Shown here: piece after piece, positions 1 through 32,532 of the stretch
Layout of the letters: each line of letters begins with the position of its first letter
Numbering within the stretch: the stretch's first letter is position 1
Made by a program: the position numbers and the translations under genes
Notes under the pieces: generated by a model
Told to the model about the DNA's origin: nothing
The model's input: the letters and a program-made list of their open reading frames with translations, nothing else
Database searches by the model: none
DNA from: a virus
Length of the DNA stretch: 32,532 nucleotides
Virus record (IMG/VR): IMGVR_UViG_3300009506_000204
Coordinates: 1 to 32,532 of that record
Direction: 5' to 3' (one strand)

Positions 1-360
1 TTGCCTGATGTGGCTGACAAGGCGCTAGATAATAACTCCGTTATCTGGACACGATATGTAAATCATACTCGTGAGCTTCGGGCCTATGTGTTCAAAGGCC
101 AAAAGCCTCTTGTGTTTGAGAAGGTTGATGTAGATGGTGGGTGGTTTTTCAAGAAGATTAGGGCCAATGAAAAGCTTCTATCTTCTGTGAAAAAGGCACA
201 AGATGCTTTCAACGGCTTGCTTTGTTCAGCTTATGACATTCTTGAATGTGTAACAGGAGACTTCTACTTCTTGGAGAATAACTCAGCCCCTAGCCTTCTT
301 GTGCATAAAGACATTATTCCAACTCTTGTGAGGACGATTGAAAATGAATATTCCGCTTGA
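1..360 (+). CDS. ATP-grasp enzyme, C-terminal part (cut by window edge)
   Basis: The reading frame is open to the left edge, so the start lies outside the window and the TTG at position 1 is not evidence of a start. The 119 visible residues look like the end of an ATP-grasp ligase of the RimK/glutathione-synthetase type. There is a TRELRAYVF segment, like the R-x-Y/F strand that binds nucleotide, and near the end a GDFYFLENNSAPSL segment with an acidic residue, a glutamate and an asparagine in the spacing of the usual Mg-ATP ligands. Such enzymes join a carboxylate to an amine using ATP; the substrate cannot be read from this fragment. It overlaps the next gene by 17 nt. A second, unrelated-looking ATP-grasp gene lies in the late region at 15704-17041. 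Confidence 0.6.
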   Translation: MPDVADKALDNNSVIWTRYVNHTRELRAYVFKGQKPLVFEKVDVDGGWFFKKIRANEKLLSSVKKAQDAFNGLLCSAYDILECVTGDFYFLENNSAPSLLVHKDIIPTLVRTIENEYSA

Positions 361-634
361 CCATGAGTGTTTTAATTGGGAGTGGTCTACTTCGATAGGT
401 GACAAAGAGTACTTTACCTTCCAATATCGGGATGGACATTTTGGGTATTATTATACAGATAAGCCAGAGTGTTTTTACATTTGGGGGGTAGCTCTAAATG
501 ACTTGGAGGTTAGGTTAAATGGGTGGAATAAAAGAAACGGAACTTTTTGCGGACCAATGCAACCCCCACCTAGCAAGGTGATTCTTAAAATTAGGGAAAT
601 GGAAGCGAGGAGAAATCATGTTCAACGTGGGTGA
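344..634 (+). CDS. small phage protein, unknown function
   Basis: The 96-residue product is rich in Trp, Tyr and Phe. I place the start at ATG 344 because GAGGA lies nine bases upstream; a TTG six bases earlier is a worse choice. I do not recognise a domain. The C-terminus (KIREMEARR) closely resembles the C-termini of the genes ending at 869 and 2767. The codons of that tail also contain the AGGAG ribosome binding site for the next gene at 618, so the two genes are probably translationally coupled. Confidence 0.65.
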   Translation: MNIPLDHECFNWEWSTSIGDKEYFTFQYRDGHFGYYYTDKPECFYIWGVALNDLEVRLNGWNKRNGTFCGPMQPPPSKVILKIREMEARRNHVQRG

Positions 635-869
635 TAGGGTTAAGTGCAATAGTGGTGGGAGCAGGGGAAAGGTTGGAACAGTTGTAGGGCAAAGTACCCC
701 ATATGCCGGAAAACAGAGAATTAAAGTTAAGTTTGATGATTATCCTTGGTACTCCGACCTTTGGGAACATCGTTTTACACTTTTAGCCCCAGTGGATAAA
801 GCTCAAGCAATTATTAACAAGATTAAGATAATGGAAGCGAGACAATCGTGGAAGAGTCTACAATCATAG
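618..869 (+). CDS. small SH3/KOW-like protein, paralogue of 2486-2767
   Basis: The 83-residue product begins MFNVGDRVKC and continues with G-K-V-G-T-V-V-G, the pattern of a small SH3-like beta barrel such as a KOW domain. Such barrels often bind nucleic acid or protein, but the role here is unknown. ATG 618 follows AGGAG with good spacing. The C-terminus (KIKIMEARQ) matches that of the preceding gene and of its paralogue downstream of the helicase. Its 3' end overlaps the primase-helicase start by 22 nt. Confidence 0.7.
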   Translation: MFNVGDRVKCNSGGSRGKVGTVVGQSTPYAGKQRIKVKFDDYPWYSDLWEHRFTLLAPVDKAQAIINKIKIMEARQSWKSLQS

Positions 870-2485
870 GAGATGAGCCTTGCCCCTCTTGTCGAGAGGA
901 AGGGCGAGATAAGAGCGGCAATCATCTCATCAGGTTTTCTAATGGGAATAAATATTGTCCCCGATGTGGATACAAAGAGATGGGGCAAGCCCATCATAGG
1001 AAAGAACAGGAAAATGTATATATGAATCTGTCTGATATTGCTGCTCTCCCTTCTCTTGCCCTTCCAGACCGAAAGCTTAACCAATCGACTCTGGAACATT
1101 ATGGTGTCAAGGTTGAGGTTAGCGAAACAAATGGAGAACCCAATGCCCATTACTACCCGGTATGCAAAGATGGTGCCACAGTTGGTTACAAGAAGCGAAC
1201 TCTTCCTAAAGCATTTACCACCATTGGAGACACGAAAGGAACGAAAGAACTATTTGGACAAGTGGCGTGCCCTAAATCGGGGAAGCGGTTATTGCTTACC
1301 GGAGGGGAACTCGATTGCTTATCCGCCTACCAGATATTGCGGGAGAAGTACCCACAATACAATCATGCAGTGTGCAGTTTGCCGAATGGTGAGTCGCCGT
1401 CAGGCATCAAAGAAAACCTAGCCTTCATCAATAGTTTCGATGAAGTAATTATTTACACAGATATGGATGAGGTTGGCAGGAAGACTGCTGACAACATTGC
1501 AAAGCTCATTGGCCCTAAAGCCAAGATCATGAAGACCTCGGAGAAGGACGCTTCTGATATGCTTGTCAAGGGAAAGAAGGTGGAGTTTCTTTCAGCCTTC
1601 TATGATGCGGAGTCTCGTAAGCCTGATGGGGTTATCTCCGGCAAAGAGATTAGCTTGGCTGACTGCATGAAGCCTACAGTGTTTGGGTATGAGTCTCCCT
1701 ATCCAATGCTGAATAAGATGATTGGTGGGCTGAAGAAAGGGGAGCTTACAACTCTTACAGCAGGCAGCGGTATTGGTAAGTCTACTCTCGCTCGTGAGAT
1801 TGGGTATTGCCTTCGCAAAGACCACAATCTTATTGTCGGAGACATTCGACTTGAGGAGAGTGTAGAGAAAACTATCCAAGGGTATGTGGCACTCCATTAC
1901 AATATACCTCTAAATCGCCTCAGAAAGAACCCAGAGCTATTATTTCCTGAGCAATGGGCCTTGGCCTATGACAAGCTAATTAAAGACCGCTGGTTTGGTT
2001 TTAAGCATTTTGGTTCCATGCCAACTGAAGACCTCATGGATAAGATGCGCTATCTTGTTTATGGGGAGAAGTGTGACTTCATCATCCTAGATCACTTGTC
2101 CCTTGTTATCTCCGGCAATCAGACGGACAATGAGAGGAAAGATTTGGATATGTTGATGACAGAGCTTGCAGCATTTGTTAATGAAAGTGGATGTGGTATT
2201 ATCTCTGTTGTTCACTTGTCTCGTAACAAGGGCAAGACCTCTTTCAACGAGGGTGGACAAGTTAGTTTGAATGACCTTCGTGGTAGTGCAGCCCTTGAAC
2301 AGCTTAGTTGGAACGTCATTGCACTTGAGCGTGACCAGCAGGGAGAGGATAATAACCTATCTAAGATTCGGGTATTGAAGAGTCGGGAAGAGGGTTGGAC
2401 TGGTGTGGCTGACACTTGCAAGTATGACTTTGATACTGGCAGGTTGTTGCCTGTGGAGTCTGTTTCACTTTCAGGAGATTATTAA
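848..2485 (+). CDS. T7 gp4-type primase-helicase
   Basis: The 545-residue enzyme unwinds DNA and primes lagging-strand synthesis at the replication fork. A Cys4 zinc module is visible at C12, C15, C37 and C40. The TOPRIM primase core follows, with GGELD (E154) and TDMDE (D205, D207). The RecA-like helicase has Walker A GSGIGKST (306-313), Walker B FIILD (411-415), HLSR (456-459) and a late RVLKSREEGWTG segment like the arginine-finger region of T7 gp4. Length and domain order fit T7 gp4 (566 residues). The start is GTG 848; a later ATG would lose the zinc module. An internal ATG at 1022 with upstream AGGAAA could give a shorter helicase-only form. Confidence 0.95.
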   Translation: MEESTIIGDEPCPSCREEGRDKSGNHLIRFSNGNKYCPRCGYKEMGQAHHRKEQENVYMNLSDIAALPSLALPDRKLNQSTLEHYGVKVEVSETNGEPNAHYYPVCKDGATVGYKKRTLPKAFTTIGDTKGTKELFGQVACPKSGKRLLLTGGELDCLSAYQILREKYPQYNHAVCSLPNGESPSGIKENLAFINSFDEVIIYTDMDEVGRKTADNIAKLIGPKAKIMKTSEKDASDMLVKGKKVEFLSAFYDAESRKPDGVISGKEISLADCMKPTVFGYESPYPMLNKMIGGLKKGELTTLTAGSGIGKSTLAREIGYCLRKDHNLIVGDIRLEESVEKTIQGYVALHYNIPLNRLRKNPELLFPEQWALAYDKLIKDRWFGFKHFGSMPTEDLMDKMRYLVYGEKCDFIILDHLSLVISGNQTDNERKDLDMLMTELAAFVNESGCGIISVVHLSRNKGKTSFNEGGQVSLNDLRGSAALEQLSWNVIALERDQQGEDNNLSKIRVLKSREEGWTGVADTCKYDFDTGRLLPVESVSLSGDY

Positions 2486-2767
2486 ATGTTTAATGTTGGT
2501 GATGAAGTAATACTTAACCGGGACTATTCTATTACAAAAATTGGGGATGTTGGGATTATCTCAAGGATCGAAAGATATGGGGTTATAGTTAAATTTCATA
2601 CTATGGCGATGCCAAACTTTATAGGAGAAGAGTTTAATATCCCAAAAGAAGACTTGCTCCATGCGGATGGTATAGTATTATCCCCCATCGAACGTAAAAT
2701 CAAGAGGATGTATGAGCGACAATCTTATTTTCTTCGACATAGAAGCGAACAAAATGAGGGTACTTGA
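2486..2767 (+). CDS. small SH3/KOW-like protein, paralogue of 618-869
   Basis: The 93-residue product starts MFNVGDEVIL, followed by IGDVGIISRI and VIVKFHT, again like a small SH3/KOW barrel. It shares its first six residues and overall plan with the product of 618-869, with the primase-helicase between the two. ATG 2486 directly follows the helicase stop, with GGAG eight bases upstream. Its tail, KIKRMYERQS, overlaps the start of the polymerase gene: the codons for this motif contain both the AAGAGG ribosome binding site and the ATG at 2712. The function is unknown. Confidence 0.7.
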   Translation: MFNVGDEVILNRDYSITKIGDVGIISRIERYGVIVKFHTMAMPNFIGEEFNIPKEDLLHADGIVLSPIERKIKRMYERQSYFLRHRSEQNEGT

Positions 2768-3491
2768 TTTTGATATTGAGGCAGACGATTACCTGCGAGA
2801 CGCTACAATTATTTGGTGTTGCGTAGGTAGGTTATCTGACACAGGAGAGTGGGTTATCTACCATGTGGATACAAAAGAAGTGGTAGAGTACCCTAAGAAT
2901 AGCCGGAGAGTTTCCTTGGGAGAGTTTCTCTTCTTGCTTGAAGAGTATGTTCCCTCTGCTTATAATTCTCTTGGGTATGATCTTCCTCTCTTGAACAAAC
3001 TACATGGCTTTGTCTATGATGTGAACAAAGTCATCGACCCGCTCATCATGTCCAGATTAAGCTTTCCAGATCGAGAGGGACATTCAATTAAAGGTTGGGG
3101 AGAAAAGTTTAAACTATATAAAGGGGAGCATAACGACTTCTCTAAATTCTCCAACGAGATGTTGCAGTATTGTTTTCAGGACACAAGAATCTTAATTAAG
3201 GCTAGGGAGTTCTTGGAGAAAGAAATGTCTGATTGGGACTGGGCAGAGAGCTTAAAACTAGAGAAGAACATCCAGTTTGTCCAGACCAAGCAAGAACTAC
3301 ATGGCGTGTTATTTGACAAGGAGAAAGCAGAGGTGTTGTTGGATACCATTAACACTGAGGTACGAAGTCTTGAGACTACTATCATCAGCGAGATTCCTAT
3401 GAGTTATAAGGACGAAGGGGAGGTGAAGAAAGTGTTTAACAAAGACGGAAGTTATACATTGTCTGTTAAGAATTGGTTGGGGGTAGCATGA
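2712..3491 (+). CDS. family A DNA polymerase, N-terminal half (3'-5' exonuclease and start of thumb)
   Basis: The 259-residue product is the proofreading half of a T7-like DNA polymerase. Exo I (DIEA) appears twice, at D9-E11 and D21-E23. Exo II is YNSLGYD (N85, D90) and Exo III is YCFQD (Y153, D157). After the exonuclease, residues 180-259 match the start of the thumb, then the frame stops at NWLGVA. The continuation is found 1.1 kb downstream at 4635-5765. ATG 2712 has AAGAGG just upstream; ATG 2754 would keep only the second Exo I copy but has a poor binding site. All exonuclease residues are present, so this half is probably active and may pair with the second half. Confidence 0.9.
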   Translation: MSDNLIFFDIEANKMRVLDFDIEADDYLRDATIIWCCVGRLSDTGEWVIYHVDTKEVVEYPKNSRRVSLGEFLFLLEEYVPSAYNSLGYDLPLLNKLHGFVYDVNKVIDPLIMSRLSFPDREGHSIKGWGEKFKLYKGEHNDFSKFSNEMLQYCFQDTRILIKAREFLEKEMSDWDWAESLKLEKNIQFVQTKQELHGVLFDKEKAEVLLDTINTEVRSLETTIISEIPMSYKDEGEVKKVFNKDGSYTLSVKNWLGVA

Positions 3492-3598
3492 AGACCTATA
3501 AAGAGTTTGCTGATAGTCTTGTTAAAAGGTATGGATTTGTTAATTGGCAATGTGAGGAAGCCTACGGAGCCGGTGGCGTGGACAGAACGCGAAATTGA
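3488..3598 (+). CDS. possible 36-residue small protein
   Basis: ATG 3488 overlaps the polymerase N-half stop as ATGA and has a GGGGG run four bases upstream, as expected for a coupled gene. It encodes MKTYKEFADSLVKRYGF and continues to a stop at 3596. The frame overlaps the next ORF extensively, so this may be a short leader peptide or the remnant of a longer gene. I recognise no function. Confidence 0.35.
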   Translation: MKTYKEFADSLVKRYGFVNWQCEEAYGAGGVDRTRN

Positions 3599-3788
3599 GT
3601 TGTTCGACGGAATGATTGAAGTGCAGAAATACCACGCCGAGCAATGCGACAGGATTGGGAATCGCGTGATGGCTGAAAAACAAAAGGGATGGGACTTAGA
3701 GAGAATCGACTTGCTCAACAAATGCAAAGCCATGCTCTCCGCATCTATCATTAAGAGGAGTGAAGAATATGACAATGAGAAGGCCTGA
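3531..3788 (+). CDS. small phage protein, unknown function, start uncertain
   Basis: This frame gives about 85 residues from ATG 3531; TTG 3507 and GTG 3552 are alternatives, and none has an ideal ribosome binding site. The part from KPTEPVAWTERE onwards, with GNRVMAEKQKGWDLERIDLL, is hydrophilic and probably helical, and looks like a genuine conserved phage protein. It is the first sizeable gene of the cassette that separates the polymerase halves. Its last codons contain AAGAGGAG, the binding site for the next gene. Confidence 0.6.
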   Translation: MDLLIGNVRKPTEPVAWTEREIELFDGMIEVQKYHAEQCDRIGNRVMAEKQKGWDLERIDLLNKCKAMLSASIIKRSEEYDNEKA

Positions 3789-3954
3789 CTTCAAAGCAAT
3801 TGCAGAGGCGCTCCGTAAGCGTCACACAGATGGGACGGTTGATAAACTCATCCTCCGAGATTTGGTTGATGACTTGTCTTCCTATTTTAGGCAATCTAAC
3901 CCGGCATTTGATAAGGGAAAGTTTGTCAAGGCTTGTGGGTTTTATCAGGAGTGA
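3769..3954 (+). CDS. small phage protein with NPAFD...ACG C-terminus
   Basis: The 61-residue product starts at ATG 3769, eight bases after AAGAGGAG. It begins MTMRRPDFKAIAEALRK and ends with YFRQSNPAFDKGKF...ACGF, a pattern I associate with a small protein common in tailed phages. Its function is unknown. It overlaps the previous gene by 20 nt and lies in the cassette between the polymerase halves. Confidence 0.7.
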   Translation: MTMRRPDFKAIAEALRKRHTDGTVDKLILRDLVDDLSSYFRQSNPAFDKGKFVKACGFYQE

Positions 3955-3956
3955 GT

Positions 3957-4106
3957 ATGGAGATTAGCAGAGAGCTTATAGAGAATTGTGTTGAACTACT
4001 TAACTTAGCTTTTAATGCTGAGGGAGATGTGTTTGGGAAAATGCACAACACCGCTTGTGATGTGGTCAATGCACTTGAAGTCTTACTCGTGGAGGGGGCA
4101 GAATGA
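3957..4106 (+). CDS. small helical protein, unknown function
   Basis: The 49-residue product starts at ATG 3957 with AGGAG five bases upstream. It is acidic and probably one or two helices (ELIENCVELLNLAFNA, DVVNALEVLLVEG). It ends in an ATGA overlap with the next gene. No family is recognised; support comes from the binding site and tight packing. Confidence 0.5.
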   Translation: MEISRELIENCVELLNLAFNAEGDVFGKMHNTACDVVNALEVLLVEGAE

Positions 4107-4315
4107 GCGATAGCCTTGCAAGCGACATTGAGCCAGACCCATTTGAAGGGGAAGAAAGAGCACCCCAAGTTTGTAAATATTGCGGAAGAAAGGGACTTAG
4201 GTGGGAGCAAGTATTGGGAAAATGGAAATTGTATGACCCTGCAGTTGCAGGCTTTCATGTTTGCCCTAGTAAGTTACAAGGAGCTTGGGATAAGTTGACA
4301 GGGATTTATAAATGA
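4103..4315 (+). CDS. small zinc-finger-like protein
   Basis: The 70-residue product has an acidic N-terminus, then CKYCGRKGLRW and later FHVCP. This gives a C-x2-C ... H-x-C set that could bind one zinc ion. ATG 4103 overlaps the previous stop and follows GGAGGGGG. Phages often carry such mini zinc ribbons without a known role. It overlaps the next gene by four bases. Confidence 0.65.
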   Translation: MSDSLASDIEPDPFEGEERAPQVCKYCGRKGLRWEQVLGKWKLYDPAVAGFHVCPSKLQGAWDKLTGIYK

Positions 4316-4488
4316 GTGTATGTAGCGATTGTATCTATTTCCAGAAACTAAAGAGTAATAAAAACATTGGCAAGTGTTCAGCACCCCTGCCATATTATGC
4401 TAAACTTGTGGAGATTTATGAGTATGTAAGCACTAATGATGTCATTGCAGAAATGTGTGATTGTTTTACGGAGGATCAAGATGAATAA
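4312..4488 (+). CDS. small Cys-rich protein
   Basis: The 58-residue product starts MSVCSDCIYF and has a further GKCSAP cysteine, then CDC near the C-terminus. It may bind zinc. ATG 4312 overlaps the upstream stop by four bases (ATGA). The end overlaps the start of the next gene, whose ribosome binding site ACGGAGG lies within its last codons. Function unknown. Confidence 0.55.
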   Translation: MSVCSDCIYFQKLKSNKNIGKCSAPLPYYAKLVEIYEYVSTNDVIAEMCDCFTEDQDE

Positions 4489-4651
4489 TGGTTTGTATGG
4501 TTATCAAGAGGCTGCCGCTCAAGCATATTGGAAAGAGAAGTATGACGACTTGCTGAGTAAATATATCAAACTGGAGGAAAAAGTTTATGCTCTTAAAGCC
4601 TCTGTGGACTTGCTTAAAGATGTGGCGCTAGAGAGTGGACAAGCCAGTTGA
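4481..4651 (+). CDS. small coiled-coil protein
   Basis: The 56-residue product starts at ATG 4481 after ACGGAGG. Residues about 16-50 (KEKYDDLLSKYIKLEEKVYALK...) have the heptad pattern of a coiled coil. It is the last gene of the cassette inside the polymerase and overlaps the start of the C-terminal polymerase half by 17 nt. Function unknown; a role in assembling the split polymerase would be speculation. Confidence 0.6.
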   Translation: MNNGLYGYQEAAAQAYWKEKYDDLLSKYIKLEEKVYALKASVDLLKDVALESGQAS

Positions 4652-5765
4652 GGGACAGGACAAGCCTGTTCAAGGCTCCTTCTGCCGCATAAGTTGGCAC
4701 CCGATTAACCTTAACAGCCCAGATCAGGTTAAGTCTTATCTGCTGTCTAAGGGTTGGGTGCCAACCGAATACAACATCAAGAAGGAGAATGGCAAGACAA
4801 TTCAAACCTCTCCGAAGCTAACAGAGGATAGCTTTGACAGTGTAGAAGGAGAGATACCAAAGCTCATTACTCGTAGGGCAATTTTAGTTCATCGTCAGCG
4901 TATGCTGAAGAATGTGAGGAAAGATGGAGAAGAAACTGGATGGCTTAACCAGCTTCGTGATGACGGCAGGCTCGAAGCTAGGGCGATTGTTAATGGAACC
5001 CCTACTGGTCGCTTTAGACATATTGGTGTGGTCAATGTTCCTTCTGCTCATGCTGTGTATGGGGCTGATATTCGGAGTCTCTTTATGGCTCCTGAAGGGT
5101 ATAGCTTTGTTGGCGTTGATGCTGCGGCGCTGGAGGCGCGTATTCAAGCGCATTATGTCTACCCTTATCGCGGAGGCAAAGAACTTGCTGAGCTACTTCT
5201 GAATGGAGACATCCATACAGAGAATTATAAGCTGTGGGATATGGCTGAACGTAATGATGCCAAGTCCCCCTATTATGCCCTGATGTATGGGGCACAGCCG
5301 CAGAAGTTGGCTGACACAATGGGTTGCTCTCTGAAGGTTGCTGAACGGCGCTATGAAGACTTTTGGAGTAAGTATACAGCTTTGGATGAGTTCAAGCAGA
5401 CCATCACTAAGGTGTGGGAGGAACGAGGAGGCAAGAAGGGAGGCTTTCTCAAGGGGCTTGATGGGCGTAAGCTGTTTGCACGAAGCCCTCATGCTCTGGT
5501 AAACTTGATGTTTCAGTCAGCAGGCTCCATATCAGTGAAGCTTGCAACGGTGTTGACTGACAAGTGGTGTGAGAAGCTAAAGCTGGATAGTGTGCAAGTG
5601 TTGCACTTTCACGACGAGTTTCAGAGAGAAACGCTTGACAGGGATGTAGAGATGGTTGTAAAATTATCCACTAAAGCGTTTGAGGAAGCGGGGAGGTATT
5701 TCAAGTTGAATGTCCCGCTGGTAGGTGAGGCAAAAGTAGGTAAGAATTGGTTTGAAACACATTAA
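4635..5765 (+). CDS. family A DNA polymerase, C-terminal half (thumb, palm and fingers)
   Basis: The 376-residue product is the polymerase half of the T7-like enzyme. Motif A is FVGVDAAALEAR (D162). Motif B is RNDAKSPYYALMYGA (R206, K210, Y214, Y218). Motif C is LHFHDEFQ (H326, D327). The TGRFRH and YGADIRSLF segments before motif A match the T7 template-binding region. Residues 15-50 match thumb sequence that follows directly in unsplit relatives. The two halves together have 635 residues, close to intact T7-type enzymes. The start is GTG 4635 with only a weak upstream AGAGAG, inside the previous gene, so coupled translation is likely. A 21-bp imperfect tandem repeat opens the gene. Confidence 0.93.
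   Translation: MDKPVEGQDKPVQGSFCRISWHPINLNSPDQVKSYLLSKGWVPTEYNIKKENGKTIQTSPKLTEDSFDSVEGEIPKLITRRAILVHRQRMLKNVRKDGEETGWLNQLRDDGRLEARAIVNGTPTGRFRHIGVVNVPSAHAVYGADIRSLFMAPEGYSFVGVDAAALEARIQAHYVYPYRGGKELAELLLNGDIHTENYKLWDMAERNDAKSPYYALMYGAQPQKLADTMGCSLKVAERRYEDFWSKYTALDEFKQTITKVWEERGGKKGGFLKGLDGRKLFARSPHALVNLMFQSAGSISVKLATVLTDKWCEKLKLDSVQVLHFHDEFQRETLDRDVEMVVKLSTKAFEEAGRYFKLNVPLVGEAKVGKNWFETH
4638..4679 (+). repeat. two-copy 21-bp tandem repeat at the start of the polymerase C-half
   Basis: Codons 2-8 and 9-15 encode DKPVEGQ and DKPVQGS in direct succession. The DNA copies differ at several positions, mostly in the last third. The repeat lies exactly at the new N-terminus made by the gene split and before sequence that is conserved in the thumb. 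Confidence 0.7.
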
Positions 5766-5777
5766 GGAGAGTCCTAT

Positions 5778-6416
5778 ATGGCACTGAATTTCGCAGAAGC
5801 AAAGAAAGCAAAGAAAGATTTTGGTCGTGTTGAAGACGGGGCGTATCCCGCCCGTGTGGTGCAGATTATTGATTTCGGTCGCCAGATCGAGACTGACTAC
5901 AAAACTGGTGAGCCTAAGACGTATGACGATGGCAACCCGATGATTAAACATAAGGTGTGGATTAACTTTGAATTTCCCACGGAGACTATTGAGATTGACG
6001 GCGAGGTTAAGCCCCGTTGGTATGGCAAAGAGTTCACTATTAGCAATCATGAGAAGAGCGCAATGTTCAGCCTTCTCAAAGCAATTGACCCGAAGGGTGC
6101 TGCAACCAGCAAGGGCCGTAATGTCCGAGGTATGCTTGGCCTGCCAGCTATGGTTACGATTGGTTCTACTAGCGGTGGTAAGGCCAAGATTGTGTCTGTG
6201 TCGGGTGTTCCAAAGGGGATGCAAGTAGACGCTCTGGCTAACCCTGAAGTGTTGTTTGACTTGGATGGTGACGATCTGGACACCTTCAACTCTCTTCCGA
6301 AGTGGATGCAGGATCGCATCACTGATGGGGTTGACTTTGATACTACTCGGTTTTATCAGGTCGTGAATAAGAAGGATCATCCTACTAACCCTGCTGTTGG
6401 TGTGGAGGATTATTGA
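5778..6416 (+). CDS. putative ssDNA-binding protein
   Basis: The 212-residue product lies between the polymerase and exonuclease genes, where T7-like phages often encode their ssDNA-binding protein. It begins MALNFAEAKKAKKDFGR and has beta-rich stretches (YPARVVQIIDFG, IKHKVWINFEF, PAMVTIGS, AKIVSVSGVPKG) compatible with an OB-like fold, plus a short acidic, aromatic end (VEDY), as SSBs often use to contact partners. I infer the function from context and these features; the family (DUF669-like?) is not certain. AAGGAG lies upstream of ATG 5778. Confidence 0.6.
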   Translation: MALNFAEAKKAKKDFGRVEDGAYPARVVQIIDFGRQIETDYKTGEPKTYDDGNPMIKHKVWINFEFPTETIEIDGEVKPRWYGKEFTISNHEKSAMFSLLKAIDPKGAATSKGRNVRGMLGLPAMVTIGSTSGGKAKIVSVSGVPKGMQVDALANPEVLFDLDGDDLDTFNSLPKWMQDRITDGVDFDTTRFYQVVNKKDHPTNPAVGVEDY

Positions 6417-6571
6417 TGCAAGACTACGAACGTAAAGGTGGCATTAAATCGAAGGTGCCCACTCAGGAATATCTGGACAACTTTGACCGTATCTTTCGTC
6501 AGCATGACGAGGCGAAAGAAGTGGAGGAAGAGATGAAAGAGAAAGAAGAGCATGACAACTGCACTGATTGA
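6416..6571 (+). CDS. small conserved phage protein (RKGGIKSKVPTQEY)
   Basis: The 51-residue product has RKGGIKSKVPTQEYLDNFDRIF at its N-terminus, which resembles small proteins found near exonuclease genes in T7-like phages, and a strongly charged Glu/Lys tail. ATG 6416 overlaps the previous stop by one base, with GGAGG upstream. Its 3' end overlaps the exonuclease start by 20 nt. Function unknown. Confidence 0.7.
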   Translation: MQDYERKGGIKSKVPTQEYLDNFDRIFRQHDEAKEVEEEMKEKEEHDNCTD

Positions 6572-7244
6572 TGGGGACATCCTAGTATATCGAACTGCCT
6601 TTAGCTGTGAAGACAAAACCGAGATGGAGGCACTTGTCCAGTTGGACACCTATATTGAGGAGATTTTGTTTAACAGCGGGGCGGGCGAGTATAAGATTTA
6701 CCTTACCGATGGTGCCGGTAATTTCCGTAAGAAGATTTATCCAGCATATAAGGCTAACCGTAAACAACCTAAACCTAAGCATTATGAAGCTCTCCGTAAT
6801 CATCTGATTAAGGTTGAGTTGGCTGAAGTAGCTTGGGGGCAAGAGGCTGATGATGCTCTTGGGATTGCTCAGAATGATACTACTATCATCTGTTCCATTG
6901 ACAAAGATTTGCTGATGGTGGAGGGTTGGCATTACAACTTCGTCAAGGATGAGCATATTGAAATCAGTAAGGAAGATGGGCTGCGTAACTTCTACCGGCA
7001 ATTACTGACAGGGGATACGACAGATAACATCCCCGGCATTCATGGCATTGGGCCTAAGAAGGCTAATGACTTGCTGGCTGGTTGTTTCTTTGAAGAGGAG
7101 TATAATGCAATTGTCCTTAAGGCTTACAAGGAATATTTTCCTCATTGTTCAGAGCTTGATGTAATCAAACATATCAATATTATTGGACAGCTTCTTTATA
7201 TTCGTCGGAAGGAAGGAGAGGAGTGGTTTTTTGACTTGGACTGA
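6552..7244 (+). CDS. 5'-3' exonuclease, FEN/PIN-like
   Basis: The 230-residue enzyme belongs to the FEN-like family, like T7 gp6 and the Pol I 5' nuclease. These remove RNA primers and process DNA ends. Metal-binding acids are visible at D7 (IDGD), E98-D100-D101 (QEADD), D117 and D119 (SIDKD), and D155 and D158 (GDTTDN). YKANR (66-70) lies in the helical arch region, and GIHGIGPKKA is the helix-hairpin-helix DNA-binding motif. ATG 6552 is preceded by GAAGAG. Confidence 0.9.
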   Translation: MTTALIDGDILVYRTAFSCEDKTEMEALVQLDTYIEEILFNSGAGEYKIYLTDGAGNFRKKIYPAYKANRKQPKPKHYEALRNHLIKVELAEVAWGQEADDALGIAQNDTTIICSIDKDLLMVEGWHYNFVKDEHIEISKEDGLRNFYRQLLTGDTTDNIPGIHGIGPKKANDLLAGCFFEEEYNAIVLKAYKEYFPHCSELDVIKHINIIGQLLYIRRKEGEEWFFDLD

Positions 7245-7584
7245 GGGAAGACTTAAATCCTTCCTAACATCCGTAATCAGGGCAGGATTTAGGAAGTATC
7301 CAGCGAAGTATGAATGCCTTAATGCAGCAAAGACAGAGAAGAAGGTGAACGAGGCTACAGGACGACTTGCGTGGCATTACACTTGTAACAAATGCAAGAA
7401 ACTCTTTGTAGCCAGCGAAGTCCAAGTCGATCACATTAAGCCAGTGGTTGACCCGAAGAAAGGGTTTGTTGATTGGAATACGTTCATCGAAAGGCTCTAT
7501 TGTGGGGCTGACAACCTTCAATGTCTTTGCAAGGGCTGTCATGCAAAGAAAACTGAAAAAGAAAGAAAGGTGAGGAATAAATGA
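7231..7584 (+). CDS. HNH endonuclease, replication module
   Basis: The 117-residue product carries an HNH nuclease core: C52-x2-C55, then QVDHIKP (D67, H68), N95 and CKGCH (C100, C103, H104). I place the start at TTG 7231 because AGGAGAGGAG ends seven bases upstream and the resulting MTWTEGRLKSF start looks natural; the longer frame from 7183 lies inside the exonuclease gene. Its place after the exonuclease suggests a replication or recombination role, perhaps replacing T7 endonuclease I, rather than homing. That is an inference. Confidence 0.8.
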   Translation: MTWTEGRLKSFLTSVIRAGFRKYPAKYECLNAAKTEKKVNEATGRLAWHYTCNKCKKLFVASEVQVDHIKPVVDPKKGFVDWNTFIERLYCGADNLQCLCKGCHAKKTEKERKVRNK

Positions 7585-7709
7585 ATGTACAAATGGATTT
7601 TATCAGCGGCATTAATGTAGGTGTAGAATATATTGAGGGTGACTTGTATGAAGGTGGTGGATTGCTCATCGACTTCTTCATCATTCGATTCCTCATCACT
7701 TGGGCTTAA
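7581..7709 (+). CDS. 42-residue phage protein with hydrophobic C-terminus
   Basis: The product has an acidic middle (VEYIEGDLYEGGG) and a hydrophobic end (LLIDFFIIRFLITWA) that may sit in the membrane. ATG 7581 overlaps the HNH stop by four bases. Similar tiny proteins sit near nuclease genes in other phages, with no known role. The next gene begins one base after its stop. Confidence 0.6.
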   Translation: MNVQMDFISGINVGVEYIEGDLYEGGGLLIDFFIIRFLITWA

Positions 7710-7710
7710 T

Positions 7711-8475
7711 ATGACGACTCATTTGGTAATCCCCGATGTTCAGGCAAAGCCGGGACATGACTTTACATTCCTTGAGCGAGTGGGTAAGTACATTGTAGAT
7801 AAGAAACCAGATACCATTGTATGCATTGGTGACTTTGCTGACATGCCATCCCTATCGAGCTATGACAAGGGCAAGAAGGCGTTTGAGGGTCGTAGGTATC
7901 TCGCTGACATTAAAGCCAGCCACGAGGCTATGGATGCCCTTCTTGGGCCTCTTAAAGCATTTAATCAGAATGCTATGAGGACTAAGCATAAGCAATACCA
8001 CCCTCGTATGGTTATGACGATGGGCAATCATGAATATCGCATCTCTCGTGCTACAGAAGTTCAGCCTGAGTTGGAAGGTGTTCTTGATTTGTCTCATTTG
8101 AAGTATGAAGAATACGGTTGGGAGGTTCATCCTTTCTTGGAGGTAGTACACATTGATGGTGTTGCTTATAGTCATTATTTTACATCTGGTGTGCTTGGCC
8201 GTCCTGTTACCTCTAGTCGTGCTCTCCTCACAAAGAAGCACCAGAGTTGCGTTATGGGGCATGTACAAACGATGGCCCTATCAACGGATTACCGTGCTGA
8301 TGGTACTCCTATTCTTGGTTTGTTTGCTGGCTGTTGCTACGAACATAACGAGGACTATCTCGGACCTCAAGGCAATGCACACTTCCGTGGCATCCACATG
8401 CTCTACGAAGTGAACAATGGCAGTTTTTATCATCATGCTATCAGTCTTAATTATCTAAAGGAAAAATATGTCTAA
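7711..8475 (+). CDS. calcineurin-like metallophosphoesterase
   Basis: The 254-residue enzyme shows the metallophosphoesterase blocks PDVQ (D9), GDFAD (D41), GNHEY (N106, H107, E108), H155 and GHV (H184). The first block has Gln where the cellular DxH motif has His, as in other phage members. The family hydrolyses phosphomono- or diesters; the substrate here is unknown. I start at ATG 7711, because the extra N-terminus of the longer frame lies within the preceding gene. The upstream binding site is weak (TTGGG), so coupling to the previous gene is likely. Confidence 0.85.
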   Translation: MTTHLVIPDVQAKPGHDFTFLERVGKYIVDKKPDTIVCIGDFADMPSLSSYDKGKKAFEGRRYLADIKASHEAMDALLGPLKAFNQNAMRTKHKQYHPRMVMTMGNHEYRISRATEVQPELEGVLDLSHLKYEEYGWEVHPFLEVVHIDGVAYSHYFTSGVLGRPVTSSRALLTKKHQSCVMGHVQTMALSTDYRADGTPILGLFAGCCYEHNEDYLGPQGNAHFRGIHMLYEVNNGSFYHHAISLNYLKEKYV

Positions 8476-8692
8476 GACCTTGCCCACTTGGGCCTATGTA
8501 GTGGAAGATATGTTGCAGCGTAACAAGGATGGCAAGATTAAATATGGCCGTCAGCTTGATGTCAATTGCCCTGATGACATGCTGCAACATGCTTATGAGG
8601 AAGCTCTTGACCTTGCTGTATATCTGAAGAACCGTATGCTGCAAGAGAGGGCTTCTAAATCTTACCGAGGGATTAAACAGGAGGTGGCCTAA
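8468..8692 (+). CDS. small conserved phage protein (LPTWAYVVEDMLQRN)
   Basis: The 74-residue product begins LPTWAYVVEDMLQRNKDGKI and has AYEEALDLAVYLKNRM. The helical plan resembles a small phage protein family that I recognise but whose role is unknown. ATG 8468 follows AAAGGA and overlaps the phosphoesterase end by 8 nt. Confidence 0.7.
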   Translation: MSKTLPTWAYVVEDMLQRNKDGKIKYGRQLDVNCPDDMLQHAYEEALDLAVYLKNRMLQERASKSYRGIKQEVA

Positions 8693-8868
8693 TGCTTGAC
8701 TACGACATTCCACAATGCTCCAATTGCAAGTATAATGACATTGAGGCACGAGGAGGAAAGCGAGATGAGGGCAAGGTAACTTGCTACAAGTGCATTAAGT
8801 TTGAGTTGTTTGAGCCGATTGAGCCTGAAGATTGGTATGATGAGTATCCTTGGGGTCGTGGGGACTGA
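8692..8868 (+). CDS. small zinc-ribbon-like protein
   Basis: The 58-residue product has CSNCKY near its N-terminus and CYKC in the middle, a C-x2-C pair repeated once as in a zinc ribbon, followed by an acidic tail (EPIEPEDWYDEYPWG). ATG 8692 overlaps the previous stop region and has AGGAGG upstream. Function unknown. Confidence 0.6.
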   Translation: MLDYDIPQCSNCKYNDIEARGGKRDEGKVTCYKCIKFELFEPIEPEDWYDEYPWGRGD

Positions 8869-8918
8869 TGTTACTTCTGTTAGTTTTGATTATCATTGTT
8901 GCTTTATTGGGAGTTTAA
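8868..8918 (+). CDS. possible 16-residue hydrophobic peptide
   Basis: ATG 8868 overlaps the preceding stop (TGATG), and GGGG lies about four bases upstream. The encoded peptide MLLLLVLIIIVALLGV is entirely hydrophobic and long enough for a single membrane span. The next start follows its stop by one base, so the unit fills an otherwise empty gap between coupled genes. It could equally be just a translated spacer. Confidence 0.4.
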   Translation: MLLLLVLIIIVALLGV

Positions 8919-8919
8919 T

Positions 8920-9102
8920 ATGAAAGATATTGTTCGTGCCTTTCCTCGTAATCCGGGGGCTTTTGATGGGATGGACTTGCGGGACTATTTTGCTGCAAAA
9001 GCAATGGCGGCTAATTCCGACGAGGGCTGGACGAGTTTGGAGGCCCTTGCAGACTGGTCTTATAAAATTGCTGATGCCATGATGGAGGCTAGGAAAAAAT
9101 GA
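8920..9102 (+). CDS. small conserved phage protein (DLRDYFAAKAM)
   Basis: The 60-residue product contains GMDLRDYFAAKAM and ends ADAMMEARKK. This plan is widespread in phage genomes, but its function is unknown to me. ATG 8920 is the natural start; longer frames would begin at poor codons in the preceding peptide. The end overlaps the holin-like gene by four bases. Confidence 0.75.
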   Translation: MKDIVRAFPRNPGAFDGMDLRDYFAAKAMAANSDEGWTSLEALADWSYKIADAMMEARKK

Positions 9103-9563
9103 GTGTTATTTCTGACATCGCAGCCCTTACACCACAGGGGTTTGTAACAAACCTTGCAGGGAAGCTTATTGACACGGTGGCCTCCTTCTTCCCTAACCCT
9201 GAGAAGAAAGCGGAGGCTGCACAAGCAATTGCTATGGCGCAGCTTCAAGGGGCTTTCAAGGAGGAAGAACAACAGTTCAGCCTCTTGCTGGAACAGATTA
9301 AGGTGAATGAGGTTGAGGCTTCATCTCCTAATATGTTCATTGCAGGGTGGCGTCCTTGGATTGGTTGGGTAGGGGGCTTCACCTTGTTCTATGCTGGTCT
9401 TGGGGAACCTCTCCTTCGCTTCATTGCTTCTGTGGGGTTTGGCTATCATGGGACCTTCCCTGTGGTGGATACAACAATCACCTTGCAAGTGTTGGCAGCA
9501 ATGCTTGGCTTGGGTACTATGCGTACATACGAGAAGAAGAATAATGTTGAGGGGAATCGGTGA
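9099..9563 (+). CDS. 3-TM holin-like protein
   Basis: The 154-residue product has an amphipathic N-terminal half (EKKAEAAQAIAMAQLQ) followed by EVEASSPNMFIAGWRPWIGW and membrane segments to about residue 143, ending MRTYEKKN. This matches the GTA-type 3-TM holin family. Holins make the membrane lesion that releases endolysin. Unusually, it lies in the early/middle strand, far from the lysozyme gene, while a second holin sits beside the lysozyme at 13697. It may be a pore for another step. Confidence 0.8.
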   Translation: MSVISDIAALTPQGFVTNLAGKLIDTVASFFPNPEKKAEAAQAIAMAQLQGAFKEEEQQFSLLLEQIKVNEVEASSPNMFIAGWRPWIGWVGGFTLFYAGLGEPLLRFIASVGFGYHGTFPVVDTTITLQVLAAMLGLGTMRTYEKKNNVEGNR

Positions 9564-9751
9564 CAAAGTGGCCTGATCTAACCTTCCCACCCATCAACCT
9601 CCTTGTGCTGCCAAAGCATGAGGTGTTGCTGGACCATATCTCCAAGATCTATGCGGAACATTATGGAGACTTGTGGGATCAAAAAGCATTTGACTATCGT
9701 GTTAATGATGGTAGAATTAAAATCATGATTCAAGGGGAAGTGAATGAGTAA
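9560..9751 (+). CDS. small conserved phage protein (LTFPPINL)
   Basis: The 63-residue product begins MTKWPDLTFPPINLLVLPK. The PDLTFPPINL pattern occurs in small proteins of many tailed phages; the role is unknown. GTG 9560 is the start, four bases inside the holin-like gene, with GAGGGG upstream. Confidence 0.75.
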   Translation: MTKWPDLTFPPINLLVLPKHEVLLDHISKIYAEHYGDLWDQKAFDYRVNDGRIKIMIQGEVNE

Positions 9752-9938
9752 TATGTCGTTGGATGATATTGTAGACGCTATTCGGGTTACTAAAGATAGC
9801 GAGTGGTTTGTTGATCGGTTTGAAATCACTATTGAGGATATGGTCAGCCGCTTCCAAGACCTCATTGAAGAGAACCAAGAAGACCTTCCCTTTGATTTGG
9901 AGATGGACCATGAACCAGAAGAGTACGAAGACCGTTGA
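9744..9938 (+). CDS. small acidic protein
   Basis: The 64-residue product is acidic, particularly at the C-terminus (EENQEDLPFDLEMDHEPEEYEDR is spread over the last third), and is probably helical. ATG 9744 follows AAGGGGAA. It overlaps the next gene by 29 nt. No family recognised; a nucleic-acid mimic is only one possibility. Confidence 0.55.
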   Translation: MSNMSLDDIVDAIRVTKDSEWFVDRFEITIEDMVSRFQDLIEENQEDLPFDLEMDHEPEEYEDR

Positions 9939-10095
9939 GCACCTTTGGAGGAAGCCTCCTAGCTGTCTTGATGCAGCCTATGAACGAAAAGCAATTGAGC
10001 AAGGCCTAGTAGTTCAGCCTGTGTTTAAAGAGAACAACCTGCAGGAAGAGTATGCAGGGTATATTATTCAAGATAAGGAATCAGATGAAAATTGA
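9910..10095 (+). CDS. small protein, unknown function
   Basis: The 61-residue product from ATG 9910 begins MNQKSTKTVEHLWRKPPSCL and is otherwise hydrophilic. GGAGAT lies upstream. A longer frame from 9808 would run mostly inside the previous gene and has no clear start, so I reject that extension. It overlaps the HNH gene start by 11 nt. Confidence 0.6.
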   Translation: MNQKSTKTVEHLWRKPPSCLDAAYERKAIEQGLVVQPVFKENNLQEEYAGYIIQDKESDEN

Positions 10096-10660
10096 AAAAG
10101 TTTCTAGAGGGCCTCCTGCAAACTTGATCGGGCAACGATTTGGGAGGTGGAGGGTGCTCGGCATATCCACCCACAAGAACCAAGGGAGGCAATACTTGCA
10201 GTGTGAGTGCGATTGCGGGACCATTCGGGATGTTATGAAATACTCCATCCTCCGTGGAAAGAGCACCTCCTGCGGATGTTTAAAACTAGAGAACATCAAA
10301 AAAGCAATTAGCCTGCCTAATGGTGTCTCTGGTTTTAATCGCCTCTACAAAAGGTACAAGAAAGGGGCAGAGGGTCGTAATCTCCCGTTCTCCTTATCTG
10401 AGGAGGAGTTTAAGTCCCTTGTAGAGAGTCCCTGTCATTATTGCGGGGATACCAAAACTTTGGTAACTTGTGGAAATGGTAAAAGCAACCCATACCACCA
10501 CAATGGCATTGACAGGGTAGACAATAACTATGGTTATGTTGCAGGGAATGTAGCACCTTGTTGTAATGTTTGCAACAGCATGAAAAGTGTTTTACCCTAT
10601 GAAATGTTCTTGGGGCAAGTAGGAAAGATTTACGACAATCTCAAGGAGAGATATTATTAA
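10085..10660 (+). CDS. free-standing HNH homing-type endonuclease
   Basis: The 191-residue product has an N-terminal DNA-binding module with a Cys cluster (C40, C42, C44, then C63 and C65) and the NLIGQRFGRW opening typical of phage homing-type nucleases. The C-terminal HNH core has C117-x2-C120, HHNGIDRVDN (H138, D143, N147), N155 and CCNVC (C159-C163). Such enzymes cut DNA and spread as selfish elements. ATG 10085 follows AAGGA. Its 3' end overlaps the next frame by 5 nt, and the downstream gene appears to lack a normal start, which fits insertion at this point. Confidence 0.85.
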   Translation: MKIEKVSRGPPANLIGQRFGRWRVLGISTHKNQGRQYLQCECDCGTIRDVMKYSILRGKSTSCGCLKLENIKKAISLPNGVSGFNRLYKRYKKGAEGRNLPFSLSEEEFKSLVESPCHYCGDTKTLVTCGNGKSNPYHHNGIDRVDNNYGYVAGNVAPCCNVCNSMKSVLPYEMFLGQVGKIYDNLKERYY

Positions 10661-10856
10661 AATTCATACTGTAAAAATCGTAATTGAAAACATTGATGAG
10701 CATAATGCAAGTGTCCGTATTGTCACTGAGCCTTCTCCTGAAGAGCATGAAGAAATTGAAGATACGCCTTGTGTCCTTCTTGGTTCAACCGTGTGGGCAA
10801 TGATTGAGGATTATATGGCTGAAGATGGAGAGAAGAAAGGGATGACGTTGCAATGA
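10656..10856 (+). CDS. 66-residue acidic protein with apparent AUU start
   Basis: The frame from ATT 10656 to 10856 runs without a stop and ends in the ATGA overlap with the reductase. There is no ATG, GTG or TTG before the last third, yet AAGGAGAG ends six to seven bases before ATT 10656. It encodes IKIHTVKIVIENIDEH, an acidic stretch (EPSPEEHEEIED), then a hydrophobic TPCVLLGSTVWAMIEDYM. Function unknown. An AUU start is rare (infC is a known case), so this is either a special low-level start or a gene damaged by arrival of the HNH gene. Confidence 0.5.
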   Translation: MKIHTVKIVIENIDEHNASVRIVTEPSPEEHEEIEDTPCVLLGSTVWAMIEDYMAEDGEKKGMTLQ

Positions 10857-12796
10857 GTGAGTTGCCGAGTGTATATCAAACAGTAATTGCAAAAAGCCGA
10901 TATGCCCGTTATTTGGAGAAAGAGCAGCGACGAGAGAGTTGGGATGAAACGACAGGTCGCTTGATTGGCTACCTGACCTATAAGCTGGAGATGCTTGGGG
11001 CGTTGAATGACGAAACCCTTGCGAAGCTTCTGGAGGTTCAACGGGCTATCCGGACTCTCGGTGTCATGCCGTCTATGCGGCTGATGATGACGGCAGGGGA
11101 GGCTTGTGAGCGGGATAACATTGCTGCCTACAACTGCTCCTACCTTGCTGTAAACAACAAGAGGGCTTTCTCTGAGGCCCTCTACATTCTAATGAATGGC
11201 ACTGGGGTTGGCTTCTCTTGTGAGCGGCAAGAGATTGCTCACCTTCCCCTCGTGGCTTCTGCTTTTAAGGAGACAGAAGATGTCATCGTTGTTCAAGACA
11301 GCAAGCTTGGTTGGGCTAAGGCTTTTAAGAAGCTTATTTCGGATTTGTATCAGGGTGACATTCCTCGCATTGATTATTCTAGGATTCGTCCTGCTGGTGC
11401 TCGTCTTCGCACATTTGGTGGTCGAGCTTCGGGTCCCGAACCCCTCAAGCGACTCTTTGACTTTTCCGTGGCCCTATTTCGCTCCGCAGCAGGCCGTAGG
11501 CTTACCTCTCTAGAAGTTCATGACTTGATGTGCATGATTGGGGAGATTGTAGTTGTAGGTGGTGTACGACGCTCTGCCCTGATTAGCCTGTCCAACCTGA
11601 CAGACCGCCGTATGCGGGAAGCCAAGATGGGAGCATGGTGGGAGAAGGATAGCCAGCGTAGCCTTGCTAACAACTCTATTGCTTATACGGAGAAGCCTGA
11701 TGCTGAAACTTTCATGGAAGAGTGGGTCTCTCTCGTTAAGTCTAAGTCGGGAGAACGTGGAATCTTTAATCGGGTGGCTGCACAGCATCAAGCAGCTAAG
11801 TGGGGACGACGAGATAAAGATCGAAGCTATGGGACAAACCCTTGTTCTGAAATCATCCTACGAGATAAGCAGTTTTGTAATCTTACTGAAGTCGTTGTTA
11901 GGGCAGATGACACCTTTGATTCGCTCAAACGAAAAGTGGAACTTGCCACTATTCTTGGAACGATTCAAAGCACTCTCACATCGTTCCAATTCCTGAGTGA
12001 AGATTGGAAGAAGAATACGGAAGAAGAGCGATTGCTTGGTGTATCCCTAACTGGTATTATGGATAATGAAGTAATGTCCGGTATTAAATATGACAATGGA
12101 TTTACAGGAGAACATGGCGGTAAATTAACTTTACCCATGGTTCTAGAAGAATTACGAGATCATGCAAGGAGTGTAAATGAAGAGTGGGCTGAAAAACTTG
12201 GTATTCCTGCTTCTGCTTCTATCACTTGTGTTAAGCCTTCCGGTACTGTCTCTCAGTTGGTGGACAGTGCTAGTGGCATTCACGCTCGACACAATCCTTT
12301 TTATATCCGACGCATTCGCATGGATAAGAAAGACCCTATCTACGGATTTCTACGCGACTCAGGAGTGCCGGTTGAGGATGAGGCTTTCCGTCCAGAGAGT
12401 ACTGCGGTCTTCTCCTTCCCTATTGCTGCACCAAAAGGGGCAGTATGTCGAACGGACAAAACGGCAATCGAACAACTAGAGCTTTGGCTCATTTATCAGA
12501 GGCATTGGTGTGAGCATAAACCTTCGGTTACAATATCAGTTAAGGATGAAGAATGGCCTGAAGTCGGAGCTTGGGTATGGAAACACTTTGATGAAGTTAG
12601 CGGAGTATCCTTTCTCCCCTTCGATGGCGGTACATATCGGCAGGCACCTTATGAAGACATTGACGAGGAAACGTACAACGCCCTCCTCGCTGCCATGCCG
12701 AAAGATGTAGATTGGTCTAAGTTTACCGAGAAGGAGGACAATACGATTGGTCAACAAACCTTGGCCTGTAGTGCATCAGGAGGGTGCGAAATCTGA
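10853..12796 (+). CDS. nrdJ: adenosylcobalamin-dependent ribonucleotide reductase (class II)
   Basis: The 647-residue enzyme reduces ribonucleotides to deoxyribonucleotides for phage replication, using B12. The glycyl/thiyl-radical barrel core is visible: C95 (YNCSY), GTNPCSEI (N329, C331, E333) and QFCNL (C342), giving the active-site Asn, Cys, Glu and partner Cys pair. The C-terminal CSASGGCEI holds the redox Cys pair used for re-reduction. No ATP-cone is seen at the N-terminus, consistent with the monomeric RTPR-like form rather than NrdA. ATG 10853 follows AAAGGGATG. Confidence 0.92.
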   Translation: MSELPSVYQTVIAKSRYARYLEKEQRRESWDETTGRLIGYLTYKLEMLGALNDETLAKLLEVQRAIRTLGVMPSMRLMMTAGEACERDNIAAYNCSYLAVNNKRAFSEALYILMNGTGVGFSCERQEIAHLPLVASAFKETEDVIVVQDSKLGWAKAFKKLISDLYQGDIPRIDYSRIRPAGARLRTFGGRASGPEPLKRLFDFSVALFRSAAGRRLTSLEVHDLMCMIGEIVVVGGVRRSALISLSNLTDRRMREAKMGAWWEKDSQRSLANNSIAYTEKPDAETFMEEWVSLVKSKSGERGIFNRVAAQHQAAKWGRRDKDRSYGTNPCSEIILRDKQFCNLTEVVVRADDTFDSLKRKVELATILGTIQSTLTSFQFLSEDWKKNTEEERLLGVSLTGIMDNEVMSGIKYDNGFTGEHGGKLTLPMVLEELRDHARSVNEEWAEKLGIPASASITCVKPSGTVSQLVDSASGIHARHNPFYIRRIRMDKKDPIYGFLRDSGVPVEDEAFRPESTAVFSFPIAAPKGAVCRTDKTAIEQLELWLIYQRHWCEHKPSVTISVKDEEWPEVGAWVWKHFDEVSGVSFLPFDGGTYRQAPYEDIDEETYNALLAAMPKDVDWSKFTEKEDNTIGQQTLACSASGGCEI

Positions 12797-13020
12797 TGGA
12801 TGCTTATGATCTGATGATGGACAAATATAGGGCAGAACAAAGGTTTCGTGAGGAGGTTAAAGAAGAGGTTAGGCTTATGTATGAAGCTGAGATGAAATCT
12901 AACTGTAAGAAAGAGTGCAAAGCAGATACAGCGCGTAGTGCCTGTATCTCTTGTGGACGTACTATGGAGGAAATTACTTTGGCTGGTTTACGGAGGAAAG
13001 ATGAAAGCAGGAAAGAGTGA
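12796..13020 (+). CDS. small Cys4 protein, DUF1289-like
   Basis: The 74-residue product has a charged helical N-terminus, then CKKECKADTARSACISCGRTMEEI. The C-x3-C ... C-x2-C-G-R-T-x2-E-I spacing resembles DUF1289-type proteins. ATG 12796 overlaps the reductase stop, with AGGAGGG eleven bases upstream. A GTG at 12784 is less likely because it overlaps the binding site. Function unknown. Confidence 0.65.
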   Translation: MDAYDLMMDKYRAEQRFREEVKEEVRLMYEAEMKSNCKKECKADTARSACISCGRTMEEITLAGLRRKDESRKE

Positions 13021-13189
13021 GAACAAGTCTCTCTTCACAGGTGTAAAAAATAACCGCCTCCACTACATGAGAGAAGTGGATGGGCGGTTAGAGTTCATCC
13101 CTGATAAGGAGATGGAGGAATACAGGGAGAAGGCTCTTAACGACCTCTTCCTGCCTTCTTCTTCTTCGTCGGCGGTTTCCCCGTCTTAA
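13001..13189 (+). CDS. small protein, last gene of the + strand block
   Basis: The 62-residue product starts at ATG 13001 after CGGAGGAAAG. It has LFTGVKNNRLHYMREVDGRLEF, then EYREKALNDLFLPSSSSSAVSPS split over a Ser-rich end. The last 53 bases overlap, on the opposite strand, the 3' end of the - strand gene 13137-13292. No family recognised. Confidence 0.6.
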   Translation: MKAGKSENKSLFTGVKNNRLHYMREVDGRLEFIPDKEMEEYREKALNDLFLPSSSSSAVSPS

Positions 13190-13292
13190 GTGAAGTGCCG
13201 GTGGCTTTCTGGCAAATTGCCGCCGCACTTCCTTTTCCCTTCTTACCCTTCAGCTTTTGGTAGCATCGCTCCACTGGAGTCCCAACTGGCAT
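13137..13292 (-). CDS. small Lys-rich phage protein (GSAAAICQKATGTSL)
   Basis: The 51-residue product starts at ATG 13292 on the - strand with AAGGAG six bases upstream, inside the 3' end of the lysozyme gene. The pattern VERCYQKLKGKKGKGSAAAI, then CQKATGTSLKTGKPP, is a recognisable small phage or bacterial motif, and the end is very basic (KKKKAGRGR). A longer frame from 13340 has a poorer start. It is the last gene of the late block and overlaps the + gene 13001-13189 tail to tail. Confidence 0.65.
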   Translation of the reverse strand: MPVGTPVERCYQKLKGKKGKGSAAAICQKATGTSLKTGKPPTKKKKAGRGR

Positions 13293-13710
13293 GTCCATCT
13301 CCTTCAAACAAAGCAATTTCACGCTTCCTTCTTCCTTCAAGATTTGGCCTATGCCAATTCATGAATGCGTCTGCTGCCAACACATATTCCTTCTTGTTCA
13401 GATGGAATAACACTTGGCTTCCCATGAAACCTGCACATCCAATGTTATAAACAAAAGAGCACAAGGCGTCAAACTGGTTCTGAGTGATAGGTACATGGAC
13501 ATTAGCACGGATGCACTGTTCTGCTTCAGCAATGTCTTTCAGCATAAGGGAGGTAGCTTCTACTGAGCTAATAGCCCCAAACACTTCCCCCTTCCTGATC
13601 TTATGCCCAAACCCAATGGTGCCAAAGCCATTGCCGTCCTTATAGGGGGTGGCCCTAAAGCCCTCCTCTCTCTTCAAGAACTTAATTCCTAGGCTGCTAA
13701 TCGTCATCAT
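13243..13710 (-). CDS. endolysin, lysozyme GH24
   Basis: The 155-residue enzyme belongs to the T4-type lysozyme family, which cuts peptidoglycan during lysis. The catalytic set is visible: LKREEGFRATPYKDGNGFGTIGFGH gives E16, D25 and T31. The C-terminal segments (QFDALCSFVYNIG, RRKREIALFEG) fit the family. It lies directly after the holin gene at 13697, with 14 nt overlap. The start is ATG 13710 or 13707, after GGGGGCAG. No signal peptide is seen, so it depends on a holin. Confidence 0.93.
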   Translation of the reverse strand: MMTISSLGIKFLKREEGFRATPYKDGNGFGTIGFGHKIRKGEVFGAISSVEATSLMLKDIAEAEQCIRANVHVPITQNQFDALCSFVYNIGCAGFMGSQVLFHLNKKEYVLAADAFMNWHRPNLEGRRKREIALFEGDGHASWDSSGAMLPKAEG

Positions 13711-14017
13711 TCACTTCTGCCCCCAAATATCTCTCATACTTCTTTTCCAACAGGAACAAAGCCCTAGTCCCCATATGACCACTAATACCAACTAGTGCTG
13801 CTGTAACCTCAAGGCCAAGCCCAGAAGAATTACACAGCAAGAAGGTTATGACACCAACAAAGGCTGCTGTCAATATCTCTCCGATAAAGCGGAACAGGCT
13901 AAACGGCAAATGATACTTGTTTAGCTTGTAGATGTAGTTCACGGTCCCTCCCCACATAGAAAGCCCAAAAACCCAAGCAAGGGTTAGCCACCCCGAAAAG
14001 CTTTCTTTTTCGATCAT
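13697..14017 (-). CDS. holin (LydA/phage_holin_3-like)
   Basis: The 106-residue product has three likely membrane segments, at about 10-28, 43-62 and 70-90, with a WVFGLSMWGGTVNYI opening and a charged C-terminus (EKKYERYLGAEVNDDD). That plan and its position upstream of the lysozyme gene fit a holin of the LydA-like family. The start overlaps the previous gene stop as ATGA. No antiholin or spanin was found in the window. Confidence 0.8.
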   Translation of the reverse strand: MIEKESFSGWLTLAWVFGLSMWGGTVNYIYKLNKYHLPFSLFRFIGEILTAAFVGVITFLLCNSSGLGLEVTAALVGISGHMGTRALFLLEKKYERYLGAEVNDDD

Positions 14018-14295
14018 TTCTTTTTCTTCGCCTTCATTTTAGCCTGCACTTTTTCCCGAATCTGTTTAGCGGAGGGTAAGCCCTGAGCAGCCCTCTTCTG
14101 CGCAACCCCTTCTGCTACCGAACGAAGGTCAGGGGCAGTTTTGCTTCTGACAATTTCCTTATAAGCTTCTTTGCCATAAGGCGTTCCGGTAGCATACCGA
14201 GCCTTGTTTGGAGGCGTCATAGCCCGTGTAACCGCTGTTTCCATCTTCTTCCTACCAGACGAACTCTTCACATTAAACTGAGTATTCTTAGGCAC
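14014..14295 (-). CDS. basic protein, unknown function
   Basis: The 93-residue product starts at GTG 14295, five bases after AAGGAGG; a longer frame would run into the structural gene 14306. It is very basic, with TPPNKARYATGTPYGKEAYKEI and a KMKAKKKK C-terminus. Such proteins in late operons may bind DNA or capsid, but this is only inference. It ends in an ATGA overlap with the holin. Confidence 0.6.
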   Translation of the reverse strand: MPKNTQFNVKSSSGRKKMETAVTRAMTPPNKARYATGTPYGKEAYKEIVRSKTAPDLRSVAEGVAQKRAAQGLPSAKQIREKVQAKMKAKKKK

Positions 14296-14305
14296 AATAT
14301 CCTCC

Positions 14306-15079
14306 TTATTCAATCCACCCATACATAGCGCCCATTGTCTGAGCGTTGGCACTACCTGCATCACTAATTGCACTCATCTTAATATCACACATAGCAGGGA
14401 ATCGTATCGGCACTGTATAGCTTGCATTCCCCCCACCATTCAGTGTACCTTGTTCGTCCTGAGCAAGAAACACCCCCGGAACTAGCACCCCCAAATGCTG
14501 AGTAGCGCGAATAGAAACACGGGTGAAGTGAGTGCCTGTTACAGTACCGGAGCTTGCCTGCCAATGGGTGAGGTAGCCATTCATGCCAGCAGGGATTGTA
14601 AAGACTGCTTGACGGGCTGTATTGTTGGTTGCAGGGATGTAGCCGTAAGTTACGGTTGCCCCCAAGTTGGTAAGAGAGATGTTCCCTACTGCTGCCCCTG
14701 TAGTTCCTACTGTTTGAGCGTGGAAAGCATTAATTCGGAGAATGTTTGTGGCAACAGTGTTTACAGGGGTAACACCATTAAGGGTTACAACTTCTGATTG
14801 AGGGTTGTAGTTAGTGTCAAGATAGTGGATGTAGACGGTTTGGATACCAGTACCCGCTGCTGCATCACTTGCTGAACTAGACACAACAGCCATCTGTTGA
14901 GGGGTTGTGGGAAACACATAGTTTGGGGTAGGGCCTTGCCAGAGGTCAACATAAGTGTTATTTACGGCAGGGTTATATCCAAGGGCAAACCCCAAAGACT
15001 TGTTGGGGTAGTAGCCGTTGGCATTAGTGATGAGGTCTTCTTGAAGGAGGGGAACCTCCGGGTAAGTCCAGATAGCCAT
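14306..15079 (-). CDS. virion structural protein, probably beta-rich
   Basis: The 257-residue product is rich in Thr, Ser, Ala and Gly. It includes VSSSASDAAAGTGIQTVYIH, LDTNYNPQSEVVTLNGVTPV and ILRINAF, a plan common to unknown structural proteins of marine and other phages. It is likely a head or tail decoration protein; the exact role is unknown. It follows three small genes that may encode fibre or appendage parts, all with ATG/stop contacts. Confidence 0.65.
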   Translation of the reverse strand: MAIWTYPEVPLLQEDLITNANGYYPNKSLGFALGYNPAVNNTYVDLWQGPTPNYVFPTTPQQMAVVSSSASDAAAGTGIQTVYIHYLDTNYNPQSEVVTLNGVTPVNTVATNILRINAFHAQTVGTTGAAVGNISLTNLGATVTYGYIPATNNTARQAVFTIPAGMNGYLTHWQASSGTVTGTHFTRVSIRATQHLGVLVPGVFLAQDEQGTLNGGGNASYTVPIRFPAMCDIKMSAISDAGSANAQTMGAMYGWIE

Positions 15080-15414
15080 TAAACTGCCTCCCCACCGCTT
15101 GCATTAATAGTGCAGCCCGTAGCACCAGCGATAATTTGAATGGTGTCTCCGGCATTCATAATCTGATTGCCAGTCCATTGAAACATACCTTTAGGGGGGA
15201 TGGTAACACCGGGTACAATCATATTCCCTGTACCTGCCGTACCAGCACTAGGGACAAGGTAGATGGTAACTGTGGTTGAGGCTGTCCCTGTATTGCAGAC
15301 ATCAACATCCTTCAGGAAGGTACGAGTGGACGCAGGAACAGTGTACAGAGTAGACACTGTAATCCCAATTGCTGCTTGTCCTAGTTTGACAGGAGTTACA
15401 TTTTGGAAGGCCAT
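15079..15414 (-). CDS. small beta-rich virion protein
   Basis: The 111-residue product has the pattern A...YTVPASTRTFLKDVDVCNTG, then VTIYLVPSAG and MIVPGVTIPPKG, ending with AGDTIQIIAGATGC. It resembles small beta-sandwich proteins found beside phage tail and head genes. Its single-base contacts with the genes on each side place it in the structural operon. Function unconfirmed. Confidence 0.6.
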   Translation of the reverse strand: MAFQNVTPVKLGQAAIGITVSTLYTVPASTRTFLKDVDVCNTGTASTTVTIYLVPSAGTAGTGNMIVPGVTIPPKGMFQWTGNQIMNAGDTIQIIAGATGCTINASGGEAV

Positions 15415-15704
15415 TACATATTAAACCAAGTGTTGACTTCGTTATTATAAATCTGCTGCTTCTCTGCTGACGTTACATGCTGATAGTCTGCTACAGCCCC
15501 TCCCTGAATATTCTGCAAGTCGTTATGGTTACGAGTAGCAATGTCTGTTAGGTTTGATCCTGTAAAGTTAAGCTGAGTCCACAGGATTTGCCCTACGGCA
15601 GATACTTTATGGGAGATACGAGCAAACCAGTTTTGCCACTGAGGTCCAGTTAAGTCCCCCGGATTGGAGGCTGGCGGAGGTGGCGGAAAAGGAACAGTAG
15701 CCAT
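15414..15704 (-). CDS. tail-fibre-like protein with HNDL...QGG motif
   Basis: The 96-residue product has a Pro-rich N-terminus (PFPPPPPASNPGDL) and a C-terminal NHNDLQNIQGGAVADYQHVT. The HNDLxxIQGG...YxH segment is a short repeat seen in phage fibre and appendage proteins. It may join an appendage to the virion. The start contacts the PurD-like gene stop. Confidence 0.6.
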   Translation of the reverse strand: MATVPFPPPPPASNPGDLTGPQWQNWFARISHKVSAVGQILWTQLNFTGSNLTDIATRNHNDLQNIQGGAVADYQHVTSAEKQQIYNNEVNTWFNM

Positions 15705-17041
15705 TAGCAGTATTCCATGTCAGTAGCATACCCCATTTCGTGCAATGTGTCAAGCTGTTCTTCCAGCCTCTCTCCAATGTCATTACGATAGATGGGGCTG
15801 TTAGGTATCACCAATTCCTTAATAACCTTGTAGGAGGCTTCTGAGGCCTCTACAACGGTCTTCCCAACACCAGAGACAACCAAGCAATAGTCTCCTGCGG
15901 TCACTGGCATTTCCTCCATCTCAATACCCTCTTCCTCCACCTCAGGGGCCTCCCCAAGCTGAATCTCACAAAGATGGATATGCTCTTTATTCTTGTCCGT
16001 AATTCCATAGATCGGAACCCCACTCACTTCCTTCTTGGTAAGGTGGGAATAAGGGAAGTCAGGGATTGCTACAACAACTCCGACAGCAATCTTATTCTTC
16101 TTGATCTTCAAGGTATCCTTCCCATCAATCAAATCCACCATCCACTGAGCAGGGTCTCCCTCATGCAGAGCACATTGAATCTGGAAACAAGGCCAGCCCG
16201 GGCGCATAGTGAACTCCAGAGGCCACGGAGTGCCCTTCTCGTCAATAATGCAATTAACGTCCACATACCCTACATAGCCGATTTCTTTCAATTGCTGCTC
16301 ACAAGGAATTAACACCTTCTCGGCAAGCTCAGACTTCTCTACATAGCGTTCAACAGTGCCCATCTCCCCTGTGGCAACACCAATGTCACCAGCCATTAGC
16401 TTCTTCTGTTCCCAGTTCTCGCAGAAATACTTGGAGAACCCATTAGGACCAAACCACCCACCAACAGCCATCTCAATACCGGGAGTGAACTCCTGAAGGA
16501 TGAAGCTGCCCTTCAAGGCATTCTTCTTCTTCCACTTCATCAGCATGTACACCAAGTCATCATAGCTCTTACTTACATAGGAAAGAGCACGGTCAGAATC
16601 ACCAGCAGCTTTAGAAACAAAACGCTTCTTAGGGTTCTTCTTAAACTCTTCCGCAAGAAATGCAATAGCTTTATCATAGGACGAAAACTCCGTAGTGGGC
16701 AGCACTTTAACTCCAGCCCGTTTGAAGACTTCTTGACCCTTGTTTCTATCTAATTCCCACTCAGCAGCAGCCATGTTTGGTCCGAAGATTGGGAACCCCC
16801 TCTTGTAGAAGCTCTCCAGCCTGTCAATGTGCTTATTGTTATCTGTCACGAAGATGAGGTCAGCCCACCTCATATCACCAGCATTCCATTCCCTAATCTT
16901 GGGAACCATGCCATCCCCGGTCTTATTGATGGCCCCATCCTTAGTCTTATCCATGTACCAACGAATAGTATGCCCTGCCTCTTGACAGCGAAGCGCCCAA
17001 TCAAGGGCGTTAGCTGCGGGATCAATAATAAGGATGTTCAT
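15704..17041 (-). CDS. PurD-like ATP-grasp enzyme in the late operon
   Basis: The 445-residue product has the plan of phosphoribosylamine-glycine ligase: an N-terminal domain, an ATP-grasp core, and a C-terminal domain. Matching segments are GDIGVATGEMGTV (219-230), PLEFTMRPGWP (274-284), VVVAIPDFPYSH, and GDYCLVVSGVG plus YRNDIGERL near the end. Two signatures differ: the LEFN metal-ligand motif reads LEFT (E276, T278), and the N-terminal GGREHA motif is absent (DPAANALDWALR instead). So the ATP-grasp fold looks kept but the substrate is probably not that of PurD. It lies between the ejection gene and fibre-like genes and is joined to both by short overlaps. Confidence 0.8.
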   Translation of the reverse strand: MNILIIDPAANALDWALRCQEAGHTIRWYMDKTKDGAINKTGDGMVPKIREWNAGDMRWADLIFVTDNNKHIDRLESFYKRGFPIFGPNMAAAEWELDRNKGQEVFKRAGVKVLPTTEFSSYDKAIAFLAEEFKKNPKKRFVSKAAGDSDRALSYVSKSYDDLVYMLMKWKKKNALKGSFILQEFTPGIEMAVGGWFGPNGFSKYFCENWEQKKLMAGDIGVATGEMGTVERYVEKSELAEKVLIPCEQQLKEIGYVGYVDVNCIIDEKGTPWPLEFTMRPGWPCFQIQCALHEGDPAQWMVDLIDGKDTLKIKKNKIAVGVVVAIPDFPYSHLTKKEVSGVPIYGITDKNKEHIHLCEIQLGEAPEVEEEGIEMEEMPVTAGDYCLVVSGVGKTVVEASEASYKVIKELVIPNSPIYRNDIGERLEEQLDTLHEMGYATDMEYC

Positions 17042-20000
17042 GGCTTGGGAATCCGTCCGTGCATACGGGCATATCTTTCTCTCTGCCTCCGTTTATATTC
17101 TTCTGTCTGTTTCATTGCATTCGTAGTACCGTAGATACCAACACCGAGAGTACCTGCTGCACTACGGATAAGAGCATCTGTAGTGGACACATTGGGGTCA
17201 GTGAAGGGGTTGACAGTAAATGGAGATACAAGGCCAATTGCTGCCCCAACCTTAGAATCCACTGGGTACATCGGATTGAAGCTAGTAGAGCCAGTCAAAG
17301 CCAAAGAGCCAAGCTTTACAGGAACACCAAGCTTGTTGGTGAGGAACTTAGTCGGATGATTGATGAACTCATACGGCTCCATAGAGTGCTTCATAAGCTG
17401 CATGGAAGAGCCATCAGGCAATTCCACTTTAGTCTTATCCTTCTTATTGTCCCAGATAGGGTGTCCAGAGAAAGCGATGTTAGCCAAGTTGATTGCCGTC
17501 AGGTAAGCGATGATGGAGTTACGAACATACTTACGAGAGAGGGCAGCATTAGCAGGGTTGGCAGTACCTCCCGGCAATGCCTTGGAGAACATGCGCAAGG
17601 TACTCAAAGTCCAGTCAGGAGCAAACAGAAGGAGGCCCATCATATCACGGCCATTAGGGGTAGAGATAAGGCTCATCAGCTTACGGCCAACAACCGTCTG
17701 AGCCTCTTGATGTGCTCTCGCCCAGTTGATGCCACCATAGGTGTCGTTAATGGCTGAAGAAATACCTTTCAAAGCTTCCTGCTCACTCATCCCCTGATAC
17801 TTCTTCCCTGTCCGATACAACTCCATCTCTCTCAAGGCAGCAGAGAGTTTAAATCCCGTATGCAGGTAGTCCCAAGTCACACGGTCGAACGTAGCCATCT
17901 GAGCCTTCTCTGCGGCTGTAAATGCCTTTCCAAAGGTCTTTACACCAGTGCCAAGAGAGCGATTGATTGCATGGTCCAGAAGCTCTCCCATCTTCCCGAA
18001 GGAGCCAATAGGAGCATCATCAGGAAGGCCAACCATGAGTCCACTACGGATGAGCTTATCAATATTATCTCCAGCCCCACCATTCCTGAAAGCTTCTAGA
18101 GAAGCCTTGATGCCGGCCATGTTAAGAGGATTCCTACCAGCCAGCAAGTGAGCCTCAATAAGAGACTTGGCATGGAAGAAGGAACCAACCACGTTCATAC
18201 GCTTCAAAGCTGAAGTAACAGCTAAGGCAGCATTAGTTACGTCATGGTGGCTCTTACCCCCCATAACAATCTCAAGGGCATCAGCAATCTCAGGATGCAC
18301 CCTCTTGCCACGGAGTTGAGGATTGTTTACACTCTTGTAATCAGAAGGGGCTTTCTCAGCACCAACGATCAAGTTGGATAAAGTACCATCTTTCCCCTTA
18401 GCTGTCTCCAAAGTCTTGATGAGCTTTGCACTCTGGATAGCCTTATTCATGGAGCGAAGGTAGTTGCCCATCACATCAGCAAAATCTACATTGCTGACAT
18501 CAAGCCCCTTCTCCTTTGCAGCACGAAGGAAGTCATCGAAGGTGTCTTGTGTACGGCTCTTGCTGAATTTGGTCTTGGTTGAACCAGAAACATTGGTACG
18601 CTCAGGGACAATCTCAGCCAGCAACTTCTGTATTTCAGACTCAGGTAAGCCCATCTTAGAGGCAATACGAGGAACATAGTCTTCAATGAAGCCCTTAATC
18701 ACTCCCGCATCTTTAGCAGCCTCACCATACTGCACTTGCATACGCTTCCAAGTGGCAGCAACTTCCCTCTCCCCCGGAGTCATATTAGAGAAGTCTTTAC
18801 GATGCAGCTTTTCATAGAAAGCTTTACGAGCATTCTCGTCAGGGATATACTGCTTGACTGCACTCACCACATTACCAATGATACGATCATGGGCTACAAG
18901 ACCGTCATGATAGGCGGCAACAAGCTCTTCCTCAGACAAATGCTTGGCCTTCGGCATGTTCCTAGAGGCTGCAAAGGCCGCACCAAACAAGGCCCCTTCA
19001 AGACGATTCTCTTCGTCCAGATAGGCACCTACACCAACTGCTCCTGCACTGGTGATAGTAGTAGCCAGCGCATGTTTCCAATTGGTGCTGATAGCATCAA
19101 ACGCTTTAGGGAGAGCATTCCGAGCAATAGCATGAACACCCCCAAAACCAATGAGAGCGCCTAAGATAGCACCAGCAGGCTTGTCCATATTATTCTGTCC
19201 CGCAAGGAGATAGCCAGCCAAAGCCCCACCAGCAGTGAGGCCCATCTTGGCTAGGAGTTCAGGATCAACTGCACCAGCCTGTCCACGAAGGGCTTTAGAG
19301 GAGCGGTTCCAAGCCATACCAGCTTCTTCTCGGCTAACCGGAAATGCAATTTTACCGCCCTCTTCTCCGACCATTTCAGACGGCCACTGTTCCTTGTAGT
19401 CAAACCTACTTGGGTTTTCTTGCTCTGACCAACGGATATTAGAGGCTTTTAGCTTAACAGGAATGTGCGTATATCCCTCTTTTTGTAAGGCAAGGGCACG
19501 ATGTCTGCCCTCATGCCCAACCACTTTAGCAATAGCCCCATCTGCATCTATACTAAGATATGGTGTGTCATTAAAAGGAATCTTACGCTTCATTAAAGAA
19601 GCAACACCCTCTGCCTTTACAGTAGAACTACCAGCAGGGATTCCCTTAGCCATCTTGAGGAAGTCTGCAATAGGCATCATAATTGTTTTTTCACGACTCT
19701 TATAACCCGGAGGTTCAGAAAGCTCTCCACGGACTTCCGTAGAAAAATGGTCTAGTGCAGAAGAAGGCTTACTCTGTAACTTCAGCGGAAGCTGAGTACG
19801 GAAATCTCCTGTCTCAGAAACTACATGCTGCCCGGCAACAGGAGGCTCTCCCTTGATACGGACAGGGATTTTATCATAGCCATGTTCCATAAGGACATCA
19901 GCCCTATGCCGACCATCGTGCCCAACAACCTTACCATCTTTTACTTGCAACTCAGGAATATCCCTAATCCCCTTACCAGCAGCAATAGAAGCACGAAGGG

Positions 20001-21675
20001 GCGCACGTTTCTCTTCCCCAAGGGCTTTGATCTGCTCAGGAGAAAGATCACGATAGGTTGCTTCCCTCGGATAGGCAAGCTTGTTAAACTCTTCTGGGGA
20101 CATCATAACAACATGCCCTTCTTTAGCTTTGCTCAGAGCTTCAGGCGTAAACACCCCATGAAAGTCTTCAAGCTTACTTCCCCATTCGGGAGCAGTGATT
20201 TCAATGTGCTCAGGAGCAACCCCTTGCCGAAGCTTAGGAGGAATGCTTGCCCTATCTCCATGAGGAGCATATGGCTCTTCAGAGAGATACTGAATAAAGC
20301 TTTTAACTACTCCTGCATCTTGAGGATGAAAGGTAAGGTTTCCTTCGTGGATTTTGAAATCGGGCTTCTGGTGCCAAGGGAGTCCCGTATCTTTAGCAAA
20401 GTCGTCAAAATGTTCTTGGAAGGCACCGGATTTAACAAACTCTTTGAAGGCAGGGGTCATCTCAACACCACTCAAGTGTTCTCCGAGAGGTTTGATAACA
20501 GACCGAATATCTGTTGCTCCCATCATGCCAAGGACACCTGCCATCATAAGATTTTGGCGATGTTTTTTAGACAACATGGGATATGCTAGGGCAGCAGCAG
20601 CCCCACCACCCATAGCAGCAAGGAGTCGTTTATCAATAGTACCAGTTTGGTCCCTCGGAGGTCGTTTTACACCGCTTTCAATTTGAGGAGCAGGGGTAGC
20701 CTCTCCTGCCTTACTTGGAAGTGCTGTAGGACCTTTGGTAGCCTCTGGGGGTAATACTTCTCCTTGCTTGGTTTCCTTCATCGCCTCAATAGCCTCTGCC
20801 CTTCTCTGACGAATCTCCTCCATCTTCTGACCGACAAGAGGGTTCTTCTTGATGACTGCTTCCACTTCTTTCTTAGAAGCTCCACGTTGCATCAAGTCAT
20901 GAGCTTTGGTTTCCGCATTGATATGCTTGTCAAGCTCAGGAGAAATCTTCTGTACCTGCTCGACAACATGATTGACTTGTGCTTCCGGCATATCAGGAGC
21001 AAGCTGGTTAAGTTTTGCTTTGAGGTCTGCCTCGTTAACCGGGGGAACTTCTACCTTAGCTCCAGTAAGCTTACCAACAGCCTTACCTGCCAAGCCAAGA
21101 GCATGAGGCAGCATATAGTTCATAGCAAAGTCTGTTACAACTTTAGCCTGAGCTTGCTTCTCTGGGTCTTTACCGGCATACTTCTCTTGGCCTTGTTGAA
21201 TCTTCTGACCAACTTGACCAAAGAAATGTCCGACAGTGCTATTAGCAGCAGTTCCGGGACCAAGGGCTGCATCAACCAGCTTGGAGTAGCCACCCTGCAA
21301 ATGATCGAGGGGGGAAACAGCAGCAACAGCTTCTTGTGCTGCTTGGGGCTTTCCCATCAAGGCATTCTTAGCCCATCCAAAGGCTTCACCTGCTGCTTGA
21401 GCACCGCCTACAATAAGTCCTGCTGCTTGGTCAGCAATGGTGGCAGCAGAGCCAGCAATGTTCTTTCCAAGGCTTTCTTGCTCTGGGGCTTTCTTAGGAG
21501 TCCATTGCTCCCGTCCTTTAGCCATAATGCCATTCAAGACATAGGCCTTCCTATCATCAGGAAGCTTCTGGAAGTCGGGGTCTTTACCGACAATCCCTAC
21601 AATGACATTAGACTTCTTATCTTCTGTCAATGCTTGGAATTGCGGGTCTTGGTAGAGTGCAGAAAGATTAGCCAT
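17038..21675 (-). CDS. large ejection/polyvalent-type virion protein with two ParB-like domains
   Basis: The 1545-residue product is probably carried in the virion. Residues 1-52 contain a two-copy pattern (ALYQDPQFQALTEDKKSNV, then KDPDFQKLPDDRKAYV). Hydrophobic stretches lie at about 352-386 and 808-886. Two ParB/Srx-like domains are visible, at about 520-608 (HVVMMSPEEF ... GHDGRHRADVL ... IPVRIKG) and 664-743 (TIMMPIADF ... GHEGRHRALAL ... IPVKLKA). The C-terminal third has APDWTLSTLRMF, as in large polyvalent phage proteins. I infer it is injected with the DNA and may protect it or act on host nucleotides. The start is at 21675, one base from the previous stop. Confidence 0.8.
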   Translation of the reverse strand: MANLSALYQDPQFQALTEDKKSNVIVGIVGKDPDFQKLPDDRKAYVLNGIMAKGREQWTPKKAPEQESLGKNIAGSAATIADQAAGLIVGGAQAAGEAFGWAKNALMGKPQAAQEAVAAVSPLDHLQGGYSKLVDAALGPGTAANSTVGHFFGQVGQKIQQGQEKYAGKDPEKQAQAKVVTDFAMNYMLPHALGLAGKAVGKLTGAKVEVPPVNEADLKAKLNQLAPDMPEAQVNHVVEQVQKISPELDKHINAETKAHDLMQRGASKKEVEAVIKKNPLVGQKMEEIRQRRAEAIEAMKETKQGEVLPPEATKGPTALPSKAGEATPAPQIESGVKRPPRDQTGTIDKRLLAAMGGGAAAALAYPMLSKKHRQNLMMAGVLGMMGATDIRSVIKPLGEHLSGVEMTPAFKEFVKSGAFQEHFDDFAKDTGLPWHQKPDFKIHEGNLTFHPQDAGVVKSFIQYLSEEPYAPHGDRASIPPKLRQGVAPEHIEITAPEWGSKLEDFHGVFTPEALSKAKEGHVVMMSPEEFNKLAYPREATYRDLSPEQIKALGEEKRAPLRASIAAGKGIRDIPELQVKDGKVVGHDGRHRADVLMEHGYDKIPVRIKGEPPVAGQHVVSETGDFRTQLPLKLQSKPSSALDHFSTEVRGELSEPPGYKSREKTIMMPIADFLKMAKGIPAGSSTVKAEGVASLMKRKIPFNDTPYLSIDADGAIAKVVGHEGRHRALALQKEGYTHIPVKLKASNIRWSEQENPSRFDYKEQWPSEMVGEEGGKIAFPVSREEAGMAWNRSSKALRGQAGAVDPELLAKMGLTAGGALAGYLLAGQNNMDKPAGAILGALIGFGGVHAIARNALPKAFDAISTNWKHALATTITSAGAVGVGAYLDEENRLEGALFGAAFAASRNMPKAKHLSEEELVAAYHDGLVAHDRIIGNVVSAVKQYIPDENARKAFYEKLHRKDFSNMTPGEREVAATWKRMQVQYGEAAKDAGVIKGFIEDYVPRIASKMGLPESEIQKLLAEIVPERTNVSGSTKTKFSKSRTQDTFDDFLRAAKEKGLDVSNVDFADVMGNYLRSMNKAIQSAKLIKTLETAKGKDGTLSNLIVGAEKAPSDYKSVNNPQLRGKRVHPEIADALEIVMGGKSHHDVTNAALAVTSALKRMNVVGSFFHAKSLIEAHLLAGRNPLNMAGIKASLEAFRNGGAGDNIDKLIRSGLMVGLPDDAPIGSFGKMGELLDHAINRSLGTGVKTFGKAFTAAEKAQMATFDRVTWDYLHTGFKLSAALREMELYRTGKKYQGMSEQEALKGISSAINDTYGGINWARAHQEAQTVVGRKLMSLISTPNGRDMMGLLLFAPDWTLSTLRMFSKALPGGTANPANAALSRKYVRNSIIAYLTAINLANIAFSGHPIWDNKKDKTKVELPDGSSMQLMKHSMEPYEFINHPTKFLTNKLGVPVKLGSLALTGSTSFNPMYPVDSKVGAAIGLVSPFTVNPFTDPNVSTTDALIRSAAGTLGVGIYGTTNAMKQTEEYKRRQRERYARMHGRIPKP

Positions 21676-22757
21676 TATTTAGAATATTTACTAATGAGGT
21701 CTTCTTCAACAGATGCAGCAGGGGCTTGTGTAGTCCCCTTATCAACCAACCCATAAGAGCCACGGATAGCAGCCTTCTGTGCTTCAAATCCTTCGTTAAG
21801 GCTATCAATCTGACGAGAGATTGCTCTTTGCTCTACAAGGTCACCACTCTTGACAGCCTTTCTAAACTGAGCATCAAGTCTATCATATTTGGTACGGTAG
21901 GCTCCATAAGCAGCATCTTGCTTACTACGTTCAACAACAATGGGGTCTTTGACGGCTGCTCCTTTGGTCCCTCTCTCTCTTTGGTTAGCCTCAATAGCCC
22001 GATGATGTTGCTTCAACTCGTCAAACTTATCAACCTCCAGCTTATCCCGCCATTCTTTTTCTTTCATCTTATACATATCATCTTGCTGCTTAAGCTGGTC
22101 AGCAACAGACATACCATGAGCATAAACCTCTTTAAGCCGAGGAGTATCAACTCCAGCATCTCCGGTCAAACCCATCTGAGCAAGAGGAACACCATTAGCC
22201 TTCTGAGTGCCATACCACTGAGCATATTGAACAGGGTCAACTTTCCCCGGCACCCCATCAGCATTCATAACAGGGTAAAGGTCTTGACTAACCTTCTTAG
22301 CCTCATCAGAAAGAATCTTATTGTGAGCTTCAGTCAGCTTAAAGCCATCAGCAATTTGCTGGTTAAGCTGAGCCTGCATCTTCTGAGCATACATAGGATC
22401 AGTCTTGGCATACTGCTCAATAGCTTTCTGGGTAGCCTGCACCAAAGAGACATGGTTCTGAATCTGCTCTGTGGTATCAGCCAACTTAGCCTGCATCTGT
22501 TGATGAGGAGTAGGTGCATTAGAAAGCTCTGCAAGCTGGCTTTGGCTATCTTCAGAAGAAGCAAGGTTAGCCAGAACACTCTGTTTGAATGCCTCTTGGT
22601 TAGCTAGTTCAGCCTTCTTAGCTTGAAGGGTAAGACGAGCATCCTCTTGATGGAGAGCAGCAGATTGCAAGTCGCTCTGCTGTGCTTGCATGAAGAGGTC
22701 ATTCTCTTGAAGGGCCTGCCTTGCCCCCACCACACCGGGAAGTTGTACAAAAGGCAT
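21675..22757 (-). CDS. internal virion protein, coiled-coil rich
   Basis: The 360-residue product is rich in Gln, Lys and Ala, with long coiled-coil stretches at about 15-140 and 220-340. It lies between the ejection proteins 17038 and 22764, like the P22 and T7 internal core genes. I infer a role in DNA ejection. No enzymatic motif seen. Start ATG 22757. Confidence 0.7.
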   Translation of the reverse strand: MPFVQLPGVVGARQALQENDLFMQAQQSDLQSAALHQEDARLTLQAKKAELANQEAFKQSVLANLASSEDSQSQLAELSNAPTPHQQMQAKLADTTEQIQNHVSLVQATQKAIEQYAKTDPMYAQKMQAQLNQQIADGFKLTEAHNKILSDEAKKVSQDLYPVMNADGVPGKVDPVQYAQWYGTQKANGVPLAQMGLTGDAGVDTPRLKEVYAHGMSVADQLKQQDDMYKMKEKEWRDKLEVDKFDELKQHHRAIEANQRERGTKGAAVKDPIVVERSKQDAAYGAYRTKYDRLDAQFRKAVKSGDLVEQRAISRQIDSLNEGFEAQKAAIRGSYGLVDKGTTQAPAASVEEDLISKYSK

Positions 22758-22763
22758 TTTAGT

Positions 22764-23549
22764 TTACCATTGAGAAGCAAGCATACCTGCCTGCGATACA
22801 CCAGAAGGACCAACCTCTGTGCTAAGACTATTAGCAGCATATCCTGAACCACCAACACCAGTATCAAAACCAGTGGGATTAGACCAAGAGCCGGTAGAAT
22901 ATTGTGGGAGGGAACCAGAAGGCTGATAACCAGAGATAGCATTCCCCGCTGAACTGGCAAGCCCACCAAGCATACTTGTCAGGCCACCGCCACCTCCCAT
23001 ACTGTTAATGCCACCCGCTACTGCTGCTGACATAAGTCCTTGAGCATATTGTGTTCCTTGAAGTTCAGATTGTGCAGCCATAGAGGGGGAAGCCCCTTGG
23101 GAGGCCATCCCAGAAAGTTGAGCTAATCTCTGATTATACTGCTGACTTGCAAGGCCCTGCCCCCACTGAGTAAGCTCTTGAAGAGCGCCACCAGAAGCCC
23201 CCATATGTCGGGCTGCAAGAGAACGATCAACAGCTTGCCCACCTTGCTGAACTGCCCACCGGTAAGAGGGATCATTAGCCATCTGGCCGGGATTTTGCAT
23301 AAGACTTTGTAGTTGTGTATTTGCTAGTTGTCGGCTCTGTGCAAATGGGTCTGCCATAGCAACTGCCTTATCACGAGCAGAGGCCATTTCTTGCCCTTGC
23401 TTGGCTGTCATGTAGTCAGAAAGGAGGCCAGAGAAACCCCCGCCTCCTCCTCCCTGCTGTTGAGCAGGAGCAGAAGATTTGCTCTTTTTGCTGAGCAAAG
23501 ACCCACCAATAACACTAACTGCCGCACCACCAATAGCTGCCCAAACCAT
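22764..23549 (-). CDS. DNA ejection/transfer protein, Gly-rich
   Basis: The 261-residue product has a hydrophobic N-terminus (VWAAIGGAAVSVIGGSLL), Gly runs (about 33-38 and in the C-terminal third), and a central DPSYRWAVQQGGQAVDRSLA, then HMGASGGALQELTQWGQGLA. That central pattern is typical of phage ejection-type proteins. It forms a block with the two genes that follow. Start ATG 23549, with a gap of 3 bases after the cupin gene. Confidence 0.7.
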   Translation of the reverse strand: MVWAAIGGAAVSVIGGSLLSKKSKSSAPAQQQGGGGGGFSGLLSDYMTAKQGQEMASARDKAVAMADPFAQSRQLANTQLQSLMQNPGQMANDPSYRWAVQQGGQAVDRSLAARHMGASGGALQELTQWGQGLASQQYNQRLAQLSGMASQGASPSMAAQSELQGTQYAQGLMSAAVAGGINSMGGGGGLTSMLGGLASSAGNAISGYQPSGSLPQYSTGSWSNPTGFDTGVGGSGYAANSLSTEVGPSGVSQAGMLASQW

Positions 23550-23552
23550 GTC

Positions 23553-24119
23553 TTACCCCTTAATAAGTTTTAATCTTTCAGGCTGCTCTAAGCCCATATC
23601 AGTGAACTTCTTAGCGATCACTGTCTCTTCGATCTTTTCTACATCTGTCTCATTAGTTACATGAACCACAGTCCATACTGTATCTTCATGGGTAAACAAT
23701 AGTCTTTTAGTTCCAGCAGGGCTAACCATAGTGACAGGGGCTACAAGTTCTTCTACTCCACCACCTTCAGTGATACAAGTCACCCTTCCTTTGCTAATAA
23801 AATTTACATGCTCATGCTTATGAATCTTACCGACAATAAGATGACCAGCAGGTATTGACATCTCTCTAATATAAACACCTTCTGCAAAAGTGTGTTTAAT
23901 GGGATAAGAGTCGGCAGTATTAACCATCAAATCATTGCCTACTGCCTCTTCCATTTGCGCTTCAACTTCACATATTTTAGCGCGAATCTGGAAAGGTGTC
24001 AACTCTTTTGTTATCGGCCCACCAGTCTTCTCAGCCACCAATTGCTGAAACCAATTGGAGATTCGATTATCATCCAGAACAGGAAGGTTAATTTGAACCT
24101 TAGTAATGTCATAGCCCAT
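23553..24119 (-). CDS. cupin-like virion-associated protein
   Basis: The 188-residue product has a C-terminal single cupin barrel: REMSIPAGHLIVGKIHKHEH (H100, H102, H104), GRVTCITEGG, and PAGTKRLLFTHEDTVW (H144), ending near VVHVT (H153). The His set may bind a metal. Similar cupin-like proteins occur in phage tail and head blocks; whether it is enzymatic or structural is unknown. It sits between the gp10-like and ejection genes. Confidence 0.7.
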   Translation of the reverse strand: MGYDITKVQINLPVLDDNRISNWFQQLVAEKTGGPITKELTPFQIRAKICEVEAQMEEAVGNDLMVNTADSYPIKHTFAEGVYIREMSIPAGHLIVGKIHKHEHVNFISKGRVTCITEGGGVEELVAPVTMVSPAGTKRLLFTHEDTVWTVVHVTNETDVEKIEETVIAKKFTDMGLEQPERLKLIKG

Positions 24120-26638
24120 TAACTAGTCCCTTGTTCCATATCAACCTCAATCGCACCAAGACGAATAGGTTGGGCATCTGTAATCCTAATATCATATGCC
24201 CGTCTACGAGTATGTCCAAGACGAGTAAGCATACTACGCTTTGCAGTAAGGTCAGCCCGACGATAGGTGGAGAAAGTTCTATAGTCATCGTCAGTATAAC
24301 GAACAAGGGCCGTTGCATCTACCTTGTCTCCGATTACTTCAGCCTTACTGTTAAACTTTCGTTTAGCATTTCCACCATCTATACGAACGGTTCTAACAAA
24401 CATATTGATGTAGTTCCCATCATCATCATAGAGAGTTGGGTCCATCTTATACACTACACCAGTTAACTCATCTTGGATTAAGTCTCCTCCAAGACATGCT
24501 GTGTAGCCGATGCCACGGAAATATTGTTCTGTGAATCCGTAGGCAGTTATGGTACCAGTAGCGGGAGTTGCTGTTCCAACTGCAATTGGATAAGAATAGG
24601 TATTAGCATCTATGTAAGTAATATTCTTAGAACCATTATAAGCAGTAGGAGTTGCCCCTGCAATCACTACAACATCTCCATCAGCATATCCATGTGCAGT
24701 TTGAGTTACTGTTGCAACTCCATTAGCACTGGTGATCGAGGTAACGCTTTTTGCAGTCTGGGGGAGCATACTAGACCAGAAGTGCCATTCTTTTGTAGTG
24801 AAGTTGTATACAAGAGTTTTCCCAGAAGTCTTCAAAGTCAGGACGTAAAAGTTTCCACCATTTGTCCTGATAGCAAAAGCATAGACGTTTGCAAGATCGT
24901 CAGCATTGAGGATACGATCTACCTGAGGATTAGAAATCAACTCTGGTTGGAACCCATTAAGGACCATGATCTGCCGCCCTCTCTGTAGGGTTTGGCTCAT
25001 CCACACCACCATATTTTCCGTCCTAACTACACTAGCTCCAGATGCACACCCAATAGTAAAGAATGCATTAGGGACAGAAGAAAGAGGACTTCCAGTAGCA
25101 TTGCCAGCATCATAGAAGAACTCAGTAGTCCAAGCCCCAAAAGCGACTAAGTAATTCAAAACCTTATCAATTGCTACGATACTATCTGGTTCAATCTCTG
25201 CTGTAATGTAATTAAGTGCGCTCCAAGTAGTCGGGTCATTAATTGCACTCCCATAGATTTCACCTGTTGACTTAGCAACATAGAAAGTCCCATCAAGTTG
25301 CACTAACCCCGGAACAGTAATTGCAGGGTAGTTTGGATCAGTTACCTGCGTCACAACCCCTGTTGTAGTGTTAAGGGTAGACATTGCAGTATTGTTCTTT
25401 AACACAAGAAGAGTTGATGCCCCTGTAGGAACACTCCATTGGTAGGTAGAACTATCTCCTGCAACTGTAGTTGTTGCAGAGACAGACAAAACTTGGTTTG
25501 TATTATCAAAGGAGTAAATACCAGAAGAACCAACTTCAACTGCTTTAATCCCGTCAGAAAAAACAAAAGCGGGGGTTCCAACTGCTGTACTAGAGACAGT
25601 TGAAAACACAGGAGCAGCAGGATCAGAAACGTCTGCTTTGTAAAGAACATCAGAAACAGTGCTTCCTGTGAAGTAGGCGATATTACCAATATTAGTGATA
25701 GAGGTAAAACTAGCCCCAACAGGGGAGACTGCATCGTATTTAACGGTTAAATCAGGGATTGTCGTAACATAGAAATGATTCCCTGTAGCAGCAGAACTTA
25801 CCCCATAGAGATGCCCATCTGCAGAGTTAATAGTGAGGCAGAGGATGTTCAACCCTGTAGCTCTACTATATGCTAGAGTAGGGGCTAAAGGGTTTATGAA
25901 GTTATAGGAATAAATACTCCCACCAATACTGTTAGTGATATAGAGATACTTTCCAATAGGATCATAGACAGCACTACCAACAGGACTCGTTACGTTGATA
26001 GAGACGCCAGTATATACAGGGGTACTGCCCGGAGTAAAGATGTATACTATACCCCCATCACCATACCCAAGAATATACCCTGCTGCAACAGAAGCCCCAG
26101 TTCCATACAAGAGAGAAACACTTCCTACGTTTGTTGGAGCCGTAGGTGTAGTTACATCATAGACCTGCATAAGTGCTGTGTTATAGCACGGAACGTATAC
26201 TAATCCATTGTAGTAAGCAGGCTGACGAGGACTATTTCCAACAAAAATAGAGCCAACTACAACTGGTGCAGTAGCGTTACTGATGTCGATAACATATAAG
26301 TTTCCTGTTGCTTGTTGGACCGCATATGCGTAGTTTCCTGAAACTGTAACAAATGTTAGATTAGAAGATGCAACATGCCCAGAAGCAGGAGCAAGAGCAG
26401 AAGTAGTAATTGTATTAGGTGAAGAATAATTCACTGCATACAGAGAGTTGCTGCAGAAAGAACCAAGGCCCTTACCAGAAAAGGTAAGGCCAAGGTTTTT
26501 AAGACCGGGCCTTTTAATGACTGCAGGCTGCCCTGCAACTGCCTCCATGAAGCAATTTACAAGCTTAGAGTCCTTAGATGCAGTGTTGTCTCGGTTAGTC
26601 AAAGGTTCTGCAAGAGGAATGCGAAGAGGGGTAGGCAT
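24119..26638 (-). CDS. P22 gp10-like tail protein with beta-propeller and Ig-like insertions
   Basis: The 839-residue product starts at ATG 26638 (the frame opens further upstream, but that part lies in the previous gene). Residues 1-90 and 400-839 match the P22 gp10-type DNA stabilisation protein (MPTPLRIPLAEPLTNRDN, PGLKNLG; later EFFYDAGNATGSP and EWHFWSS), which plugs the portal end. Between about 92 and 350 there are several LVIVD-like repeats (LYVIDISNATAPVVVGSI, MQVYDVTTPTAPTNVGSV, VLYKADVSDPAAPVF), as in a beta-propeller. At about 630-700 lies a second insert (VATVTQTAHGYADGDVVVIA) found in many phage proteins. P22 gp10 has about 470 residues, so the extra length is mostly insertion. 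Confidence 0.82.
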   Translation of the reverse strand: MPTPLRIPLAEPLTNRDNTASKDSKLVNCFMEAVAGQPAVIKRPGLKNLGLTFSGKGLGSFCSNSLYAVNYSSPNTITTSALAPASGHVASSNLTFVTVSGNYAYAVQQATGNLYVIDISNATAPVVVGSIFVGNSPRQPAYYNGLVYVPCYNTALMQVYDVTTPTAPTNVGSVSLLYGTGASVAAGYILGYGDGGIVYIFTPGSTPVYTGVSINVTSPVGSAVYDPIGKYLYITNSIGGSIYSYNFINPLAPTLAYSRATGLNILCLTINSADGHLYGVSSAATGNHFYVTTIPDLTVKYDAVSPVGASFTSITNIGNIAYFTGSTVSDVLYKADVSDPAAPVFSTVSSTAVGTPAFVFSDGIKAVEVGSSGIYSFDNTNQVLSVSATTTVAGDSSTYQWSVPTGASTLLVLKNNTAMSTLNTTTGVVTQVTDPNYPAITVPGLVQLDGTFYVAKSTGEIYGSAINDPTTWSALNYITAEIEPDSIVAIDKVLNYLVAFGAWTTEFFYDAGNATGSPLSSVPNAFFTIGCASGASVVRTENMVVWMSQTLQRGRQIMVLNGFQPELISNPQVDRILNADDLANVYAFAIRTNGGNFYVLTLKTSGKTLVYNFTTKEWHFWSSMLPQTAKSVTSITSANGVATVTQTAHGYADGDVVVIAGATPTAYNGSKNITYIDANTYSYPIAVGTATPATGTITAYGFTEQYFRGIGYTACLGGDLIQDELTGVVYKMDPTLYDDDGNYINMFVRTVRIDGGNAKRKFNSKAEVIGDKVDATALVRYTDDDYRTFSTYRRADLTAKRSMLTRLGHTRRRAYDIRITDAQPIRLGAIEVDMEQGTS

Positions 26639-27369
26639 TACACACGGCTCCCTTGATAGCGCATATCCATAGTGAAGAACATGGAAGCTTCCTCTTGGCT
26701 CCATGCACTCATCTCACCGGCATAGGCAATAGCCCGTGCATCAATACGGTTCATCACTTCAGGGGGAACACCATACTCCATCCCAATCTCAGAAGCAAGG
26801 CCCCACTTGAGAGCTTGGAACCACTCTTGAGGAAAGTCGAAGTTATCCGTACTTGCCGACATATCTTGAATAGGGCGTTGGACAAAGAGATGGATGGTCT
26901 TAGTGGCATCAGCAGGAGTAGTATAGACATATAGCACACCATTATCCAACTGAGGATCATAGAAGATGGAGTTGACAACACCTTGGTTGCCCTTGGCACC
27001 AAGTTGTTCATATTCTTGCCGAGAGATGATTTGCAGCACAACATCTGTCTTGCTTGCATCAGTACGCAAGAAGGCATAATAAATACGGAGGGGACGGTCA
27101 GTAATAAGGGCACCTGTACCAGTAGCAGTAGGGCCAATCTGATAAGAAGTGGTCCCAGCAACCAAGGGGAGGGTAAGCTCCTTGATAGTCCAAAGCTCAT
27201 AGCCCTTTGTCATCCAACTCTTAATCATGATGTTAAGAGCTTGGAGGGCATTATTGAAGTCTTCAGTAGGGATGACATCAGATGCACCAAAGGCCCCCGT
27301 AATACGGAAGGCCCCATTGATGATGTCACTTGCTGTTACAGTGAAGGTGGTCGTACCAGAAGTAGCCAT
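26638..27369 (-). CDS. P22 gp4-like tail connector protein
   Basis: The 243-residue product has the opening TASDIINGAFRITGAFGASD, then LQALNIMIKSWMTKGYELW, the plan of the P22 tail accessory factor gp4, which forms the ring between portal and gp10. It is encoded directly before the gp10-like gene, with one base overlap. The C-terminus (DIRYQGSRV-like, here DMRYQGSRV) is followed by TAATG. Confidence rests on pattern and order. Confidence 0.8.
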   Translation of the reverse strand: MATSGTTTFTVTASDIINGAFRITGAFGASDVIPTEDFNNALQALNIMIKSWMTKGYELWTIKELTLPLVAGTTSYQIGPTATGTGALITDRPLRIYYAFLRTDASKTDVVLQIISRQEYEQLGAKGNQGVVNSIFYDPQLDNGVLYVYTTPADATKTIHLFVQRPIQDMSASTDNFDFPQEWFQALKWGLASEIGMEYGVPPEVMNRIDARAIAYAGEMSAWSQEEASMFFTMDMRYQGSRV

Positions 27370-27372
27370 ATA

Positions 27373-27594
27373 TTAAGGAGTAAAGGTATCAGGGGGTTCA
27401 GGGCGAGTCCACGGGAGGTTCTGGGTATCTTTAACACCTCGCACATAATCCTGAGCGTTACGAGGCTCCCAGTCTTTCTCACAAACCATAAAGCCATCCC
27501 ACCTTTTCTTTAGACGGGATGACTTGAACTTAAAACCACAGACATCACAAATGGTATTAAATTCACCTTTTGCGTAATAGTCTGACTTTCCCAT
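27373..27594 (-). CDS. small zinc-ribbon protein (ICDVCGFKFKSS)
   Basis: The 73-residue product has YYAKGEFNTICDVCGFKF, then RLKKRWDGFMVCEKDWEPRN, and WTRPEPPDTFTP at the end. This pattern occurs in many podoviral and siphoviral tail modules. The C-x2-C pair plus a later Cys suggest zinc binding. Its role is unknown; it sits right before the connector gene. Confidence 0.75.
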   Translation of the reverse strand: MGKSDYYAKGEFNTICDVCGFKFKSSRLKKRWDGFMVCEKDWEPRNAQDYVRGVKDTQNLPWTRPEPPDTFTP

Positions 27595-27597
27595 TAT

Positions 27598-27909
27598 TTA
27601 CATCCCTGCAATCACAGTGACAGTACCGCTCGTATAGGCACTCACTCGTGCTCGGTAATACTTCCAAGGGCCATTATCTATATGACCAGCAGAGGCGCTA
27701 TCAGTGAATAGAGTAACCCAAGTAGAAGCAGCAACATTAGTCTCAACAAGAGGATCATTACTAGCTTCAACAATAACAGTGGCAGTTCCAGTGATGATGG
27801 TCTGGAAGCTTTTATTCATGGAGACTAACTTATGAGCATCCCCCGTAGCAGTAGCAGAAGTGGCAGGGAGAAGGACTTCAGTGTTCCCTTGCCCAATAAT
27901 AATAGCCAT
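27598..27909 (-). CDS. small beta-rich virion protein
   Basis: The 103-residue product contains MAIIIGQGNTEVLLPATSA and many Thr, Val and Ser residues, with ATVIVEASNDP and YYRARVSAYTSGTVTVIAG. This is a beta-rich plan common to phage structural proteins. It is the first gene after the terminator at 27931-27946. Function unknown. Confidence 0.6.
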   Translation of the reverse strand: MAIIIGQGNTEVLLPATSATATGDAHKLVSMNKSFQTIITGTATVIVEASNDPLVETNVAASTWVTLFTDSASAGHIDNGPWKYYRARVSAYTSGTVTVIAGM

Positions 27910-27930
27910 ATTAATCCTTAAAGAGAAGAA

Positions 27931-27946
27931 GGGGGCCGAAGCCCCC
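27931..27946 (-). terminator. Rho-independent terminator, GC stem with UUCG loop
   Basis: On the - strand, GGGGGC, TTCG and GCCCCC form a 6-bp stem with a stable UUCG loop, followed by TTCTTCTCTTT. It lies 5 bases after the stop of the gene at 27952-28743. The tail is T-rich but not uniform, so it may be leaky and let some transcripts pass into the tail genes. Confidence 0.75.
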
Positions 27947-27951
27947 GGTTA

Positions 27952-28743
27952 TTAGTTGGTGCGCTCAGAAGCCGCCATAACGTAATCTACACCAAGAGTA
28001 GAGGTTGCGGTATGGAAGCCATTCAGGAAGGTCACTGCAAGGGGAGTAGCACTTGTCGGAAGGTTAGCAAGAGAAGTACCGAGGGAGCCATTAGGACCAA
28101 CAGTGCCAACACACACTTTGTTGAAGTAGACATACAGGGTTCCTTTTCCATCAAAGTAGAAGGCGAGGTTTACACTCTGGCTGTTCGTGGGAACAGTCGA
28201 AGCAGGCAGGGCAATGGTGGTTGCAGTAGAAGCAGCTTTGATTACCAAACTCCAGACGGTTGCCGTGGTAGCCTTGGTAAAGTAGACACCATCGGTTGCA
28301 CTATTAAGAGCCGAGGCTGCACCAGCCGTCAGGCCAATCTCATAGTCAGGGTTGGCAACAGTAGCGTCAAGAGTGACTTGAGCCATGAACCACGTTTGCA
28401 GACCAGCAGCAGCAGAAGTAGCATTCGTGAAGTTGAATGCAGGTTGGCCTTGAATCGACTCAGCACCAGAAGTGGCAGTCGTAAGGGTGAGGATACCACC
28501 AACACCAGCCGACAGAGCTACACCAGAACCAGCACCACCGGCAACTACAGTCCAGTCAGCGGCAGCATAAGTGAGGAAGTCATTATCGTAGTCGATAAGA
28601 CGGTTAGCATCTTGTTGCGGAAGCATCCACAACGGATGGGAGTTACGAGCACCATTGTAATTGGTTTCGCCACCAGAGAAGGCAGCTTGAGAATAATCTA
28701 CGTTTTGCATGCCAGCAGGCATACGGACGGGGGAACGGGCCAT
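27952..28743 (-). CDS. virion structural protein (decoration- or lectin-like)
   Basis: The 263-residue product has a conserved-looking N-terminus (MARSPVRMPAGMQNVDYS, YDNDFLTY) and a long beta-rich region of Ala, Thr and Gly, with TVWSLVIKAASTATTIALP and LAFYFDGKGTLYVYF, like a jelly-roll or lectin-like domain. It lies between the two terminators in its own transcription unit after the capsid gene. I infer an abundant head or tail surface protein; which one is unclear. Confidence 0.65.
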   Translation of the reverse strand: MARSPVRMPAGMQNVDYSQAAFSGGETNYNGARNSHPLWMLPQQDANRLIDYDNDFLTYAAADWTVVAGGAGSGVALSAGVGGILTLTTATSGAESIQGQPAFNFTNATSAAAGLQTWFMAQVTLDATVANPDYEIGLTAGAASALNSATDGVYFTKATTATVWSLVIKAASTATTIALPASTVPTNSQSVNLAFYFDGKGTLYVYFNKVCVGTVGPNGSLGTSLANLPTSATPLAVTFLNGFHTATSTLGVDYVMAASERTN

Positions 28744-28761
28744 TATAAATCTCCTTGATAA

Positions 28762-28790
28762 CGTCTATTGAGACGCGAACTTAATCGCGT
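28762..28790 (-). promoter_or_regulatory. structured leader: two adjacent hairpins
   Basis: Two inverted repeats lie just before the AAGGAG of the gene at 28743. One is ACGCGA with TCGCGT at 28773-28790 (loop of 6), the other CGTCT with AGACG at 28762-28775 (loop of 4). They share bases 28773-28775, so they may compete. In a transcript from the promoter at 28808-28836 both would lie in the 5' leader. They might protect the mRNA or tune translation. Confidence 0.5.
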
Positions 28791-28807
28791 TAGGAAGGAC
28801 AGTTTGA

Positions 28808-28836
28808 ATACTAACATATAAAAGGGGGAAAGTCAA
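28808..28836 (-). promoter_or_regulatory. sigma70-like promoter
   Basis: On the - strand, TTGACT at 28836-28831 is followed after exactly 17 bases by TAGTAT at 28813-28808. This matches -35 (five of six) and -10 (four of six). The -35 lies within the loop and stem of the terminator at 28823-28848. The expected transcript start is near 28801 and would give a leader of about 58 bases. Evidence is sequence only. Confidence 0.5.
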
Positions 28837-28848
28837 GACCCTCCCCCT
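28823..28848 (-). terminator. Rho-independent terminator after the major capsid gene
   Basis: On the - strand, AGGGGGA pairs with TCCCCCT across a loop of about 12 bases, followed by TTTTAT. It starts about 10 bases after the capsid stop. It would cut down read-through from the head genes. The promoter-like -35 of the next unit overlaps it. Confidence 0.75.
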
Positions 28849-28858
28849 AATATATTAA

Positions 28859-29767
28859 TTACGGACCATTAACGCCGTAGATGGCACGAGGATCGTACCA
28901 GCCAGCGGTGTAACGCTCATAGCCCTTATACTTATGGTTGTCGGTATCGAAGTCATTATCTTGAGTGAAGCTAATCGCTTCGCGCTCTTGATAGACCAGA
29001 CCCGGCACGTTCGTACGAATGAACCAAGCATGAGGGGCACTGAAGTAGTGGTTCATGATTGCGCCCTTGGGGATGGTGTTCGTCGCCCGAAGGATGTTCA
29101 AGTCGTTGTTGTTGGTGCCAGATTGGTTAAGCGACTTCAGGATACGAGCCGCGTTGAAGCTTTCCTGACGAGCAATGTGGAGAGATTCCGGCATCACGTT
29201 AATCAGCAGGCCACGGTCATTCGTGAAGCCCATGATTGCGATAGCCGCATCTTCCAACGATGCTTCGCTCAGGTCAGTGTCAACAGCGGGTCGGTTAGCC
29301 CAAGTGCCGCCAGAAGTATTAGGGTGAGCCGTGCTACACATAGACACCCCATCGCCACCAACATACGAACTGTTAAATGCACGGTTATAAATATTAGCAA
29401 GGATATTTTCCTTTGCTTGGCGGAAGGAGAAAGCCAGAGCCTTAGTACGAACCTTAGAAACCTTCTCATACAGGTTGTCGGCCTCCTCTTCCCGCGTAAC
29501 AATAAAACCGAGACCGTATGCCACGTTGGTCAGGCGGGTCGTGAAACCTTGAATTGCCGAGTCATACTGAGTGCCGGAGCCTTCAGTTTTGACAGCAGCA
29601 AGGCCAAAGCCCGTCTGTTGGACATACTCTTCGTAGTTCTTATCCGAAGTCTCTTTATTGAAGAGATGTACATACTCTTCAGGGTGTTCATTATAAGCCT
29701 CACCCCACCATTGCTTGATCCCGGGCCATAGGGCCTTAGGAAAACTACCAGTGTTAATCACAGCCAT
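28859..29767 (-). CDS. major capsid protein (HK97-like fold inferred)
   Basis: The 302-residue product is the likely major capsid protein. It has a short N-terminus (MAVINTGSFPKALWPGI) with no long delta domain. Segments such as TREEEADNLYEKV, AKENILANIYNRAF, TAHPNTSGGTW and LINVMPESLHIARQ resemble major capsid proteins of Mu-like and GTA-like phages. It lies between the scaffold-side genes and its own terminator, with AAAGGAG upstream of ATG 29767. The fold assignment rests on pattern only. Confidence 0.85.
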   Translation of the reverse strand: MAVINTGSFPKALWPGIKQWWGEAYNEHPEEYVHLFNKETSDKNYEEYVQQTGFGLAAVKTEGSGTQYDSAIQGFTTRLTNVAYGLGFIVTREEEADNLYEKVSKVRTKALAFSFRQAKENILANIYNRAFNSSYVGGDGVSMCSTAHPNTSGGTWANRPAVDTDLSEASLEDAAIAIMGFTNDRGLLINVMPESLHIARQESFNAARILKSLNQSGTNNNDLNILRATNTIPKGAIMNHYFSAPHAWFIRTNVPGLVYQEREAISFTQDNDFDTDNHKYKGYERYTAGWYDPRAIYGVNGP

Positions 29768-29786
29768 TTCATGTCTCCTTTAAAAA

Positions 29787-30395
29787 TTAGATACCAGCCG
29801 TACCGTTGCCAAACTCATGCAAGTTGATCTTACACAGCCAACGAGCATACGCACCAAACGCATTGTCCGATTTCTGAACAAGACCCATAAGGCGGATATT
29901 CAGAGTGTTCGTAGTTGCAATGGTGGAGCTAGAAACCACGGTAGCAGACCACTGGCCGGGAGCAGTCGGGGTTGCAATCGTGAGGCTACAGTTTTTATTG
30001 ACGCTTGCAGCGACTTGGTTAGTAGCGGTAGCATCGCCTTGTACTTCAAAGATGGTGTGCGGATCATCAGCCACAAGGACATAATAATCGCGGGTCTTCG
30101 TAGCCGGAATGAAGGTGTTAGCCAGATCAAGGGTTGCACCTTGCAGACTAATGCCATACGGGACCGAAGCCAGAATACCAACCACAACACCACGAAGGAT
30201 GTCAGTGCCAAGTGCTTTCGCAACATCAGGAACACCGTTTGCATCCGAAGCAGCCGAGGATTTAACCACATCACCAATGTAATATGCACTGGTGTCAGTA
30301 GACGGAATATGATACAGGTTGCCCTGATCGTTCCAGCTACCACCACTATACGTCTTTACGGGACGTAGCCCGAAAGGGCGGTTTACGTTTGCCAT
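29787..30395 (-). CDS. capsid-associated (decoration-like) protein
   Basis: The 202-residue product starts MANVNRPFGLRPVKTYSG and has LYHIPSTDTSAYYIGDVV, then YYVLVADDPHTIFEVQ and CKINLHEFGNGTAG. This plan is common to a protein encoded beside phage capsid genes, often called decoration or coat protein. Here it lies right before the capsid gene in the same unit. AGGAGA precedes ATG 30395. Confidence 0.75.
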   Translation of the reverse strand: MANVNRPFGLRPVKTYSGGSWNDQGNLYHIPSTDTSAYYIGDVVKSSAASDANGVPDVAKALGTDILRGVVVGILASVPYGISLQGATLDLANTFIPATKTRDYYVLVADDPHTIFEVQGDATATNQVAASVNKNCSLTIATPTAPGQWSATVVSSSTIATTNTLNIRLMGLVQKSDNAFGAYARWLCKINLHEFGNGTAGI

Positions 30396-30407
30396 TTGAA
30401 TCTCCTA

Positions 30408-30920
30408 TTAAGAAAGTTTAACCGAACCATACTGATTGTCAACCGGGTTTAAGTCACCACGGCGGATAGCCTCATCGACCTTATTGTTGCGTTTCTGCAA
30501 CTCTTCTTGGTCTTGTTTCCATAGATTCTCCTCAATTTTCATGAGGTATGCAAACAAGGCTTCTCCATTCTCATTTTTACCTACTTGCCGCTTAACTCGT
30601 GTACCCAAATCCGAATTACCGGGGGTGACAAAATCATTTATCTCAGTCTCACTATACTCAACAAACTGGTAGCCACCAGCAAGGGCCTCGATCACTCGAC
30701 CGGGGTAGTCGTTAACCCAATGAAGATGATACCCTTCAATTGGCTTAGCTTCCAGTTTTTTACGAGGAACGCCGAGAGGGATACGTTCTTTACGGCGGGA
30801 TTCAACAGCTTTCTTCTCATGCGGTTCCAAATGACATTCCTTTTTCTCAGGTGAGCAAACTACTTCTTTTTGTTGCAATGCGCGTTGTTTCTTTTCAAGT
30901 GCAGTCAAAGCTTTAGGCAT
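30408..30920 (-). CDS. head assembly protein, unknown function
   Basis: The 170-residue product starts at ATG 30920; the longer frame would run into the scaffold gene. The N-terminal half is charged and helical, and the second half contains GYHLHWVNDYPGRVIEALAG and YQFVEYSETEIND. I have seen this HWVNDxPGRV pattern in genes next to phage scaffold genes, but the role is unknown. Confidence 0.65.
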   Translation of the reverse strand: MPKALTALEKKQRALQQKEVVCSPEKKECHLEPHEKKAVESRRKERIPLGVPRKKLEAKPIEGYHLHWVNDYPGRVIEALAGGYQFVEYSETEINDFVTPGNSDLGTRVKRQVGKNENGEALFAYLMKIEENLWKQDQEELQKRNNKVDEAIRRGDLNPVDNQYGSVKLS

Positions 30921-30924
30921 TATC

Positions 30925-31737
30925 TTAACCCTCAAAATAAGATGCCAGATACTCTTCACTGGTCATCAGTTTTTGTTTCACAAATTTATCATGAGCTTTC
31001 TTGGCTTCATCCGGCAAGTCCTTGTAGGAATACTTACCTTTACGAGCAGGGGCGGGAGCACCCGGAGCTTCAACAGCAGGCTGACGAACAGCACGAGCAG
31101 GGAACTTAGCCTCTACACGGGCTGCAACCATATCAAGGAAAGCCTTGCCAGTCAGGTGAGGATGGGCTTGTTTGATCGAAGGGCCAATGCCATTTGCATA
31201 GGCGGTCTTATCTTCATCAACACCATACCAATCATTCTCAGCAACCCACTCACTAAATGAGGGATCAACACCCGGAGGCGCTTTAGGCGGTTCTTCCTTC
31301 TGCTTCTGTTGCTTCTCTTTAATCTCATCAATGGCATCATCAATGGCAAGAACAGCATCACCATCACCATCAGAGATTGCCTGCTTCTTCTGAGCACGAA
31401 GTTCAGCCATCTGACGGGTGAACTCAGCACGTTCACGCTCTTGGCTTTCCTTCATGAAGCTCTTCCATTCAGAGATGGCTGCTTCACGCTCACGATCTTT
31501 CGCTTCCAGAGCCAACAACTTCTTGGTCAACTCTGCATTATTCTTCTTAACAATGGGGAGAATCGTTCGACCACGTTCAAGGAACGTCTCTGCATCCACC
31601 CAATGCTCTTTAGGGCCACGGAAATCTTCTTCTGGTACCCAACCCATCAACCGAGCCTCTGCGTCTGCCTGAGACGATTCTGGTGCCGTTTGCGGGGCTT
31701 CTTGTTCTACTTCCACATCGACAATATCTTCACTCAT
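30925..31737 (-). CDS. scaffolding protein
   Basis: The 270-residue product is acidic at the start, followed by a long charged helix (about 65-160), then a C-terminal basic/aromatic end (KGKYSYKDLPDEAKKAHDKF). WVPEEDFRGPKEHWVDAETF near residue 33-52 is a typical opening for phage scaffold proteins. It sits between the GroES gene and the capsid genes. Scaffolds guide capsid assembly and then leave the head. Confidence 0.82.
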   Translation of the reverse strand: MSEDIVDVEVEQEAPQTAPESSQADAEARLMGWVPEEDFRGPKEHWVDAETFLERGRTILPIVKKNNAELTKKLLALEAKDREREAAISEWKSFMKESQERERAEFTRQMAELRAQKKQAISDGDGDAVLAIDDAIDEIKEKQQKQKEEPPKAPPGVDPSFSEWVAENDWYGVDEDKTAYANGIGPSIKQAHPHLTGKAFLDMVAARVEAKFPARAVRQPAVEAPGAPAPARKGKYSYKDLPDEAKKAHDKFVKQKLMTSEEYLASYFEG

Positions 31738-32053
31738 CGTTTTCTTCCTTCTTAGTCAAAATAGCCACAATATCTCGGTCGTTCAGTACACGGTATTTCT
31801 TGCCATCGTTGCCTTCATAGACAACACCAGCATACTTACCGAACATCACGAAGTCACCTACCTCTGCCCACGGAGCCTGCTCATCTTCCCAACAAGTATC
31901 ACCAATCGCAATGACGGTGCCTTGGGTCTGTGCCGACTCTTCCATCATCACAGTCTTATCTTGCAGGATGATGCCACTCTTGGTCTTGCGTTCTGTCTCT
32001 TCAGGGAGAACCAGAACCCGATGTCCTACCGGAGTAATGCCACTCTCACTCAT
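31730..32053 (-). CDS. groES: co-chaperonin GroES-like protein
   Basis: The 107-residue product has the GroES order: PVGHRVLVLPEETE (8-21), KTKSGIIL (23-30) in the mobile loop, GTVIAIGD (45-52), VGDFVMFGKYAG (65-76), and the end RVLNDRDIVAIL (88-99). The hydrophobic SGIIL equals the GroES GGIVL, which touches GroEL. It is therefore likely to work with host GroEL, as T4 Gp31 does, to fold capsid protein. It lies between the portal end and scaffold genes, which supports this role. Overlap with the scaffold gene is 8 nt. Confidence 0.9.
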   Translation of the reverse strand: MSESGITPVGHRVLVLPEETERKTKSGIILQDKTVMMEESAQTQGTVIAIGDTCWEDEQAPWAEVGDFVMFGKYAGVVYEGNDGKKYRVLNDRDIVAILTKKEENDE

Positions 32054-32273
32054 CTTTCATTTCCTCTTGATACTCATTCAAAATGTCTCGCAGGGTTGCT
32101 GCCATACCAATAACTTCTGCGTGTTTCAAAGCCGTTGCTTCCATGCTTTCTGAGGTAAACTGTCCCTCAATAAGCATCTCAGCTAGTTGGTCCTTGTCCT
32201 TGCGCAGGTTGTGGAAGAACTCCACTGTTACTGGGTGCTTGGCCCATTCCTTCCATTCCTTTTCCTGAATCAT
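32046..32273 (-). CDS. small phage protein between portal and GroES genes
   Basis: The 75-residue product has EWAKHPVTVEFFHNLRKDKDQ, then AEMLIEGQFTSESM, a helical pattern found beside portal genes. ATG 32273 follows AAGGA, within the last 95 bases of the portal gene in another frame. Function unknown. Confidence 0.65.
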   Translation of the reverse strand: MIQEKEWKEWAKHPVTVEFFHNLRKDKDQLAEMLIEGQFTSESMEATALKHAEVIGMAATLRDILNEYQEEMKDE

Positions 32274-32532
32274 TTCCTTGTGCTCCTTGACTTAGAATAT
32301 CGTGCATTAACTTAACTGATTCCAAAATCCCCTGCTGGTGCTGTCTCGCCGCACCAATCTGTGCGTTGAGAAGTGCTATTTCATGTCCAGTGTCAATCCC
32401 TCCTGCTGTTTTGAGTTTCAGAATAACATCGGCTTCCATTTGGTGAATCTTAGCGCGGTTCACCTCCGCTTGCTGCATCAGGGTAGCAGCAGCAATTTGC
32501 ATCTTCATCTTCATGTCAAGCTGCTTCGACTG
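32179..32532 (-). CDS. probable portal protein, C-terminal end (cut by window edge)
   Basis: The frame is open to the right edge, so the start lies outside. The 117 residues shown are a helical part (AAATLMQQAEVNRAKIHQM, NAQIGAARQHQQGIL) and a tail rich in Gly, Gln and Pro. That, together with its place before the GroES, scaffold and capsid genes, fits the C-terminus of a portal protein. The assignment is by context, as the core is not visible. Confidence 0.6.
   Translation of the reverse strand, partial: QSKQLDMKMKMQIAAATLMQQAEVNRAKIHQMEADVILKLKTAGGIDTGHEIALLNAQIGAARQHQQGILESVKLMHDILSQGAQGNDSGKGMEGMGQAPSNSGVLPQPAQGQGPTS

Follow-up and report, generated by a model that had tools for sequence, protein, structure and literature searches.

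A T7-type DNA polymerase divided within the thumb, its two genes set apart by a small-gene cassette

Phages are known to carry genes in pieces. In the LUZ24-like phages (LUZ24, PaP3, tf and UFV-P2), proofreading and polymerase have been published as separate genes (PMC3517423, PMC3890496). The OM43 phages MEP401/MEP402 and MEP401-type genomes have two polymerase ORFs with a small gene between them, an arrangement for which the authors weighed an intron (PMC10580990). Other replication enzymes in two genes are the ribonucleotide reductase of Aeh1 (nrdA/mobE), the topoisomerase of T4 (gene 60/39 with mobA) and the family B polymerase of Aeromonas phage 25 (43A/43B), all three of them associated with homing endonucleases. 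The split NrdA of Aeh1 is active, and gp43A/B of Aeromonas phage 25 co-purify with polymerase activity (PMC2988022).

The stretch studied here (the window) is a virus genome fragment of 32.5 kb, positions 1-32,532 of the IMG/VR record IMGVR_UViG_3300009506_000204. In it, a T7-type family A DNA polymerase is encoded by two plus-strand genes, at 2712-3491 and 4635-5765, which lie 1,143 bases apart; an earlier note, made from the sequence alone, had placed the genes at these positions, and both open frames are found there. As in LUZ24, where the cassette holds eight ORFs, small genes lie between separate genes for one family A polymerase. However, the LUZ24 break falls at the exonuclease-thumb boundary (profile 159/166), whereas that of the window comes ~85 residues later, in the thumb, and LUZ24 has an additional second break in the palm. 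The MEP401 type shares the two ORFs with a gene between them, but its break is just ahead of motif A, in the palm. The cases of Aeh1, T4 and Aeromonas phage 25 involve different enzymes, and the gap in the window contains small genes and no endonuclease. In Lentibacter phage ICBM2 (Cobavirinae), two adjacent genes are annotated as exonuclease and polymerase parts, although these overlap without a cassette; given that the C match of ICBM2 starts only at profile position 88, its break is probably elsewhere. Since relatives of the window are broken at the same position at least twice over (see below), its locus is a recurring form of the known habit of phages of carrying genes in pieces, and neither damage nor a new kind of system.

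The two halves and the position of the break

Upstream of the split polymerase is a primase-helicase gene (848-2485; Toprim and DnaB_C, PF03796 E 8.6e-21, PF13155 3e-05), whose counterpart in L002, a contig with the same split, is 83% identical. Between it and the exonuclease half is a small gene (2486-2767), of which L002 has two related copies (40% and 30% identity).

The N half (2712-3491, 259 aa) comprises the 3'-5' exonuclease domain and the first half of the thumb. It matches PHROG 17 (DNA polymerase, E 4e-28) and PHROG 403 (exonuclease subunit, 2e-10), and has no match in Pfam. All catalytic acids of the exonuclease are present, with D21 and E23 of Exo I (2772-2780), D90 of Exo II (2979-2981) and D157 of Exo III (3180-3182) invariant across 21 aligned sequences. 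The product ends past the thumb helix, at W255-LGVA. The C half (4635-5765, 376 aa; PF00476 E 1.2e-31) supplies the rest of the thumb, the palm and the fingers, and alignment of its product locates motif A (D162 to E167; 5118-5135), motif B (R206, K210, Y214, Y218 and G219; 5250-5291) and motif C (H326, D327 and E328; 5610-5618). The earlier description of an N gene that holds Exo I-III and stops in the thumb, and of a C gene with motifs A, B and C and their key residues intact, is thereby borne out. The GTG at 4635 is the sole start codon ahead of the conserved region and aligns with the ATG of L002. It has no clear Shine-Dalgarno sequence, and translation of the C gene must depend on coupling to the upstream ORF, which speaks against the two-chain reading given below.

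When aligned with the single-chain polymerases of two unsplit relatives, L004 and L005, the halves are exactly complementary. The N half stops at '..VKNWLGVA' and the C half resumes at '..VQGSFCRI', while unsplit L004 reads '..VLDWLNTDNPECVVGPFTRI' across the break. All that the halves lack, or have replaced, is a loop of ~9 residues, and the proposal that the residues at the break are neighbours in an unsplit enzyme therefore holds. The fold was established on the AlphaFold model of unsplit L004, standing in for the two-chain enzyme of the window. That model (pLDDT 93.7) superimposes on T7 polymerase 2ajq with Z 37.9 over 539 residues, and its best Foldseek match is T7 6p7e (E 3.7e-42). The break coincides with residues 231-240, which connect a helix to a strand and are the internal block that the model predicts with the lowest confidence. 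In T7 the equivalent position is at about residues 318-320, at the end of the thioredoxin-binding insert and directly past loop 300-314, a segment not resolved in 2ajq (PMC8867116). The window's break, at profile position 249, is within the thumb, at the site to which the processivity factor binds in T7. T7 gp5 resembles the window polymerase in its fold, as judged via L004, and in its motifs, but it is made in one piece, and its thioredoxin-binding insert, at the position of the split, is longer.

Recurrence of the split and fate of the two products

Used alone as a query, the N half retrieved no matches in IMG/VR; N-half searches succeeded only when started from an alignment. IMG/VR contains 18 contigs split at the same thumb position (site B) and 82 non-redundant unsplit relatives. 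Since the same break position recurs in independent contigs, L002 and L003 being the first, the split cannot be put down to chance or error. Among the matches listed (the best 25-40 of several hundred to 3,441 records), no isolate with the exact split of the window was recognised.

The contigs split at site B form at least two lineages. Approximately unbiased (AU) tests rejected a single clade of all site-B splits on both the C half (p 0.0005) and the N half (p 0.0009), which argues against a single origin. A single origin of the first two clades was not rejected on C (p 0.53), with p 0.04 on N; an initial count of three origins was lowered to at least two because these clades are jointly allowed on C. 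The same break has arisen at least twice, or has been undone and then remade.

Purifying selection acts on the N half and on the C half alike (dN/dS 0.06-0.28), with most pairwise dS values near saturation; in the best-measured pair, L034-L041, the N half has dN 0.04 and dS 0.55. The possibility of a useless, fast-evolving N half was ruled out, as N halves in split pairs evolve no faster than those in unsplit pairs. Each of 13 records of 23-61 kb has a single PF00476 gene, and none of the records examined yielded a second family A polymerase; the window, itself a 32.5-kb fragment, is included, and an intact polymerase gene elsewhere in it would have spoken against an enzyme made of these two halves.

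Given that the halves are complete and complementary, persist in many phages, experience purifying selection and have no second family A polymerase beside them in the records examined, a polymerase in pieces whose halves assemble is the best reading of these sequences. One early transcript may be translated into both chains, one bearing the exonuclease for proofreading and the initial part of the thumb, the other the remaining thumb, palm and fingers; the chains would then associate by completing the thumb, to give a single proofreading enzyme. We consider it probable that the window encodes such a two-chain T7-type polymerase and that its break came from an insertion of mobile DNA at the tip of the thumb.

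Alternatively, the halves could act separately, the N product being either an exonuclease that works alone or a remnant in decay, and the C product an exonuclease-free polymerase. The N half does model well by itself (AlphaFold, pLDDT 88), free-standing genes annotated as 'DNA polymerase exonuclease subunit' exist elsewhere (LUZ24 gp25, PHROG 403), and the N half is unusually diverged between the window and L002 (46% identity, versus 80% for the C half). However, the break lies inside the thumb, off the exonuclease boundary, which gives each product half of one structural domain and makes a free exonuclease less likely. Split phages also retain the thumb tail at the end of their N halves, purifying selection acts on N as well as on C, and N halves in split phages generally evolve no faster than in unsplit ones. 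We therefore regard separate action as unlikely. The same difference in identity was suggestive of a replacement of the N half between the window and L002, but the N tree still joins the two with support that is not strong (71/66), and replacement is not claimed.

The case shows that a replicative polymerase can be cut within the thumb, beside the site of its processivity factor, and persist so in many phages. These loci offer a natural series of split enzymes in which to study how phage genes survive breakage, the role of homing endonucleases, and the swapping of proofreading and polymerase subunits. They also caution that gene callers, polA marker-gene surveys and domain searches that expect a single chain risk missing or miscounting such phages, as the lack of any Pfam match to the N half illustrates.

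The spacer between the halves

The spacer (3492-4634) is filled with small plus-strand genes. Cassette gene 1 (3488-3788), whose ATG shares bases with the N-half stop codon (ATGA), consists of two overlapping frames, 3488-3598 and 3531-3788, which are probably one frameshifted gene. Gene 2 (3769-3954, 61 aa) has a homologue in the L002 cassette (47-49% identity) and is 36% identical to gp44 of mycobacteriophage Predator. Gene 3 (3957-4106, 49 aa) is an ORF with a Shine-Dalgarno-like sequence. Gene 4 (4103-4315, 70 aa), with a zinc-ribbon-like CxxC...C pattern, a GGAGG and an ATGA overlap, had no match in phage records. Gene 5 (4312-4488, 58 aa) is cysteine-rich and has an L002 cassette homologue (36% identity), and gene 6 (4481-4651, 56 aa), preceded by GGAGG, extends 17 bases into the C half. 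The earlier note had counted up to seven small ORFs, most with ribosome binding sites and short overlaps. The small ORFs are there, but with gene 1 read as one frameshifted gene there are likely six; several have Shine-Dalgarno-like sequences and ATGA overlaps. No Pfam family scored above threshold for the cassette genes, and PHROG gave one weak match, of unknown function, to a cassette gene of the window; cassette genes of the relatives likewise have weak matches of unknown function.

Across the site-B contigs, spacers range from -14 to 2,732 bases, and their content is unrelated between lineages. Small genes occur in every split locus except L052, and the break coincides with the binding site of the processivity factor in T7; both observations would fit a cassette protein that serves as part of the polymerase, for instance by promoting assembly or processivity where the thioredoxin-binding region is split. 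Such a role is nevertheless very unlikely, as different lineages have no cassette genes in common, L052 does without a cassette, and gene 2 of the window is akin to a mycobacteriophage gene around which no polymerase is annotated within the 11 kb read.

An intron, of group I or a similar type, would make the spacer part of a gene whose pieces are joined by RNA splicing. Authors have proposed introns for MEP401 and UFV-P2, and in L052, L079 and L081 Rfam detects a group I intron within the C half, in the region that codes for the palm, with one more elsewhere in L003. Yet Rfam, run over the window and 25 other loci, split relatives included, places no intron at the break, and none lies between the two halves in the window. 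Moreover, the spacers, variable and unrelated as they are, are built of coding-type small genes that have their own starts. We give splicing only a slender chance. Joining after translation by a split intein, with the gene fractured, has a precedent in PolB of phage MIJ3, where an endonuclease gene occupies the gap (PMC6892783). In the window, at most 3 residues separate the end of the N half from the conserved core, and ~13 residues precede it in the C half. This leaves no room for the N and C parts of an intein, and we consider the mechanism extremely unlikely.

An endonuclease gene in a relative and the possible origin of the break

For the polymerase in pieces, the break may have begun when mobile DNA, with a free-standing homing endonuclease as the likeliest candidate, inserted into the sequence coding for an exposed thumb-tip loop. 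The inserted gene would later have been lost or swapped for ordinary small phage genes, which are now carried in the gap, outside the enzyme itself. A broader scenario, in which the thumb tip is a repeated target of homing endonucleases, independent breaks at this site have produced two-subunit enzymes that swap exonuclease and polymerase halves among phages, and a cassette protein has become an assembly or processivity factor in some lineages, seems improbable to us.

A search of the window's spacer with Pfam and PHROG found no endonuclease, and a recognised endonuclease gene is present in one of the 18 site-B spacers, that of L034; extending a homing origin to the window is thus an extrapolation. 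At the L034 junction, an endonuclease VII-type gene (PF02945, E 1e-21) is flanked on one side by 44 bases left over from a C-gene start and on the other by an intact C gene. The grouping of L034 with L041 is rejected by the C tree (p 0.002), while the N tree joins the two. Taken together, the endonuclease gene and the remnant suggest that a homing endonuclease inserted in L034 and that halves were exchanged.

A polymerase encoded in two pieces

The two-piece polymerase is real and well supported: the earlier note had described two polymerase genes and a gap between them, and coordinates, domain matches, catalytic residues and motifs all agree. The N product (2712-3491, plus strand; 259 aa) has no Pfam match, matches polymerase and exonuclease-subunit PHROGs, and carries all four catalytic acids of Exo I-III. 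In the C product (4635-5765, plus strand; 376 aa), PF00476 (E 1.2e-31) marks a family A polymerase domain, and motifs A, B and C are all present. Complementarity, which the note had proposed checking, is borne out, as the halves abut without overlap when aligned to unsplit relatives; the N product ends '..VKNWLGVA', the C product resumes '..VQGSFCRI', and the unsplit relative L004 reads '..VLDWLNTDNPECVVGPFTRI' over the same place. At the start of the N half (2712-2780), an Exo I-like stretch is doubled (FFDIEANK, then DFDIEADD), and the first ~13-14 residues have low AlphaFold confidence. Translation could instead begin at ATG 2754; the Shine-Dalgarno sequence, however, sits at 2712.

The AlphaFold model of L004 (pLDDT 93.7) matches T7 polymerase in fold (Z 37.9 against 2ajq). 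The break, at its residues 232-240, follows helix 225-230, precedes strand 243-249 and lies within the lowest-confidence internal block (68). The N half modelled alone reaches pLDDT 88 and is confident beyond its first 13 residues. In T7 gp5 the break corresponds to residues ~318-320, where the thioredoxin-binding insert ends. T7 loop 300-314, in the thioredoxin-binding domain, is unresolved in 2ajq, and the break lies just after it (PMC8867116). The models thus depict a thumb divided between two chains. Because the thumb is shared out in this way, assembly of both products into one enzyme is favoured over independent action of the halves; split enzymes that assemble include Aeh1 NrdA and Aeromonas phage 25 gp43 (PMC2988022). 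The halves would presumably be co-translated from a single transcript.

No intact polymerase, the finding that the note had held would overturn its reading, was found elsewhere in the window: PF00476 matches once here and once in each of twelve further split records (23-61 kb). No intron was found between the halves. Both halves are under purifying selection, with dN/dS of 0.06-0.28 across the split pairs where it was computable, dS being near saturation in many and saturated for the window and its relative L002; the cleanest pair is L034-L041 (N dN 0.04, dS 0.55).

Recurrence of the split

The first IMG/VR search gave four relatives, two split at the window's site (L002, L003) and two unsplit (L004, L005). 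Alignment-based searches yielded ~160 loci, including repeats of one contig, which were sorted with profiles for each half into 82 unsplit and 23 split non-redundant loci, so that both unsplit and differently split genes were found among related phages. Of the 23 split loci, 18 (site B) break within the thumb as in the window; another four are cut where the exonuclease meets the thumb (site A), and one is ICBM2. The LUZ24 group has exonuclease and polymerase in separate genes (PMC3517423, PMC3890496); LUZ24 itself breaks at site A, unlike the window. The site A splits (L014, L030, L042, L071) are LUZ24-like and represent four separate lineages scattered on the tree. The polymerase is also split in MEP401-type phages (PMC10580990). 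Locus L176 (MW202796, 6923-12392) is split just before motif A by a 3.6-kb cassette including a cytosine methyltransferase, and MEP401 and Alcaligenes phage QDWS535 have a break of the same kind. We found no description of the thumb site or its recurrence in the open-access literature and claim no priority.

In three loci (L052 4105-4406; L079 918-1160; L081 5554-5915), a group I intron within the palm-coding stretch of the polymerase gene accounts for an additional break in the palm. Another group I intron (L003 10541-10723) follows a frame resembling the window's ribonucleotide reductase gene.

Origin of the split

In C-half trees, the site B splits form three clades with unsplit phages between them. 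A single clade for all is rejected (C p 0.0005, N p 0.0009), and the C data are compatible with joining the first two (p 0.53). Since those two can be joined, the trees indicate at least two origins, or a single origin plus re-fusions.

In site B locus L034, the spacer at the split contains an endonuclease VII-type gene (4317-4994; PF02945, E 1e-21). Upstream of it lie 44 bases left over from the old start of the C gene, which match L041, and downstream an intact C gene. This C gene is more diverged, DNA identity to L041 falling there from ~83-92% to 76%. The N half of L034 groups with L041, and a pairing of their C halves is rejected (p 0.002; reverse test on N, p 0.067). L034 looks like a snapshot of an insertion event and points to a likely mechanism. 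The pattern, one case among 18, fits an endonuclease-driven insertion at the junction in which the C half was replaced, suggesting that the two halves can differ in history. A homing endonuclease may thus have given rise to the split.

Cassette and neighbouring genes

The cassette (3492-4634), in which the note had counted up to seven small ORFs, consists of six or seven small genes on the plus strand, several of them with Shine-Dalgarno-like sequences and ATGA overlaps. Two ORFs (36 and 85 aa) that overlap in separate frames (3488-3788) look like one frameshifted gene, the frameshift being either real or an assembly indel. Two cassette genes have homologues in the L002 cassette, and the remainder have none among the fetched loci. 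One family is also represented in a mycobacteriophage, where no nearby polymerase gene is annotated. The cassettes of other clades are unrelated, with a 26-base gene overlap in L052 at one extreme and 2.7 kb in L017 at the other. Given these differences and the mycobacteriophage homologue, the cassette is most likely hitch-hiking cargo rather than part of the enzyme. In one clade, the gap is filled by chains of successively overlapping small ORFs of ~40-70 aa, many of which end in an LKVKRVL-like tail (L034 4066-4331, L039 4376-4847, L041 4413-4991).

Elsewhere in the window, the 5'-3' exonuclease gene is overlapped at its end by an HNH endonuclease gene (7183-7584; PF01844); another HNH-like ORF lies at 10052-10660. 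Amid minus-strand genes, 15704-17041 (minus strand) encodes an ATP-grasp protein like phosphoribosylglycinamide synthetase (PF02843, PF01071). In L003, two upstream genes (3-722 and 921-1553) consist of highly repetitive DNA with 'DAWVSGNAQVYGNA'-like repeat units.
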